From Actinokineospora auranticolor (lineage in GTDB: Bacteria; Actinomycetota; Actinomycetes; Mycobacteriales; Pseudonocardiaceae): a DNA stretch of 64,000 bases. Under the pieces are notes generated by a model. It worked only from the letters and a program-made list of their open reading frames with translations. It made no database searches and was not told the origin of the DNA. Within the stretch, counting starts at the first letter, position 1; the number at the start of each line of letters is the position of its first letter. Below, piece after piece: positions 1 to 64,000 of this stretch. The stretch spans positions 1-64,000 of the forward strand of contig NZ_PTIX01000018.1 of assembly GCF_002934265.1 (NCBI RefSeq), in the 5' to 3' direction. A program made the position numbers and the translations under genes.

Positions 1-155
1 CCGCCAACACACCCAACGAGATCCGATCGGTCAACCGAACAGCCGACGAATCAACGACACCACCACGAACCTGCACCACGCGAGCCACCCGAAAACAATA
101 GCAGCTCCTTGCTTAAGTTAGTGGCATTGGGCCGGAGGCGCGCCGAGGTCCATTC

Positions 156-1817
<1,662 letters not shown>

Positions 1818-2508
1818 GTCAGCGGGCTCCCTTGCGCGCGTCCAGGATTCCGCCAAACGTACCCCCCGCCCCGGCACCCCAGCAGCCGTCACCGCCGTGG
1901 TGCTCCCCACGCCCCGGCCCGGCCTGCCACCCCCCCAGCGGGCCTCCACGCGGCCTACCCCCGGCTCCTGCCCACCTCTACCCATGTGGCTTTCATGCGC
2001 TCCGCGCATCGCCCTTCCGTCCCCCGCCCACGTCTCCCATGTGGCTTTCATGCGCTCCGCGCATCGCCCTTAGGGCTCTTGTCCGCGTCTCCCAATGTGG
2101 CTTTCATGCGCTTCGCGCATCGCTTTCCGGCTCTTGCCCGCGTCTCCCGGTGTGGCTTTCATGCGCTCCGCGCATCGCCGCGCCTTCCGCACCGAGGGGG
2201 ATTCAGGGGGCTCGGCCCCCGGATGGATACGCCTTCCGGCACTTCGGCGAGTGCGCTCCACGAGCAGGGGGTGGCATGCCGGAAGGTCGGGGCGGCCCCC
2301 GGCCGTCCCGACCTCCCGTCGCGGGTGGTGTGCCCTGGTTGCTGACCGCACCACCGAAGTTCGCCGCGCCGCCAACGTTTGTTGGGGACTGCGAGTTCGT
2401 GCTGACTACGCTGCCGTGACTGGGGTCACATGTCAACGCCGCTATCAGTGTGACGTCGTCGAGTGGCCGATGTCGGGTTCGGTCCGGTTTCGGTTTGGTT
2501 GACCCGGC
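1818..2508. other. Intergenic region between fum and sigB
   Basis: This 691-bp gap holds the fum upstream region and the 3' flank of sigB. It contains the 56-bp tandem array at 1961-2180 and a GC hairpin (GGGGGC-tcg-GCCCCC) at about 2206-2220. I see no convincing gene here; the open frames translate repeats or low-complexity sequence. Confidence 0.6.
1961..2180. repeat. Tandem array of about 56 bp, each unit with a hairpin
   Basis: Near-identical units begin at 1983, 2039, 2095 and 2150, with a partial unit just before. Each opens with ATGTGGCTTTC (first base G in the last copy), followed by the hairpin ATGCGC-3 nt-GCGCAT, and the full units end in a CGTCTCCC-like stretch. The hairpin loop is TCC in three copies and TTC in one, while the arms are invariant. 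The array lies directly upstream of fum. Confidence 0.85.
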
Positions 2509-3483
2509 TCAGCTGGCGTAGGCGCGCAGCTTCTCGGCGCGTTCGCCCTGGCGGAGCTTGGACATGACCTCGCGCTCGATCTGGCGGACGCGTTCGCGGG
2601 AGAGGCCGAAGCGCTTGCCGATCTGGTCGAGGGTGCGGGGCTGGCCGTCGTCGAGGCCGTAGCGGAGGCGGATGACGGACTGCTCGCGGTCGTCCAGCGT
2701 GGCCAGCACGCGGCGCATGTCGTCCTGCAGGAGGCCGGAGATGACGGCGCTCTCGGCGTCGGTGGCCTCGCCGTCCTCGATGAAGTCGCCGAGGGGGGCG
2801 TCCTCCTCCGAGCCGACCGGCATGTCCAGGCTCACCGGGTCGCGGGCGTGGTCGAGCAGGTCGGCGACCTTCTGCGGGGTCAGCCCGGCCTCCTTGGCCA
2901 GCTCGTCCTTGGTGGCCTCGCGGCCGAGCTGCTGGTGCAGGTCGCGCTTGATCCGGGCCAGCTTGTTGACCTGCTCCACGAGGTGGACGGGCAGCCGGAT
3001 GGTGCGGCCCTGGTCGGCCATGCCCCGGGTGATCGCCTGGCGGATCCACCAGGTGGCATACGTGGAGAACTTGAAACCCTTGGTGTAGTCGAACTTCTCC
3101 ACCGCGCGGATCAGACCCAGGTTCCCCTCCTGGATCAGGTCCAGCAGCGGCATGCCGCGGCCGGTGTAGCGCTTGGCCAGCGACACCACGAGGCGCAGGT
3201 TCGCCTCCAGCAGGTGGTTCTTGGCGGTGTGCCCGTCGGCGATCAGCGCGCGCAGCTCGGCGCGGCGCGCGGGCGACAGGTCGGGAGCGGTGTCGAGCAT
3301 GTGCTGCGCGAAGACCCCCGCCTCGACGCGCTTGGCCAGCTCCACCTCCTGCGCCGCCGTGAGCAGCGCGGTGCGCCCGATCCCGTTGAGGTAGACGCGG
3401 ACCAGGTCCGCGGCGGGTCCCTGGGCGTCGAGGTCGGCTTCGTAGGTGAGCTGCTCGGGCTCGCGCTGGTGCGGGACCGTCAT
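2509..3483 (-). CDS. sigB: Sigma-70 family RNA polymerase sigma factor, SigB type
   Basis: A group 2, principal-like sigma factor directing stress or stationary-phase transcription. The 324-residue protein lacks the long N-terminal extension of SigA and starts almost at region 1.2. Region 2 ([31 protein letters not shown]) and the region 4 helix-turn-helix ([10 protein letters not shown]) are intact and close to the SigA encoded at 25567-26877. The ATG at 3483 follows GGGAGGGAG. A GGGAAC-N18-GTT promoter lies immediately upstream, so expression is probably driven by an ECF sigma factor, as known for mycobacterial sigB. Confidence 0.93.
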
Positions 3484-3521
3484 GGTGCTCCCTCCCCCTG
3501 TCACTGTGGTACTGCCTGTCA

Positions 3522-3548
3522 AACGTCGCGGGGGCGGGATTCGTTCCC
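3522..3548 (-). promoter_or_regulatory. ECF (SigE/SigH/SigR-type) promoter of sigB
   Basis: On the minus strand, GGGAAC (3548-3543) is followed after exactly 18 nt by GTT (3524-3522). This matches the GGAAC-N16-19-GTT pattern of SigE, SigH and SigR promoters. Transcription would start about 30 nt before the sigB ATG. Spacing and placement are seen directly; which sigma factor uses it is inferred. Confidence 0.6.
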
Positions 3549-3590
3549 GATCCCCACACTGGTGATGACGCCACCCGTGCGGGGATCGTT

Positions 3591-3608
3591 GCTCAGGTTT
3601 ACCTGAGC
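3591..3608. promoter_or_regulatory. 18-bp inverted repeat upstream of the sigB promoter
   Basis: GCTCAGGT-TT-ACCTGAGC is a perfect 8+8 palindrome with a 2-bp centre. It lies about 45 bp upstream of the proposed -35 of sigB, a position suited to an activator or repressor. No cognate regulator is identified. Confidence 0.4.
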
Positions 3609-3753
3609 TTTCGCTGAGAAGTCCGGCACCGGTCGCTGGGCCCACGTTCGCAGCGGGGAACGGCCTGGCGCATCAACCTTTGGGTGGACTCGCGTGTCAG
3701 TCGTGTGGGTGAAGGCAACCGTCTCACTGCGACTGTCGTTGAGCCTTCCTCGA

Positions 3754-4179
3754 CTAGATGTCGAGCAGCACGGTGAACGGACCGTCGTTCACGCTCTCCA
3801 CCGCCATCATCGCGCCGAACCGGCCCGTCTCGACCCGGGCGCCGCGGGCGCGCAGCTCGGCGACCGCGGCGGCCACCAGCGGCTCGGCGTGGTCCGGTCG
3901 GGCGGCGGCGGTCCACGAGGGGCGGCGACCCTTCCGGGTGTCGCCGTAGAGTGTGAATCGGCTCACTACGAGTAAGGGTGCGTCCGCGCTGGCGCACGAT
4001 TCCTCGTCGCGCAGCAGCCGCAGTTCGTGCAACTTGCGCGCCATGGTCGCGGCCTTGTCCGAAGTGTCATCGACGTGCACGCCGAGCAGCACCAGCAGTC
4101 CCGGCTCGTCGATGCGGCCGACGACCTCGTCGCCGACGGTGACCGTGGCGCGGGTCACCCGCGCCACGACCGCCCTCAC
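3754..4179 (-). CDS. dtd: D-aminoacyl-tRNA deacylase
   Basis: Hydrolyses D-aminoacyl-tRNA (and Gly-tRNA-Ala), keeping D-amino acids out of proteins. At 141 residues it has normal family length. It begins VRAVVARVTRATVTVG and carries the active-site signature as LVVSRFTLYGD, with a C-terminal block around VNDGPFT that provides the Gly-cisPro-type pocket in this family. The GTG start at 4179 overlaps the stop of the upstream methyltransferase by 4 bp, so the two are translationally coupled. Confidence 0.93.
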   Translation of the reverse strand: MRAVVARVTRATVTVGDEVVGRIDEPGLLVLLGVHVDDTSDKAATMARKLHELRLLRDEESCASADAPLLVVSRFTLYGDTRKGRRPSWTAAARPDHAEPLVAAAVAELRARGARVETGRFGAMMAVESVNDGPFTVLLDI

Positions 4180-5705
4180 GCCAGTTCCTCGGGCAGCAGC
4201 ATGCCCCGGGTGACCAGGTCGGCCACCACGGGCAGCGCGGCGGCCACCACGGCGTCGGCGGTGAGGCCGTTCGCGGCGGCGAGCAGGGCCAGCAGGTCGG
4301 CCAGCGGCAGGTGGCCGCGGCAGCCCGCGAGCAGCGCGGTCACCAGCTCGTCGGTCTCCTGCTGCCAGCCGGGGCCGTCGGTGCGGTGCAGCCTGCGCAC
4401 GACCTCGCGCCAGCCGTCCGCGGCGGGCTCGGACACCCGCTCCAGCACGACCGTCGGCGGCACCACGAAGGTGGCGGCCAGCAGCCGCTTCGGGTCGGCG
4501 TGCGCGCGCAACCAGGCGACCCGGTCCAGCCAGCCGCCCGCCTCCGGGCCCAGCGGGTCGTCGAAGGCGTGCCGCAGGTCCTCGCAGGCCACCTCGGTGT
4601 CGGTGTCGGTCGAGCGCAGCGTGACGAAGCCGAACCCGATGCCCTCCACCTCGTGCTCGGCGAACCAGTCGAGCCAGGCCGCGGCCTGCGCCGAGCCCTC
4701 GGCCGAGCGCGGGTCGATGCCCGCGTCGCGCAGCCAGGTGCCCACGTACAGGGCGGGCTCGGCCACGTCGCGCTGCACGAACCACGCGTCGACGCCCTCG
4801 TCCGGCAACCACGCGGCGACCCGGTCGGCCCAGTCCTCGCCGCGGCGGTGCAGCCACGACGCCAGCAGCTGGCCGACGCCGCCCGGGGCGAGCACGTCGG
4901 GCAGCCCGCGGACCACCAGCGCGCTAGCGTCGTCGCCCGCCAAACCGGAGTCGCGGTAGACGTAATCCACCCGCGGCGGCCCCACCACGAACGGCGGGTT
5001 GCACACCACCTGGTCGAACCGCCTGCCCGCGACCGGCTCGAACCACGACCCGCGCGCGGTCTCCACCTCGACGCCGTTGAGCCGGAACGTGGCCGAGGCC
5101 AGGGCCAGGCAGCGCGCGGACAGGTCGGTCGCGGTGACCCGGGCCGCGTGCCTGGTCGCCTGCAGCGCCTGCACGCCGCAGCCGGTGCCCAGGTCGAGCA
5201 GCGTGCCGACCGGCCTGCGCAGCGTCGCCCGCGCCAGGCTCAGTGAGGCGTGCCCGATGCCGAGGACGTGATCGGTGCCGACCGGCGCGCCCGCCTGGTC
5301 GGCGTCGAGGTCGGCCACCACCCACCACGAGCCCAGGTCGTCGCCGAAGGGCCGCAGGTCCAACCCGGCGCGGGTGGTGTCGCCGGACACCCGCACCAGC
5401 CCGGTCGCGGCGGCCTCGTCGAGGTCGACCCCGGACAGCGCCCGCCGGACCAGGGCCGTGGGCTGCTCGTCGCCGACCAGGAACAGCCGGATCAGCGTCT
5501 CGACCGGGGAACCGCCCGCGGTCGCCCGCCGAGCGGGCTCCGGCTCCCCGCGCCCCAACGCCGCGTGCGCGGAGTCGCCGAGCACCGCCACCACCCCGTC
5601 GGCGTCGTACCCGGCGGCGGAGAGGGTGTCGCGCAACCGCGCGCAGAACTCGTCAGAGAAATGGGGGATCACGCCCGAATGCTCGCACGCACCTGACTTG
5701 GTCAC
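4176..5705 (-). CDS. Class I SAM-dependent methyltransferase with NPPF motif
   Basis: Probable methyltransferase acting on a base or a glutamine side chain. SAM-binding motif I is DLGTGCGVQ (about residues 171-179) and the catalytic motif is NPPF (236-239), as in HemK/RsmC-type enzymes. About 160 N-terminal residues and a 230-residue C-terminal region have no function I can name, so the substrate is unknown. Length is 509 residues from the GTG at 5705; an in-frame GTG at 5672 is an equally weak alternative and neither has a clear ribosome-binding site. It is coupled to dtd, which suggests but does not prove a translation-related role. Confidence 0.82.
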   Translation of the reverse strand: MTKSGACEHSGVIPHFSDEFCARLRDTLSAAGYDADGVVAVLGDSAHAALGRGEPEPARRATAGGSPVETLIRLFLVGDEQPTALVRRALSGVDLDEAAATGLVRVSGDTTRAGLDLRPFGDDLGSWWVVADLDADQAGAPVGTDHVLGIGHASLSLARATLRRPVGTLLDLGTGCGVQALQATRHAARVTATDLSARCLALASATFRLNGVEVETARGSWFEPVAGRRFDQVVCNPPFVVGPPRVDYVYRDSGLAGDDASALVVRGLPDVLAPGGVGQLLASWLHRRGEDWADRVAAWLPDEGVDAWFVQRDVAEPALYVGTWLRDAGIDPRSAEGSAQAAAWLDWFAEHEVEGIGFGFVTLRSTDTDTEVACEDLRHAFDDPLGPEAGGWLDRVAWLRAHADPKRLLAATFVVPPTVVLERVSEPAADGWREVVRRLHRTDGPGWQQETDELVTALLAGCRGHLPLADLLALLAAANGLTADAVVAAALPVVADLVTRGMLLPEELA

Positions 5706-6017
5706 CGCGTTCGGCCTGGGTGGTGTCAGGAGTTGACGTGGTGCGCGGTGTGGGTGGACGACGTCGAGGAAGGGGAATCGCGCACGGCGGAGGGCACAAG
5801 AGGTACCGCACCCGGTAGATGACGGCGGCGAGCCAGAACAAGAGAAGGGAAGGGGGAGACGAGTGGAGAGAGAAAGAGCGGGAGAGTGCGAGGTGGGTGC
5901 GCTGAAGAGAGGAGACAGGTCGCGGAGGGGACGCGCCTTTGGGGATTCGGTTCGGTGCCATGAACACAGGTTCGCAGCGGAGGTGTCAACCCCGCTCGGA
6001 GTTGTCCACAGGCAAGA
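5706..6017. other. Intergenic region with a polypurine tract and a DnaA box
   Basis: No gene is evident. Positions 5831-5898 are almost entirely purine on the plus strand (runs of GA, AGGGAAGGGGGAG), with a second short purine stretch at 5903-5918. A perfect actinobacterial DnaA box, TTGTCCACA, lies at 6002-6010 within GGAGTTGTCCACAG, the same 14-mer that opens the two dispersed elements at 18943 and 28916. Confidence 0.55.
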
Positions 6018-6521
6018 TCAGACCCGGGCCACCAGGTGGTAGTGGCCGGGCAGGCGGTAGCGGGCGACGACCTCCGCGCCCAGCGCGGCGATGGCGTCGC
6101 GGGCCTCGGCGGCGGCCACCAGGGGGCCGATCACCGACAGCAGGCCGCCCGCGCGTAGTGGGGCCGTGGCGGCGCGGAGCAGGCTCACCGGGTCCTCGGC
6201 GTAGTGCAGCAGGTCGTGGCACAGGACGACGTCGAAGTCGGCCGCGCGGAACAGGTCGGGGGCGTCCTCCGCCGTCGCCTGGACCACGAGCACGGTCACC
6301 CCGCGCGTGTAGGCGTGGGCCAGCGCGTCGGCGAGCATCGCGCCCGCGGGGTCGAGGATGGTGACCTCGTGGCCCAGTTCGGCCAAGGGCACGCCGTCGT
6401 CGCCCCGCCCGCCCGCGACGTCCAGGACGCGGGACGGGCCGGTCAGGTGCCGGGCGAGGTTCACCCCGGCCAGCAGGTGGCGGGTCGGTGCCTGGGGTCC
6501 GTCGACCGCGAATCCCGTCAT
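6018..6521 (-). CDS. Short class I SAM-dependent methyltransferase
   Basis: A Rossmann-fold methyltransferase of 167 residues. Motif I reads VLDVAGGRGDD (about 33-43), followed by the acidic loop ILDPAGAM and the motif IV-like FDVVLCHDLLHY. Relatives are usually 230-260 residues; this one ends with a compact YRLPGHYHLVARV strand pair and lacks much of the region that normally holds the substrate lid. It could be a small variant or a shortened copy. The ATG at 6521 follows AAGAGGG at close spacing. Substrate unknown. Confidence 0.75.
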   Translation of the reverse strand: MTGFAVDGPQAPTRHLLAGVNLARHLTGPSRVLDVAGGRGDDGVPLAELGHEVTILDPAGAMLADALAHAYTRGVTVLVVQATAEDAPDLFRAADFDVVLCHDLLHYAEDPVSLLRAATAPLRAGGLLSVIGPLVAAAEARDAIAALGAEVVARYRLPGHYHLVARV

Positions 6522-6622
6522 AACCCTCTTCTTACCGGCTGGTCGCGTGATCTTTGCCCAGATCTACCCGGATGGCGCAGTTGGCCGCCGGAAGTGAGAG
6601 GATGGTGGGCGGAGGTGGTGTC

Positions 6623-6937
6623 GTGAAGGGCTCCGAGCGGGACGACACCCCGGTTCTGATCACCGAGGCCGAGCCGTCGTACGAAGAGCAGTTCGCCGCG
6701 CGCAAGCGCAAGTACATGATCATGATGGGGCTGCGGCTGCCGTGCCTGCTGCTCGCGGGCATCTTCTACCAGACCTGGTGGCTGGCCCTGGGCTTCGTGG
6801 CGCTGTCGGTCCCGCTGCCGTGGGTCGCGGTGCTCGTCGCCAACGACCGGCCACCGCGCAAGGCCGAGAAGGTCAACCGCTACGAGCGCGAGGCCCGGGC
6901 CATCGAGGGCGCGAACCGTCAGGTCATCGACGGCTGA
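6623..6937 (+). CDS. DUF3099 family two-helix membrane protein
   Basis: Small conserved actinobacterial membrane protein of unknown function, 104 residues. The N-terminus reads VLITEAEPSYEEQFAARKRK, typical of DUF3099, followed by two adjacent hydrophobic helices (about 35-53 and 56-75) and a charged tail. The GTG at 6623 is chosen because GGAGG lies 7 nt upstream; an ATG at 6602 has no such site. The 3' end overlaps the convergent PfkB gene by 19 bp. Confidence 0.85.
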   Translation: MKGSERDDTPVLITEAEPSYEEQFAARKRKYMIMMGLRLPCLLLAGIFYQTWWLALGFVALSVPLPWVAVLVANDRPPRKAEKVNRYEREARAIEGANRQVIDG

Positions 6938-7775
6938 GCCCCCACCCGCCGCACGGCCAGCGCGCCCGCGGCGGTCCCGGCGGCCAGCGCGGCGCGGGGT
7001 TCCGCGCCGTCCAGCCACGCCGCGAGCAGCCCCGCGTTGAACGCGTCGCCCGCGCCGGTCGTGTCCACGCACGCCACGACCTCGGCGGGCACGGACACCG
7101 ACACCGACCGGTCCACCCACCGCGCACCTCCGGCCCCGTGCGTCACGGCGACCGCGCGCACCACTTCAAGGACACGCGCACCACCCAGCGCGGTGAACTC
7201 GTCCTCGTTCGGTAGCAGCAGATCGATCTCGCGCACCGCGTCCAGGAACGCGGTCCCGTCACCGACCAGCGCCGCCGACTGCGGGTCGACCGACGTCGTC
7301 AACCCGGCCGCTCTTGCGCCGCCAGCACCTCTATGCCCGCTTGGCGCGTCCCGCTGTCCGTGAGCACATAGCCGGAAAGGTGCAGGTGTTGCGCGGACGA
7401 CAACACCGCCGGTGGGACGTCGGTACTGCGCAAGAGGGCGTTGGTACCGCGGTCGGGGAACATCGTCCGTTGGCCCGTCTCGTCAACCAGGACCACTACG
7501 CACCCGGTACCGGCCGTCTCGTCCACGGTGAACTCGCACCGCACCCCGCGCGCGGTCAGCTCCTCCCGGGCCTGCGTGGCCGCCGCGTCGCTCCCCACCC
7601 GGGACACCAGCGTGACGGACGCGCCGAGCCACGCCAGCCACGCCGCGGCGTTCGCCCCGGCGCCACCCGCGTGCATGCGGATCCGGGCCAAGGTGTCGTC
7701 CCCGCGCGCGATAGGTCCCGAATGTCGGGTGACGACGTCAAGCGCCGTATCGCCGACCACCACCACAGCCGCCAT
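6919..7775 (-). pseudogene. psuK: Frameshifted PfkB-family kinase, probable pseudouridine kinase
   Basis: Would phosphorylate pseudouridine or another ribonucleoside/sugar. The N-terminal half (ATG at 7775; GGAGANAAAWLAWLG motif) runs into a TGA at 7299-7301. The C-terminal half, with the anion-hole and catalytic-base motif DTTGAGDAFNAG, continues in the next frame. Restoring one base near 7316-7323 gives an uninterrupted LAAARAAGLTTSVDP junction, so a single-base deletion explains the break. Whether it is a real mutation or a sequencing error cannot be told from here. The kinase follows psuG on the same strand, once the exporter genes between them are ignored. Confidence 0.8.
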
Positions 7776-7879
7776 GACACCACCCGGATAAAGGATTCGC
7801 GCTCCTGCCGCCATTAGGGTAGAAAACCCAACCGGTCGCCGCGTCCGCGACACGAGCCCCAACCCGCCGAGGAGCAGGT

Positions 7880-8677
7880 ATGCGTGTGCCGCGCGCGCTG
7901 ATCGTCGCGGGTTTTCGGCGCTACGCCACCTATCGGCAGGCCACGGTCGCCGGGGCCTTCACCAACGTCGTCTTCGGTTTCCTGCGCTGCTACATCCTGC
8001 TCAGCATCGCCGAGTCCGCCGGCGGGTCGATGGTCGGCTACGACCCCACCCAGTTGGTGAGCTATGTCTGGTTGGGGCAGGGCATGCTCGCCGTGGTCAA
8101 CTCCTGGACCATGCTCGACCTGGCCGAGCGGGTGCGCTCCGGCGAGGTGGTGTCCGACCTGCTGCGCCCCATCGATCCACTGTGGACGTACATGTGGACC
8201 GACCTCGGCCGGGGTGGCTTCGCGATGCTCACCCGCTTCCTGACCCCGTTGGTGGTCGGTGAGCTCTGCTTCGGCGTCTACGTCCCGGACAACCCGCTGA
8301 CCTACCCGCTGTTCCTCTTGTCGGTCGTCGCCGCCCTGCTGGTGGGATTCGCCTGCCGCTACCTGATCGGCCTGTGCGCGTTCTGGCTGCTGGACGTGCG
8401 CGGCGTGTCGATGATGTGGGTGTTCTTCTCCGGCGCCGCCAGTGGTCTCTACTTCCCGCTGGCCGTCCTGCCGGACTGGCTCGCCACGGCACTGTGGGCC
8501 GTCACGCCGTTCCCCTCGCTCATGCAGGCGTCCCTGGACATCGCGGTCGAGCGCGGCGGCCTGGCGCACGGCCTCCCGGCGTTCGGGGCCCAGGTCGTGT
8601 GGGTCGTGTTGTCGCTGCTCGCCTGCCGCTGGGTGCAGACCCGCGCCGTCCGGAGGTTGGTGGTGCAGGGTGGCTGA
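7880..8677 (+). CDS. ABC-2 family transporter permease (first subunit)
   Basis: Membrane subunit of an ABC exporter, 265 residues with about six hydrophobic segments. It belongs to the daunorubicin/DUF990-like group in which two dissimilar permeases and one ATPase form the transporter. The ATG at 7880 follows GAGGAGCAGG. It overlaps the next permease by 8 bp, so the three genes form one operon. The exported compound is unknown; no biosynthetic genes flank the cassette. Confidence 0.85.
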   Translation: MRVPRALIVAGFRRYATYRQATVAGAFTNVVFGFLRCYILLSIAESAGGSMVGYDPTQLVSYVWLGQGMLAVVNSWTMLDLAERVRSGEVVSDLLRPIDPLWTYMWTDLGRGGFAMLTRFLTPLVVGELCFGVYVPDNPLTYPLFLLSVVAALLVGFACRYLIGLCAFWLLDVRGVSMMWVFFSGAASGLYFPLAVLPDWLATALWAVTPFPSLMQASLDIAVERGGLAHGLPAFGAQVVWVVLSLLACRWVQTRAVRRLVVQGG

Positions 8678-9482
8678 GTTCGCCGCGAAGGTGGGGATCA
8701 TCGCCCACATGGTCCGCGCGCAGGTGCGCGGCCAGCTCCAGTACCGCGTCTCGTTCGTCATGGAGCTCATCGGCAGCATGATGACCAACGCGCTCGACGT
8801 GGCCACCGTGTTCGTGTTGTTCTCCGTCGGGGGTGGCCTCGGCGGGTTCGGTGGTCCCAACGTGCTGCTGATGGCCTCGTTGTCCGCCGTCGCGTTCTCG
8901 GGCAGTGACCTCGTAGTGAGCAATGTCGACCGGTTGCGCGAATACGTGCGCACGGGCATGTTCGACTCACTGCTGCTGCGGCCCTTGTCGTCCTTGGCGC
9001 AATTGATGGCTATCACATTCGCCCTGCGCCGGGTGGGACGGTTCGCGCAAGCAGCGGTCTTGTACGTCATCGCGCTTTTCGTCGCCGACATCGACTGGAC
9101 CGTGGGGCGCGTGCTTTTGGCCGTAGTGGCGCCGTTCACCGGTGTTGTCTTCTTCAGCAGCCTCTTCGTCGCGGGCGCCACGGTCGCGTTCTGGTGGGTG
9201 GAGTCCGGTGAGGTCGCCAACGCCTTCACCTACGGCGGCCGCGACTTCACCTCGTACCCCATCACCATGTACGGCGGCTGGTTCCGCGACCTGTTCGCCC
9301 TGGGCCTCGGTTTCGGCTTCGTCGCCTACTACCCCGTACTCGCACTGGTGGGCCTCCCGGACCCGTTGGGTGTCCCGGTCTGGTTGCACTGGTGCTCGCC
9401 GTTGGTCGCCTTCCTCGCCGCCGGGCTCGCCGCGCTGTTCTGGCGCGTCGGCGTCCGCCACTACCGGAGCACCGGATCATGA
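8670..9482 (+). CDS. ABC-2 family transporter permease (second subunit)
   Basis: Second membrane subunit, 270 residues with about six hydrophobic segments, including a conserved RLREYVRTGMFDSLLLRPLS loop found in this permease family. The GTG at 8670 overlaps the end of the first permease, and its own stop overlaps the ATPase start by 4 bp (ATGA). It should pair with the first subunit as a heterodimeric channel. Confidence 0.85.
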   Translation: MAEFAAKVGIIAHMVRAQVRGQLQYRVSFVMELIGSMMTNALDVATVFVLFSVGGGLGGFGGPNVLLMASLSAVAFSGSDLVVSNVDRLREYVRTGMFDSLLLRPLSSLAQLMAITFALRRVGRFAQAAVLYVIALFVADIDWTVGRVLLAVVAPFTGVVFFSSLFVAGATVAFWWVESGEVANAFTYGGRDFTSYPITMYGGWFRDLFALGLGFGFVAYYPVLALVGLPDPLGVPVWLHWCSPLVAFLAAGLAALFWRVGVRHYRSTGS

Positions 9483-10435
9483 TCATCTCAGCGCGCGGGC
9501 TGCGCAAGGACTTCACCGTCACCCGCAAGGTCGGCCGCTTCCGCCGGGAACGCCACGTGGTGTCCGCGGTGGACGGCGTCGACCTCACCGTGGAACGCGG
9601 TGAACTCCTCGGCTACATCGGCCCCAACGGCGCCGGGAAGTCCACCACGCTCAAGATGCTCACGGGAGTGCTCTACCCGAGCGCGGGAGAGGTCACCGTG
9701 TGCGGTGTGGAGCCGGTGGCCAAACGCACCACCCTCGCCAAGAGGATCGGTGTGGTCTTCGGTCAGCGTTCGCAGCTCTGGTGGGACCTACCGCTCGGTG
9801 AGTCCTTCGCGCTACTACGACACATCTACCGCGTCCCCGACACAGACCACGCCGCGCGCCTCACGCGCTGCACGGAACTCTTGGGCCTCGACGAGTTCAT
9901 CCACACCCCGGTCCGGCAGCTCTCCCTGGGCCAGCGCATGCGGGGCGAACTCACCGCCGCCCTCCTGCACGGCCCCGAGGTCCTGTTCCTCGACGAACCC
10001 ACCATCGGCCTCGACGTGCTCAGCAAGCAGGCCGTCCGCGACTTCCTCGGCGAACTCGACCAGCGCGGCGACACCACCGTCGTGCTCACCACCCACGACC
10101 TCGCCGACATCGAGAAGCTGTGCCGCAGGCTCGTCGTCATCGACCACGGCCGGGTCGTGCACGACGGCACCCTCGACGAGCTGCACACCCGCTACCGCTC
10201 CCGCCGCGTCGTCGTCGCCGACCTCGACGCCCCGTGGCCGACCGACCTGACCTTGCCCGGCGCCGAGGTCACCGCCGTGGAAGCTGACGGCCACCGCGTC
10301 ACCCTCACCCTCGACGGCATCGCCGCCGGTGAGGTCGTCGCCGCCCTCGCCCGGGCCGTCCCACTACGGGACCTCTCCGTGCAAGAACCCGAGATCGAGG
10401 ACGTCATCGCCCGCCTCTACCGCAGCGAGGCCTGA
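9479..10435 (+). CDS. ABC transporter ATP-binding protein (DrrA-like)
   Basis: Energising subunit of the exporter, 318 residues. Walker A is GPNGAGKST (48-56), the signature is LSLGQRMR, Walker B is VLFLDEP and the switch histidine lies in LTTHD. A C-terminal extension of about 80 residues follows the nucleotide-binding domain, as in DrrA-type exporters. The gene begins by 4-bp overlap with the second permease and its 3' end overlaps psuG by 19 bp on the opposite strand. Confidence 0.9.
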   Translation: MIISARGLRKDFTVTRKVGRFRRERHVVSAVDGVDLTVERGELLGYIGPNGAGKSTTLKMLTGVLYPSAGEVTVCGVEPVAKRTTLAKRIGVVFGQRSQLWWDLPLGESFALLRHIYRVPDTDHAARLTRCTELLGLDEFIHTPVRQLSLGQRMRGELTAALLHGPEVLFLDEPTIGLDVLSKQAVRDFLGELDQRGDTTVVLTTHDLADIEKLCRRLVVIDHGRVVHDGTLDELHTRYRSRRVVVADLDAPWPTDLTLPGAEVTAVEADGHRVTLTLDGIAAGEVVAALARAVPLRDLSVQEPEIEDVIARLYRSEA

Positions 10436-11373
10436 CTCCGCGACAACGCCACCGCGCTCGCAGCGGCCACGCGGGTGTTGTCCGCCACCAACTCCACGTT
10501 CGCGGTCAGACTCGCCCCACCGCTACCCGAGTGGAAGTGCGACAGCAGCGCGGGCGTGATCGCCTTGCCCCGGATCCCGCGCTCCCGCAGCATCGCCATC
10601 CCCTCCGCGAGCAGCCGGTCGTGCAGCTCCCGGTCGACCTCGTACGCCTCCGGCACCGGGTTGACCACCAGCACCCCCGCCGACCCCGGCACCTCCCGGT
10701 GCGCGGCCACCACCTCGGCGACCTCCGAGGGGCTCTCCACCCGCCACGGCACGGAAAAAGCCGTCTCCCGCCGGTAGAACCCGGGGAAGGAATCCGTGCG
10801 GTACCCGAGGACCGGCACCGACCGGGTCTCCAGGACCTCCACCGTCGCCTCGACGTCCAGAATGGACTTCACCCCGGAGCACACCACCGTGACCGGCGTG
10901 AACGCCAAGACATCCAGATCGGCCGAAACGTCCCAAGAGGCCGCTCCCGTCGGTTCCGCCAAGTGCACCCCACCCAGGCCTCCGGTAGCGAAAAACCCGA
11001 TACCGGCCTGGTGAGCCAAAGCGGCCGTCGCGGCGACCGTAGTAGCGCCATCACGCTTCGCCACGTACGCGGGCCCCAGATCCCGGCGCGACAGCTTCAC
11101 CAACCCGGACTCGGCCGCGCACACCCGCGCCAACTGTTCCCCGGTAAGCCCCACCCGCGCCTTACCGTCCAACACCGCGATCGTCGCCGGGACGGCACCC
11201 GCCTCCCGCACCACGCGCTCCAGCCGCAGCCCGACCTCATGGTTGTGGCCCGGGGGCAGCCCGTGGGCCAACAACGTGCTTTCCAGCGCTACGACCCCAC
11301 GCCCCTCGGACAGGGCGTCGGCGACCTCTTCGGACACAGCGAGATAGGTGCTCACCGCACCATCTTCGCCCAC
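10417..11373 (-). CDS. psuG: Pseudouridine-5'-phosphate glycosidase
   Basis: Cleaves pseudouridine 5'-phosphate to uracil and ribose 5-phosphate, completing pseudouridine salvage. The 318-residue sequence is typical of the family: VALESTLLAHGLP near the N-terminus, SRRDLGPAYVAKRDGATTV, FFATGGLGGVH and ITPALLSHF near the C-terminus. The GTG at 11373 gives the stated length; an in-frame GTG at 11355 (VSTYLAVS) is possible. The expected partner kinase is the broken gene at 6919-7775. Confidence 0.93.
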   Translation of the reverse strand: MGEDGAVSTYLAVSEEVADALSEGRGVVALESTLLAHGLPPGHNHEVGLRLERVVREAGAVPATIAVLDGKARVGLTGEQLARVCAAESGLVKLSRRDLGPAYVAKRDGATTVAATAALAHQAGIGFFATGGLGGVHLAEPTGAASWDVSADLDVLAFTPVTVVCSGVKSILDVEATVEVLETRSVPVLGYRTDSFPGFYRRETAFSVPWRVESPSEVAEVVAAHREVPGSAGVLVVNPVPEAYEVDRELHDRLLAEGMAMLRERGIRGKAITPALLSHFHSGSGGASLTANVELVADNTRVAAASAVALSRSQASLR

Positions 11374-11386
11374 TACGGGAAAACTC

Positions 11387-12181
11387 TCAGTCGAAGATGC
11401 CCCGGGGCGCCGCCACCTGCCGCAGCCAGCCCTCGATCCGCTGCTCCCAGTCCGACCGGCCCACCTCGTTGGCCGCCACGATGAAGGACCCGACGGTCGA
11501 GACCCCGCGCTGCCCCAGCCCGCCGCCCTTCACCACGCGCACCTTCTTCACCACGTCCAACACCACCCGCACCTGCTGCGGACCGGCCAGGAAGGTGACC
11601 GCGACCTCGGTGAACGCCGCCGCGAACGCGGGGGACGGCGCGAAGGTGACCTCCTGGTAGAACGGCAGCTGCTGGTCGACGCCGTCGATCCGCTCGCGCT
11701 CGAGGTTCGCGGCGCGGAAGGTGAAGCCCAGCCTGCTCAGCGCGTCGAGCACCCGGTGCTGCGGCGGCAGCGGCTCCACCGACACCGCGTCCACGTCGTG
11801 CGGGTCCACCACGGCCCCGGCCAGCTTGAGCTTGGTCTGCAACCCCACCGCCATGCCGGTCAGGTGCTTGCCCAGCACCGAGGTGATCGGCGCCTCCCAC
11901 GGCAGCCGCACCTCGAACGGCACGGTCAGCCGCGACCCCGCCCGCACCAGCTCCCGCCCGGCCAGGTTCACCTCCTGGAACGGCAGGTCGCGCGGCCCCT
12001 CCGGGGTGTCGACGCGGGCCAGCAGGGTCACACCGAGCGAGTCGACCTCTTGGTCGACCTGCCCGCCGATGAGGTGCACCTCGCCGCGCAGCGCGCCGCC
12101 GGGGCGGACCGCGTGGTCGAGCAGGCGGGCGTCGACCTTGGCCGCGCCCGCCCCGAACGACGCCAGGACCTTGGAGAACAT
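11387..12181 (-). CDS. Spo0M-like arrestin-fold protein
   Basis: A 264-residue homologue of the Spo0M family, two beta-sandwich domains with an arrestin-like fold, linked in Bacillus and actinomycetes to sporulation or cell-envelope control. The start MFSKVLASFGAGAAKVDARL and the following GEVHLIGG strand are characteristic. ATG at 12181. Neighbours give no functional clue; the gene sits 13 bp from psuG on the same strand and may share its transcript. Confidence 0.8.
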   Translation of the reverse strand: MFSKVLASFGAGAAKVDARLLDHAVRPGGALRGEVHLIGGQVDQEVDSLGVTLLARVDTPEGPRDLPFQEVNLAGRELVRAGSRLTVPFEVRLPWEAPITSVLGKHLTGMAVGLQTKLKLAGAVVDPHDVDAVSVEPLPPQHRVLDALSRLGFTFRAANLERERIDGVDQQLPFYQEVTFAPSPAFAAAFTEVAVTFLAGPQQVRVVLDVVKKVRVVKGGGLGQRGVSTVGSFIVAANEVGRSDWEQRIEGWLRQVAAPRGIFD

Positions 12182-12249
12182 GCGCGCATCCTGCCGGCCG
12201 GGCGTCCTCCCGAGGACCCCTTGGCCGACATCGGTGTCAGAATGGACGG

Positions 12250-12492
12250 GTGAGCGCACCGACCCAGACTCGTCCGGACGTCGACACTCGGCCCGAGGGC
12301 ACCGAGACCACGAGTGACGACACGCCCAAGATGTTCCACTACGTCCGCAAGGACAAGATCGTCGAGAGCGCCGTCATGGGCAACATGGTGGTCGCGCTCT
12401 GCGGTGAGGTCTTCCCGGTGACGAAGTCCGCGAAGCCCGGTTCCCCCGTGTGCCCGGACTGCAAGAAGATCTACGAGCGCATGAAGGCGTGA
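12250..12492 (+). CDS. DUF3039 family small zinc-ribbon-like protein
   Basis: Conserved actinobacterial protein of 80 residues, function unknown. The core is MFHYVRKDKIVESAVMG followed by VALCGEVFPV and VCPDCKKIYERM; the cysteines could bind a metal. The GTG at 12250 is divergent from the Spo0M-like gene by 68 bp. A strong hairpin terminator follows immediately. Confidence 0.9.
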   Translation: MSAPTQTRPDVDTRPEGTETTSDDTPKMFHYVRKDKIVESAVMGNMVVALCGEVFPVTKSAKPGSPVCPDCKKIYERMKA

Positions 12493-12498
12493 GATCCA

Positions 12499-12548
12499 CG
12501 CGAGAAGGGGCCGTGCCGGATCTCTCCTCGGCCCGGCCCCTTCTCGCG
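12499..12548. terminator. Bidirectional hairpin terminator
   Basis: A perfect 14-bp stem, CGCGAGAAGGGGCC paired with GGCCCCTTCTCGCG, encloses a 22-nt loop. It lies between the convergent DUF3039 and RND pump genes and would serve both. Confidence 0.75.
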
Positions 12549-12558
12549 TTTCAGCAGG

Positions 12559-15500
12559 TCACACGTGCTGCAGCGTGGGCTCGCCCGCGTCCCGCCGGGC
12601 GTGCTTGGCGGCCCGCTTGGCCCGCCGCTTCTCCTTGCGGTTCTCCACCATCGTGTACAGCGTCGGCACCAGCACCAGGGTCAGCAGCGTCGAGCTGACC
12701 AGGCCGCCGATGACCACCAGGGCCAGCGGCTTGCCGATGAACCCGCCGTCGCCGGTGATGCCCAGCGCCATCGGCAGCAGCGCGAAGATGGTCGCCGCCG
12801 CGGTCATCAGGATCGGCCGCAGCCGCCTGCGACCACCCTCGATGACCGCCTCCCGCACCCCCATGCCGTCGGCCCGGTACTGGTTGACCAGGTCGATCAG
12901 CACGATCGCGTTGGTCACCACGATGCCCACCAGCATCAGCATGCCGATCAGCGACGGCAGGCCCAGCGGGGTGCCGGTGGCCAGCAGCAGGCCGATCGCG
13001 CCGGTCGCCGCGAACGGGATCGACACCAGCAGGATCAGCGGCTGCACCAGGCTGCGGAAGGTCGCCACCATGATCAGGAACACGATCGCGATGGCGGCCA
13101 GCATGGCCAGCCCCAGCTTCCCGAAGGTGTCGGCCTGGTCCGCGCTGACGCCGCCCACGGTGTAGTCGGCGCCGCCGGTCAGCCGCAGCTTGTCCAGCCG
13201 GTCGGTCATCGCCTTGGTGACCGCGCCCAGGTCGGACGACGTGGTCTTGGCGGTCACCGTGGTGCTGCGGTCGCCTTCGGTGCGGAACACCTGCACCGGA
13301 CCGTCGACCGTGGACACCTGCGCCACGTCGCCGAGGGTGGCCCGGCCGGTCGCGCTGGGCAGCGGCAGCGCCTTGAGCGCGGCCACGTCCGCCGGGGCCG
13401 ACCCGGTGCGCAGCACGACCTGCTGCCGGACCCCGCCGATGGGCAGCTCCGCGACCTGCGTGCCGTGCAGCGCCTGCGCGGCGAACTGGCCGATGGTCTG
13501 CGCGCTGAGCCCCCGCGCCGCCGCCTTCTGCTGGTCGACGAGCACCTCGACGCGCGGCGAGCTCTTCGCCAGGTCGCTGGTCACGTCCACCAGGCCGGGC
13601 GTGCCCGCCATGGTGTCCTGCACGGTCTTGGCCGCGGTCGCCAGGGTCGCCGCGTCCGGTGCGGTCACCACGACCTCCAGCTCGCTCGACGAGCCCGCGG
13701 TCTCCTCGCCGCTGACCTCCAGCTTGCCGTTCTTGGTGCCCACCTTGTCGGTGATCCGCTTGAGCACCGCCGTCCGGTCCACGCCCTCCTTGAGGGTGGC
13801 GCTGACCGTGGTGTTGCCGTCGCCGCCGAAGCCGAACCCGGCCAGCGAGTCGTCGGTACCCACCGTGACCTGGTACTTCTCGATCTCGGGGGTGGCCTTG
13901 AGGACGGCCTCGATCTCCTTGGCCGCGGCGTCGCGGGCGGCCAGCGAGGTGCCCGGCGCGGCCTCCTGGGTCATCAGCACCGAGGTGCCGTCGCCGCCGT
14001 CGATGAAGTTGGTCTCCAGCTTGCTCGCCAGGCCGAAGGTGCCGACCAGGATCAGCAGCGCGACGAGCAGCGTCACCCCGCGGCGCTTGGTGGCGAACCG
14101 CAGCACCGGCACGTAGGCGCGCTGCAGCGGGCTGCGCCGCTCCTTCTCCAGCGCCAGCTGCCGGGTCCGCTCCGCCGCGGCCGGGTCGGTGGCCGTCTTC
14201 GGGCGCTTGAGGAACCAGAACGCGAGCACCGGCACCACGGTCAGCGACACGACCAGCGACGCCAGCAGCGCCACCGTCACGGTCAGCGAGAACGGCCCGA
14301 ACAGCTCACCGGCGATACCGCCGACGAACGCGATCGGCGCGAACACCGCCACCGTGGTCAGCGTCGACGCGGTGACCGCGCCCGCCACCTCCTTGGTGCC
14401 GGTCAGCACCGCGTGCTGCTTGTCCTCGCCGTACTCCAGGTGCCGCTTGATGTTCTCCAGCACCACGATCGAGTCGTCCACGACCCGGCCGACGGCGATG
14501 GTCAGCGCGCCCAGGGTGAGCATGTTCAGCGACAGGTCGCCGGTCCACATCACCAGCAGCGCCACCAGCACCGACAGCGGGATGGACACCGCGGTCACCA
14601 CGGTCGAGCGGATCGACAGCAGGAACAGCAGGATGACCAGCACGGCGAAGGCCAGGCCCAGCATGCCCTCGGTGGTCAGGCCGCTGATCGCCTTCTCCAC
14701 CTCGGGGCCCTGCGCGTAGACCACGGTCAGGTCGGTCTGCGCGGCCTTCTCCATGGCGGCGAGCTTGTCGTTGACCGCCTTGGAGATCGCCACGGCGTTG
14801 CCGTCGCGGGTCATGGTGACGTTCACGCTCAGCGTCGGCTCGCCACCGGTCCGGGTGATCACGGTCGCCGGGGCCAGCGCGGCGTCCACCGACGCCACGT
14901 CACCCAGGGTGACCGGACGGGTGCCCTGGGTCGGCAGTACGAGCGCCCGCAGGTCGTCGACGCTCTTGAGCGGGCCGCCGAACTGCACGGCCATGTTCTT
15001 GTCCGCCTCGGTGACCGACCCCGCGGGCAGCGTCGCCCCGGCCGAGGTCAGCGCGCCCGCCAGCGCCTGCGGGTCGATCCCCGCGGCGGCGAGCTTGCCG
15101 TAGTCGACGGTCACGTTCACCTGGTGGGCGCGGGCGCCGCCGACGGTGGCCTCGCGCACCCCCGGGATCTCCTCCAGCTCCGGCACGACCTCGGCCTTGA
15201 GCCGCTGCGCCGCGGCCGCCTCGTCGGTGCCGGAGGTGCCCGCGAGCACCACGACCGGGATGTCGTCGGTGCTGCCCTGCAGCACGGTCGGTTCGACGTT
15301 CTGCGGCAGCTGCGGCCGCAACCGGTTCACCGCCTGCTGCACCTGGCTGACCGCGTTGTCCACGTCGGTGCCGTAGACGAACCGGACCTGCACGGTCGCG
15401 GAGCCCTCACCGGAGCGGGTGGTGACCTTCTCCACGCCCGCGATGCCGCGCACCGCGGACTGCAGCGGCTCGGCCACCTGGCTGTCCACCACGTCGGGCG

Positions 15501-15666
15501 ACGCGCCCGGGTAGGGCGCGACCACGACCGCGGCGGGCAGCTGGATGGACGGCAGGAGCTGTTGTTTGATCGACGGCAGCGCGATGGCCCCGAAGCCGAT
15601 GATGATCAGGCTGAGCAGCCCCACCAGACCTCGGTTGCCCAGGCTCAGTCGTGCCAGGACGGACAT
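12559..15666 (-). CDS. RND-family efflux transporter (AcrB/SwrC-like)
   Basis: Proton-driven multidrug or lipid exporter of the hydrophobe/amphiphile type, 1035 residues with the usual duplicated layout: one helix, a large periplasmic-type loop, six helices, then repeat. The N-terminus has the helix IIIGFGAIALPSIKQQLLPS and the loop YPGASPDVVDSQVAEPLQ. The helix 4 motif GRVVDDSIVVLENIKRH carries the paired acidic residues of the proton relay. No membrane-fusion protein or outer-membrane channel accompanies it, as expected for a Gram-positive homologue such as SwrC. ATG at 15666. Confidence 0.92.
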   Translation of the reverse strand: MSVLARLSLGNRGLVGLLSLIIIGFGAIALPSIKQQLLPSIQLPAAVVVAPYPGASPDVVDSQVAEPLQSAVRGIAGVEKVTTRSGEGSATVQVRFVYGTDVDNAVSQVQQAVNRLRPQLPQNVEPTVLQGSTDDIPVVVLAGTSGTDEAAAAQRLKAEVVPELEEIPGVREATVGGARAHQVNVTVDYGKLAAAGIDPQALAGALTSAGATLPAGSVTEADKNMAVQFGGPLKSVDDLRALVLPTQGTRPVTLGDVASVDAALAPATVITRTGGEPTLSVNVTMTRDGNAVAISKAVNDKLAAMEKAAQTDLTVVYAQGPEVEKAISGLTTEGMLGLAFAVLVILLFLLSIRSTVVTAVSIPLSVLVALLVMWTGDLSLNMLTLGALTIAVGRVVDDSIVVLENIKRHLEYGEDKQHAVLTGTKEVAGAVTASTLTTVAVFAPIAFVGGIAGELFGPFSLTVTVALLASLVVSLTVVPVLAFWFLKRPKTATDPAAAERTRQLALEKERRSPLQRAYVPVLRFATKRRGVTLLVALLILVGTFGLASKLETNFIDGGDGTSVLMTQEAAPGTSLAARDAAAKEIEAVLKATPEIEKYQVTVGTDDSLAGFGFGGDGNTTVSATLKEGVDRTAVLKRITDKVGTKNGKLEVSGEETAGSSSELEVVVTAPDAATLATAAKTVQDTMAGTPGLVDVTSDLAKSSPRVEVLVDQQKAAARGLSAQTIGQFAAQALHGTQVAELPIGGVRQQVVLRTGSAPADVAALKALPLPSATGRATLGDVAQVSTVDGPVQVFRTEGDRSTTVTAKTTSSDLGAVTKAMTDRLDKLRLTGGADYTVGGVSADQADTFGKLGLAMLAAIAIVFLIMVATFRSLVQPLILLVSIPFAATGAIGLLLATGTPLGLPSLIGMLMLVGIVVTNAIVLIDLVNQYRADGMGVREAVIEGGRRRLRPILMTAAATIFALLPMALGITGDGGFIGKPLALVVIGGLVSSTLLTLVLVPTLYTMVENRKEKRRAKRAAKHARRDAGEPTLQHV

Positions 15667-15831
15667 GTGACGTGGATCCCCTCGCTGTGGTCAGACACTC
15701 ACCGGTGGCCCCCGGGCGTTTCCGCACGCCCTCCATCCGGTGGCGGGAAAAGCCTGGCACAGCGCCAGTGTGGGCCGACTCCGTCCGGAGACCGAACCGG
15801 TCTCATACGAAAGGATGACCGCGAGCGGGTT

Positions 15832-16902
15832 TCAGCCCTGGGACGGCGACGCCGGGTGATCACCCGGTCGCGCAACCGGCAGCGCGGGGGTCTCGCCGGG
15901 TGCGCGCGGGTCATCCCCGGAGTTGATCCGCTCGGCCGCGCGCTCCATCTCCAGCCGCTGCCAGCGCCGCCGCTGCCGCTTGGTCATCCGCGCGGGCCAC
16001 ATCTCCTGGATGGCGGCGTTGAAGTAGGCGCCGATCACCACCGCGAGCCCGATGAAGAACGCGAACAGCAGGAACGCGATCGGGGTGGCCAGCGCGCCGT
16101 AGGTGTAGCCGGTGGTGGTGATCCAGCCGATGTAGAGCCGCAGGCCGATGCTGGAGAGCACGAACACCACCATGGCCAGCACCGCGCCCGGCAGGCCGCG
16201 GTGCCACGGCAGCTTGCGCGGCAGCGCCACCTTGTACAGCGTGGCCAGGGCCAGCGCGATCAGCAGCGCGATCGCCGGGTAGTAGGTGATGTCCACCCAG
16301 GTGATCACGATCGGCCGCCACGACGCGGGGAACAGGTTCGGCAGCAGGTCCGGGCCCAGCGCCAGCACCGGCAGCCCGACGATCAGCAGCACCAGGCTGA
16401 CCATGTACAGCAGCAGCGCGAAGATCCGCTGCCACACCTCGTGCCGGACCCCGTATTGTCCGTGTGCGACGGTGATCGCGTCGACGAACGAGGACATCGC
16501 CGACGACCCCGCCCACAGCGAGATGAGGAAGCCGACCGACACGATCTCACCACGACCGACCGTGAGTATGTCGGACACCGTCGGCTGGATGATCTGCGTC
16601 ACGACGTTCTCGCTGAACGCCTTGCGGGACAGGTCGAGGATGTCGGCCTGCACGGCCTTGATCACGTCCGGGCCGAACCACTCCGCCACGAAGCCGAGGC
16701 TGCCGAGCAGGCCGAGCAGCAGCGGCGGCAGCGACAGCACCTGCCAGAACGCGGCCTCCGCGGCCTCGGAGAACAGGTTGCCCTCCCAGGCCTTGGCCAG
16801 GGTGCGCTTGAGCAGCCGCGACGGCGCGCGACCCCGGGGCCGCGGCCGGGGCCCGTCGGGCGCGCCGTCGCGGCCGTGCTGGGGTCCGGGCTGCTCGGTC
16901 AT
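15832..16902 (-). CDS. YihY/BrkB family inner membrane protein
   Basis: Integral membrane protein of 356 residues with about six transmembrane helices between residues 45 and 310, flanked by charged cytosolic tails. The conserved features are FWQVLSLPPLLLGLLGSLG in the first helix and SSAMSSFVDAITVAH. Once annotated as ribonuclease BN, the family has no proven activity and is better viewed as a possible transporter. The ATG at 16902 is preceded by GGGGGC; an ATG at 16923 would add seven residues. Confidence 0.85.
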   Translation of the reverse strand: MTEQPGPQHGRDGAPDGPRPRPRGRAPSRLLKRTLAKAWEGNLFSEAAEAAFWQVLSLPPLLLGLLGSLGFVAEWFGPDVIKAVQADILDLSRKAFSENVVTQIIQPTVSDILTVGRGEIVSVGFLISLWAGSSAMSSFVDAITVAHGQYGVRHEVWQRIFALLLYMVSLVLLIVGLPVLALGPDLLPNLFPASWRPIVITWVDITYYPAIALLIALALATLYKVALPRKLPWHRGLPGAVLAMVVFVLSSIGLRLYIGWITTTGYTYGALATPIAFLLFAFFIGLAVVIGAYFNAAIQEMWPARMTKRQRRRWQRLEMERAAERINSGDDPRAPGETPALPVARPGDHPASPSQG

Positions 16903-17143
16903 ACGCCCCCAAGCATGGTCCATGCCGCCCCGATCGGCTTGATCGCGGGTGTGCCGGGCGGCGGCGTGTCGTGGTCTGGCGGCGATCATGCCCCGGCGGC
17001 CGGTATTCTCACGGACGCCCTCCACCGGGTCCAGACCGCCGCGCACTGCTCGCCCGGCGGGAGCCGCTGGGGGCATCGGTGTGTTTGCGGCCGGTGACCG
17101 GCCGCGTTGGTGTCCGCAGGGTGGAGAGGAGCTGGGGCATCCC

Positions 17144-18880
17144 GTGACCCGGGCCGAGGTGGAACCGGACTCCCAGGAGCGAGCCCCGGCGGCGAGACCG
17201 CTGCGGGACTGGCAGCGCCGCGCGCTGACCAAGTACCTGGCCAAGCGGCCGAAGGACTTCCTCGCGGTCGCCACGCCCGGCGCGGGCAAGACGGTGTTCG
17301 GCCTGCGCGTGGCGGCGGAGCTGCTGGCCGACCGCACGGTGGAGTCGCTGACGATCGTCGCGCCCACCGAGCACCTCAAGCACCAGTGGGCCGCGTCGGC
17401 GACCATGGCGGGCATCCCCATCGACCCGAACTTCACCAACTCGATGGGCGCCACCTCCCGCGACTTCCGCGGCGTCGCGGTCACCTACGCGCAGGTCGCC
17501 GCGCACCCGAGCCTGCACCGCGTGCGCACGGAGCAGCGCAAGACCCTGGTCATCCTCGACGAGATCCACCACGGCGGCGACGCCAAGAGCTGGGGCGACG
17601 CGGTCCGCGAGGCGTTCACCCCGGCTACCCGCCGCCTGGCGCTGACCGGCACCCCGTTCCGCAGCGACGATTCGCCCATCCCGTTCGTGCAGTACGAACC
17701 GGACGGCGCGGGCTTCCAGCGCAGCCGCGCCGACCACACCTACGGCTACTCCGACGCCCTGCGCGACGGCGTGGTCCGCCCGGTGATCTTCCTGGCGTAC
17801 TCGGGCGAGGCGAGCTGGCGCACGAGCGCGGGCGAGGAGTTCACCGCCCGCCTCGGCGAACCGCTGACGGCCGAGCAGACCGCCCGCGCGTGGCGGACGG
17901 CGCTGGACCCGACGGGGGAGTGGATCCCGTCGGTGCTGGGGGCGGCGAACACCCGGCTCACCCAGGTGCGCCAGCACGTGCCGGACGCGGGCGGCCTGGT
18001 CATCGCCTCGGACCACGAGTCGGCCAAGGCGTACGCGAAGCTGCTGGAGGTCGCGACGGGCGAGGCGCCGACCCTCGTGCTGTCGGACGACCCCAAGGCG
18101 TCGGGCCGCATCCAGGAGTTCGCGGACTCCCAGTCGCGGTGGTTGGTCGCTGTCCGCATGGTGAGCGAGGGCGTGGACGTCCCCCGTTTGGCGGTGGGCG
18201 TGTACGCCACCAGTGCGTCGACACCGCTGTTCTTCGCGCAGGCGATCGGTCGGTATGTGCGCGTCCGGCAGCAGGGGGAAACGGCGAGCGTGTTCCTGCC
18301 GTCGGTTCCGGTGCTGCTCGACCTGGCCAGCCAACTGGAAGCCGAACGCGACCACGTCCTGGGGAAACCGCACCGGGAGAAAGAGGGTTGGGACGACGAC
18401 CTGCTCGCCGACGCCAACCGCACCAAAGACGAACTGGGCGAAGAGGAAAAGGCCTTCACCTCCCTCGGCGCCTCCGCCGAACTGGACCAGGTCATCTTCG
18501 ACGGGTCGTCGTTCGGCACGGCGGCGTTCGCGGGGACGGCGGAGGAAGAGGAATACCTGGGGTTGCCGGGGTTGCTGGAGCCGGACCAGGTGCGGGCGCT
18601 GTTGAAGCAGCGGCAGGACCAGCAGTTGGAGGACAGGTCCCGGCGGGCGGCGGAGAAGAAGCCGGAAGGGCCCCGACCGGTCCAGTCCCAGTCCGTCCAG
18701 GAACGGCTCGCGTCGCTCCGCAAGGAACTCAACGGCCTGGTCGGAATGGCCCACCACCGCACCGGAAAACCCCACGGCATGATCCACGGCGAACTCCGCC
18801 GAGCTTGCGGCGGCCCACCGACCGCGTTGGCCACGGTGGAACAACTGGAAGAGCGAATCGCCACTTTGCGCTCTTGGTAG
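17144..18880 (+). CDS. Superfamily 2 DEAD/DEAH-box helicase
   Basis: ATP-dependent nucleic-acid helicase of 578 residues. Motif I is TPGAGKT (44-50), motif Ia APTEHLKHQW, motif II DEIH (139-142), motif III in LTGTPFR, and the C-terminal lobe has QAIGRYVR for motif VI. A glutamate- and arginine-rich tail follows the helicase core. The family is widespread in actinobacteria, often near sigma-factor genes, but has no established role. GTG at 17144 is chosen because similarity begins soon after; upstream frame is low-complexity. A TATTCT at 17004-17009 is a possible -10. Confidence 0.85.
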   Translation: MTRAEVEPDSQERAPAARPLRDWQRRALTKYLAKRPKDFLAVATPGAGKTVFGLRVAAELLADRTVESLTIVAPTEHLKHQWAASATMAGIPIDPNFTNSMGATSRDFRGVAVTYAQVAAHPSLHRVRTEQRKTLVILDEIHHGGDAKSWGDAVREAFTPATRRLALTGTPFRSDDSPIPFVQYEPDGAGFQRSRADHTYGYSDALRDGVVRPVIFLAYSGEASWRTSAGEEFTARLGEPLTAEQTARAWRTALDPTGEWIPSVLGAANTRLTQVRQHVPDAGGLVIASDHESAKAYAKLLEVATGEAPTLVLSDDPKASGRIQEFADSQSRWLVAVRMVSEGVDVPRLAVGVYATSASTPLFFAQAIGRYVRVRQQGETASVFLPSVPVLLDLASQLEAERDHVLGKPHREKEGWDDDLLADANRTKDELGEEEKAFTSLGASAELDQVIFDGSSFGTAAFAGTAEEEEYLGLPGLLEPDQVRALLKQRQDQQLEDRSRRAAEKKPEGPRPVQSQSVQERLASLRKELNGLVGMAHHRTGKPHGMIHGELRRACGGPPTALATVEQLEERIATLRSW

Positions 18881-18927
18881 CGTCCGCGCGAGCTTGTTGA
18901 TCTCGCCGTTTTCCGCGCCTTGGGCGC

Positions 18928-18936
18928 TTGTCCACA
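18928..18936 (+). promoter_or_regulatory. DnaA box
   Basis: TTGTCCACA, the actinobacterial consensus, 10 nt upstream of a second identical box at 18947-18955. No replication-origin genes are nearby, so these are non-origin sites. Confidence 0.55.
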
Positions 18937-18942
18937 TGCATT

Positions 18943-19048
18943 GGAGTTGTCCACAGCCCTGCTGCGAATGCTGTTAACGCCCCAGCGCTCCCCGATAGAA
19001 TCAAAATAGGGGTTCCCTTTTGCGGAGGACCCCTCGCGGGCGCTGGGG
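18943..19048 (+). repeat. Dispersed intergenic element, copy 1, with DnaA box
   Basis: This 106-bp stretch matches 28809-28916 on the other strand. Both copies begin GGAGTTGTCCACAG, continue for a 42-nt divergent segment ending in CCCCGATAG, then share AATAGGGGTTCCC and ACCCCTCGCGGGCGCTGGGG. AGGGGT and ACCCCT can pair inside the conserved half. In this copy CCCCAGCGC and GCGCTGGGG can also pair. The first 14 bases contain the DnaA box TTGTCCACA. Confidence 0.8.
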
Positions 19049-19155
19049 AGCATTTTGCGATCGGGCGGGATGAGGGCACGCACGGTGACCGGGCTTGGCC
19101 GCCGTTCGGGTCTTGATCGAGCCACCTCCGTTCCGGAGGGGTGGTCGGCGGGCAT

Positions 19156-19174
19156 ATGTTGTGACTCCCAACAT
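19156..19174 (+). promoter_or_regulatory. Inverted repeat at the sugar operon start
   Basis: ATGTTG-N7-CAACAT lies 21 bp before the ATG of the substrate-binding protein and overlaps a possible -10 (TATGTT, 19155-19160). Its position suits an operator for the ROK repressor encoded at the end of the operon; this link is inferred. Confidence 0.4.
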
Positions 19175-19194
19175 TCTCCTCCGGGAGGGACGCC

Positions 19195-20298
19195 ATGCGT
19201 GCCAAGGGACTTCTGCTCGTCACCGCTCTGACACTCTCCGCCTGTGGGGCCAACCAGGCGGCGGAGCCGGAGAACCCAGGTGGGACAACGGGATCCGGTG
19301 GGGGGATCAAGGTCGGGGTCATCTTGCCCGAGACCGCCACCTCCGCGCGCTGGGAGTCGTTCGACAAGCCGATGTTGCGGGCGGCCATGGCGGCGGTGGG
19401 GTTGGACGCCGACATCCAGAACGCGCAGGGGGATGTGCAGAAGTTCAGTACGTTGGCCGACGGGATGATCAGTCAGGGGGTGCAGGTGCTGGTCATCGCG
19501 GCGATCAACAGCGAGGTGGGGGGATCGGTCGCGGACAAGGCGCGGGCGCGGGGGATCCCGACGATCGACTACGACCGGCTCAACCTCGGGGGCGGGTCCG
19601 ACTACTACGTCTCCTTCGACAACGTCAAAGTAGGTGAGCTGCAAGGGAAAGGGCTCGTCGACGCGCTCAAGGGGAAGGTCGGGGCGCAGGTCATCGAGAT
19701 CGAGGGCGCGCCGACCGACAACAACGCCACGCTGTTCCACGACGGGCAGCAGAACGTCCTCGGACCTCTCTACACCTCCGGCGCGCTCAAACTCGTGCGC
19801 TCCCAACCCATCGACGGCTGGGACAACCAGCGCGGCGGCCTGACCTTCGAGCAGATCCTCACCGGCAACGGCGGCAAGGTCGACGGTGTCGTCGCCGCCA
19901 ACGACGGGCTCGCGGGCGCCGTCATCACCGTCCTGCGCAAGAACGGCCTCAACGGCAAGGTCCCCGTCACCGGCCAGGACGCCACCGCCGACGGGCTCAT
20001 GGCCGTCCTGCGCGGCGACCAGTACATGACCGTCTTCAAACCCATCCGCGAGGAAGCCGAATCCGCCGCCAAGCTCGCCGCCGCCCTCGCCAAGGGCGAC
20101 ACCGTGGCCGCCGACAAGGTCGCCACCGACACCAGCGACGACCCCAAGGGCAAGCGACAGGTCAAATCCGTGCTCCTGGAGCCTCAACTGACCACAAAGG
20201 ACAACGTCAAGGCGGTCGTCGAACAAGGTTATGTCAAGGCGGCCGACATCTGCGGTGGCGACCTCGCTGCCACCTGCGCCCAACTCGGCATCCGGTGA
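19195..20298 (+). CDS. xylF: Sugar ABC transporter substrate-binding lipoprotein (xylose type)
   Basis: Extracytoplasmic sugar receptor anchored by lipid, 367 residues. The signal peptide ends in the lipobox LSAC, and a Gly/Thr/Ser-rich linker precedes the periplasmic-binding fold starting GIKVGVILPETATSARW. GIPTIDYDRLNL and VAANDGLAGAVI match XylF-type domains. GGGAGGG precedes the ATG at 19195. The stop overlaps the ATPase start by 4 bp. Xylose is the family-based guess; other aldoses are possible. Confidence 0.88.
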   Translation: MRAKGLLLVTALTLSACGANQAAEPENPGGTTGSGGGIKVGVILPETATSARWESFDKPMLRAAMAAVGLDADIQNAQGDVQKFSTLADGMISQGVQVLVIAAINSEVGGSVADKARARGIPTIDYDRLNLGGGSDYYVSFDNVKVGELQGKGLVDALKGKVGAQVIEIEGAPTDNNATLFHDGQQNVLGPLYTSGALKLVRSQPIDGWDNQRGGLTFEQILTGNGGKVDGVVAANDGLAGAVITVLRKNGLNGKVPVTGQDATADGLMAVLRGDQYMTVFKPIREEAESAAKLAAALAKGDTVAADKVATDTSDDPKGKRQVKSVLLEPQLTTKDNVKAVVEQGYVKAADICGGDLAATCAQLGIR

Positions 20299-21041
20299 GT
20301 GCCGTGCTGCTCGAACTCGAGAAGGCGTCCAAGAGCTTCGGCCCGGTTCGCGTGCTCCACGACGTCGACTTCGCCGTCCGCGCCGGGGAAGTGACCGCGC
20401 TGGTGGGGGACAACGGCGCCGGGAAGTCCACTTTGGTCAAGTGCCTGGCGGGCATCCACGCCGTCGACTCCGGCACGATCCGCTTCGACGGCGAACCTGT
20501 CGCCATCCCCGACCCGCGCGCCGCGGCCCGGCTCGGCATCGAGGTCGTCTACCAGGACCTCGCGCTGGCCGACAACCTCGACATCGTGCAGAACATGTTC
20601 CTCGGCCGCGAACGCGGCAGCGGCTGGCTCCTCGACGAGGCCGCCATGGAGGAAGCGGCCAGGGAAACCCTCGCCTCCCTGTCGGTCCGCACCGTCCGCT
20701 CGGTCCGCACCCCCGTCGCCCAGCTCTCCGGCGGGCAGCGCCAGACCGTCGCCATCGCCAAGTCCGTGCTGTGGCGCAGCCGCGTCGTGCTGCTCGACGA
20801 ACCCACCGCGGCGCTCGGCGTCGCGCAGACCCGCCAGGTGCTCGACCTGGTCCGCCGCCTCGCCGGGCAGGGCCTCGGCGTGGTCCTGATCAGCCACAAC
20901 CTGGCCGACGTGTTCTCCGTCGCCGACCGCGTCGCCGCCCTCTACCTCGGCCGCATGGTCGCCCAGGTGCCGATCGCCGACGTCACCCACGCCCAGGTCG
21001 TCGACCTCATCACCGCGGGCCGGACGGGGGAGCGGCCGTGA
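20295..21041 (+). CDS. Sugar ABC transporter ATP-binding protein
   Basis: Energises the sugar importer, 248 residues. Walker A is GDNGAGKST (38-46), the signature LSGGQRQ, Walker B VVLLDEP and the switch SHN. XylG, MglA and RbsA normally contain two fused ATPase domains (about 500 residues); this one has a single domain and must work as a homodimer, as in the FrcA-like subgroup. GTG start, 4-bp overlaps on both sides. Confidence 0.9.
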   Translation: MSAVLLELEKASKSFGPVRVLHDVDFAVRAGEVTALVGDNGAGKSTLVKCLAGIHAVDSGTIRFDGEPVAIPDPRAAARLGIEVVYQDLALADNLDIVQNMFLGRERGSGWLLDEAAMEEAARETLASLSVRTVRSVRTPVAQLSGGQRQTVAIAKSVLWRSRVVLLDEPTAALGVAQTRQVLDLVRRLAGQGLGVVLISHNLADVFSVADRVAALYLGRMVAQVPIADVTHAQVVDLITAGRTGERP

Positions 21042-22438
21042 CCAGGACCGACCCGGGGGTGATCACCGACTTCGGCGTCGACACCACCGCGATGTCCACT
21101 CAGGACGCCATGCGCGACTACCTGGCCCGGCTGCGCGGCGGCGACCTCGGCGCGCTGCCCGCGATCCTCGGCCTGGTCGTGCTCGTCGCGGTCTTCTGGC
21201 TGCTCTCCGACGGCTTCCTGACCCTGGACAACCTCGCCAACCTGCTCGCCCAGGGCACCGGCAAGATGATCATCGCGATGGGCCTGGTGTTCGTGCTGCT
21301 GCTCGGCGAGATCGACCTGTCCGCGGGCACCGCGTCCGGCGTCTGCGCGGCCGTCATGGCCATGCACTACGTCCGCGCGGGCAACCTCCTCGGCGGCATG
21401 GGCACGACCGTGTTCGCGGTCTTCGTCGGCGGCCTCGTCGCCGCCGCGCTGCTCGCCCTGCTGACCCGGATCTGGGCGGGCGCGGTGCTCGCGCTGGTCG
21501 GCGCCGGGATCGCGCTCGTCGGCGCGCCGCCGAACCCGTGGCTGGAGATGCTGCTCGCGGTGTGCGTCGGCGCGGCCATCGGGGTCATCACCGGCTTCCT
21601 GGTCTCCCGGATCGGCATGCCGTCGTTCGTGGTGACGCTGGCGCTGTTCATCACCTGGCAGGGCGTGATCCTGCGGTTCATCGGCGAGGGCGGGGTGTTC
21701 GGCATCGACACCCAGCCGACGCTCTTCGCCGTGGCCAACGGGAACCTGGGCGTCGCCGCGAGCTGGGGGCTGTGCGCGGTCGTCGTGCTCGGCTACGCCG
21801 CGGCGGTCGGCGGCGAACACCTGCTGAGACTCCACAGAGGACTGGTGACCGCGCCGACCCCGGTGGTCGTCGCCAAAGTGGTCGCCGTGGCCGCCGTCGC
21901 CGTACCCGCCACCTCCGCCCTCACCCTCGACCGCGCCACCAACGACTACGCCGACATCCGCGGGGTCCCCTACGTCGTCCCGATCGTGCTGGTCCTGCTC
22001 GTCGCGGGCACCTACGTGCTCAACCGCACCCGCTACGGCAGGCACGTGCACGCCGTCGGCGGCAACGCCGAGGCCGCGCGGCGCGCGGGCATCCCGGTCG
22101 GTCGGATCCGGGCCAGCGTGTTCGTGGTCGCCTCGGCCACCGCGGCCGTCGGCGCCGTCGTGTACTCGTCGAAGGTGGGGTCGGTCGACCCGCAGGCGGG
22201 CGGGCTCAATACGCTCCTGTTCGCCGTCGGCGCGGCCGTCATCGGCGGCACGTCGCTGTTCGGCGGCCGGGGTCGGGTCTCGCACGCGGTGGTCGGCGGT
22301 CTGGTGCTCGCCGTCGTGGAGAACGGGCTCGGTCTGCTCAAACAGCCCGCGGCGATGGTCAACATCGTCACCGGACTCGTCCTGCTGCTCGCCGCCACGG
22401 TCGACGCGCTCTCCCGGCGCCGGGCGGCCCGCGGCTAG
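21038..22438 (+). CDS. xylH: Sugar ABC transporter permease (xylose type)
   Basis: Membrane channel of the importer, 466 residues with roughly 12 hydrophobic segments. The family motifs GLVFVLLLGEIDLSAGT, GMPSFVVTLALF and VGGNAEAARRAGI are clear. GGGGGAG precedes the GTG at 21038, which overlaps the ATPase stop by 4 bp. The length fits XylH-type permeases, longer than the 320-residue ribose type. Confidence 0.9.
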   Translation: MTRTDPGVITDFGVDTTAMSTQDAMRDYLARLRGGDLGALPAILGLVVLVAVFWLLSDGFLTLDNLANLLAQGTGKMIIAMGLVFVLLLGEIDLSAGTASGVCAAVMAMHYVRAGNLLGGMGTTVFAVFVGGLVAAALLALLTRIWAGAVLALVGAGIALVGAPPNPWLEMLLAVCVGAAIGVITGFLVSRIGMPSFVVTLALFITWQGVILRFIGEGGVFGIDTQPTLFAVANGNLGVAASWGLCAVVVLGYAAAVGGEHLLRLHRGLVTAPTPVVVAKVVAVAAVAVPATSALTLDRATNDYADIRGVPYVVPIVLVLLVAGTYVLNRTRYGRHVHAVGGNAEAARRAGIPVGRIRASVFVVASATAAVGAVVYSSKVGSVDPQAGGLNTLLFAVGAAVIGGTSLFGGRGRVSHAVVGGLVLAVVENGLGLLKQPAAMVNIVTGLVLLLAATVDALSRRRAARG

Positions 22439-22476
22439 GGCACCTGCCCGCGGAGGGCGCTGGGAGCGATGAGGCA

Positions 22477-23634
22477 GTGACCGGGACGACCGCCGGTACC
22501 CGGCCGGACGAGGCGCGCCGCCACAACCGCACGGCCCTGCTGCGCAGGCTGCACGTCGACGGCCCCTGCACCCGCGCCGCGCTCGCGGGTGAGCTCGGCC
22601 TCAACCGCAGCACGATCAAGGCGCTGGTCGACGGCCTCGCGGCGTCGGGGATCGTGCAGGAACGCGTCCCGATGGTGCGCACCGGTGCCGGGCGGCCGTC
22701 GCTGCTCGTGCTGCCCCAGCCGCTGGCCGCCGTCGTGCTGGCCGTCGACATCCGGGTCGACCGGGTGTCCACGGCGCTGGTCGGCCTCGGCGGGCAGGTG
22801 CTGGGCCGCGACGGCTGGAACCTGCGCGGTCGCGCGGGCGAGCCCACCGAGGTCGTCACCCGGGTCGTCGAGTCGACCAGGGTGCTGACCGAGGAACTCG
22901 GCTCCCGCGTGGTGTCCGCCGGGGTGTCCGTGCCGGGCGTCGTCCGGCGGCTCGACGGGTACGTGCACGAGGCGCCGAACCTGGGCTGGACCGACGTCCC
23001 GCTCGGGCACCGGCTGACCACCGCGCTCGGCGCGCCCGCGCGGGTCGGCAACGACGCCGAGCTCGCCGCCCTGGCCGAACACCTGCGCGGCGCCGCCCGG
23101 GGCGCCCGGGACGCGGTCTACCTCTCGGCCGACATCGGCGTCGGCGGCGGCGTCATCTCCGGCGGCTCCGCGCTGCGCGGCACCGCGGGGTACGTGGGGG
23201 AACTGGGGCACATGGTGGTCAACCCGGCGGGCGCCGCCTGCTACTGCGGCAGCCGGGGCTGCTGGGAGACGGAGGTCGGGGAGCAGGCCCTGCGCCGCGC
23301 ACTCGACCTGCCCGCGCACTCACCCCGGGGCGCCGTCGTCGCCGAACTCCGGCTCCCGGCGGCCCCGGCCCGGCTCGCCGAGTTCACCGGCTGGCTGGCG
23401 GCGGGCCTGGTGACCGTGGTCAACGTGTTCGCACCCGAATTGGTCGTGCTGGGCGACCTGTTCACCGCGCTGCCCCGGTCGGTCGTCGCGGAGGTCGCCG
23501 CGGCCGTCGCCGAGCGCAGCCTGGTCAGCCGGGCCCTCGGCGGCACCGATCTCCGGGTCTCCACCCTGGGCGCCGACGCCAAGCTCCTCGGTGCCGCCGA
23601 ACTCGCCTTCGAACCGGTCCTCGACACCGTCTGA
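22477..23634 (+). CDS. ROK-family transcriptional regulator (XylR-like)
   Basis: Sugar-responsive repressor of 385 residues. An N-terminal winged helix (TRAALAGELGLNRSTIKALVDGL split over about 32-56) is followed by a ROK sugar-kinase-like domain. The zinc site is CYCGSRGCWE. Kinase ROK motifs are partly kept (GVSVPGVV, GNDAELAALAEH). It ends the sugar operon and is the obvious candidate to control it, possibly through the inverted repeat at 19156-19174. GTG at 22477 after GAGG. Confidence 0.9.
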   Translation: MTGTTAGTRPDEARRHNRTALLRRLHVDGPCTRAALAGELGLNRSTIKALVDGLAASGIVQERVPMVRTGAGRPSLLVLPQPLAAVVLAVDIRVDRVSTALVGLGGQVLGRDGWNLRGRAGEPTEVVTRVVESTRVLTEELGSRVVSAGVSVPGVVRRLDGYVHEAPNLGWTDVPLGHRLTTALGAPARVGNDAELAALAEHLRGAARGARDAVYLSADIGVGGGVISGGSALRGTAGYVGELGHMVVNPAGAACYCGSRGCWETEVGEQALRRALDLPAHSPRGAVVAELRLPAAPARLAEFTGWLAAGLVTVVNVFAPELVVLGDLFTALPRSVVAEVAAAVAERSLVSRALGGTDLRVSTLGADAKLLGAAELAFEPVLDTV

Positions 23635-23638
23635 AAAG

Positions 23639-23676
23639 CACAGCGGGCGGGATCCCGAGGGATCCCGCCCGCTGTG
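23639..23676. terminator. Bidirectional hairpin terminator
   Basis: CACAGCGGGCGGGATCCC and GGGATCCCGCCCGCTGTG form an 18-bp perfect inverted repeat with a 2-nt centre, starting 4 nt after the ROK gene and preceding the convergent DUF7455 gene. Confidence 0.8.
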
Positions 23677-23686
23677 GGTGTAGTGG

Positions 23687-23875
23687 CTACTTTTCGCCCT
23701 TCTGCAGTTCCGCGGACATCGCACGCAGGCGCTCCTCGTGGGCGCGGGCGTGGTGGCCGCAGAAGAGCAGCTCGCCTCCGGAGGGAAGTACGGCGCGGAC
23801 CTGAGCAGCCGCACCGCACCGGTCGCACCGGTCGGCAGCGGTCAGCTCGGGGCGGGTGAGCGTCGTCGTCGTCAT
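23687..23875 (-). CDS. DUF7455 small zinc-binding-like protein
   Basis: Conserved actinobacterial protein of 62 residues, function unknown, usually found near sigA or sigB. The sequence TAADRCDRCGAAAQVRAV and LLFCGHHARAHEERLR carries a CxxC plus CxHH set suited to one zinc ion. GGAGGGAG precedes the ATG at 23875. A 9-bp hairpin at 23896-23918 (GGCACCGGG/CCCGGTGCC) lies in its leader. Confidence 0.9.
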   Translation of the reverse strand: MTTTTLTRPELTAADRCDRCGAAAQVRAVLPSGGELLFCGHHARAHEERLRAMSAELQKGEK

Positions 23876-24270
23876 GGGAGTTCTCCCTCCGTCCCGGCAC
23901 CGGGTTACGCCCGGTGCCCTTGTCGGCTGCGGTCACGGAGGGAAACGCTCCGCCGTGTTCGCACTACCTACTCTTACAGACGCTCGGGCCTCCGGCAGTG
24001 TTCCCGCGCCCGATGCGCGGGGACACTGGCGATGATTAACCCGGTTGGCCCAGAGCTTCGCGCCGATTCGTGGTGCTAGCTGGGGTTCTACCGGGCGTAT
24101 CGCCGGGTTGGCCACCCGATGTCCGCCTACGTTGTTCACCATCGGCGAACGCTCGCCGGGCCGTAGGCAAACCGGGTAACCCGATTCGGGCGGGTGGTCG
24201 CGGCTACCGCGGGTAGTCACGGGGGCGACCCGCATCTAGGCTGTGCTCGACCGTCTTCCCCACCGGTGAG
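23876..24270. other. Intergenic region with two hairpins
   Basis: Besides the 23896-23918 hairpin, CAGTGTTCCCGCGC (23996-24009) and GCGCGGGGACACTG (24015-24028) form a 14-bp stem with one G-T type mismatch and a 5-nt loop. It could be a terminator or part of a small RNA. No convincing ORF is present. Confidence 0.5.
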
Positions 24271-24741
24271 GTGCCCGGCAATGCCCACTCCCGACTTCCG
24301 CCGCGGCGTCGCCCGGTGAAGCCGGACGACTCCCGTCCGGGGCTCTCGATGGTGTCCGGTGGTGGCGAGGCCACCGCCGGGCGTGGGACGCTGCGACTCG
24401 TGCCCGCCGCCCCGCCGCCCTGCCTGCCCGGCTGCGAGTACGCCACCCGGCGCGCGCACGACCTCTCCGACCCGATGAACAGCGGCCACACCTGCGTGGT
24501 GACCCTCGCCGAGGTCACCACCCTCGGCGACCGGCTGGTCGTGGTCCAGGCGATCCGCTGGGCGGACGCGACCGGGATCAGCGAACCCGGCTTCGTCGAG
24601 ATCCGCGCCGACTCGGGCGCGGGCATCGATGAGGAGGGCTTCAGCCCCGTCGCCGCGGCCGAACTCGGCGCCGCCTTCGCCGCGGGCGCCACCCTCATCC
24701 GCGACTTCGACCGCCCCGCCGAAGCCGCCGACACCCCCTGA
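24271..24741 (+). CDS. Hypothetical protein, DUF6907-like
   Basis: A 156-residue protein with a Cys/His-containing segment (PPPCLPGCEYATRRAHD, then NSGHTC) followed by an alpha/beta part ending GATLIRDFDRP. This resembles the DUF6907 family of actinobacteria, in which a CPxxC-like motif precedes a short domain; the match is from memory and moderate. The ATG at 24271 has GAGG nine nt upstream. Internal starts at 24316 (GTG) and 24349 (ATG) are possible, so the first 26 residues are uncertain. Confidence 0.55.
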   Translation: MPGNAHSRLPPRRRPVKPDDSRPGLSMVSGGGEATAGRGTLRLVPAAPPPCLPGCEYATRRAHDLSDPMNSGHTCVVTLAEVTTLGDRLVVVQAIRWADATGISEPGFVEIRADSGAGIDEEGFSPVAAAELGAAFAAGATLIRDFDRPAEAADTP

Positions 24742-24795
24742 CGCACCAGGTGCCCGCTGGACGCCACGCCGCGCTCTGCGCCGGCTCGGCCCTCC

Positions 24796-25134
24796 CTACA
24801 GCAGGCCGAGCGCGACCTTCAGGGCGTCATTGACGCGGTTCATCGTCGCCGGTGGCAACGCGCCCAGGTCGCGGGTCACCTCGTCGCGGTAGACCTCGAC
24901 GACGTCGTCCGCCAGCGCACTGCCGGTCCACGGGCCGTTCCGGTGGTCCAAGTCCACGATGCTGTCGAGCCTCGGCTTGGGGGCGGTGGTGAGCCGGATG
25001 GCCAAGAAGGACTCAAGAGCCCCGTTGCGCTGGTTGTTCGACACCGCCAGGTAGTACTTCTCGCCCGGGTTTCCGCCCAAGTCGGCGCCGTAGACCCGAC
25101 CGCGAACAATCGTGCCCGCTGATCCACTGCTCAC
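24796..25134 (-). CDS. Type II toxin, PemK/MazF family
   Basis: Probable sequence-specific mRNA interferase of 112 residues with the PemK/MazF fold: IVRGRVYGADLGGNPGEKYY at the N-terminus, then YYLAVSNNQRN and the strand LTTAPKPR. The length is normal. It overlaps the upstream antitoxin by 4 bp, the usual order (antitoxin first). No second copy is seen in the window. Confidence 0.82.
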   Translation of the reverse strand: MSSGSAGTIVRGRVYGADLGGNPGEKYYLAVSNNQRNGALESFLAIRLTTAPKPRLDSIVDLDHRNGPWTGSALADDVVEVYRDEVTRDLGALPPATMNRVNDALKVALGLL

Positions 25135-25442
25135 GCGTCAGCCGCCCACCTCGCCGCGGCGCGATTCCGTCGCGACGTGACTTCGGCCCGCTGCGCGGTG
25201 GCTTCCGCCGCGGAACGGCTCTGGGCCAATTCCGCGTAGCCGATCTCCCGGGCCTTCTCCCGCAGGGTCTCCATGCCGATGGCCAGGACCGCGTGCGCCA
25301 CCTGGGCTCGCGAGGTACCGACCTCGCCGGTCAGGGCGATCAGGGCATCTCGCAGGACGTTGCCGTTTTCCAGCAACGCCGTCAACAGTCCCTGCTCTTC
25401 GGGCGAGACGGGAATGTTCTCACGTCTGGTGGCGGCAGCCAT
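25131..25442 (-). CDS. Putative antitoxin paired with the PemK/MazF toxin
   Basis: A 103-residue, Ala/Arg/Glu-rich, mostly helical protein with no family I recognise. Role inferred from position: it precedes the toxin with a 4-bp overlap. The middle (GTSRAQVAHAVLAIGMETLR) could be a ribbon-helix-helix-like or regulatory region and the C-terminus is basic. ATG at 25442 is used; an ATG at 25451 lies in frame. The start codon sits inside a TGTTACA-N5-TGTCACA repeat, and no ribosome-binding site is visible. Confidence 0.65.
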   Translation of the reverse strand: MAAATRRENIPVSPEEQGLLTALLENGNVLRDALIALTGEVGTSRAQVAHAVLAIGMETLREKAREIGYAELAQSRSAAEATAQRAEVTSRRNRAAARWAADA

Positions 25443-25460
25443 GTTACACATTTTGTCACA
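25442..25460. promoter_or_regulatory. Candidate autoregulatory operator of the toxin-antitoxin pair
   Basis: TGTTACA-CATTT-TGTCACA places two TGTNACA half-sites over the antitoxin start. Each half-site is itself near-palindromic. Repression at the start codon would fit autoregulation and a leaderless or very short leader transcript. Confidence 0.4.
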
Positions 25461-25515
25461 TCAACCGGGGCACCCAGTGCCGACTTGTGGGTGTCGAGGC
25501 CCTGACACGCACGAC

Positions 25516-25545
25516 GGGCTGTCCACTCGTCCGAGTGGACAGCCC
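25516..25545. terminator. Hairpin terminator of sigA
   Basis: GGGCTGTCCACTCG and CGAGTGGACAGCCC form a perfect 14-bp stem with a 2-nt centre, 21 bp beyond the sigA stop. Confidence 0.75.
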
Positions 25546-25566
25546 TTCGTGGCCGTGTGTGTTGGC

Positions 25567-26877
<1,311 letters not shown>

Positions 26878-26991
26878 GTACGCCCTTTCACAACAGTCCA
26901 ACACGGCACGGCCGGAAACAATGCGTTGACCAGGCCGTTGCCGGAGTTCGGGGGAGTGCCCTGAGGCTGTACCGCCGCGGGCTTGCGTTCC

Positions 26992-26997
26992 ATTGTA
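26992..26997 (-). promoter_or_regulatory. Candidate -10 element of sigA
   Basis: TACAAT on the minus strand, a close match to TANNNT. No good -35 is seen at the expected distance, so this is tentative. Confidence 0.35.
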
Positions 26998-27066
26998 GCG
27001 ACGGATCGCGCCGCGGCGGGCGGCGCCAAGGTCGGAAAGTCTACCCGGCGCGCCGCGCGCCCCGGC

Positions 27067-27828
<762 letters not shown>

Positions 27829-27919
27829 CCCCGGGTCCTCTCCTACTCGATTCAGCAGCGTCACCGGCTGACCCTAGCCCGCACGGGCCGCGGGCTCGAC
27901 CCTGTGGTCCGATAGCCAG

Positions 27920-28723
27920 GTGGGGACCACAGAGCAGAACCTCGCCGAGATCGCCGTGACCGTCGCCACCGAGGCGGGCGAGCTGGCCAGGGCGACCCGG
28001 GGAAACGCGATCCGGGAGATCACCACCAAGTCCACCGCGACCGACGTGGTCACCGCCGCGGACACCGCGGCCGAGGCCCTGATCCGGGACAGACTCCGGC
28101 AACTGCGCCCCGGCGACGCGGTGCTCGGTGAGGAGGCGGGCGGCCGCGTGGGCGCGGGCGTCACGTGGGTCGTCGACCCGATCGACGGGACGGTCAACTA
28201 CCTGTACGGCTACCCCTGGTACGCGGTGTCGGTGGCCGCCCAGGTGGACGGCGTGTCGATCGCCGGTGCGGTGGTCGAACCCGCTTCGGGACGCGTGTGG
28301 AGCGCCGCCGCGGGGCACGGTGCGTGGCTGGGCGGGGAGCGGCTGCGGGTGTCGGCGCCCGCGAGCCTGGAGCTGACGCTGCTGGCCACGGGGTTCGGGT
28401 ACGCGGTCGAGCGCCGCAGGCACCAGGCCGCCGTGGTCGCGGCGCTGCTCGGCCGCGTCCGCGACATCCGCCGCAACGGCTCGGCGGCCCTGGACCTGTG
28501 CGCGGTCGCGGCGGGCTGGGTCGACGCCTACTGCGAGCGCGGCCTGTCCCGCTGGGACTGGGCGGCGGGGGCGCTGATCGCCGCCGAGGCGGGCGCGGAC
28601 GTGCGGCTGCCGGGCGAGGCCCCGGAGCTGGGCGCGGACGCGGTGTTCGCCAGCGCCCCGTCGGTGGCCGAACCACTGCGCGCGGCCTTGGTGGAGAGCG
28701 GCATGGGCGCCTTCGACTCCTGA
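27920..28723 (+). CDS. suhB: Inositol monophosphatase family protein
   Basis: Hydrolyses inositol 1-phosphate or a related phosphate; in actinobacteria myo-inositol feeds mycothiol and phosphatidylinositol. The 267-residue protein carries EEAGG (metal site), WVVDPIDGTVNYLYG and SRWDWAAGALIAAEAGA, the three metal-binding motifs of the family. GTG at 27920. Divergent from ppgK by 91 bp. Confidence 0.92.
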   Translation: MGTTEQNLAEIAVTVATEAGELARATRGNAIREITTKSTATDVVTAADTAAEALIRDRLRQLRPGDAVLGEEAGGRVGAGVTWVVDPIDGTVNYLYGYPWYAVSVAAQVDGVSIAGAVVEPASGRVWSAAAGHGAWLGGERLRVSAPASLELTLLATGFGYAVERRRHQAAVVAALLGRVRDIRRNGSAALDLCAVAAGWVDAYCERGLSRWDWAAGALIAAEAGADVRLPGEAPELGADAVFASAPSVAEPLRAALVESGMGAFDS

Positions 28724-29055
28724 CCGCCGCGCCCACTGCCCACCCGCTGAGCCGCCGCCTGACCAAGTCCGTGTCCAGCGCCGGGACGGCCACCTCAGCG
28801 CGTTTCGGCCCCAGCGCCCGCGAGGGGTCCCCCGCCATAGGGGAACCCCTATTTGTGACGCTATCGGGGCCGGTGGGCGGGGCGGAAGCCGTCGAGGTCG
28901 TCCTGTGGACAACTCCGGGGCATGGGGACCGCGGACCCGGTGCGCCGCCAGTCAAGATCGACTAGCGGTCGGACCGGTGCGGGGATCGGATCGACCAGAC
29001 CAGGTCGGTGCGCGGGAACGGATCGACCAAGCCGGGTCGGCGTGCGGGGACAGCG
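28724..29055. other. Intergenic region between convergent suhB and cei
   Basis: Contains the second copy of the DnaA-box element (28809-28916), followed by three short GATCGA/GGATCGAC-type repeats at about 28957-29030. No gene is evident. Confidence 0.55.
28809..28916 (-). repeat. Dispersed intergenic element, copy 2, with DnaA box
   Basis: Reverse-strand match to 18943-19048. It reads GGAGTTGTCCACAG from 28916 downward, keeps the same 42-nt spacing to CCCCGATAG, and ends with the shared ACCCCTCGCGGGCGCTGGGG at 28809. The DnaA box TTGTCCACA covers 28912-28904. The copy lies between two convergent genes. Confidence 0.8.
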
Positions 29056-29745
29056 TCAGGAGCAGCGGGTGGCGCGCGCGGCCTTGATCAGCGACTCGTC
29101 GATCTGGGGGGCCACGCCGTCGGTTTGCAGGCCGCCGCCACCCGGGTTGCTCTGCGCCCACTCGGTCAGCCGCTCCAGCACCCGGCGGGCCTCCGGGGTG
29201 GGCTGCAGGTGGTCGAAGTCCTTGCCGATGGCCAGGTCGACGGTGGCGTCCTTGCGCTCGTCCTTGACGAACTCCGCGCACGGCTCCAGCACGCTCAACG
29301 TCCGCGCCACGCTCATGCCGCCCTGCCCGAAGCGGATCTGGGCGCGGCAGGCGAGGGTGCCGCCCGGGTAGAGGGAGTCGGTGGTCGCGTCACTGATCTG
29401 GGTGAAACCCAGATCGCGCAGGGTCTCGGTGACCGAACCCGCCAGCCCGCGCTGCCCACCCGCGTTCAGCACCCGCACCAGGCCCTCGCCCGCCGGGGCG
29501 AGCGGGGTGCGGTCCAGCGCGTCGGCGGGCTGCACTTGGCCCGGCGGCAGCGGCGCGGGCTTGCCGTCCACCGGGGCCTGCGGCTGCGCGGCGGGGCAGG
29601 CGAGGTTGTCCGCGCCCGTCGAGTCGCTCTGGATGACCCGCAGCCACACCACACCGGTGACCACGGCCAGCACCGCCATGAGCACGACCGCGGGCAGCGG
29701 GCGCCGCCTGCGGTACCGCTGGGCCCTCTGAATCCCTGCTGACAC
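29056..29745 (-). CDS. cei: Cell envelope integrity protein with LytR C-terminal domain
   Basis: A 229-residue membrane-anchored protein, homologous by family and position to mycobacterial Cei (Rv2700). One transmembrane helix (PAVVLMAVLAVVTGVVWLRV, about 18-37) precedes a proline-rich linker and a LytR_C domain beginning VRVLNAGGQRGLAGSVTETL. Four cysteines in the extracytoplasmic part may form disulfides. GGGAGGG lies 7 nt before the GTG at 29745. Confidence 0.88.
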   Translation of the reverse strand: MSAGIQRAQRYRRRRPLPAVVLMAVLAVVTGVVWLRVIQSDSTGADNLACPAAQPQAPVDGKPAPLPPGQVQPADALDRTPLAPAGEGLVRVLNAGGQRGLAGSVTETLRDLGFTQISDATTDSLYPGGTLACRAQIRFGQGGMSVARTLSVLEPCAEFVKDERKDATVDLAIGKDFDHLQPTPEARRVLERLTEWAQSNPGGGGLQTDGVAPQIDESLIKAARATRCS

Positions 29746-30232
29746 GCGCGGACCCTCCCTACGGACCTTGTCTCGGTCCACCCCCGTGGACGCCGAGTGG
29801 GGGTGATAACCCCGACCCGTCTGTCGTCGCTGCTCAGCCTATTCGTTTCAGCGCGGCCCGCAGTACTTGCCCCATCGGGTGAACCACGCCGTGTTCGCGA
29901 AGGGGACCGGAACGCCTCCGAAGGGGCAACCGGGTTCCGCCGACCGGGCAGTTCCACCGGTCACCGCGACACGCCGGGGCGGGCCGCCGGACAGGGCAGA
30001 CACCCCCAGCCGGGTGACGCTGTGCGCGGCCGGGGCCGGCATGGGCTACCCTCTGCCCGCTCCAGTCGCCGAAGACGGCATCCGGAATCGATTCGGAAGC
30101 GATTTCCGGGGTCGGTGAAACCTGACGCGGCCTGCGAGACCTCCGTCACTCGATTGGCGGGCACAAACCGGGGCGCTGGAACGTTGTCCAGCGGCACGAC
30201 CCACATCCTGAAGGACCGCAGGGGTGAGACAG
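29746..30232. other. Divergent promoter region of cei and DUF4193
   Basis: 487 bp without a convincing ORF. Possible -10 elements are TAGGCT on the minus strand (29841-29836) and TACCCT on the plus strand (30047-30052); neither has a clear -35. GAATCGATTC forms a short palindrome near 30086. Confidence 0.4.
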
Positions 30233-30541
30233 ATGGCGACCGACTACGACGCACCACGGCGCAGCGAGGCCGACGACCTGGCCGAGGACTCCCTAGAGGA
30301 GCTCAAGGCCCGGCGCAACGAGAACCAGTCCGGGGTGGTCGACGTCGACGAGACCGACACCGCCGAGAGCTTCGAGCTCCCCGGCGCCGACCTCTCGGCG
30401 CTCTCCGGCGAGGACCTGACCGTCCGCGTCGTGCCCAAGCAAGCCGACGAGTTCACCTGTTCCAAGTGCTTCCTGGTGCACCACCGCAGCAGGCTGGCCG
30501 AGGACAACGGGGGAGTGTTCGTCTGCCGCGACTGCGCGTGA
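30233..30541 (+). CDS. DUF4193 family zinc-ribbon-like protein
   Basis: Conserved actinobacterial protein of 102 residues, function unknown. An acidic N-terminal part (ATDYDAPRRSEADDLAED) leads to a C-terminal FTCSKCFLVHHRSRL ... FVCRDCA with four cysteines that probably bind zinc. The ATG at 30233 follows AGGGG; a GTG at 30224 is less likely. Order suhB-cei-DUF4193-DUF3093-dut matches mycobacteria. Confidence 0.93.
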   Translation: MATDYDAPRRSEADDLAEDSLEELKARRNENQSGVVDVDETDTAESFELPGADLSALSGEDLTVRVVPKQADEFTCSKCFLVHHRSRLAEDNGGVFVCRDCA

Positions 30542-30542
30542 C

Positions 30543-30567
30543 GCGCGGCGCGGCAAAGGCGCCGCGC
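30543..30567 (+). terminator. Hairpin terminator after DUF4193
   Basis: GCGCGGCGC and GCGCCGCGC form a 9-bp stem with a 7-nt loop, starting right after the stop codon. Confidence 0.55.
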
Positions 30568-30718
30568 GGGCTGGGGACAGCCGGGCTGCCCGGGGGCGGG
30601 CACCCGGCTGTTGCTGTACCCGGGTACCGGTGCCCGAGAACGGGATAGCGGGCGACGGGATGACGGGAGCGGGCCGAGCGGGGCGACAGCCGTGCCCCGC
30701 CCGCGGCGCCCCGGACCG

Positions 30719-31231
30719 TCAGTCGCCGTCCGACCGGTCGGCGGGGGCGGCCACCGGCTGCTGCTCGCGCAGCGCGGCGACGAGCCGCTCGGGGTGCCTC
30801 GTGCTGAACACCCAGTACGGCGTCGGGTCCTCCGGGTCGGTCACCTCGACCCGCACGAGCGGCCGCACCCAGCTGCGGTGCACCAGGAACGCGGCCGGGT
30901 CCAGGTGCGGCCCGAGCACGCGGCGCTTGTTCCTCTCGTCGTGCACCGCGATGGTGCCCGCGTGCCGCAGCGGCAGGTGCGCGTCGCCGACCCACAGCTC
31001 GCCGTCGGCCACCCGCACCCGGGTGCGCCCGGCGCGCCAGAGCAGCAGCAGGGCCAGCGGGATGATCACCGCGTACGGCAGCCAGGCCCGCACCCCGGGG
31101 TAGCCCATGTGGATCTCCGCGGCCAGCAGCCCGGCGGCCAGCAGCGGCAGCGGCCACAGGTACCAGGTGAGGTGGAGCCGCTCGCGGTACTCGCCTGGGG
31201 CCGGACCGCCCGCGCCTGAGGTGTCGCTCAC
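30719..31231 (-). CDS. DUF3093 family membrane protein
   Basis: A 170-residue protein with two transmembrane helices near the N-terminus (about 22-40 and 50-66) and a soluble C-terminal part including WVGDAHLPL and [13 protein letters not shown]. Function unknown; the gene is conserved next to dut. It starts at GTG 31231, with TACCCT (31243-31238 on this strand) ending 6 nt before the codon, which suggests a leaderless transcript. Confidence 0.9.
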
Positions 31232-31237
31232 GGCCCC

Positions 31238-31247
31238 AGGGTAGTCT
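31238..31247. promoter_or_regulatory. Overlapping divergent -10 elements of DUF3093 and dut
   Basis: TAGTCT (31242-31247, plus strand) lies 8 nt before the dut GTG, and TACCCT (31243-31238, minus strand) lies 6 nt before the DUF3093 GTG. Both spacings put transcription start at or near the start codon, so both mRNAs are probably leaderless. The promoters share two bases. Confidence 0.5.
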
Positions 31248-31255
31248 CGCGGCTC

Positions 31256-31744
31256 GTGCCCAGCGTGGAGGTCCTGCTCACCCGATTGGACCCGGGTGTC
31301 CCCCTACCCGCCTACGCCCGCCCCGGCGACGCAGGCGCGGACCTGGTGACGACGACCGACGTGGTCATCGCCCCCGGCGAGCGGGTAGTGGTCGGCACCG
31401 GTGTGGCGGTCGCGCTGCCGGAGGGGTTCGCCGGGTTCGTGCACCCGCGCTCCGGCCTGGCCGCGCGCTCGGGGCTGAGCGTGGTGAACACGCCGGGCAC
31501 CATCGACTCGGGCTACCGGGGCGAGATCATGGTGTGTCTGATCAACCACGACCCGAGGGAACCGATCAGCCTGCGCCGGGGCGACCGGATCGCGCAGCTG
31601 GTGGTCCAGCGGGTCGAGCACGCGGTGTTCCGCGAGGTGACCGAGCTGGGGACGTCCCGGCGCGGCACCGGCGGGTACGGGTCGACCGGTGGGCACGCGC
31701 TGCTCGCCGGGGCGGCGGGGTCGGGACGCGAGACGGAGGACTAG
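31256..31744 (+). CDS. dut: dUTP diphosphatase
   Basis: Hydrolyses dUTP to dUMP, preventing uracil incorporation and supplying dTMP synthesis. All five trimeric dUTPase motifs are present in 162 residues: [44 protein letters not shown] and [10 protein letters not shown]. The C-terminal tail after motif 5 is a little long. GTG at 31256. The stop shares one base with the next start. Confidence 0.96.
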
Positions 31745-32394
31745 TGGCACTGTTCGGGCGCAGACGCAACCGTGACGAGGACGAGGAGCCGACCTCGGTA
31801 CCCGCGGACGCCGATGCCGACGAGGGCTTCCCGGTACCCGTGGAGGCCCCCGACGGCCCCTACGACGAGGAAGACGAGCCCGACGACGAGCAACCGCGCC
31901 TCGACCTGGGCTCCATCCGGGTCCCCGTGCCCGACGGCGCCCAGTTGCAGGTCGAGATGGACCCGGCAGGCCCGGTCCGCGCCGTGCACGTGCTGACCCC
32001 GGTCGGCCAGATCACCCTCAACGCCTACGCCGCGCCCCGCTCGGGCGGCCTGTGGCGGGAGGTCTGCGGCGAGCTGGCCGAGCAGCTGCGCGGCGACGGC
32101 GCGTCGGTCCGCAGCCACGCGGGCGACTGGGGCCAGGAGTTGGGCGCCACACTGGGCGAGGCCACGCTGCGGTTCATCGGCGTGGACGGCCCCCGGTGGA
32201 TGCTGCGCGGCGTGGTCGCGACCCGCCCGGAGCTGGTGGACCCGGCCACGGCGGCGCTGCGGGACATGATCCGCGGCACGGTCGTGGTCCGCGGCGACTC
32301 GCCGATGCCGGTGCGCACCCCGTTGCAGATCGACCTGCCGCGGGCCATCGCGGAGCACATCGCGGCCCAGAACGCGGAGCAGCAGCAGCAGTAG
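31744..32394 (+). CDS. DUF3710 family protein
   Basis: A 216-residue conserved actinobacterial protein of unknown function. It starts [15 protein letters not shown], has an acidic linker, then the DUF3710 core (LDLGSIRVPVPDGAQLQVEM, NAYAAPRSGGLWREV, WMLRGVVATRP). It ends in a short glutamine run. Translationally coupled to dut (one-base overlap), as in mycobacteria. Confidence 0.92.
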   Translation: MALFGRRRNRDEDEEPTSVPADADADEGFPVPVEAPDGPYDEEDEPDDEQPRLDLGSIRVPVPDGAQLQVEMDPAGPVRAVHVLTPVGQITLNAYAAPRSGGLWREVCGELAEQLRGDGASVRSHAGDWGQELGATLGEATLRFIGVDGPRWMLRGVVATRPELVDPATAALRDMIRGTVVVRGDSPMPVRTPLQIDLPRAIAEHIAAQNAEQQQQ

Positions 32395-32438
32395 CACGGG
32401 CGTCATCGGGCGAGCGGCAGGCGGCTGCTCGCCCGATG

Positions 32439-33152
32439 TCAGCCGCGGCGCGCGGTCGCGGTCAGGAACGCCCCCACGGCGGCCCGGCCCAGCGCCTCCG
32501 GGTCGACCGCCATCACCGCCAGCCGGGTCGTGCGCAGGCACCCGAGCGGGACCGCGTCCACCCACTGCCGCGCGACCTCGTCCGGGTGCACCGGGTCGTC
32601 CACGCAGCAGCCGATCCCGACGGGAACCTGAATCCCGCTCAGTTCTTGCGCGGATGGCCCCGGTGCGGCGGCCCCCGCGTCCAGCGAGTCGGCCAGCGCG
32701 TCCCCGTACCGCCGCCACGACCGGCGCAGTTCGTCCCCCAACCAGCCCGGGACGTCCGCCACGACGGCCGCCACGCCCCGAGCGCGCACGTCCGCCGCGC
32801 TGGCCCGCGCGAGCACCGAGGCGGGCGCCGCGCCGGGTTCCCCGGTCCACGCGGGCAGCGCCAGGAGCAGGCCCGAACACCGGTCCGGGTGCCGCGCCGC
32901 CCACAACGCCGCGACGTGCGCCCCCAGCGACACCCCGCCGACCACCACCGGCCCGTTCCCGCACGCCTCGTCGAGGGCGGCCACATAGCCCTCCACCAGG
33001 CGTTTCCCCGGTTCGGGGGCGGGTGCGAGCAGCTCCAGACCAGCCGCGCGAAGCGGACCGGAGAACACGTTCCGCACGAATACCTCATCGGAGCCCGTAC
33101 CGGGCAGGATCACGGCCGTGGCAAGGGATGCAGCCGGGTGGGTCACACTCAC
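32439..33152 (-). CDS. Alpha/beta hydrolase fold protein
   Basis: Putative serine hydrolase of 237 residues. The nucleophile elbow is GVSLGAH, preceded by the HPAASLATAVILPGTGSDE strand-loop region. A catalytic aspartate may lie in CVDDPVHPDEV; no clear late histidine is obvious near the C-terminus, so activity is uncertain. GTG at 33152 follows AAGGATCAGG. It is inserted on the opposite strand within an otherwise conserved block. Confidence 0.75.
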   Translation of the reverse strand: MSVTHPAASLATAVILPGTGSDEVFVRNVFSGPLRAAGLELLAPAPEPGKRLVEGYVAALDEACGNGPVVVGGVSLGAHVAALWAARHPDRCSGLLLALPAWTGEPGAAPASVLARASAADVRARGVAAVVADVPGWLGDELRRSWRRYGDALADSLDAGAAAPGPSAQELSGIQVPVGIGCCVDDPVHPDEVARQWVDAVPLGCLRTTRLAVMAVDPEALGRAAVGAFLTATARRG

Positions 33153-33247
33153 GACCTGATCCTTGTCCAGCTCCCACCCGGCGCGGTTACCCTGGCTGCG
33201 AATGGGCTGGGTGTCGGGGCCCGCCCCCACGAAGGAGACGCTGCGCT

Positions 33248-33628
33248 ATGGGCACCAAGGGGGACGGTTATTGGCACCGTCTCGTCAAACGGCTGACCAC
33301 TGATGTGGACCAGCTCGACGCGGACGACCTGTCCACGCACGCCGAGGCGCAGGGCGCGCGCCGGGCCTGCGACTGCCGCTCCGGCGAGGAGGTGACCGTC
33401 TTCGGCCGGTTACGGACCGTCGAGCTGTGCCCCCGCGACGCGGCCGCCACCCTGGAAGCGGAGTTGTTCGACGGGACCGAGGGCGTGACACTAGTGTGGC
33501 TCGGGCGTCGTCGCATCCCGGGTATCGAGCCTGGCCGGACCGTCAAGGCCCAGGGCCGGATCGCGGTCCGGGACGGGCGCAAGGTGCTCTACAACCCGTA
33601 CTACGAGCTGCAGCAGACGGCTCCTTGA
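33248..33628 (+). CDS. OB-fold nucleic-acid-binding protein (Rv2694c-like)
   Basis: A 126-residue protein with an N-terminal helix (WHRLVKRLTTDVDQLDADDL) and one OB-fold: EVTVFGRLRTVELCP, LEAELFDGTEGVTLVWLGRR and VKAQGRIAVRDGRKVLYNP. Likely binds single-stranded nucleic acid. AAGGAG precedes the ATG at 33248 by about 10 nt. Followed by DUF3159 after 13 bp, a conserved pair. Confidence 0.88.
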   Translation: MGTKGDGYWHRLVKRLTTDVDQLDADDLSTHAEAQGARRACDCRSGEEVTVFGRLRTVELCPRDAAATLEAELFDGTEGVTLVWLGRRRIPGIEPGRTVKAQGRIAVRDGRKVLYNPYYELQQTAP

Positions 33629-33641
33629 CGAAACCGGTGCC

Positions 33642-34448
33642 ATGACGGCCGCTGAGGTCCACGAGTCGGGCGACCCCGACGAGCGCAAGCCAGCCCCCGG
33701 TCAACCCGACGGCAAGGAACCCGACGACAAGCCGGAGCCGACGCTGCTGGAGCAGATGGGCGGCGTCAGCGGCCTGGTCTACTCGTCGGTGCCGGTGCTG
33801 GTGTTCGTGCTGACGAACGCGATCTGGAAGCTGCAGGTCGGCATCTGGAGCGCGATCGGCAGCGCGGTGGCCATCACCGTGATCCGGGTCGTGCGCAAGG
33901 AGCCGCTGCAGCCTGCCATCTCGGGCTTCTTCGGGGTGGCCATCGCCGCGTTCATCGCCTACCAGACCGGGTCGGCCAAGGGGTTCTTCCTCTTCGGCAT
34001 CTGGACCAGCCTGGTCTACGGCGGCGTGTTCGCCCTGTCGATCCTGCTGCGGTGGCCGCTGGTCGGGGTCATCTGGTCGGCGCTCAACGGCCACGGCCAG
34101 GGCTGGCGCCAGGACAAGCCGTCGCGGCTGGCCTACGACCTGGCCACGCTCTCGTTCGTGGTCATCTTCGCGGCGCGGTTCATCGTGCAGAAGTGGCTCT
34201 ACGACGAGGACCTGACCGGCTGGCTCGCCTTCGCCCGCCTGGCGATGGGCTACCCGCTGTTCGCGCTCGCGCTCCTGGTGACCGTGTGGGCGGTCCGCAA
34301 GGCCCAGCGCCGCCAGCGGGAGCAGGAGGAGACCGGGGCCGCCTCCGACGAGGCCGTGGAGGCCGCCCTCCGGGCCAAGTACTCCGGCGAGGACGTCGCG
34401 GCGGAGGACACCACGACCGAGGACGCCACCAGCGAGTCCCGGCGGTAG
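33642..34448 (+). CDS. DUF3159 family membrane protein
   Basis: A 268-residue membrane protein with about five to six hydrophobic segments between residues 45 and 215. A charged N-terminus leads to LLEQMGGVSGLVYSSVPVLV, typical of DUF3159, and an acidic Thr-rich tail ends the protein. Function unknown; some relatives are linked to intracellular septation. Follows the OB-fold gene and ends at a hairpin terminator. Confidence 0.9.
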   Translation: MTAAEVHESGDPDERKPAPGQPDGKEPDDKPEPTLLEQMGGVSGLVYSSVPVLVFVLTNAIWKLQVGIWSAIGSAVAITVIRVVRKEPLQPAISGFFGVAIAAFIAYQTGSAKGFFLFGIWTSLVYGGVFALSILLRWPLVGVIWSALNGHGQGWRQDKPSRLAYDLATLSFVVIFAARFIVQKWLYDEDLTGWLAFARLAMGYPLFALALLVTVWAVRKAQRRQREQEETGAASDEAVEAALRAKYSGEDVAAEDTTTEDATSESRR

Positions 34449-34464
34449 GTCCACCGAACAACGG

Positions 34465-34503
34465 ACAAGGCTCCCGTGAACCCAGGGTTCGCGGGAGCCT
34501 TGT
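34465..34503. terminator. Hairpin terminator after DUF3159
   Basis: ACAAGGCTCCCGTGAACC and GGTTCGCGGGAGCCTTGT form an 18-bp stem with one mismatch and a 3-nt loop, 16 bp beyond the stop. Confidence 0.75.
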
Positions 34504-34643
34504 TGCTCTTGCTCTCCTCAGCCCATCTGTGACCGCTGCGTGGTCTCAGCCCTGTACCCGCGCGTCGCTCTTGCTCTCCTCAGCCCGCCCGTGACCGCCG
34601 CTTGATCCCGCGCCGCCCCCAACGCAACGCGCCCCCACCAACT

Positions 34644-34788
34644 CCTCGATCGGGCGGATTTGCTTTGTGTGGGGGGACGGACCTGCCAAGCTCCCCGCGG
34701 GTCGGGTGGGCTTGCCCATCCCACCCGGCTTCTCGCCCCACCGCAGGTTCGTAGGGGCCCCGCGCAAAGCGGATCCGCCCGATCGAGG
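34644..34788 (+). repeat. MITE-like palindromic element, copy A
   Basis: 145 bp bounded by a perfect 16-bp terminal inverted repeat, CCTCGATCGGGCGGAT and ATCCGCCCGATCGAGG; GCTTTG/CAAAGC extends the pairing. The core includes GGGGGGACGGACCTGCCAAG and CCGCAGGTTCGTAGGGGCCC. The core recurs, inverted, in 34934-35074, but the terminal repeat sequence there is different. Confidence 0.8.
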
Positions 34789-34933
34789 CCGACCCCATAT
34801 TCGCGTAGGGCTAGACCGCATCAACCCGCATCGGCGGCCTCCGGCGGCCGGGGCGCCACGGCTCCCACCACGGGCACCGGCCCGACCCAGCGTGGTCCCG
34901 TTCTCCCGGGCTCCAACGCGAGAACCGAGCGAT

Positions 34934-35074
34934 GCTCGGTGAGGTGAATTGCCTTTGTGCGGGGCCCCTACGAACCTGCGGTGGGGAAGAGCGGTGGGAG
35001 GGGCAAGCCCACCCACCTGCCGGGAAGCTTGGCAGGTCCGTCCCCCCACACAAAGGCAATCCACCCCACCGAGC
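34934..35074 (-). repeat. MITE-like palindromic element, copy B
   Basis: 141 bp with 26-bp arms (left begins GCTCGGTGAGGTGAATTGCC, right ends GGCAATCCACCCCACCGAGC) that pair with only two mismatches. Read on the minus strand the core matches copy A closely. The arm tips differ from copy A yet still pair with each other. Confidence 0.8.
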
Positions 35075-35132
35075 AGTGAGCAGGAGCGCGGCGCCTTGAG
35101 TGGGTGGATGGGTTGGCACACGTCGAGGGGCG

Positions 35133-35380
35133 GCGGGTGCGGCTTGGCGGGGCGGAAGGAAGTGAGGGGGCGGGTGGGCTGCCGGGGCGGGGTGCCTTGG
35201 CCGGGGTGTGGGAAATGGGCGGTTCGGTCAGGCGGGTGCGGCCTGGCGGGGTATGGGGGAGTGGGGGGCGGGTGGGCTGCCGGAGCGGCGTGCCTTGGCC
35301 CGGGCGCGGGAACAGGCGGCTCGGTCAGGCGGGTGCGGGGCGTGAGGGGACGGGTGGTCTGCGGGGCCGTGTACGACCTC
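35133..35380 (+). repeat. G-rich tandem repeat, about 98 bp unit, 2.5 copies
   Basis: Units begin GCGGGTGCGG at 35133, 35232 and 35329 (the last incomplete). Each full unit contains GGGTGGGCTGCCGG and GTGCCTTGGCC and ends TCGGTCAG. The strand is strongly G-skewed with many GGG/GGGG runs, so G-quadruplex formation is possible. Confidence 0.7.
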
Positions 35381-35433
35381 GGCGCAGGTGGACAGATCCG
35401 AGGTCGCCGATCACGGCAAGACCCACAAGGCGG

Positions 35434-36090
35434 CTAGTGCCCGAGCGCCTTGCGGATCTCGCCCTCCACGTCCGCCGACGCCACGAACAGCAGCTCGTCG
35501 CCCCCCTCCAGCGAGTCGTCCGGCTGGGGCACGATCACCCGCCCGCCGCGCAGGATGGTCACCAGGGCCGCGTCGCGCGGCAGCCGGACCTCCCGCACCG
35601 GGCGGCCCGCCCACGGCGTGTCGTCCGGCAGGGTCATCTCCACCAGGTTCGCCTGGCCCTGGCGCAGGGTCAGCAGCTGCACCAGCCCACCGACGCTCAC
35701 CGCCTCCTCGACCATCGCCGCCAGCACGCGCGGGGTCGAGACCGCCACGTCCACGCCCCACGCGCCGGTGAACAGCCACTCGTTGGCGGGGTCGTTGACC
35801 CGGGCGACCACGCGGCGGACCGCGAAGACCGTCTTGGCCAGCAGGGAGACCACCAGGTTGACCTTGTCGTCGCCGGTGGCGGCGATGACGCAGTCGCACA
35901 GCTGCAGGCCCGCGTCCTCCAGCGACGCCAGCTCGCACGCGTCGGCCAGCACCCACTCGGCCTGCTCGACGGTGTGCGGCTCGAACTGCCCGGCCTCCCG
36001 CTCGATGAGCATCACCTGGTGCTCACCCGCGACCAGCTCGGCGGCGATGGAGCGGCCCACCGCGCCCGCTCCGGCGATGGCGACGCGCAT
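35434..36090 (-). CDS. ceoC: TrkA-type potassium uptake protein (CeoC-like)
   Basis: Cytosolic regulatory subunit of a K+ transport system, 218 residues. RCK_N Rossmann domain with nucleotide motif GAGAVGRSIAAEL (about 7-19) and an acidic ligand at the end of the second strand (LIERE), followed by an RCK_C domain (about 135-218). GGAGGAGGGG precedes the ATG at 36090, which overlaps the ceoB stop by one base. Confidence 0.92.
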   Translation of the reverse strand: MRVAIAGAGAVGRSIAAELVAGEHQVMLIEREAGQFEPHTVEQAEWVLADACELASLEDAGLQLCDCVIAATGDDKVNLVVSLLAKTVFAVRRVVARVNDPANEWLFTGAWGVDVAVSTPRVLAAMVEEAVSVGGLVQLLTLRQGQANLVEMTLPDDTPWAGRPVREVRLPRDAALVTILRGGRVIVPQPDDSLEGGDELLFVASADVEGEIRKALGH

Positions 36091-36755
36091 CAGTGCCCCT
36101 CCTCCGGCGCCTGCACGGCCGCCGCTGTGACATCGCTGAGCGTCCCGGACAGGGCCGCCACGTAGACCTGGTCGTCGGCCTGGATCACGGTCTTGGCCGT
36201 GGGCAGCACACCGGTGCCGAACCGCATGATGAACGCGACCCGGCAGCCCGTGGCGCCCTGGAACTCCTTGACCGTGCGCCCGACCCACTCCTCGTGCACC
36301 GGCACCTGGAGCACGGCGACCTTGCCCGTGGGGTCGCGCCACGCCGACGACACGCCGTCGGGCAGCAGCGTCCGCAGCAGCCGGTCGGTCGTCCACGGCA
36401 CGGTCGCCACCGTCGGGATGCCCAGCCGCTCGTAGACCTCGGCCCGCTTCGGGTCGTAGATGCGGGCGACGACGTGCTCCACGGCGAACGTCTCCCGCGC
36501 GACCCGCGCCGAGATGATGTTCGAGTTGTCCCCGCTGGACACCGCCGCGAACGCGCCCGCGCGCTCGATCCCCGCCTCGACCAGCACCTGCCGGTCGAAC
36601 CCGGTGCCCACCACCTGCTGGCCGTGGAAGTCCGAGCCCAGCCTGCGGAAGGCCTGCGCGTCCTTGTCGATGACGGCCACGGTGTGGTCGAGCCGCTCCA
36701 GCGCCGCGGCCATCGAGGCCCCGACGCGGCCGCAGCCCATGATCACAACGTGCAC
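36090..36755 (-). CDS. ceoB: TrkA-type potassium uptake protein (CeoB-like)
   Basis: Partner of CeoC, 221 residues. RCK_N domain with MGCGRVGASMA and AVIDKD, and a C-terminal RCK_C domain (about 135-215). GGAGG lies upstream of the GTG at 36755. With the KimA-like transporter encoded divergently it forms a likely potassium-homeostasis cluster, as in mycobacteria (Rv2690c-Rv2692). Confidence 0.92.
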   Translation of the reverse strand: MHVVIMGCGRVGASMAAALERLDHTVAVIDKDAQAFRRLGSDFHGQQVVGTGFDRQVLVEAGIERAGAFAAVSSGDNSNIISARVARETFAVEHVVARIYDPKRAEVYERLGIPTVATVPWTTDRLLRTLLPDGVSSAWRDPTGKVAVLQVPVHEEWVGRTVKEFQGATGCRVAFIMRFGTGVLPTAKTVIQADDQVYVAALSGTLSDVTAAAVQAPEEGH

Positions 36756-36885
36756 GACCAGCCTCCTCGTTCCGGTACGCGAGATCGGGCCACCTGGTCG
36801 GCCGGGTGACCCGATCGTCGTGTCTGCCGCGAACCTACCGGTGGCCGCGCCCGATCGGTGATGCGACCGCCTACGCTGTGCGTCC

Positions 36886-38901
36886 GTGTCCAAGTTCTCC
36901 ACGGCGGCGAAACGCCTCCTGGTCGGGCGGCCGTTCCGCAGCGACCGGCTGGCGCACACCCTGCTGCCCAAGCGCATCGCGCTACCGGTGTTCGCCTCCG
37001 ACGCTATGTCCTCGGTGGCCTACGCGCCGGAAGAGATCTTCCTCATGTTGTCGGTCGCGGGTCTGTCGGCGTACGCCTTCGCCCCGTGGATCGGCGTCGT
37101 GGTGGTCCTCGTGATGCTCACGGTCGTCGCCAGCTACCGGCAGAACGTGCGCGCGTATCCATCCGGCGGCGGTGACTACGAGGTCGCGACGGTCAACCTG
37201 GGCAAGCAGGCCGGGTTGACCGTGGCCAGCGCCCTGCTGGTCGACTACGTGCTGACCGTCGCGGTGTCCATCGCGTCCGCGGCGGCCAACATCGGCTCGG
37301 CGATCCCGTTCGTGGCCACCCACAAGGTCGAGTTCTCGGTCGTGGCCATCATCGTGCTCACCGCCATCAACCTGCGCGGCATCCGCGAGTCCGGCGCCGC
37401 GTTCGCCGTGCCCACCTACGCCTTCATGGCGGGCATCATGCTGATGATCGCCTTCGGACTGTTCCGCGGCCTGGTCCTCGGCGACGACATGCCCGCCGAG
37501 AGCGCCAACCTGCAGATCAACGCCGAGCACGGCGACCTGGCGGGCCTGGCGCTGGTGTTCCTGGTGCTGCGCGCCTTCTCCTCCGGCTGCGCGGCACTGA
37601 CCGGTGTGGAGGCCATCAGCAACGGCGTGCCCGCGTTCCGCAAGCCCAAGTCCAAGAACGCGGCGACCACGCTGCTGCTGATGGGCGTGATCGCGGTCGT
37701 GATGCTGATGGGCCTGATCGTGCTGGCCCAGCTGACCGGGGTGCGCATCGCCGAGGACCCGGCGACCCAGTTGGTCAACGCCCCGCCCGGCTACGAGCAG
37801 AAGACCATGGTCGCCCAGGTCGCGGAGGCCGTGTTCAGCGGCTTCCCGGCGGGCTTCTTCTTCATCACCGCGGTCACCGCGCTGATCCTGGTGCTGGCCG
37901 CCAACACCGCGTTCAACGGCTTCCCGGTGCTCGGGTCCATCCTGGCCCAGGACCGCTACCTGCCCCGCCAGCTGCACACCCGCGGCGACCGGCTGGCCTT
38001 CTCCAACGGCATCGTCGGCCTGGCCGGGTTCGCCGTCGTGCTGGTCATCGCCTTCGACGCCGAGGTCACCCGGCTCATCCAGCTCTACATCGTCGGCGTG
38101 TTCGTCTCGTTCACCATGAGCCAGACCGGCATGATCCGGCACTGGAACCGGCACCTGGCCACGGAGACCGACCCGGCCGAGCGCCGCAGGATGCGCCGGT
38201 CGCAGGCGATCAACGCGTTCGGCCTGGCCATGACCGGCTCGGTGCTGGTCGTGGTGCTGATCACCAAGTTCCTGCTCGGCGCGTGGATCGCCATCGCCGC
38301 CATGGCGGTCATCTACCTGCTGATGACCGGCATCCGCAAGCACTACGACCGGGTCGCCGACGAGCTGGCGCGCGCGGAGAGCGAGAGCTCGTTCGTGCTG
38401 CCGTCGCGGATCCACACGATCGTGCTGGTGTCCAAACTGCACCTGCCGACCCGCCGCGCGCTGGCCTACGCCCGCGCGACCCGGCCGGACGTGCTGGAGG
38501 CGATCACGGTCAACGTGGACGACGTGGACACCAAGCGGCTGGTCGCGGAGTGGGACAAGGAGAACTTCTCGGTGCCGCTCAAGGTCGTCGAGTCGCCGTA
38601 CCGGGAGATCACCAAGCCCGTGCTGGAGTACGTCCGGCGCGTGCGCTCGGACAACCCGCGCGACGTGGTCACCGTGTTCATCCCCGAGTACGTGGTGGGC
38701 CGCTGGTGGGAGCAGGTGCTGCACAACCAGAGCGCGCTGCGGCTCAAGGGCAGGCTGCTGTTCCAGCCCGGGGTGATGGTGACCAGCGTGCCGTGGCAGC
38801 TGGAGTCGTCGGAGAAGGTGGCCGAGCGCGACCTGGTCGCCCCCGGCGCGATCCGACGTGGACTGACCGGCAAGGACCCGATGAAGGACGCGCGCAAGTG
38901 A
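36886..38901 (+). CDS. APC-family permease, KimA-like potassium transporter
   Basis: Membrane transporter of 671 residues: about 12 transmembrane helices up to residue 485, then a cytosolic domain of about 180 residues with a universal-stress-like fold. FASDAMSSVAYAPEEI and PSGGGDYEVA match KimA-group APC proteins, which import K+ and are inhibited by c-di-AMP in Bacillus. Divergence from the TrkA pair supports K+ as substrate. TACGCT (36872-36877) ends 8 nt before the GTG, so a leaderless transcript is possible. Confidence 0.85.
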   Translation: MSKFSTAAKRLLVGRPFRSDRLAHTLLPKRIALPVFASDAMSSVAYAPEEIFLMLSVAGLSAYAFAPWIGVVVVLVMLTVVASYRQNVRAYPSGGGDYEVATVNLGKQAGLTVASALLVDYVLTVAVSIASAAANIGSAIPFVATHKVEFSVVAIIVLTAINLRGIRESGAAFAVPTYAFMAGIMLMIAFGLFRGLVLGDDMPAESANLQINAEHGDLAGLALVFLVLRAFSSGCAALTGVEAISNGVPAFRKPKSKNAATTLLLMGVIAVVMLMGLIVLAQLTGVRIAEDPATQLVNAPPGYEQKTMVAQVAEAVFSGFPAGFFFITAVTALILVLAANTAFNGFPVLGSILAQDRYLPRQLHTRGDRLAFSNGIVGLAGFAVVLVIAFDAEVTRLIQLYIVGVFVSFTMSQTGMIRHWNRHLATETDPAERRRMRRSQAINAFGLAMTGSVLVVVLITKFLLGAWIAIAAMAVIYLLMTGIRKHYDRVADELARAESESSFVLPSRIHTIVLVSKLHLPTRRALAYARATRPDVLEAITVNVDDVDTKRLVAEWDKENFSVPLKVVESPYREITKPVLEYVRRVRSDNPRDVVTVFIPEYVVGRWWEQVLHNQSALRLKGRLLFQPGVMVTSVPWQLESSEKVAERDLVAPGAIRRGLTGKDPMKDARK

Positions 38902-40115
38902 CCGACTGGACCGGACGGCGTTTCGAGGTCGAGGTGGGGGCCGTCGCGCACGGCGGCCACTGCGTGGCGCGCGCCGAGGGGCGCGTGGTGTTCGTCCGGC
39001 ACGCGCTGCCGGGGGAGCGGGTGGTCGTGGCGGTCACCGAGGACAAGGGCGGCTCGTTCTGCCGCGGCGACGCGGTGGAGGTGCTCGACGCGTCACCGTC
39101 GCGGGTGGACCCGCCGTGCCCGCTGGCCGCGCCCGGCGGCTGCGGCGGCTGCGACTGGCAGCACGCGTCGGCCGACGAGCAGCGGCGGCTGAAGGCTGCC
39201 GTGGTGACCGAGCAGCTGTCCCGGCTGGCCGGGCTCGAGTGGGACGTCGAGGTCGAGGAGCTGGCGGGCGGGCTCGCGCACTGGCGCACCCGGACCCGGC
39301 TGGCCGTCGACCGGCGCGGCAAGGTCGGGTTCCGCGCGCACCGCAGCCACCGGGTGGTGCCCGTCGACGAGTGCGTCATCGCGGCCCCGGGGACCGTGGA
39401 CGCCCTGGCCGGTCGCGAGTGGACGCCGGGGGCCGAGCTGGACGTGTCCGTCGACGCGACCGGCCGCACGCACGCCAGCGAACTGCTGCCGGACCGGGGC
39501 AAGCTGCGCAGCGGCAAGCCGGTCCTGCGCCCCCACCGCGTGCTGGGCTCGTCCGTGGCCGTCGAACAAGCCGCCCGCCGCGAATGGCGGCTCGCGGCGC
39601 ACGGGTTCTGGCAGGTCCACCCGGACGCGGCGGACGTGCTGGCCGAGGTCGTCGACGAATGGGCCGGGCTCACGGCCGGGCAGGTCGCGTGGGACCTCTA
39701 CGCGGGCGTCGGTCTCTTCGCCGCGGTGCTCGGCGCCCAGGTCGGCGCGGAGGGCACGGTCGTCGCCGTCGAGTCGGCCCTCCGCGCCGCGGAGGACGCC
39801 GCCGACAACCTCGCCGACCTGCCCCAGGTGCGCGTGTTCGCGGGCAAGGTCGAGGACGTCCTGGCCGACGGCGGCCTCCCGGACCCGGACGCGGTGGTCC
39901 TCGACCCACCCCGCAAGGGCGCGGGCCGCGCCGTCGTCAACGCCATCGCGGCCCGTGCACCGTCCCGGCTGGTCTACGTCGCCTGCGACCCGGCGGCCCT
40001 GGCCCGCGATGTCGCGACCTTCGCCGACCACGGCTACCGGCTCAGCGACCTGCGGGCCTTCGACACGTTCCCGATGACCCACCACGTGGAGTGCGTGGCG
40101 TTGTTGTCGCGGTGA
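38898..40115 (+). CDS. TrmA/RumA-family RNA m5U methyltransferase
   Basis: SAM-dependent RNA uridine C5-methyltransferase, 405 residues. An N-terminal TRAM domain (to about 60) precedes a CPLAAPGGCGGCDWQ segment typical of the 4Fe-4S cluster site of RumA. The methyltransferase domain has AWDLYAGVGLFA, VVLDPPRKGAG and the catalytic cysteine in VYVACDPAALARD. It overlaps the transporter stop by 4 bp. Whether it acts on tRNA or rRNA cannot be told. Confidence 0.92.
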   Translation: MTDWTGRRFEVEVGAVAHGGHCVARAEGRVVFVRHALPGERVVVAVTEDKGGSFCRGDAVEVLDASPSRVDPPCPLAAPGGCGGCDWQHASADEQRRLKAAVVTEQLSRLAGLEWDVEVEELAGGLAHWRTRTRLAVDRRGKVGFRAHRSHRVVPVDECVIAAPGTVDALAGREWTPGAELDVSVDATGRTHASELLPDRGKLRSGKPVLRPHRVLGSSVAVEQAARREWRLAAHGFWQVHPDAADVLAEVVDEWAGLTAGQVAWDLYAGVGLFAAVLGAQVGAEGTVVAVESALRAAEDAADNLADLPQVRVFAGKVEDVLADGGLPDPDAVVLDPPRKGAGRAVVNAIAARAPSRLVYVACDPAALARDVATFADHGYRLSDLRAFDTFPMTHHVECVALLSR

Positions 40116-40119
40116 GGGG

Positions 40120-40458
40120 TTACGGCCAGTCGCCGGGGTTGCAGTAGTAGGAGTTGCTGCCGGTGCGTTGGTGGCCGAGGGAGTCGACGGCTACGAGGGT
40201 GACGGTGGCGCCGCCGGGGGTGCAGGAGAAGAGGCCGGTGCTGAGGAGGCCGTCGAGGGCGGGTTGGTGGTAGCCGTTCACCGACCACCGGGCCGAGGAG
40301 TAGGGGGCGACCCCGCCGGGGGACGCGCCGCAGGCGAACTGGCTGCCGCCGCTGTCGCAGTAGATGGTGAAGTCGAGGGCTGCGGCCGGGGTGGCCAGGG
40401 CCGTGAGGGCCGCGCCTGCGAGCGCGACGGCCGCCAGGGCGGGTTTGAGACGGGTCAC
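40120..40458 (-). CDS. Small secreted protein with four cysteines
   Basis: No family recognised. 112 residues: a signal peptide (VTRLKPALAAVALAGAALTA, cleavage likely after ATPAAA) and a mature part of about 80 residues containing CDSGG, FACGASPGG, SCTPGG and YYCNPG, so two disulfides are likely. GGAGG lies upstream of the GTG at 40458; the frame runs to 40518 but begins outside the signal. Converges on the TrmA gene with 4 bp between them. Confidence 0.6.
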   Translation of the reverse strand: MTRLKPALAAVALAGAALTALATPAAALDFTIYCDSGGSQFACGASPGGVAPYSSARWSVNGYHQPALDGLLSTGLFSCTPGGATVTLVAVDSLGHQRTGSNSYYCNPGDWP

Positions 40459-40619
40459 ACGGGCCTCCGGGTCACGGTGGGTACGGGCAACCAGCCGACC
40501 GTAACGGGACGCGCTCACCTGCGGGAAGACCCGTTGAGACCAGTTCCCCTGCGCTCAACGGGGTGGGGCTGGCGGGTTCGATTGCCTGAGCAGACGCGCC
40601 TGGTGGGTGGTTATGGGGT

Positions 40620-41753
40620 CTAGGAGGCGGCTCGTGCCACGTTCTCGTTCAACTGGGCAAGTCGAGCCGTGATTCGGGTTGATCGGACGTCGGTGAGTGC
40701 TTCGCTTGCCTGGAGTGCGAGCGAGTTGGCCTGCTCCTGTTCACCCGTTGCCGTGTAGACCTCGGCCAGGTCGATCATCCGTCCGGCGCGGCCGCGAAGT
40801 CGGTCGGTGCCGATGCGGGGTAGGAGGTCTTCGAATCGTCTGATCGCTTCGGCGTGTTCGCCTGCTGCGGCTAGTGCCTGGGTGGTGATGGAGTTGAGGT
40901 GATCTTGTGTTAGGAACCCCGCCCACTCGGGCGTTCCGCCCCCGCGAGCGGCCAGCGTCTCGGCCTCACGGATGTGCCGCAGCGCCGGTTCTTTCTCGCC
41001 TGATTTCGCTAGGTGTCCGGCCAGTCCGGCGTGCAGGTTCGCGCGCTCCAGCGTGCACACGCGGCGGTCGGACAAGGCTGCGTCGACCAGGCCGACGGCT
41101 TCGGATGGGAGCGCTTCGCCGACTTGAGCGGCGATGTTCAGCAGGACGTGTGCGCGGAGATCGGGGTCTGCGCCCTCGTCGGCGGTGCGTAGCGCGAGCG
41201 TGGAGAGTTGACGCGCGGAGTAGGTCCGTCCGGCGTCGAAGTGAGTCCACGCGGTCCGGTCCGCGAGTGCTCCGACGGCTGCGCTGAGTGCGATGCGGGT
41301 GTCGTCCCGCATCGGTGCGTCCAACAGACTCACGGCCCACCTGAGAGCGCCGGTGGACAGGTCTGCGGCGACCGCGCCGCCGAATCGGAGGTCCATCGTC
41401 GTGTAGACCGCCGTGGCCTGCTGGACGGCCTCGACCTCGGACCGGCCGACCTGCCCGGGGTGGTCCGCCGTGGCCAGGCCGTCCAAGAGTCGGGCGAGAG
41501 GGTCGGGGGCTTGGCTGCCTGCGAGCACCGCCGCAGCCGCCGCCAGTAGTTCCCGTCGGTTCACATCCTCACCCAACCCCTGAACGCCCAGCGTTCGCTC
41601 GTATGCGGCTATCAGGTCCGGTGTCGCTGTTCGTTGTCCGGTCTCCACCATGCCAAGCGTCGACTTGCTGTAGTGAACGCGGCTCGCCATCGTCGCCAGG
41701 CTGAGTCCGGCGTTCTCCCGCGCCGCCCTCAACACCCGCCCCGTCTCGTGCAC
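40620..41753 (-). CDS. XRE-family regulator with TPR-like C-terminal domain
   Basis: A 377-residue regulator: N-terminal helix-turn-helix (LRAARENAGLSLATMASRVH, then YSKSTLGMVETGQR) and a long helical TPR-like region from about 110 to the end. Such proteins in actinomycetes often control neighbouring small genes and can respond to peptides or small ligands. GGGGAG precedes the GTG at 41753. Divergent from the GRDP-like gene across 430 bp of less GC-rich sequence. Confidence 0.85.
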   Translation of the reverse strand: MHETGRVLRAARENAGLSLATMASRVHYSKSTLGMVETGQRTATPDLIAAYERTLGVQGLGEDVNRRELLAAAAAVLAGSQAPDPLARLLDGLATADHPGQVGRSEVEAVQQATAVYTTMDLRFGGAVAADLSTGALRWAVSLLDAPMRDDTRIALSAAVGALADRTAWTHFDAGRTYSARQLSTLALRTADEGADPDLRAHVLLNIAAQVGEALPSEAVGLVDAALSDRRVCTLERANLHAGLAGHLAKSGEKEPALRHIREAETLAARGGGTPEWAGFLTQDHLNSITTQALAAAGEHAEAIRRFEDLLPRIGTDRLRGRAGRMIDLAEVYTATGEQEQANSLALQASEALTDVRSTRITARLAQLNENVARAAS

Positions 41754-42183
41754 GCGGACCGCTCCCCTGGGTTGTGGACGGCTGTGGACGCCCGAGTCCT
41801 TCCGATGACACTCCGCGACGGTCACGCTACTACCGAGGCATAAGCCTCCCGGAAGGGTTGGGGATGAATATCCCCCGAATGTCGTCCCCAACCTCCGGCC
41901 AACTGCCTGGTTTCGTCAGCGCGCTTAGGGGTCAACTGTCATGCCTGTGTCATGAATAGCGAAACAGAGGGCTCTGCGGACCGCTCGTCGCAATGTTCGG
42001 CACTTCTGGCCGTGGGTGGCAATGGGATGTGGGTCCAAGTTGCGCGGGTCGTGCTTCGGCAGGCGGTTATGCCAGGTGGCATCGGGATGTCGCCCGGTGA
42101 AGTCGTGCAATGGGTCGATGCTTTGGTCGATGTGGCCGATAACAGTCTCTTATCCGATATGCATAGTGAATCAAGGGAGAGTC
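41754..42183. other. Divergent intergenic region with possible short ORF
   Basis: Base composition is visibly lower in GC than the surroundings. It includes the possible ORF 41952-42197 and the promoters of the XRE and GRDP-like genes. GGGGATGAATATCCCC at about 41859-41874 forms an imperfect palindrome close to the XRE gene. Confidence 0.45.
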
Positions 42184-42197
42184 ATGACGCTCGCTAA
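41952..42197 (+). CDS. Possible small protein upstream of the GRDP-like gene
   Basis: 81 codons from ATG, overlapping the next start by 14 bp, with the ribosome-binding site of that gene inside its 3' end. The C-terminal half (SPGEVVQWVDALVDVADNSL) could be helical. Third-position GC is unusually low and a rare TTA codon occurs (CTC TTA TCC). No ribosome-binding site is visible and no family is recognised; it may be noncoding. Confidence 0.25.
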   Translation: MNSETEGSADRSSQCSALLAVGGNGMWVQVARVVLRQAVMPGGIGMSPGEVVQWVDALVDVADNSLLSDMHSESRESHDAR

Positions 42198-42663
42198 CGT
42201 GCGGAACCCGGCGGACTCGATCTCGCGGGATCTCCACCGCCGCCTGGTGGGTCAACTGATCCGTGAGCACGCCGGGATGACAGGGGACGAAGCGGTCCGC
42301 ATCGTGAACGCCACCGTCGCGTTCCTGACCATCTGCGCCGAGAACCCCGGCACGCGGTTCCGTCCGAGCAAGCGCGTGGACCTGGGCTGGCACGCTTTCA
42401 TCCTCAACACCCGCGACTACGCCGAGTACTGCGCGGAACTGGGCGCCGGGTTCCTCCACCACGTGCCCGACGAGTTCACCCGCCCCACGACCACCCGCAC
42501 CGCCATGCGCGCGGCGCTGGCCCCTACGGTGGAGGCCCTGACCGTCGCCGGGTTCGAGATCGACGCGGAGTTGTGGGGAACGGACGCGGGCGACTGCTCG
42601 CAGTGCCACGCCGGATGCACCGACTGCGGTCAGGGTGGCGACGACGGCAGCTTCTGCCGCTAG
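42184..42663 (+). CDS. GRDP-like (DUF1399-type) protein with Cys-rich tail
   Basis: 159 residues. The middle part, RPSKRVDLGWHAFILNTRDY followed by AEYCAELGAGFLHHVP, matches glycine-rich-domain-protein-like (DUF1399) sequences, with conserved Trp-His and His-His. The last 23 residues contain a cluster DCSQCHAGCTDCG ending GSFCR, five cysteines in all, suited to metal binding, redox chemistry or modification. GGGAGA precedes the ATG at 42184. Separated by 14 bp from the APH-fold kinase, so co-transcribed. Function unknown. Confidence 0.7.
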   Translation: MTLANVRNPADSISRDLHRRLVGQLIREHAGMTGDEAVRIVNATVAFLTICAENPGTRFRPSKRVDLGWHAFILNTRDYAEYCAELGAGFLHHVPDEFTRPTTTRTAMRAALAPTVEALTVAGFEIDAELWGTDAGDCSQCHAGCTDCGQGGDDGSFCR

Positions 42664-42677
42664 AACGAGGGATGTGA

Positions 42678-43541
42678 ATGACGACCCGTCGTGAGTGGAA
42701 CGACCTACCCGTACAGGTGAGGCACGCGGTGGAGGAGCGCACCGGCCCCGTCCTCAAGGCGGAGTCCGCGACCTCTGGCCGAAACTCGGAATTGGCCGCC
42801 ACGTTGCGGACGCCGCAAGGGCCGATCTTCTGCAAGGGAATCACGACGGCGTCGTCGTTGTCTGTCATGCATCACAACGAGATCAGCGCTAGCCCATTCC
42901 TGCCCGGGGAAATTGCGCCGCGCTTGTTGTGGCATGTCGAAACAGGGGGGTGGCTGCTGCTCGGGTTCGAGCACGTGACCGGGCAGCACGCCAACCTCAC
43001 TCCCGGATCACCTGACATCCCGCTGGTGGCCGACGCGGTAAATGCCATCGCCCGAGTGCCGGTGCCGTCGGAGACGGCCGGTCGCCGCGCGATGGCCGCG
43101 CAATGGACGCGTGCACTCAAATCCGAGATCCACGCGGACCCGCCCGAGAAGGCGTCCGCCTGGTCGACCGACAACGCGGACAAACTCACGCACTGGGCAG
43201 CGCGCGCACCGGAACACATGGACGGCACGACCCTCATCCACACCGACCTGAACCCGGCCAACTTCCTCGTAGCCGACACCACCCGGGTGATCGACTGGGC
43301 GTGGTGGCGGACCGGCGCCGCGTGGATCGACCCGGCCTTCGTCCTCATCCGGCTCATCGCCGCCGGACACACGCCAGCCCAAGCAGAAGAGTGGGCGAAC
43401 CGGACGCCCGGCTTCCAAGCCGCGAGCCCCGACGCCCTGACCGCCTTCGCGGCGTCCGTGCTGCGCCTATGGGAACGCAAGTTCGCCACCACCGACGCGA
43501 CAGCGGCAGCCCGCGCGTGGGCGCGACACAGACTCGGATAG
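42678..43541 (+). CDS. Aminoglycoside phosphotransferase (APH)-fold kinase
   Basis: 287 residues with the protein-kinase-like APH fold. The catalytic loop is LIHTDLNPANFLV and the metal-binding DFG equivalent is VIDWAWW. The N-terminal lobe has the ATP-lysine candidate in GPIFCKGI. Antibiotic resistance is not implied: many APH-fold proteins phosphorylate small metabolites or peptides. It follows the GRDP-like gene directly and probably shares its pathway. ATG at 42678 after GAGG. Confidence 0.78.
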   Translation: MTTRREWNDLPVQVRHAVEERTGPVLKAESATSGRNSELAATLRTPQGPIFCKGITTASSLSVMHHNEISASPFLPGEIAPRLLWHVETGGWLLLGFEHVTGQHANLTPGSPDIPLVADAVNAIARVPVPSETAGRRAMAAQWTRALKSEIHADPPEKASAWSTDNADKLTHWAARAPEHMDGTTLIHTDLNPANFLVADTTRVIDWAWWRTGAAWIDPAFVLIRLIAAGHTPAQAEEWANRTPGFQAASPDALTAFAASVLRLWERKFATTDATAAARAWARHRLG

Positions 43542-43581
43542 CCGTACTCACGACCGGGTAGTGATCGAGCACACATGAGGA

Positions 43582-44337
43582 CTATCGAGGCGGGCCGAAG
43601 CCGTCCTGGGGTGGGCGGTACGGGCCGTTCGCGTGGCGGCCGGGGCCCGTTGACGGGGGCGGGTTCTCCCACGGCGGGGGTGGTGCCGCGTGGCGGCCGC
43701 CCGGTGGCGGCTGGTGCGGGCCGCGTGGCGGCGTGCCGGGCGGAACACCTGGACCGGCGGGCAGGGGCGCGCCCTGCGGCGGTCGGGGTGGTTGGTCACC
43801 GGTTTGGGCGGGCATCCCACGAACGGGCGTCCCCTGAACAGGGGGCGCGGGAGGGGGTGGCGGCGCGTTTTGGGGCTCCGGTGGGGACAGCGGCGGCAGG
43901 CCCGCGCGCGCTCGGAACCAGTCCGGGACGTACTCGTCCGCGCGCGGGAAGGACCGCAGTTCGTCGGTGAAGCCGATGGGCGGCGGCACCCGCCGCCAGG
44001 GGGGTTCGCGGTCGGGTTCGAACTCGCACGAGAAGGTGCCGGGGGGCTCGATCTCGTAGACCGCGCCGATCCACGTGCCCCGGCCCGGTCGGTACATCCC
44101 CGCCCGCAGCCGACCCAGGCCGTCGACGACCTCCGTCGGTGGGCGGACCGGTCGTGGGACCTCGTCCGGGCCCGTGACCAGCAGGTCCACCTCAATGTGC
44201 CTGCCGACCGCGCGGTACTCCGCGCGCACCCGGCGCCACTGCGGACCGGCCGCGCGCACCATGGCGCGACCGACCTCCTTGGTGATCCGGTCCAGCTCCG
44301 CCTGCGCCAGCACCGGCTGGGGCTCCCCCGTCGTCAC
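43582..44337 (-). CDS. YezG-like domain protein with proline-rich tail
   Basis: 251 residues. The first 140 or so (ITKEVGRAMVRAAGPQWRRV, GLGRLRAGMYRPGRGTWIGA, WRRVPPPIGFTDELRSFPRA) resemble the DUF600/YezG-like domain found as polymorphic-toxin immunity proteins and inside actinobacterial proteins that also carry TNT NAD-glycohydrolase domains. The C-terminal 110 residues are Pro/Gly-rich with no toxin domain. GTG at 44337. It may be an immunity-like orphan or an adaptor. Confidence 0.65.
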   Translation of the reverse strand: MTTGEPQPVLAQAELDRITKEVGRAMVRAAGPQWRRVRAEYRAVGRHIEVDLLVTGPDEVPRPVRPPTEVVDGLGRLRAGMYRPGRGTWIGAVYEIEPPGTFSCEFEPDREPPWRRVPPPIGFTDELRSFPRADEYVPDWFRARAGLPPLSPPEPQNAPPPPPAPPVQGTPVRGMPAQTGDQPPRPPQGAPLPAGPGVPPGTPPRGPHQPPPGGRHAAPPPPWENPPPSTGPGRHANGPYRPPQDGFGPPR

Positions 44338-44636
44338 GACGATCCCCCACCCCTGGCCGCTTCCCGCGACACTGCCACCTTCCCCCTGTTCCTACGCCCC
44401 CTCCGCGTGTCGGGAACCCTACCGGCCGCCGGGTGCGCGCAGGGTCGAGTCGGACAGGAACAGCCAGTCACCAAAGGACCCGGATGGGGGATGTGCGTCA
44501 CTTGGCCGGGTGCCGATACCGGAAATCAGTGGCGCCGGAACACTCGTAGACTGGTCCGAACCGGCGCGTGGGCAGCGGATCCCGGCCGTGACTCCCAGGA
44601 GACCAGCCATCCACGACAGGACGAGGTGACGACGCG
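44338..44636 (+). promoter_or_regulatory. Upstream region of dxs
   Basis: About 300 bp without a gene. TAGACT at 44547-44552 is a possible -10, giving a leader of about 80 nt. I see no riboswitch-like structure. Confidence 0.35.
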
Positions 44637-46547
44637 GTGACGCTGCTGGATTCGGTGCAGGGACCGGCCGACCTGAGGCGCATGACCCCCGAGGAGCTGG
44701 ACCGGCTGACCGTCGAGATCCGGTCCTTCCTGGTGGACAAGGTGACCAGAACGGGCGGCCACCTCGGCCCGAACCTCGGCGTGGTGGAACTCACCATCGC
44801 CCTGCACCGGGTGTTCGACTCCCCGCGCGACCCCATCATCTTCGACGTCGGCCACCAGGGCTACGTGCACAAGATCGTCACCGGCCGCCGCGACGGCTTC
44901 GACGACCTGCGCCAGCAGGGCGGCGTCTCCGGCTACCCGTGCCGCGACGAGAGCGAGCACGACCTCGTCGAGAACAGCCACGCCTCCACCGCCCTGTCCT
45001 ACGCGGACGGCCTGGCCAAGGCCCACCAGCTGCGCGGCGAGAAGCGCAGCGTGGTCGCCGTCGTCGGCGACGGCGCGCTGACCGGCGGCATGTGCTGGGA
45101 GGCGCTCAACAACATCGCCGCGGGCACCGACCGCGGCGTGGTCATCGTCGTCAACGACAACGGCCGCTCCTACTCGCCGACCATCGGCGGCCTGGCCGAC
45201 CACCTGGCCTCGCTGCGCCTGCGGCCCGGCTACGAGCGCGCGCTCGAAGGCGGCAAGCGGGTGCTCCAGGGCACCCCCGTCGTCGGCAAGCCCATCTACG
45301 CGGCCCTGCACGCGGCCAAGCGCGGCATCAAGGACGCGCTGAGCCCGCAGGCGATGTTCGAGGACCTGGGCCTGAAGTACCTCGGCCCGGTCGACGGCCA
45401 CGACATCGAGGCGCTGGAGGCGGCGCTGCGCCGGGCCCGCGACTTCGGCGGCCCGGTGATCGTGCACGCGGTCACCCGCAAGGGCAACGGCTACCCGCTG
45501 GCCGAGAACGACGAGCTCGACCAGATGCACCAGACCGATCCGATCGACCCGGTCACCGGCAAGCCCCGCAAGTCCAAGGGCACCGTGTGGACCTCGGTGT
45601 TCGCCGAGGAGCTGGCCGCGATCGGCGAGGAGCGCGAGGACGTGGTGGCGATCACGGCCGCGATGCTGCGCTCCACCGGCCTGGCCCCGTTCGCCGAGCG
45701 CTTCCCGCGCCGCTGCTTCGACGTGGGCATCGCCGAGCAGCACGCGATCACCTCGGCCGCGGGCATGGCCATGGCCGGTCTGCACCCGGTGGTCGCGATC
45801 TACTCGACGTTCCTCAACCGCGCCTTCGACCAGCTGCTGATGGACGTGGCGCTGCACAAGCAGCCGGTCACGGTCGTGCTCGACCGCGCGGGCATCACCG
45901 GCCCGGACGGCGCCAGCCACCACGGCATGTGGGACCTGTCCATCCTGGGCACCATCCCCGGCATCCACATCGCGGCCCCCCGGGATGCGGCGACGCTGCG
46001 GGAAGAGCTGCGCGAGGCCGTCGCGATCGACGACGCCCCCTCGGTGCTGCGCTTCCCGAAGGCGACCGTCGGCGAGGACATCCCGGCCGTCGAGCGCCGC
46101 GGCCCGGTCGACGTGCTGCGCCGCGACGAGGACCAGGACGTGCTCCTGGTCACCGTCGGCTCCTTCGCCGAGCTGGGCTTGGCGGCGGCGGAGCGGCTGG
46201 CGGCGCAGGGCATCGGCGTGACGGTGGCGGACCCGCGCTGGGTCGCCCCGGTGCCGACCGAGCTGGCCGAGCTGGCGCGCGCGCACAAGCTGGTCGTCAC
46301 GGTCGAGGACTCCGGCCGCCACGGCGGTTTCGGCTGGGCGCTGGCGGCGCTGCTGCGCGACCACGACGTGGAGGTCCCGCTGCGGGACCTGGGCATCCCC
46401 AACGAGTTCCACGCGCAGGGCACCCGCGCGGAGGTCCTGGTCCGCTTGGGACTCACCGCGCAGGACATCGCGCGCCGGGTCACCGGTTGGGCGTCGGACC
46501 TCATCGCGTCCCCGACCCGCGAGGAAGCGGTCGACCAGGCTCGCTGA
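44637..46547 (+). CDS. dxs: 1-deoxy-D-xylulose-5-phosphate synthase
   Basis: First enzyme of the MEP isoprenoid pathway: thiamine-diphosphate-dependent condensation of pyruvate and glyceraldehyde 3-phosphate. 636 residues, normal length. The TPP motif is [33 protein letters not shown] and [15 protein letters not shown] lie in the N-terminal domain, and [14 protein letters not shown] in the second. GTG at 44637. A hairpin terminator follows. Confidence 0.96.
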
Positions 46548-46553
46548 GCCCCG

Positions 46554-46587
46554 CGGTTGCCCGGTGCGGTCGCGCACCGGGCAACCG
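46554..46587 (+). terminator. Hairpin terminator after dxs
   Basis: CGGTTGCCCGGTGCG and CGCACCGGGCAACCG pair over 15 bp around a 4-nt loop, starting 7 nt after the dxs stop. Confidence 0.75.
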
Positions 46588-46614
46588 AGCGGTGCCCCGC
46601 CGCGTCAGAGCGGC

Positions 46615-47811
46615 ATGAAGCGATCTTGGTGGCCGGTTGCCCTGGCCGCGTTGGTGTTGTCCGGCTGTGCCGCGCGGGACACCCCGTCGACCACCGCGAC
46701 CACGACGGCGGGCCCGGTCAACGCCTACTCCGCGACCGAGGTCTGGGACGCGTCCGCGGGCTGGAAGGCGCCGCCCGCGGCGCCGGTGGCCGTGCCGAAG
46801 GAGAAGTGGCGCACCACCTTCCCGCAGGGCGGCAAGACCGAGATCAGCGAACACCTGATCATCTCCCTGGACGCGGGCGCGGTCCGGCGGCTGCACTCGG
46901 AGACCGGCGCCCAGGTCTGGCAGGTGCCCGCGCCCCAGGGCGCCCGGCTGTCCATCCACAAGGGACTGGCGGTGCTCAAGGGAGCCACCGAACTGGTCGT
47001 GCTCAACGGCAACAACGCCGAGGAGCTGCTGCGCGTCCCGATCGCGGGCGTGGAGAGCGTCGACGCCGACGAGAAGTTGCTGCTGATCAACCTGGGCACG
47101 CAGACGGCCGCCGTGGACCGCGCGACCCGCAAGGAGATCTGGCGGGTACCGGGCGCCATCTCGGTGCTCGGCGGGCGGTTGATCGGCACCCGCACCGAGG
47201 ACGGCGGGGCCTGGTGGGTCCAGGTCGACCCGGCGACCGGGGCGGAGAACTGGCGGGTCCCGTACAACTCCGGCAGCGAGGCGACGGTCCTGTCCTGGGG
47301 TTTCGCGGTCACCGCGCTGGAGAAGGTGAACGTGTACTCGCTGGACACCGGGGCCAAGACCTGGGAGTCGAAGGTCGCCATGCGCGGCAAGTTCAAGATC
47401 CTGCCGTTCGACGAGAACACCCTCCTGGTCCACGACACCAGCGCGGCCTACCTGCTCGACCGCGGCAAGCGCAGCCCCAAGCTCGTGGGAACGGGCGTGA
47501 CGGTGGTCGGTGTCTTCCGCGTGGACAAGTCGGCGCGCGTGCTGACGACCCGAGGCCGCGAGGTCTACCTCTGCGACGCGACCCACACGGACTCCGACTG
47601 TCCCAACGCGACAGTGCCATCGGCCGCCGCGGTCACCGAGGCGGGCGGCGCCCGCTACCTGCGCTCCGGCCAGAACCTCTTCGCCATGCGCCTGCCCGAC
47701 CTCGGTGCCCAGTGGGGCCTGACCCTGCCGCACACCCGCGGCGAGGTCCTCGCGATCCCCAAGGGGTTCCTGCTCAGGGAGGGCAACGAGGTCGTCGCCT
47801 ACCAGGGGTGA
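46615..47811 (+). CDS. Lipoprotein with PQQ-type beta-propeller
   Basis: 398 residues. The N-terminus MKRSWWPVALAALVLSGCAA is a lipoprotein signal with lipobox LSGC. The rest consists of repeated propeller blades such as SETGAQVWQVPAP, DRATRKEIWRVPG, DPATGAENWRVP and DTGAKTWES, as in PQQ-like or BamB-like propellers. No enzymatic residues are apparent; a structural or sensory envelope role is more likely. ATG at 46615 is chosen because the signal peptide starts there. Confidence 0.82.
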   Translation: MKRSWWPVALAALVLSGCAARDTPSTTATTTAGPVNAYSATEVWDASAGWKAPPAAPVAVPKEKWRTTFPQGGKTEISEHLIISLDAGAVRRLHSETGAQVWQVPAPQGARLSIHKGLAVLKGATELVVLNGNNAEELLRVPIAGVESVDADEKLLLINLGTQTAAVDRATRKEIWRVPGAISVLGGRLIGTRTEDGGAWWVQVDPATGAENWRVPYNSGSEATVLSWGFAVTALEKVNVYSLDTGAKTWESKVAMRGKFKILPFDENTLLVHDTSAAYLLDRGKRSPKLVGTGVTVVGVFRVDKSARVLTTRGREVYLCDATHTDSDCPNATVPSAAAVTEAGGARYLRSGQNLFAMRLPDLGAQWGLTLPHTRGEVLAIPKGFLLREGNEVVAYQG

Positions 47812-48471
47812 TCACACCGGCCGGGTGGTGCCGTAGGCCGTGGCCGTGACCTGCCGCTCGTACTCGTCGCGCTGGGCGCGGTCCAGGGTCCGGGGCGTGC
47901 CCAGCGAGGACGCGCGCCAGTACAGCTCGCAGCCCCATTCCAGGAGCAGCGTCCGGGTCACGGCGGTGTCCAGGTCGGCGCCGTGGGTGATGCCGCCGTG
48001 GTTGGCCATCAGGGCGGCCGTGTGGCCTTCGAGGGCGTCGAGCACCGCCTCGGCCAGCTCCGGTGTGCCGAAGGTGCGGTAGGGGGCCACCGGGACGGTC
48101 CCGCCCAGCTCGACGAGCTGGTAGTGCACGCACGGCAGCTCGTCGAGCACCAGGGACATCGCGGTGGCCATCGGCGCGTGCGTGTGCACCACGGCCCCGG
48201 CCCGGAACCGGCGGTACACGCCCAGGTGCAGGTCCAGTTCCGAGGTCGGCGCGAGGGTGCCGTCCACGACCGCCCCGGCGGGGTCCACCACGGTCACCTG
48301 CTCGGCCCGCAGCTCGCCGAGCCGGGCGCCGGTCGGGGTGACCGCGATCAGGTCGCCCTGCCGCGCGCTCAGGTTGCCCGCCGTGCCCACCACCATCCCG
48401 GCGGCCGCCAACCGCCGGGCCTGCCCCGCCACCTGTTCCCGCAACGACCGCAGCATCATGGCGCTGATCAT
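47812..48471 (-). CDS. Class II aldolase/adducin family protein
   Basis: 219 residues, resembling L-fuculose-phosphate or rhamnulose-phosphate aldolases. GTAGNLSARQGD is the substrate phosphate region, VVHTHAPMATAMS supplies two zinc histidines and LMANHGGI the third motif. A catalytic glutamate may lie in PTSELDLHLG. Start ATG 48471 is used; ATGs at 48459 and 48456 are possible and none has a clear ribosome-binding site. Abuts the propeller gene end to end. Confidence 0.85.
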   Translation of the reverse strand: MISAMMLRSLREQVAGQARRLAAAGMVVGTAGNLSARQGDLIAVTPTGARLGELRAEQVTVVDPAGAVVDGTLAPTSELDLHLGVYRRFRAGAVVHTHAPMATAMSLVLDELPCVHYQLVELGGTVPVAPYRTFGTPELAEAVLDALEGHTAALMANHGGITHGADLDTAVTRTLLLEWGCELYWRASSLGTPRTLDRAQRDEYERQVTATAYGTTRPV

Positions 48472-48546
48472 GCATGGCCCGGGCCGCCGCTGTCCCCGCC
48501 CTGACCTCACAGGTTGGCTCGGAAGGGCGTGTGGCACCGTGATGGG

Positions 48547-49215
48547 GTGCGGATTCTGATCGTGGAGGACGAGCAGCCCCTGGCCGAGGCGGTCGCGCGC
48601 GGGCTGCGCCGGGAGGGCATGGCCGTCGACGTCGCGTTCGACGGCGACGAGGGCCACGAGAAGGCCTCGGTGACCCGGTACGACGTGGTCGTGCTGGACC
48701 GCGACCTGCCCGGCATGCACGGCGACCAGTTGTGCCGCGAGATCGTCGCGTCCGGCGCGCTGACCAGGGTGCTCATGCTCACCGCCAGCGACGCCGTCGC
48801 CGACCGGGTCGAGGGCCTGTCCCTGGGCGCCGACGACTACCTGGCCAAGCCGTTCGCCTTCCCGGAGCTGGTGGCCAGGGTCCGGGCGCTGGCCCGCCGG
48901 GCCACCCCGGTGACCCCGCCGGTGCTGGTCGCGGGCGACGTCGAGCTGGACCCGGCGCGCCGCACGGTGGCCCGCGCGGGCAGGCCCATCGAGCTGACCC
49001 GCAAGGAGTTCGGCGTGCTGGAGGTGCTGCTCGCCGCGCGCGGCTCGGTGGTCAGCAGCGAGGAGCTGCTGGAGCGGGTCTGGGACGAGAACGCCGACCC
49101 CTTCACGACCACCGTCCGGGTGACCGTGATGACCCTGCGCAAGAAGCTCGGTGATCCCGGTGTGATCGACACGGTGGTGGGCTCCGGCTACCGCGTGCCG
49201 GTCAACGAGGGGTGA
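48547..49215 (+). CDS. OmpR-family response regulator
   Basis: DNA-binding response regulator of 222 residues. Receiver domain (1-118) starts VRILIVEDEQPLAEAV, phosphoacceptor in VVLDRDLPG, conserved lysine in DYLAKPF. The winged-helix output domain (about 125-222) has ELTRKEFGVLEVLL and VRVTVMTLRKKL. GTG at 48547. The stop overlaps the sensor kinase start by 4 bp. Confidence 0.93.
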   Translation: MRILIVEDEQPLAEAVARGLRREGMAVDVAFDGDEGHEKASVTRYDVVVLDRDLPGMHGDQLCREIVASGALTRVLMLTASDAVADRVEGLSLGADDYLAKPFAFPELVARVRALARRATPVTPPVLVAGDVELDPARRTVARAGRPIELTRKEFGVLEVLLAARGSVVSSEELLERVWDENADPFTTTVRVTVMTLRKKLGDPGVIDTVVGSGYRVPVNEG

Positions 49216-50342
49216 CCGCCCCGCGCAGGCGGGGTCCCGGCCTGCGGGCCCGGGTCACGCTGCTGGCCACCGGCCTGGTCGCGGTGGTCAGCGTGCTGCT
49301 GCTGTGGCTCGCCTGGCTGCTGGCCGGTGGGGTCGGCGCGTCGGTGCCGTCGTTCCCGGCGGGCACGACGGTGATCGTCGGCGGGGTGCGCGTCGAGCCG
49401 GAGCGGCTGGCGGAGGCGCTGTCGGCGGAGGCCAGGAACCGGGTGCTGCTGGCGGGCGCGGTCGCGTTCGTCTGCGTCGTGCTCGCCACCGCGCTGCTGT
49501 CGTGGGCGATCACCGGCCGGGTGCTGCGCCCGCTGCGCGAGGTGACCGCGACGGCGCACCGGCTGTCGGTGGAATCGCTCGGCGAGCGGATCGGCCACCA
49601 CGGCGCCCGCGACGAGGTGGCCGAGCTGGCCGACACCTTCGACGCGATGCTCGACCGCCTCCAGGCCGCGTTCTCCGCGCAGCGCCAGTTCGTCGCGAAC
49701 GCCAGCCACGAGCTGCGCACCCCGCTGGCGGTGATCCGCACGGAGCTCGACGTCACGCTGTCCGACCCGGACGCCGACGCCGCCGAGCTGCGCCGCATGG
49801 CCGACGTGGTGCGCACGGCGACGCTGCGCGCGGGGGACCTGGTCGAGGCGCTGCTGGTGCTGGCCCGCACCGACGGGCTCGGTGTCGGCGCGACCGGTCC
49901 GGTGGAGCTGCCGGTCGTCGTGGCGGGCGCGTGGCGCTCGACCCGCGCGGACGCCGAGCGGCGGGGCATCACGGCCCGCTTCCACGACGGGCACGCCACC
50001 GTCGTCGGCGATTCGGCGCTGCTGGAACGGGTCGCGGGCAACCTCCTGGAGAACGCCGTGCGGCACAACGTCGACGGCGGCTGGATCGACGTCCGCACGC
50101 TGTGCGGTCCACAGTGGACAACGCTGGAGGTGGCCTCCTCCGGTCGCGCGATCCCGCCGGAGCGGGTGCCGGAGCTGTTCGAACCCTTCCGGCGCGGCAT
50201 CGTCGACCGCACGTCCCACAACGGGACCGGTCTCGGCCTGTCCATCGTGCGCGCGGTCGCCCGGGCGCACGGCGGCACGGTCAGCGCCGAACCCGTGCCC
50301 GGCGGCGGTCTCCGCGTCACCGTCGCTTTCCCGGCGGTCTAG
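49212..50342 (+). CDS. Sensor histidine kinase
   Basis: 376 residues. Two transmembrane helices (about 16-37 and 78-99) flank an extracytoplasmic loop of about 40 residues. HAMP domain follows, then the H-box FVANASHELRTPLAVIRTEL with the phosphorylated histidine, N-box NLLENAVRHNVDGG and G-box GTGLGLSIVR. Pairs with the OmpR-type regulator by 4-bp overlap. The short sensor loop gives no hint of the signal. Confidence 0.92.
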   Translation: MTAPRRRGPGLRARVTLLATGLVAVVSVLLLWLAWLLAGGVGASVPSFPAGTTVIVGGVRVEPERLAEALSAEARNRVLLAGAVAFVCVVLATALLSWAITGRVLRPLREVTATAHRLSVESLGERIGHHGARDEVAELADTFDAMLDRLQAAFSAQRQFVANASHELRTPLAVIRTELDVTLSDPDADAAELRRMADVVRTATLRAGDLVEALLVLARTDGLGVGATGPVELPVVVAGAWRSTRADAERRGITARFHDGHATVVGDSALLERVAGNLLENAVRHNVDGGWIDVRTLCGPQWTTLEVASSGRAIPPERVPELFEPFRRGIVDRTSHNGTGLGLSIVRAVARAHGGTVSAEPVPGGGLRVTVAFPAV

Positions 50343-50405
50343 CGCCGACTAGGCCGTCCGGGGCACAAGCGTGCGCGGAGTGATCAACCTTGCCACCCTG
50401 GACCC

Positions 50406-51140
50406 GTGGCGATCAGGATCGGCACGTCCGGCTGGGCCTACGAACCATGGCGCGGGAACTACTACCCGCGTGGCTTACCCGCGCGGGAGGAGCTGGGCTA
50501 CCTCGCGCGGCGGGTGGACACCATAGAGGTCAACAGCACCTTCTACGGGCCCCGCAAGGCATCGGACTACCTGCGGTGGCACGACACCGTGCCCGACGAC
50601 TTCGTCTTCGCCGTCAAAGCGCCGCGGTTGATCACCCACTCCAGCCGCCTGCGCGACGCGCGGGCCAGGGTCGACGAGTTCTTCGACTCCGGCCTCGATG
50701 ACCTCGGCGCCAAGCTCGGCCCCGTCCTCTGGCAGTTACCCGGGTCCCTGCACTACGACCCCGCGCTGCTGCGCGACTTCCTCCCCCTCCTCCCACCCGA
50801 CCGCCGCCACGCCGTCGAGGTGCGGCACGCCAGCTTCGCCGACGACCGGTTCATCGACCAGCTCGCCGAGCACCGCGTCGCGCTGGTCGTCGCCGACAGC
50901 CCCCGGGTGTGGCCGAGCCTGCTCGCCGACACGACCGACTTCGCCTACCTGCGGCTGCACGGCGACACCGAGCTGTACACGAGCGCGTACCCCGACGACG
51001 CCATCGACACCTGGGCCGCGCGAGCCGTGGAGTGGTCCGGCGGCGACCGGGACGTGTTCGTGTACCTCGACAACACGATGGTCGGGAACGCGCCGAAGGA
51101 CGCCGAACGCCTCGCCCGGCGGGTGCGCGCGCTCGTCTGA
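50406..51140 (+). CDS. DUF72 family TIM-barrel protein (first copy)
   Basis: 244 residues. The family signature IRIGTSGWAYEPWRGNYYP opens the protein; TIEVNSTFYGPR, DDFVFAVKAPR and AYLRLHGD follow. DUF72 proteins adopt a TIM barrel and have no established activity. GTG at 50406. A second, longer DUF72 gene lies at 54582-55448, beyond the NLR gene. Confidence 0.9.
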   Translation: MAIRIGTSGWAYEPWRGNYYPRGLPAREELGYLARRVDTIEVNSTFYGPRKASDYLRWHDTVPDDFVFAVKAPRLITHSSRLRDARARVDEFFDSGLDDLGAKLGPVLWQLPGSLHYDPALLRDFLPLLPPDRRHAVEVRHASFADDRFIDQLAEHRVALVVADSPRVWPSLLADTTDFAYLRLHGDTELYTSAYPDDAIDTWAARAVEWSGGDRDVFVYLDNTMVGNAPKDAERLARRVRALV

Positions 51141-51252
51141 GGGGGCGACCGGTGGCACGGGGTGGGCCAAGGGGAGCAACGCGCCGGTACGGCGCACGAC
51201 TCACCCCGACAGATTAGCCCGATTGAGTGACACTCGCGGGCATACTTGCGCG

Positions 51253-54200
51253 GTGCCGGAGATCCACAACGAGGTCAGTGGGACGGTACACGGCGCCATC
51301 ATCCAGGCCCAGACCGTCGCGGTGACCACGTCGAACAGTCACCGACGGCCCGTGTGGATGGTGCCGGAGCCCGGCCGGGCACCGGTGGACCGGCCCGGGG
51401 TGGCCGACCGGTTGGCCGCGCTGGTGCGGTCCGGCGCCCCGGTCGTCGGCGTCGTCGGCGCGGGCGGGTTCGGCAAGACGACCCTGGCCGCGCAGGTCTG
51501 CCACCGGGTGCGCGACCGGTTCCCCGGCGGCGTGCTCTGGCTGACCCTCGGTGAGCACGTCCCCGACCCGCTGCTCGCCGACAAGGTCAACGACCTCACC
51601 GAGGTCCTGACCGGTCGCCGCCCCGCGCTCACCGACCCCCTGACGGCGGGCCACCGCCTCGGCGAGGTCCTCGCGGAGGCGCCGCCGACGCTGCTGGTCG
51701 TCGACGACCTCTGGGCCGCCAGCAGGCTGGCGCCGTTCCTGCGGGCCCGCGCCTGCCTGGTCACCACCCGCACACCCGGCGCGCTGCCGTCGGACGCCGA
51801 GGTGGTGATCGTCACCGCGATGAGCGCGGTGGAGAGCCGGACGCTGCTCACCCGCGGCCTGCCGGACATGGCCGCCACCGACCGCCTGCTGCGCCTGACC
51901 GGGCGCTGGCCGCTGCTGCTCGCCCTGGTCAACAGCACGATCCGCCGGTCGGTCGCGGACGGCTCGACGGCCGCCGCCGCTGCCGACTCGGTCGCCGAGC
52001 AGCTGCTGGAGGACGGCCCGGACTGCCTCGACCTCGACAGCGCCGACCGCCGCGACCAGGCCGTGCGCGCGACCGTCGAGGCCAGCACCGACCGGCTCGG
52101 CGACGCCGACCGCGACCGGTTCCGCGAACTGGTCGTGTTCCCGGCCGACACCGACCTGCCGGGCGCGGTCCTGCACGTCCTCTGGCGCGGCACCGCCGGG
52201 TCGGACGAATCGCGGACCCGCGCGCTGTGCCGCCGGTTGGTGGACCTGTCGCTGCTGAGCCGGGTCGGCGACGCGTTCCGGCTGCACGACGTCCTGCTCG
52301 CGTACCTGCGCAACGCCGTGGGCGCGCGCAGGCTCACCGAACTCAACGGCCACCTCGTCGACGGGCTCGTCCCGGCCGACTGGGCCGAAGCCGCCCCGTA
52401 CGCGCGAAGGCACCTCGCCGCGCACGCCGCCGCCGCGCACCGCGTCGACGAGCTGCTGACCGACCCCGGCTACCTCCTCGCCGCGGGCCAACCCGGCCTC
52501 CTGCCCCACCTCGACGCGGCCACCGGCGCCGACGCGGTCCGCGCGGCGGCGGTGTACCGGCGCGCGGCGCACCACCTGCGCGACCACGACGTCGAGCAGC
52601 GCCCCGCCTACCTCGAGTTCGCCGCCCGCCGGGCCGGTGCGGACGACCTGGCCGCGCGGACGGCCCGGCACGCCACCGGGTCGGCTTGGCGGTGCTCGTG
52701 GACGGCCTGGGAGCCCAGCGTCGAGCACAAGGTCCTGATCCGCCACCAGCGCCCGGTCGAGGACGTGGTCGTCGCGCCGCTGCGGGGCGGGGTGACCTGG
52801 GTGATCAGCCGCGACGACAGCGGGGTCGTGCGCGTGGTCGACCTGGACACCAACGAGACCGTGCAGCCGCCGTGGCTGGACCGCGACGAACGGGTCGGCG
52901 CGATCGCGTGCGTACCGCGCCTGGGCGCCGGGCCGCTCGTGCTGCTGGACGCGGGGTCGGGTCTGCGGGTCCGCGACTGCGCGACCGGCGACCCGGTGCC
53001 CTGGGACGTCGACGAGCCCGACGCGGGCGTCGCCCAGATCGTGTCCACCCGCGCTCGCGCGGCGATCGTCACCTACACCGACGGCACCGCTCGCACGTGG
53101 GACGCCGACACCGGCGCGCGGATCGGCCCCACGGCCGCGCTGCGGCTCGACGCGGGTGCCGACTGGCGCGTGGCCGCCGCGACCCTGAACGACGACGTGC
53201 CCGCGGTGGCCGTCATGGGGTCGCGGCACAGCGTCATCCGGGTCATGGACCTGGCGGCGGGGACACCGGTCCGGCAGGGGTTCGACGCGGTCATGGCGGC
53301 CCCGGAAGCCCTGGTGTGCACGCGGCGGACGGTGCTGGCCCTGTCGCGGAACCAGGTACTGCGGTGGAGCCTGAGCCCCGGGGAGGTGATCGGGGCGCGC
53401 GCCAACCCCACCGGGCGCCGCCCGACCGCGCTGATCACCGGTGACCTCGCCGACGGCCGGGAGGTGGTGCTCAGCGGTGACGAGGCGGGGCAGATCTGCG
53501 TGTGGGACGCCGACACCGGCGCGCCGCTGGCCGAACCGCTCGCCGCGCACGGCGACGAGGTCGGCGCGCTGTCGTGCGCCCGGCTCGCCGACGGCCGGGT
53601 CGTGGTCGCGTCGGGGAGCGCGGACAACACCGTCCGGCTGTGGGACACCCGTGACGTGCTCGCGCCGTCCACCCGGGCCGTGGCGGGCCCGGTCGGGGTG
53701 ACGGGTGTCGTGGCCGCGGCCGGGTGGCGGGTGAGCGGCCACGCCGACGGCCGGGTCCGCTTCTGGTCGGGCGCGGAGACCGAGGTCGCGGGGCCCGCCC
53801 CGGTCGTCGAGGTGACCAGGGCGGGGGAGTTCGCGGTGTCCCTGCACGAGGACGGGTCGCTGCTGGTGTTCGACGGCGACGGCCGGGTCGGCGCGCCCGC
53901 GGCGCGCCCGTGGGCCGGTCGCGCGACGTCGGTGACCGGCACCCTCCTGGACGGGCGGCCCGTGGTCGTGATCACCGGTACCGCCAACCTGCTGGAGGCG
54001 CGCGCCCTGCCGGACTGGGAACCCCTGTGGCGGCTGCGGCCCCCGGGCAGGCTGCGCGTCGCGCCGGTCGACGGCGCGGAGCTGCTGGCCGCCACCACGT
54101 CGGCGGGCTACCTGCAGGTGCGCGACCTGGCGACCGGCCGGGTGGTCGGCGATCAGATCGCCATCCAGTGCCACAACCCCACGACGGCCCTGGCCACCCT

Positions 54201-54564
54201 CGTCCACCCCGACGGCGGCGTCCTCGCGGTCAGCGGCAACGCGCGCGGCCAGGTGGTGGCCTGGCGCCTCGGCGACCACAACGCGCCGGTCTGGATGTCC
54301 GGCGACGCGGGCGACCCCGTCCGCGCGGTCGTGTGCGCCGTCCTACCCGGCGGTACCCCGGTCGCCGTGACCGCGGGCACCGCCCTCCGCGCCTGGCGGC
54401 TGGACGAGCCCGTGGCCGCGCCGTGGACACCGACCTGCGAGATCGACCTCGACGCCCCCATCACCGCCCTGGCCGCGCCCACCCCCGGCGAACTCCTCGT
54501 CGGCACCCGCCACGGCCTGGCCCGCCTCCACCTCCGCGACCCGGCAGGCGAACCGGCGGTGTGA
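51253..54564 (+). CDS. NLR-type STAND receptor: NB-ARC ATPase with beta-propeller
   Basis: 1103 residues. Residues 4-23 (IHNEVSGTVHGAIIQAQTVA) resemble the short amyloid-signalling motifs reported at NLR N-termini in actinobacteria. The NB-ARC part has P-loop GAGGFGKTT (69-77), Walker B LLVVDDLW (147-154), sensor TTR (171-173) and GRWPLLLAL (217-225), then a winged helix with FRLHDVLLAYLR near 355. From about 470 to the end are WD40-like blades (ICVWDADTGAPL, VRLWDTRD). Such proteins act as ligand-triggered oligomerising sensors, often in defence. ATACTT at 51242-51247 ends 5 nt before the GTG, suggesting a leaderless mRNA. Confidence 0.85.
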   Translation: MPEIHNEVSGTVHGAIIQAQTVAVTTSNSHRRPVWMVPEPGRAPVDRPGVADRLAALVRSGAPVVGVVGAGGFGKTTLAAQVCHRVRDRFPGGVLWLTLGEHVPDPLLADKVNDLTEVLTGRRPALTDPLTAGHRLGEVLAEAPPTLLVVDDLWAASRLAPFLRARACLVTTRTPGALPSDAEVVIVTAMSAVESRTLLTRGLPDMAATDRLLRLTGRWPLLLALVNSTIRRSVADGSTAAAAADSVAEQLLEDGPDCLDLDSADRRDQAVRATVEASTDRLGDADRDRFRELVVFPADTDLPGAVLHVLWRGTAGSDESRTRALCRRLVDLSLLSRVGDAFRLHDVLLAYLRNAVGARRLTELNGHLVDGLVPADWAEAAPYARRHLAAHAAAAHRVDELLTDPGYLLAAGQPGLLPHLDAATGADAVRAAAVYRRAAHHLRDHDVEQRPAYLEFAARRAGADDLAARTARHATGSAWRCSWTAWEPSVEHKVLIRHQRPVEDVVVAPLRGGVTWVISRDDSGVVRVVDLDTNETVQPPWLDRDERVGAIACVPRLGAGPLVLLDAGSGLRVRDCATGDPVPWDVDEPDAGVAQIVSTRARAAIVTYTDGTARTWDADTGARIGPTAALRLDAGADWRVAAATLNDDVPAVAVMGSRHSVIRVMDLAAGTPVRQGFDAVMAAPEALVCTRRTVLALSRNQVLRWSLSPGEVIGARANPTGRRPTALITGDLADGREVVLSGDEAGQICVWDADTGAPLAEPLAAHGDEVGALSCARLADGRVVVASGSADNTVRLWDTRDVLAPSTRAVAGPVGVTGVVAAAGWRVSGHADGRVRFWSGAETEVAGPAPVVEVTRAGEFAVSLHEDGSLLVFDGDGRVGAPAARPWAGRATSVTGTLLDGRPVVVITGTANLLEARALPDWEPLWRLRPPGRLRVAPVDGAELLAATTSAGYLQVRDLATGRVVGDQIAIQCHNPTTALATLVHPDGGVLAVSGNARGQVVAWRLGDHNAPVWMSGDAGDPVRAVVCAVLPGGTPVAVTAGTALRAWRLDEPVAAPWTPTCEIDLDAPITALAAPTPGELLVGTRHGLARLHLRDPAGEPAV

Positions 54565-54581
54565 CGGTCCACCATGGCCGG

Positions 54582-55448
54582 GTGACCGGTGACGTACGAG
54601 TCGGGACGTCGGGCTGGGTCTACCCGCCCTGGCGCGGTGAGTTCTACCCGAAGGGGTTGGCGCGGAAGCGGGAGTTGGAGTACCTGTCCCGCCGGGTCAA
54701 CTCGGTCGAGATCAACGGCTCGTTCTACGCCCTCCAGCGCCCAACCAGCTTCCAGCGCTGGCACGACGACACCCCGGACGACTTCGTCTTCGCCGTCAAG
54801 GCGCCCCGCTTCGTCACCCACATGAAGCGCCTGCGCGACATCGACTCGCCCCTGGCCAACTTCTTCGCCTCGGGCCTCCTCGCACTCGGGCCGAAGCTGG
54901 GCCCGGTCCTGTGGCAGCTGCCGGAGAACTTCACGTACGAACCCCGGGTCCTCGCCGACTTCTTCGACCGGCTACCCCGGACCACCGCGGCCGCGGCGGC
55001 GCTCGCGGGTGACCACGACGAGCGCCTCGAAGGTCGCGCGTGGACGAAAACCGACGCGGATCGGCCGGTGCGGCACGCGATGGAGGTCCGCAACCCGGCC
55101 TTCGCGGTCCCGGAGTTCGTGGACCTGCTGCGGGAGAAGGAGGTCGCACTGGTCGTCGCGGACACCGCGGGGAAGTGGCCCCACCTCGACGACGTCACGG
55201 CCGACTTCGTCTACCTCCGCCTGCACGGCGACAAGGAGCTCTACGCGAGCGGCTACGCACCCGACGCGCTCGACGCCTGGGCGACGAAGATCCGCACCTG
55301 GCGGTCGGGGAAGAACGTGCGTTCGGAGCACGTCGTCGGCAAACCCGCTCCCTACCGCAAGACCGGCCGCGACGTTTACGCCTACTTCGACAACGACATG
55401 AAGGTCAAGGCGCCCGGCGACGCCATCGGGCTGATGGGTCGCCTCTAG
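54582..55448 (+). CDS. DUF72 family TIM-barrel protein (second copy)
   Basis: 288 residues, paralogous to 50406-51140 but longer. VRVGTSGWVYPPWRGEFYPK, SVEINGSFYALQRP and DDFVFAVKAPRFVTH match the first copy. It has extra segments around residues 135-160 and near KTGRDVYAYFDNDMKVKAP. GTG at 54582 is used; an in-frame GTG at 54561 would overlap the NLR stop by 4 bp and add seven residues. Function unknown. Confidence 0.88.
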   Translation: MTGDVRVGTSGWVYPPWRGEFYPKGLARKRELEYLSRRVNSVEINGSFYALQRPTSFQRWHDDTPDDFVFAVKAPRFVTHMKRLRDIDSPLANFFASGLLALGPKLGPVLWQLPENFTYEPRVLADFFDRLPRTTAAAAALAGDHDERLEGRAWTKTDADRPVRHAMEVRNPAFAVPEFVDLLREKEVALVVADTAGKWPHLDDVTADFVYLRLHGDKELYASGYAPDALDAWATKIRTWRSGKNVRSEHVVGKPAPYRKTGRDVYAYFDNDMKVKAPGDAIGLMGRL

Positions 55449-55453
55449 CGGGC

Positions 55454-55487
55454 CCGGGTGGATCGCCTCGGCAGGCGACCCACCCGG
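55454..55487. terminator. Bidirectional hairpin terminator
   Basis: CCGGGTGGATCGCCT and AGGCGACCCACCCGG form a 15-bp stem with one mismatch and a 4-nt loop between the convergent DUF72 and fadB genes. Confidence 0.75.
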
Positions 55488-55493
55488 TTCACC

Positions 55494-57602
55494 TCACGCC
55501 GTCGGGACCGAGGCGACCCCGGAGGCCAGGAACGGCTTGCCGTTGACCCGTTCCGAGATGCCCTCGCGGTCCAGGTACGGGGTCACGCCGCCCAGCCAGA
55601 ACGGCCAGCCCGCGCCGAGGATCATGCACAGGTCGATGTCCTGGGCCTCCGCCACGACGCCTTCGTCCAACATGATCCGGATCTCCTGGGCCACGGCCGC
55701 CAGCACCCGTTCGCGGACCGCGTCCGCGGTCAGCACCGAGGGGCCGAACTCCCACAGGGCCGCGACTTCCGGGTCCACCGACTGGTTCCCGGCCGCGTCC
55801 CACGTCCACACCGCCGACTTCCCGGCTGCCACGAACCGCCGCATGTTGTCGCTGACGGTGAAGCGGTCCGGGTAGGCGTTGTGCATGGTCGTCGCGACGT
55901 GCAGCGCGACCGGTGGGCCCACCAGTTGCAGCAGCACCAACGGGCTCATCGGCAGGCCCAGCGGGTCGGTCGCGTGGTCGGCCACCTCGAACGGAGTGCC
56001 CTCGTCGATCGCCTGGACGACCTCGCCCATGAACCGGGTCAGCAGTCGGTTGACGACGAACGCGGGCGCGTCCTTCACCAGCACACAGGACTTCCGCAGC
56101 GCCTTGCCCACCGCGAAGGCGGTCGCCAGGGTCGGGTCGTCGGTCTTCTCCGCGCGCACGATCTCCAGCAGCGGCATCACCGCGACCGGGTTGAAGAAGT
56201 GGAAGCCCACGACCCGCTCCGGGTGGCGCAGGCCCGCAGCCATCGCGGTGATCGACAGGGACGAGGTGTTCGTCGCCAGCACGCACTCCGCGCTGACGTG
56301 CGCCTCCACCTCCTCGAACACCTTCTGCTTGACGACCAGTTCCTCGAACACCGCCTCGATCACGAAGTCCGCGTCCGCGAACGCCGCCTTGTCCAGCGAC
56401 CCGGTCACCAGCGCCTTGAGCCGGTTGACGCCGTCCGCCGACAGGCGCCCCTTGGCGGCCAGCTTGTCGATCTCGTCGTGCACGTACCGCACGCCCTTGT
56501 CGACGCGTTCCTGGTCGACGTCGGTCAGCACCACCGGCACCTTCAGCTGGCGCGCGAACAGCAGCGCCATCTGGCTCGCCATCAGGCCCGCGCCGACGAT
56601 GCCGACCTTGTTCACCGGCCGCGCCAGCGACTTGTCCGGCGCCCCGGCGGGCCGCTTGGCGCGCTTCTGCACCAGGTTGAACGAGTACAGCCCGGCCCGC
56701 AGCTCGTCGGACATCAGCACGTCCGCGAGCGCCTCGGTCTCCGCCGCGTACCCGGCGTCGAGGTCTCCGGAACGGGCCAGTTCCAGCAATTCCACCGCCT
56801 TGAGCGCCCCCGGCGACGCGCCCTTCGTCCGCCCCTCGACGATCCCCCGCGCCCGCGCCACCGCCGCGTCCCACCCGGCACCCCGGTCGATCTCGGGCCG
56901 GTTCACCGCGGTCTTGCCGTTGATGACGTCCGCGGCCCACTGCGACGACCGCTCGAGGAAGTCCGCCGAGCCCAGCAGCACGTCCGTGATACCCAGGTCC
57001 GCGGCCTGCTTCGGCTTCAGCATCCGGTTCTGGCTCAGCGCGTTCTCGATGATCACCGTCACCGCCGCGTCCGGCCCGATCAGGTTCGGCAGCAGCTGCG
57101 TGCCGCCCCAGCCCGGGAACAGCCCCAGGAACACCTCGGGGAACGCGATGGCGGCGGTGTTGTCCGACAGCGTCCGGTAGTGGCACGACAGCGCCAGCTC
57201 CAGACCGCCGCCCATCACCGCCCCGTTGACGAAGGCGAAGGTCGGCACCCGGGACTCGGTGAGCCGCCGGAACACCTCGTGCCCACTGCGCGCGATGTCC
57301 AAAGCGGACTCACGCGTCGCCACCTGCTCCACACCGGACAGGTCGGCGCCGACGGCGAACACGAACGGCTTGCCGGTCACCGCGATCGCGCTCGGGTCGG
57401 CGGCGAACGCCTCGTCCAGCGCGGCGTTGAGGCTCACCAGGCTCTGCGGACCGAACGTCGACGGGCGCGTGTGGTCGTGCCCGTTGTCGATGGTGATCAG
57501 CGCGACCGGCTTCGGCAGCCCCGGCTGGCGCACCAGCCGCGTGGTCGCCTTCGTGACGACCTCGTCCGGGAACGCCTCCGCGGCCTGTTCCTGCGTCAGC
57601 AT
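55494..57602 (-). CDS. fadB: Fatty-acid oxidation complex alpha subunit (enoyl-CoA hydratase / 3-hydroxyacyl-CoA dehydrogenase)
   Basis: Bifunctional beta-oxidation enzyme of 702 residues. The N-terminal crotonase domain has the oxyanion-hole segment AFVNGAVMGGGLELALSCHY. The NAD-binding domain starts VGIVGAGLMASQMA (about 337), and the dehydrogenase dyad lies in VGFHFFNPVAVMPLLEIV. ATG at 57602 overlaps the thiolase stop by one base, so the two form an operon whose products assemble as the trifunctional-type complex. Confidence 0.94.
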   Translation of the reverse strand: MLTQEQAAEAFPDEVVTKATTRLVRQPGLPKPVALITIDNGHDHTRPSTFGPQSLVSLNAALDEAFAADPSAIAVTGKPFVFAVGADLSGVEQVATRESALDIARSGHEVFRRLTESRVPTFAFVNGAVMGGGLELALSCHYRTLSDNTAAIAFPEVFLGLFPGWGGTQLLPNLIGPDAAVTVIIENALSQNRMLKPKQAADLGITDVLLGSADFLERSSQWAADVINGKTAVNRPEIDRGAGWDAAVARARGIVEGRTKGASPGALKAVELLELARSGDLDAGYAAETEALADVLMSDELRAGLYSFNLVQKRAKRPAGAPDKSLARPVNKVGIVGAGLMASQMALLFARQLKVPVVLTDVDQERVDKGVRYVHDEIDKLAAKGRLSADGVNRLKALVTGSLDKAAFADADFVIEAVFEELVVKQKVFEEVEAHVSAECVLATNTSSLSITAMAAGLRHPERVVGFHFFNPVAVMPLLEIVRAEKTDDPTLATAFAVGKALRKSCVLVKDAPAFVVNRLLTRFMGEVVQAIDEGTPFEVADHATDPLGLPMSPLVLLQLVGPPVALHVATTMHNAYPDRFTVSDNMRRFVAAGKSAVWTWDAAGNQSVDPEVAALWEFGPSVLTADAVRERVLAAVAQEIRIMLDEGVVAEAQDIDLCMILGAGWPFWLGGVTPYLDREGISERVNGKPFLASGVASVPTA

Positions 57603-58828
57603 CAGTTCCCGCTCCCGTCCCAGATGGGGTTCTCCCAGATCACGGTGCCACCCATGCCGATCCCGACGCACATGGTGGTCAGGCCGTAGCGCACGTCCGG
57701 GCGCTCGGCGAACTGGCGCGACAGCTGGGTCATCAGCCGCACGCCGGACGCGGCCAGCGGGTGGCCGCAGGCGATCGCCCCGCCCCACTGGTTCACCCGC
57801 GGATCGTCGTCGTCGAGCCCGAAGTGGTCGAGGAACGCCAGCACCTGCACCGCGAACGCCTCGTTGATCTCGAACAGCCCGATGTCCGAAATGGACAGCC
57901 CGGCCCGGGAGAGCGCCTTCTCCGTGGCGGGCACCGGTCCCACACCCATGACCTCCGGCTCCACACCGGCGAACGAGTAGCCCACGAGCCGCATCCCGAC
58001 CGGCAGGCCCAGCTCGCGCGCGGTCCGCTCCTCGGCCAGCACGCACGCCGTCGCGCCGTCGTTGAGCCCGGCCGCGTTGCCCGCGGTGACCCGGCCGTGC
58101 GGGCGGAACGGCGTCTTCAGCCCCGCCAGCGCCTCGACCGTGGTCCCCGGCCGCGGCGGCTCGTCCTCGGTGGCCAGGCCCCAGCCCAGCTCGGCGGACC
58201 GGGTCGCCACCGGCACCAGCTCGGGCCCGATCTTGCCCGCCTTCACCGCGTCGGCGAACTTCTCCTGGCTGCGCGCGGCGTAGGCGTCGCAGCGCTGCTT
58301 GGTCAGGTGCGGGAAGCGGTCGTGCACGTTCTCCGCGGTCTGACCCATGATCAGGGCGGTCGGGTCGACGAGCTTGTCCGCGATGATCCGCGGGTTCGGG
58401 TCGACGCCCTCGCCCATCGGGTGGCGGCCCATGTGCTCGACGCCGCCCGCGATCACCACGTCGTAGGCGCCGAACGCGATTCCGCTCGCGGTGGTGGTCA
58501 CGGCGGTCATCGCGCCCGCGCACATCCGGTCGACGGCGAACCCGGGCACCGACTTGGGCAGCCCGGCCAGCAGTGCGGCGGTGCGGCCGATGGTCAGGCC
58601 CTGGTCGCCGATCTGCGTGGTCGCGGCGACGGCCACCTCGTCGACCCGCTCCGGCGGCAGGCCGGGGTGCCGGCGCAGCAGCTCGCGGATGACCTTCACG
58701 ACCAGGTCGTCCGCCCGGGTCTCGGCGTAGACGCCCTTGGGTCCCGCCTTCCCGAACGGTGTCCGCGCCCCGTCGACGAACACGACGTCGCGGACGACTC
58801 GGGAGGCGGACGCGGCGGATGGGGCCAC
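57602..58828 (-). CDS. fadA: Acetyl-CoA C-acyltransferase (thiolase)
   Basis: Thiolytic cleavage of 3-ketoacyl-CoA, 408 residues. The nucleophilic cysteine lies in VDRMCAGAMTAV; the other catalytic motifs are NEAFAVQ, GGAIACGHPLAASGVR and MCVGIGMGG. GAGGAG lies 7 nt before the GTG at 58828. First gene of the fadA-fadB operon, with two palindromes just upstream that probably bind a TetR-type regulator. Confidence 0.94.
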   Translation of the reverse strand: MAPSAASASRVVRDVVFVDGARTPFGKAGPKGVYAETRADDLVVKVIRELLRRHPGLPPERVDEVAVAATTQIGDQGLTIGRTAALLAGLPKSVPGFAVDRMCAGAMTAVTTTASGIAFGAYDVVIAGGVEHMGRHPMGEGVDPNPRIIADKLVDPTALIMGQTAENVHDRFPHLTKQRCDAYAARSQEKFADAVKAGKIGPELVPVATRSAELGWGLATEDEPPRPGTTVEALAGLKTPFRPHGRVTAGNAAGLNDGATACVLAEERTARELGLPVGMRLVGYSFAGVEPEVMGVGPVPATEKALSRAGLSISDIGLFEINEAFAVQVLAFLDHFGLDDDDPRVNQWGGAIACGHPLAASGVRLMTQLSRQFAERPDVRYGLTTMCVGIGMGGTVIWENPIWDGSGN

Positions 58829-58856
58829 GGTGGTGCTCCTCGGTGTCGGATCCTGG

Positions 58857-58908
58857 GCTACCGTCCGGTAACCCCTGCCCACTCTAGCCCTTGTTACCGC
58901 CGGGTAAC
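58857..58908. promoter_or_regulatory. Paired palindromic operators upstream of fadA
   Basis: GTTACC-GCCG-GGTAAC (58893-58908) is a perfect 6+4+6 palindrome. GCTACC-GTCC-GGTAAC (58857-58872) matches it with one arm mismatch. The two start 36 bp apart, in the gap before fadA, and look like tandem sites for one dimeric repressor. Confidence 0.6.
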
Positions 58909-58922
58909 CACTGCGGCGCGCC

Positions 58923-60266
58923 TCACCCGGCGACCACCGGCAGATCCGCCGCGAACCGCCGCCCGGCCACGTGCTCCAGGTGCGGCACCAGCCGCACGCC
59001 GTGCTCGCCCGCCTCGGTCCGCGCCACCACGGCCTCGGCGGGCTCGCTGCCGAGGTTGGCGACCAGGTGCGGCAGGTCGGCGGGCATGTAGACCATCTGC
59101 CCCGCGATGGCGTCGATCATGTGCTCGACGTTGTGCCCGTAGTAGGTCCGAATGCGACCCCGGGTCACGTACAGCGCCGACTCGTGGTCCTGAAGGCGCA
59201 CCGGACCCCGGCCGCGCGCGGGCACGGAGACCACGTACATCCCCAGCCCCCGGGCGCCGACGGTGTCCCGGCAGATCCCCTGCTCGCCCGGCGTGATCAC
59301 CCGGACCGTCGGCGCGTCCGGGGTGTTGCGGGCGCGCGGGATGGTCGCGGCGGCGAGCACGGGGTCGCGCTTGGTCGTGCCGGTCCGGTAGCAGTCCCAG
59401 TCCGCCAGCCGCGTCGCCAGGTCCCCGCAGTACGCCTGCTCGACCTCCAGGTGCGTGCCCTGGCCCGCCGACCCGTACGACCAGCCCAGCGCGCGCACGG
59501 TGTCGGTGTCCAGGCACGGCGCGGCGTCGAGGAAGTCCGCGACCCGCTGCGGCAGCGGCGGCATCAGGTCGTCCGGCACCCCGACGGCGTGCAGGCAGGC
59601 CCGCTCGGCGTGCCCGGTGTCCGCGCGGAAGGTGACGCCGATGCAGAAGTCCGCGGGCACCACCTTGCGCATGGCCTTGAGCGTCGTGACGCTCGGCGTC
59701 GGCAGCGCGATCCCGCCGAGCACCTGGGCGCAGCGCTGCGCCGTGAGCGGACCCCGGGCCCGGAAGTACGCGGTGATGGTGTCGTCGCGGTGGTCGACGG
59801 CGGCGAACCGTGCGTGCGTCAGGCCTGCGGCGACCAGCCCGGCCAGGTTCGCCCGCACCGCGGCGGGCGCGGCGTCGAACACCGCCTCGGCCGGTCGCGT
59901 CCCGCCGAAGTAGACCCACGTCCTGGCCAGGCCGCCGATGCCGTCGAAATCGCACGACTGCACCGCGTCCGGGTCGAACTGCGCGTCCCACACCTGCACC
60001 AGCCGGGTCAGCGCCGTCTCGACGATGAGCCCGCGGCGCAGCGCGGTGTCCACCGTGTCGGCGTGCAGGCGGGCCAGGAAGCGGTAGCCCAGGTGGTCGC
60101 CGGGGCGGCTGGTGGTCTTCCACAGCACCGCCCCCGTGTGGAAGTGGTGCTCGAACGCGCACAGGACCCGGCGCGCCGTGTCCTCGTCCCACGGGGCCTC
60201 CACGACCGCCGCCAAGTGGGCGCCGTCGGTGAGGAAGCGGGCGGCGTCGAAGTTGTTGGTGGTCAT
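58923..60266 (-). CDS. CloQ/NovQ-like aromatic prenyltransferase fused to a cupin domain
   Basis: 447 residues. Residues 1 to about 300 resemble ABBA-fold aromatic prenyltransferases such as CloQ, which attaches dimethylallyl to 4-hydroxyphenylpyruvate: GAVLWKTTSRPGDHLGYRF (45-63), QSCDFDGIGGLARTWVYFGG (103-122) and LGWSYGSAGQGTHLEVEQAY. Residues 315-447 form a cupin with LQDHESALYVTRGRIRTYYG and GQMVYMPADLPHLVAN (P395, H400, N404). Stand-alone ABBA enzymes are 300-330 residues, so the cupin is an added domain. ATG at 60266. No recognised pathway genes flank it. Confidence 0.8.
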   Translation of the reverse strand: MTTNNFDAARFLTDGAHLAAVVEAPWDEDTARRVLCAFEHHFHTGAVLWKTTSRPGDHLGYRFLARLHADTVDTALRRGLIVETALTRLVQVWDAQFDPDAVQSCDFDGIGGLARTWVYFGGTRPAEAVFDAAPAAVRANLAGLVAAGLTHARFAAVDHRDDTITAYFRARGPLTAQRCAQVLGGIALPTPSVTTLKAMRKVVPADFCIGVTFRADTGHAERACLHAVGVPDDLMPPLPQRVADFLDAAPCLDTDTVRALGWSYGSAGQGTHLEVEQAYCGDLATRLADWDCYRTGTTKRDPVLAAATIPRARNTPDAPTVRVITPGEQGICRDTVGARGLGMYVVSVPARGRGPVRLQDHESALYVTRGRIRTYYGHNVEHMIDAIAGQMVYMPADLPHLVANLGSEPAEAVVARTEAGEHGVRLVPHLEHVAGRRFAADLPVVAG

Positions 60267-60362
60267 GCTCGGCTCCAGGGTTCTGCAACTGGGGCCGGTG
60301 GGGTCGCGGACGCCAAGAGCACCGTAACCGCGCCCGCCGATGATCGGTACGCGAAGACGCGA

Positions 60363-61037
60363 TCAACCCCGGTCGGTGAGCCCGACGAACTCCGCCATCC
60401 GCCCGACCGCGTAGCCGAAGAACTCGTCGGCCGGGTCCGCGCTGCCCACGAGCTGGCCGAACAGCTCGAAGCTGATCATCCCGAACAGCTGGGTCCAGGC
60501 CAGCAGGATCCGCGCCAGGGCGCCGGGGGGCAGGTCGTCCGGCAGCACCGCCCGGACGGCCTCGGACTGCGCGTGCACGACCGGGGGCAGTTCGCTGTCG
60601 GGCACCCCGGCCTCGGCCGCGATGCCGATCAGCACCAGCGCGACCCGGGCCGCGGGCGCGACGGTGTCCTGCGGCGCCCGGTAGCCGGGCACGGGGGAGC
60701 CGTAGATCAGCTCGTACTCGTACCGGTTCGCCAGCGCCCAGCCGCGCACCGCCGCGCACGCCGAGTGCCAGCGGGCCAGCGGCGTCGGGCCGTCGTCGGC
60801 CTGCTCCGCCGCGGCGCCGAGCGCGTTGTACGCGTCGATGATCAGCGCGGTGAGCAGGTCGTCGCGGCTGGGGTAGTACCGGTAGAGCGCCGAGGACACC
60901 ATGCCGAGGCTGCGGGCCACCGCGCGCAGCGACAGCCTGCCCGCGCCGCCGTCCGCCAGCTGCCTGCGGGCCTCGTCCTTGATCTCCCGAGTCAGTTCCG
61001 TGCGCGCCCGGTCCCGCGCGGTTCGCCCAGCACTCAT
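60363..61037 (-). CDS. TetR-family transcriptional regulator
   Basis: 224 residues. The N-terminal helix-turn-helix is RLSLRAVARSLGMVSSALYR followed by YYPSRDDLL; the C-terminal ligand domain (about 80-224) includes ALANRYEYELIYGSPVPGY, common in TetR proteins beside deazaflavin-dependent oxidoreductases. ATG at 61037. Divergent from the oxidoreductase, with two similar operators between, so it probably represses both genes. Confidence 0.88.
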   Translation of the reverse strand: MSAGRTARDRARTELTREIKDEARRQLADGGAGRLSLRAVARSLGMVSSALYRYYPSRDDLLTALIIDAYNALGAAAEQADDGPTPLARWHSACAAVRGWALANRYEYELIYGSPVPGYRAPQDTVAPAARVALVLIGIAAEAGVPDSELPPVVHAQSEAVRAVLPDDLPPGALARILLAWTQLFGMISFELFGQLVGSADPADEFFGYAVGRMAEFVGLTDRG

Positions 61038-61078
61038 GGTCACGAGTCTGGCACAGGTCGGAGCGGTGCACAAAGATG

Positions 61079-61145
61079 AGAGCAGTGCTCTTGACAAGGA
61101 ACGCCGATCCGCGTTGACTGGGATCATCCGAGAGCACCGCTCTCG
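61079..61145 (+). promoter_or_regulatory. Promoter flanked by two TetR-type operators
   Basis: AGAGCA-G-TGCTCT (61079-61091) and CGAGAGC-ACC-GCTCTCG (61129-61145) share AGAGCAnnGCTCT-like halves. Between them TTGACA (61091-61096) and TTGACT (61114-61119) are 17 bp apart. The second operator covers the expected transcription start of the oxidoreductase gene. Confidence 0.6.
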
Positions 61146-61165
61146 CTTTCGAAGGAGTCCCCGCC

Positions 61166-61618
61166 ATGAGCACCCAGGCCCACTACAAGCGCCCCGGCCG
61201 CGTCGAGGTCAACACCTTCCACCGCCTCGTGCGGTTCCTCGTCCGGCACGGCGTCAGCCTGTGGGGCGCGCGCGTGCTCTCGGTGCGGGGGCGCAAGAGC
61301 GGAGAGCTGCGGTCCAACCCGGTCAACCTGCTGACCCTCGACGGCGCCGAGTACCTGGTCGCGCCGCGCGGGCACACCGAGTGGGTGCGCAACCTCCGCG
61401 TCGCGGGCGAGGGCGAGCTGCGCGTCGGCAAGCGCGTGGACCGCTTCACGGCCGTGGAACTCCCGGACGCCGACAAGGTCCCCGTCCTGCGCGCCTACCT
61501 CAAGCGCTGGGGCTGGGAGGTCGGCATGTTCTTCGACGGCCTCGACGCCAAGTCGCCCGACGAGGAGCTGCTGGCCGCCGCCGCCAAGTTCCCGGTGTTC
61601 CGCGTGGCGCTGACCTGA
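61166..61618 (+). CDS. Deazaflavin (F420)-dependent nitroreductase family protein
   Basis: 150 residues of the split beta-barrel DDN-like family, which uses reduced coenzyme F420. Typical segments are VLSVRGRKSGELRSNPVNLL and YLVAPRGHTEWVRNLRV (F420-binding) and the charged C-terminal helices. AAGGAG precedes the ATG at 61166. Substrate unknown; relatives reduce quinones, nitro compounds or aflatoxins. Controlled by the divergent TetR gene by inference. Confidence 0.88.
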   Translation: MSTQAHYKRPGRVEVNTFHRLVRFLVRHGVSLWGARVLSVRGRKSGELRSNPVNLLTLDGAEYLVAPRGHTEWVRNLRVAGEGELRVGKRVDRFTAVELPDADKVPVLRAYLKRWGWEVGMFFDGLDAKSPDEELLAAAAKFPVFRVALT

Positions 61619-61673
61619 CCGTCGGATTGTTCAACAGCCGGGCACGACCGCGATCGCCGACTCCGCGCCTCGA

Positions 61674-62915
61674 TCAGGCGCTCGCCTTGAGCGCCTCGCT
61701 CACCGCGTCGACGGTCAACCCGATCTGCCACTGCCGGGCCCCGCCCGCGCGCAGCGCCTCGGCGACCGAGTCGGTGTCCAGGTCGGCCGGGGGCTGCCAG
61801 CAGGTGCGGCGCAGCAGGTCCGGCTGCAACAGGTTCTCCACCGGCAGCCGGTTGTCCTCGGCGATCTTGTTCAGCGCCGTGCGGGCCGCCGCGAGCCGGG
61901 CCGCGGCCTCGGGGTCCTTGTCCGCCCAGCGGTTGGCCGGGGGCGGTCCGTCCGCGGGCGGCGACGGGTCCGGCAGCTCCGACTTCGGCAGCTGCGCGGC
62001 CGCGCGCAGCGCCCGCATCCACGTGCCCGCCAGCCTGCGCTGCGCCCGGCCCTTGAACACCGGCAGCTGCAGCAGCGCCTGTTCGTCGCCCGGGTTCACC
62101 GAGGCCGCCTGGATGATCGCGCTGTCGGGCAGCACCCGGCCGGGGGCGATGTCGCGCTCGCGGGCCATCGCGTCCCGCGCCTCCCACAGCGCCCGGATCG
62201 AGGCCAGCCCGCGCGGCGTCCGCACGCTGTGGATGCCGGAGGTGCGCCGCCACGGCTCCTTGCGCGGGGGCGGCGGCCCGGCGGTGCGCAGCGCCTCGAA
62301 CTCCTCCAGCGCCCACTCCAGCTTGCCCTGCTCGCGCAGCTCGGCCTCCAGCGCGTCGCGCAGCTGGATCAGCAGCTCGACGTCGAGTGCGGCGTAGTTG
62401 AGCCAGTCGACCGGCAGCGGCCTGCGCGACCAGTCCGCCGCGCCGTGGCCCTTCTCCAGCCGGTACCCCAGCAGCAGCTCGACCAGTGTGCCCAGCGCGA
62501 CCCGCTCGAACCCGGCCAGCCGACCGGCGAGCTCGGTGTCGAACAGCCGGGCCGGGCGCAGGCCCAGGTCGGCGAGGCAGGGGAGGTCCTGGGAGGCCGC
62601 GTGCAGCACCCACTCGCCGGTGCCCAGCGCCTCGACCAGGGGTTGCACCCGGTCGTCCACGGCGACCGGGTCGACCAGGAAGGTGCCCGCGCCCTGGCGG
62701 CGGACCTGGACCAGGTACGCCCGTTGGGAGTAGCGGTAACCGGACGCCCGTTCGGTGTCCACGGCTATCGGCCCGTGCCCGCCCGCGATCCGCTCTGCCG
62801 CCCGCGCCAGCGCGTCCAAGTCGACCACGACGTCGGGGGTGCCCTCCGCGGGCTCGGTGAGCAGCACCGGGGCCGGGGGGTCGGTTGCGGCGGGTCCTGA
62901 GCCGGGGATGGTCAC
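61674..62915 (-). CDS. rnd: Ribonuclease D-like 3'-5' exonuclease with HRDC domain
   Basis: 413 residues, RNA 3'-end processing by similarity. DEDD exonuclease domain: motif I IAVDTERASGYRY, motif II in VLHAASQDLPCLADLGL, motif III near NYAALDVELLIQLRD. HRDC domain about 210-290, then a linker and a second helical domain. GTG at 62915. Equivalent to mycobacterial Rv2681, two steps from dxs in that genome. Confidence 0.92.
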   Translation of the reverse strand: MTIPGSGPAATDPPAPVLLTEPAEGTPDVVVDLDALARAAERIAGGHGPIAVDTERASGYRYSQRAYLVQVRRQGAGTFLVDPVAVDDRVQPLVEALGTGEWVLHAASQDLPCLADLGLRPARLFDTELAGRLAGFERVALGTLVELLLGYRLEKGHGAADWSRRPLPVDWLNYAALDVELLIQLRDALEAELREQGKLEWALEEFEALRTAGPPPPRKEPWRRTSGIHSVRTPRGLASIRALWEARDAMARERDIAPGRVLPDSAIIQAASVNPGDEQALLQLPVFKGRAQRRLAGTWMRALRAAAQLPKSELPDPSPPADGPPPANRWADKDPEAAARLAAARTALNKIAEDNRLPVENLLQPDLLRRTCWQPPADLDTDSVAEALRAGGARQWQIGLTVDAVSEALKASA

Positions 62916-62961
62916 GGCCGATGACCCTACGGCACAACCGGTGACAAACGTCGGAGATCAG

Positions 62962-63009
62962 CAGCAGTCGTGTGGCTGGGCCATGCCCAGCCCAGCCACA
63001 CGACTGCTG
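62962..63009. terminator. Long hairpin terminator
   Basis: CAGCAGTCGTGTGGCTGGGC and GCCCAGCCACACGACTGCTG form a perfect 20-bp stem around an 8-nt loop, just past the stop of the response regulator gene. Confidence 0.75.
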
Positions 63010-63014
63010 TTGTC

Positions 63015-63731
63015 CTACCGGATGACGCCCGCCCGCATGGCCAGCGCCACCATCTGTGCCCGGTCGCCGGTGCCCAACTTCCGGCCGATCCGCGAGAGGT
63101 GCGACTTCACCGTCAGCGCCGAGAGGTTCAGCGCCTCGCCGATCTCCTTGTTGGACTGCCCGTCCGCGACCAGTTGCAGCACCTCGACCTCGCGCGCCGA
63201 GAGCTCGCGCGGGGTGTTGTCGGTGCCGGGGACCCGCGTGCCCGTGGCGAGGACCGGCGCGACGCTCGGGTCGGCGTAGACGCCACCCTCGAGCACCCGG
63301 CGGACCCCGTCGGTCACGACCACCGGCGATGCGGACTTCAGCAGGTAGGCCTGGGCCCCTGCCTGGAAGGCCGATCGAACGGCGTACGGGTCGTCGGACG
63401 AAGCCAGTACGACGATGCGCGGCCAGTTGTGGCTGCGCAGCTCCGTGACCAGCTCGATCCCGCTACCGTCCGGCAACCCGAGGTCCAGGATCGCGAGGTC
63501 GCACGGGCCGGTGGCCTGTGCTCGCGCCCTTGCCTCGGCCACCGTGGCGGCCTCGTGCACTGTGCCCGCGCCCATCTGCGTGAGCCGAGCGGCTATCGCC
63601 TCCCTCAACAGTGGGTGGTCGTCGACCACCAGCACTGAGAACAGCTCCTCCCGCGGGTGCGGGACCATGTTCGCCGGCAAGGCGCCGGCTGGCGTGGTTC
63701 GAACGGCCTGACCTAAGCCGACGGCAGCCAC
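63015..63731 (-). CDS. NarL/LuxR-family response regulator
   Basis: 238 residues. About 30 extra N-terminal residues precede the receiver domain (FSVLVVDDHPLLREAI; acceptor in LAILDLGLPDG; lysine in AYLLKSASP). The C-terminal LuxR helix-turn-helix is LSAREVEVLQLVADGQSNKE and ALTVKSHLSRIGRKL. No sensor kinase is adjacent. GGGAGG lies 7 nt before the GTG at 63731. Confidence 0.92.
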   Translation of the reverse strand: MAAVGLGQAVRTTPAGALPANMVPHPREELFSVLVVDDHPLLREAIAARLTQMGAGTVHEAATVAEARARAQATGPCDLAILDLGLPDGSGIELVTELRSHNWPRIVVLASSDDPYAVRSAFQAGAQAYLLKSASPVVVTDGVRRVLEGGVYADPSVAPVLATGTRVPGTDNTPRELSAREVEVLQLVADGQSNKEIGEALNLSALTVKSHLSRIGRKLGTGDRAQMVALAMRAGVIR

Positions 63732-64000
63732 GTCACTACCTCCCTGGAGTCGGTCGTTGCCCCCCGACCGGCACTGGGACTTTCGACCAAACAGCCGCGC
63801 CGCCGTTGGACCGAAAGTGGTGTCGACGAAGGCAGCCTAGCCGCCCAAGCGGGTTAGCGGGACGATCAATCGGGTAAGTATCCGATCGGGTTGTGACTGA
63901 GGGGCGTTAGGGTCACACGTTTGGGTGAGTCCCTAGTCGGTGACGTAACGCGTCGCCCCCACCACGCGATGAAATGGAGTCACGGGTAGTGCACACGGCC
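63732..64000. other. Right-end intergenic region, possible next gene start
   Basis: 269 bp divergent from the response regulator. A GTG at 63989 with GGAG upstream may begin a plus-strand gene that continues past the window; only four codons are visible, too few to identify. Confidence 0.3.

Follow-up and report, generated by a model that had tools for sequence, protein, structure and literature searches.

A prenyltransferase-cupin fusion gene in two distant actinobacterial genomes

Introduction

To our knowledge, ABBA prenyltransferases have been described as single-domain enzymes. Among them are CloQ and NovQ, 4-hydroxyphenylpyruvate dimethylallyltransferases that belong to aminocoumarin clusters; the enzyme that acts after them, CloR or NovR, is not known to be a cupin. 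A locus in Actinokineospora auranticolor raises the question of whether the two folds can be combined in a single polypeptide. An earlier note on this DNA, made from the sequence alone, proposed that one reading frame joins a prenyltransferase of the CloQ/NovQ kind to a cupin. Is this fusion real, does it occur elsewhere, and what might the second domain do? "The window" below is the whole stretch of 64,000 nucleotides that was analyzed. Features discussed in the text are collected in Table 1.

A literature search by titles and the opening parts of abstracts found no ABBA-cupin fusion among the papers listed, most subscription papers lying outside its reach. A broader search for ABBA enzymes that are fused or have two functions gave, among the papers listed, only unrelated titles. 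In the accessible part of a study of aromatic prenyltransferase evolution (PMC3227686), two-domain proteins are mentioned only among membrane-bound relatives, and sequences longer than 600 residues were excluded.

Table 1. Features of the fusion gene and its surroundings, in window coordinates.
Feature	Position	Strand	Basis or remark
Prenyltransferase-cupin fusion gene	58923..60266	-	single ORF from an ATG, 447 aa, without a stop inside
ABBA prenyltransferase domain (PTase_Orf2, residues 6-290)	59397..60251	-	Pfam and CloQ 2xlq match
Cupin_2 domain (residues 345-414)	59025..59234	-	Pfam and alignment with 9 relatives
Codon E276, equivalent of catalytic Glu281 of CloQ	59439..59441	-	residue mapping; role from the available parts of the papers
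Codon E274, aligned with Lys279 in the donor diphosphate site of CloQ	59445..59447	-	residue mapping; role from the available part of PMC5371340
Codons R357-L358-Q359, where relatives have the HxH metal ligands of motif 1	59190..59198	-	alignment
Codon H400, kept His of cupin motif 2	59067..59069	-	alignment
fadA-like thiolase	57602..58828	-	Thiolase_N, Thiolase_C; GTG start inferred
Two palindromes (58857-58872, 58893-58908) with TAGAGT between	58857..58908	-	upstream of fadA, downstream of the fusion gene
TetR-family regulator	60363..61037	-	start inferred (ORF reaches 61127); relatives in 15/15 other same-genus genomes
F420H(2)-type quinone reductase / deazaflavin-dependent oxidoreductase	61166..61618	+	domain matches

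Two Domains in One Reading Frame

When the protein is searched for domains, its two parts match different Pfam families. Residues 6-290 match PTase_Orf2 (PF11468) with an E-value of 9.2e-65 and a score of 219.3 bits (cut-off 22), covering positions 1-286 of the 287 in the profile. Residues 345-414 match Cupin_2 (PF07883) with an E-value of 4.9e-7; the score of 29.8 bits exceeds the cut-off of 27.2 by a modest margin. The best relative of known structure is CloQ (2xlq), which matches residues 5-306 with an E-value of 1.7e-67, so that the N-terminal half is homologous to the solved CloQ barrel over its full length. Both of the proposed domains are thus present, and the motifs that had been quoted for the protein, QSCDFDGIGG included, all lie in the reading frame. 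NCBIfam gave only beta-lactamase matches at chance level. When the whole protein was modelled from its single sequence, the mean pLDDT was 34.8, which is too low for use.

A fusion of this kind can also be produced by an assembly or sequencing error that joins two genes. Evidence for a real fusion can be provided by finding it independently in another genome. Such a homologue exists in genome G1493, which belongs to another family than the window genome (family f5, genus g53). There the fusion occupies L082:1471-2976, encodes 501 residues and begins with GTG according to the ORF listing. It has the same two domains, in the same order and the same frame, and is 55% identical to the window protein across both (58% in the prenyltransferase part, 51% over 111 residues of the cupin). 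NCBIfam gave no match to this second protein. The coding signal of the window gene is also continuous: GC at third codon positions (GC3) runs from 0.98 over the prenyltransferase through 1.00 over the linker to 0.96 over the cupin, similar to host genes (mean 0.95 over the 48 genes called in the window). Nothing was found in favor of an artefact, and because an independent genome from another family carries the same fusion, that explanation is refuted, its remaining probability being negligible. The prenyltransferase-cupin fusion is real, is rare and is found in two distant actinobacterial genomes.

Distribution of the Fusion

Profile searches with PF11468 covered 390 genomes at family level (14 matched), 392 genomes of genus g53 (34 matched) and 394 genomes at class level (9 matched). 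G000 and G550 were each counted twice across these searches, leaving 55 distinct genomes with a match, and 14 control genomes had no PF11468 match in any of the three. The places found were tested for a fused cupin with blastp and tblastn: all 20 at family level, all 10 at class level and 52 of the 67 in genus g53. The other 15 places in that genus have open frames of at most 331 residues and are therefore too short for a fusion. Counting fused homologues in this way gave one besides the window gene, that of G1493, and hence two fusions among the 55 genomes. In the window genome itself, only the fusion gene matches PF11468. Of the 16 genomes of the genus, no other was found to carry the fusion, and the sole other PF11468 gene among them (L008, in G006) encodes a separate protein with 33% identity.

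Wider searches were weaker than the family profile searches, as few candidates were scored in each genome. No further full-length match appeared among the proteins of 396 genomes from the phylum (first 4 candidates per genome), nor, when searched by alignment, in 199 genomes related to G1493 (first 7) or in 179 genomes of its genus, largely the same as the genus g53 set (first 12). Two scans of genome contigs and one of viral contigs found no relative; these scans need near-exact short peptides, so the result means no more than that close relatives are uncommon in those collections. Phages gave no match to the fusion protein. No plasmid record covered 80% of the fusion query, and the matches listed (the best 15 of 31 records and the best 10 of 41) involve the cupin part only.

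The two domains may also occur as neighboring genes. In the prenyltransferase loci tested, no cupin close to that of the window was found near a single-domain prenyltransferase; weak cupin matches, with E-values from 2e-4 to 0.04, occur near those at L078, L184, L092, L070 and L093.

Two other loci came to light in these searches. In G051, the match to one PTase_Orf2 gene falls into two pieces that overlap but differ in frame (L013 and L019, G051:C1:385229-385995), and the gene looks broken, either in the genome or in its assembly. In G1425, two different PTase_Orf2 genes stand in tandem (L085 and L089, G1425:C105:72496-74315).

The Prenyltransferase Domain

Fifteen residues of CloQ (54, 66, 68, 120, 122, 160, 161, 174, 176, 215, 233, 279, 281, 295 and 297) were mapped onto the fusion proteins. 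Their roles are taken from the available parts of PMC5371340 and PMC3485228. Columns 217 and 228, the latter probably mislabelled by one position, are outside this set. The G1493 protein agrees with CloQ at all 15 places and the window protein at 11. This agreement is not peculiar to fusions, since the single-domain proteins L081 and L054 agree at 15 and 12.

The window protein keeps the catalytic glutamate (E276, CloQ Glu281), both arginines that bind 4-hydroxyphenylpyruvate (R153 and R169, CloQ Arg160 and Arg176) and the equivalents of Cys215 and Cys297. It departs from CloQ at Lys279 (E274), Tyr233 (H226), Lys120 (R115) and Phe68 (L64). The first of these changes concerns the donor site, where CloQ has four basic residues, Lys54, Arg66, Lys120 and Lys279. 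G1493 is basic at all four, while the window protein is basic at three (K50, R62, R115) and has glutamate at the last. Glutamate at this place is not unique to the window protein, since the single-domain protein L003 has it as well.

A tree of 33 prenyltransferase rows, rooted at its midpoint, places the domains of the two fusions in one clade (support 100/98), on the same side as CloQ. The window branch is the longer (0.61 vs 0.22); the tree program flagged this row for an amino-acid make-up unlike the rest, and the window domain may be a few residues short in the tree. At the 52 columns that are invariant in seven single-domain relatives, the window protein departs at 10 and G1493 at 4. Taken together, the long branch and the altered invariant columns suggest that the window prenyltransferase may be losing or changing its function. 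A two-sequence count between the fusions gives dN 0.36 and dS 0.64 for the prenyltransferase part and dN 0.36 and dS 0.90 for the cupin; dN/dS is below 1 in both, but dS is unreliable with third positions as strongly biased as they are at this GC.

A different change is seen in a small clade of prenyltransferases (L008, L007 and L015), which have serine and aspartate at the places of CloQ Arg160, Tyr174 and Arg176. Because of these residues, the clade probably has another acceptor.

The Cupin Domain

The window cupin was aligned with that of G1493 and with eight stand-alone relatives picked from 12 distinct ones. These stand-alone proteins are small Cupin_2 proteins with a YEGKQ-like motif, encoded as separate genes on actinobacterial chromosomes and on rhizobial and Pantoea plasmids; the window cupin is 33-37% identical to the eight aligned.

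The earlier note had read PADLPHLVAN as a conserved motif of the metal region. The sequence is present and corresponds to cupin motif 2, but both histidines of motif 1 are absent from the window copy. The G1493 fusion and all 12 stand-alone relatives have H-x-H in motif 1, whereas the window protein has R357 and Q359. It is also one residue short just after this motif, and it lacks the 11-column stretch that carries the YEGKQ-like motif. Glu362 and His400 are retained, so that two of the four usual ligands (H-x-H...E of motif 1 and H of motif 2) are replaced; a standard metal site is thus not what the window protein has. In contrast, the G1493 cupin keeps the complete set. At 57 columns conserved among the eight stand-alone cupins, the window cupin departs at 29, counting the missing stretch, and G1493 at 15.

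A profile of the cupin matches, with modest scores, the solved structures of oxalate decarboxylase (E 1.6e-8), quercetin dioxygenase and 3-hydroxyanthranilate dioxygenase. In those structures the residues of motifs 1 and 2 are metal ligands. The earlier suggestion that the cupin oxidizes or decarboxylates the prenylated product must be divided between the two proteins. For the window copy, with R357, Q359 and the lost stretch, such a reaction by the usual metal route is unlikely, and the idea of a metal enzyme is weakened. Binding of the product, which the earlier note had proposed as well, may still be its role. For the fusion family it is still alive, because the G1493 cupin has the full set of predicted ligands.

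The loci of stand-alone cupins share few neighbors and therefore give no lead to cupin function. Among seven chromosomal loci, only L147 and L104 have neighbors in common, including a run of genes that reads as respiratory-complex-like from the sequences. Stand-alone relatives also occur on plant-associated plasmids: on a Pantoea plasmid (L144 1-6399) about 5.5 kb separate one of them from a gene for an isopentenyl transferase, and on an Ri plasmid (L141 1-6417) the distance to virD4 is about 5.4 kb. On a linear plasmid of Streptomyces (L140 5917-10053), whose gene table is incomplete, a relative is followed by genes for an aldehyde dehydrogenase and a UbiD-family decarboxylase.

Genomic Context

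The gene order in the window is RNase D-type exonuclease, F420-type reductase, tetR, fusion gene, fadA and fadB. The fusion gene thus lies, as had been described, between fad genes on one side and a divergent tetR/F420-type pair on the other, and it is outside any recognizable cluster, aminocoumarin or other biosynthetic. DUF72 genes are also among its neighbors. None of these neighbors points to a substrate. Farther away, an NB-ARC and WD40-like protein (51253-54564) is encoded between two DUF72 genes (50406-51140 and 54561-55448).

All 15 other genomes of the genus have a relative of the TetR protein (58-78% identity), and in all of them tetR is directly followed by fadA; the fusion gene intervenes only in the window. 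The distance between the two genes is about 76-229 bases, an approximate range measured from an extrapolated TetR end to a fixed fadA codon. Upstream of fadA lie two palindromes of consensus GTTACC-N4-GGTARC around TAGAGT or a close form. This arrangement is kept under a strict pattern in 13 of the 15 genomes, and the other two show variant forms. In the window the two sites are each matched on both strands, with one more match at 63462, while shuffling predicts 0.16 matches. Possibly they are a TetR-type operator for fadAB. No such palindrome, with up to one mismatch allowed, lies between tetR and the F420-type reductase.

Since the window keeps the palindromes between the fusion gene and fadA, the fusion gene is an insertion upstream of a fadA control region that is apparently intact. 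Its adjacency to the fad genes therefore says little about its job. The F420-type reductase is likewise uninformative, because it lies beside tetR in the 15 genomes without the fusion. A scan of 58800-61200 for sigma-70-type promoters, the only type it covers, found none.

The neighborhood in G1493 is a different one, and none of the 20 proteins scanned around its fusion gene points to a common pathway. A TetR-type regulator lies within about 3 kb of both fusions, with C-terminal regions of different families (TetR_C_33 in the window, TetR_C_1 in G1493), and a gene for a luciferase-like monooxygenase lies about 1 kb upstream of the G1493 fusion. Some luciferase-like monooxygenases use F420. 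Neither the regulator nor the monooxygenase is counted as a neighbor common to the two loci.

Origin and Possible Function

The reading we prefer, with a probability of roughly 0.5, is that the window gene encodes a phenol prenyltransferase gained by horizontal transfer, to which a cupin, probably free of metal, is tethered. A soluble phenol C-prenyltransferase of the CloQ clade would have been fused once, in an ancestor common to the G1493 gene, to a small cupin from the stand-alone family, and the fusion would then have reached the window genome as a single gene. By analogy with CloQ, DMAPP and a para-hydroxyphenyl acid, 4-hydroxyphenylpyruvate for example, would be the substrates of the N-terminal barrel; Glu276 would act as the base, and Arg153 and Arg169 would hold the carboxylate. 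In the relative EpzP, a C-terminal 3-10 helix closes the aromatic site, according to the available part of the source. Because the C-terminal side seals the site there, a cupin attached at this acceptor end would be well placed to cap the aromatic site or to hold the product. In G1493, the cupin with its complete ligand set could modify the prenylated product; in the window, since motif 1 is lost, it is most likely a metal-free binding, lid or assembly domain. The window protein looks like a diverged copy that is probably still a prenyltransferase, although E274, which adds negative charge to the predicted diphosphate pocket, and the departures at H226, R115 and L64 stand against this reading.

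Other explanations give the cupin, or the gene as a whole, a different role. Both proteins might be true two-step enzymes, in which the barrel prenylates 4-hydroxyphenylpyruvate and a metal cupin oxidizes or decarboxylates the product, one protein doing what CloQ and CloR do in two; a cupin that converted a prenylated keto acid would have its counterpart in function in CloR/NovR. The CloQ residues and cupin ligands of G1493 agree with this, as do the metal enzymes among the distant solved relatives of the cupin. A precedent for a cupin downstream of a prenyltransferase is the fungal AtyE, which oxidizes and epoxidizes siccayne, derived from a prenylated phenol, according to the available part of PMC12356543. 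The window cupin would then have to bind its metal through E362, H400 and a nearby histidine such as H361, H378 or H382, having lost both motif-1 histidines and the YEGKQ-like stretch, and no pathway gene is recognized beside either fusion. We regard a two-step enzyme in both genomes as unlikely. A narrower version is tentative but slightly easier to hold: the fusion family, best shown by G1493, would be the two-step enzyme, and the window gene a side branch whose second step has been lost or replaced. Since it combines the look of a 4-hydroxyphenylpyruvate prenyltransferase with a full set of cupin ligands, the G1493 protein would in any case be the better candidate for two steps.

The changes in the window copy can also be read as signs of decay or drift in a gene acquired recently, its frame still open while both active sites are being lost. 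Four altered residues of 15, the lost HxH, the longer branch and the occurrence in a single genome of the 16 from this genus would fit this. Against it are 447 codons without a stop or frameshift, GC3 like that of host genes, the retained glutamate and arginines, and dN/dS below 1 in both parts, with the reservation about dS given above; decay thus seems rather improbable. Finally, the cupin might be a sensor or oligomerization domain that regulates the prenyltransferase through binding of a small molecule. Metal-free cupins can act as ligand-binding or dimer domains, and the window cupin has lost motif 1, but this would leave the full ligands of the G1493 copy and the stand-alone relatives unexplained, and we give it only an outside chance. 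Our preference stays with the acquired prenyltransferase carrying a probably metal-free cupin.

Implications

ABBA prenyltransferases are sought-after biocatalysts. Should the cupin act on the prenylated product, a two-step route to prenylated phenolic acids would be encoded by a single gene. The route would be free of any cluster and, if the two-step reading is true, could lead to prenylated benzoic or phenylacetic acids. The window and G1493 proteins also form a natural comparison, in which the same fusion occurs once with the usual metal ligands of the cupin and once without them.
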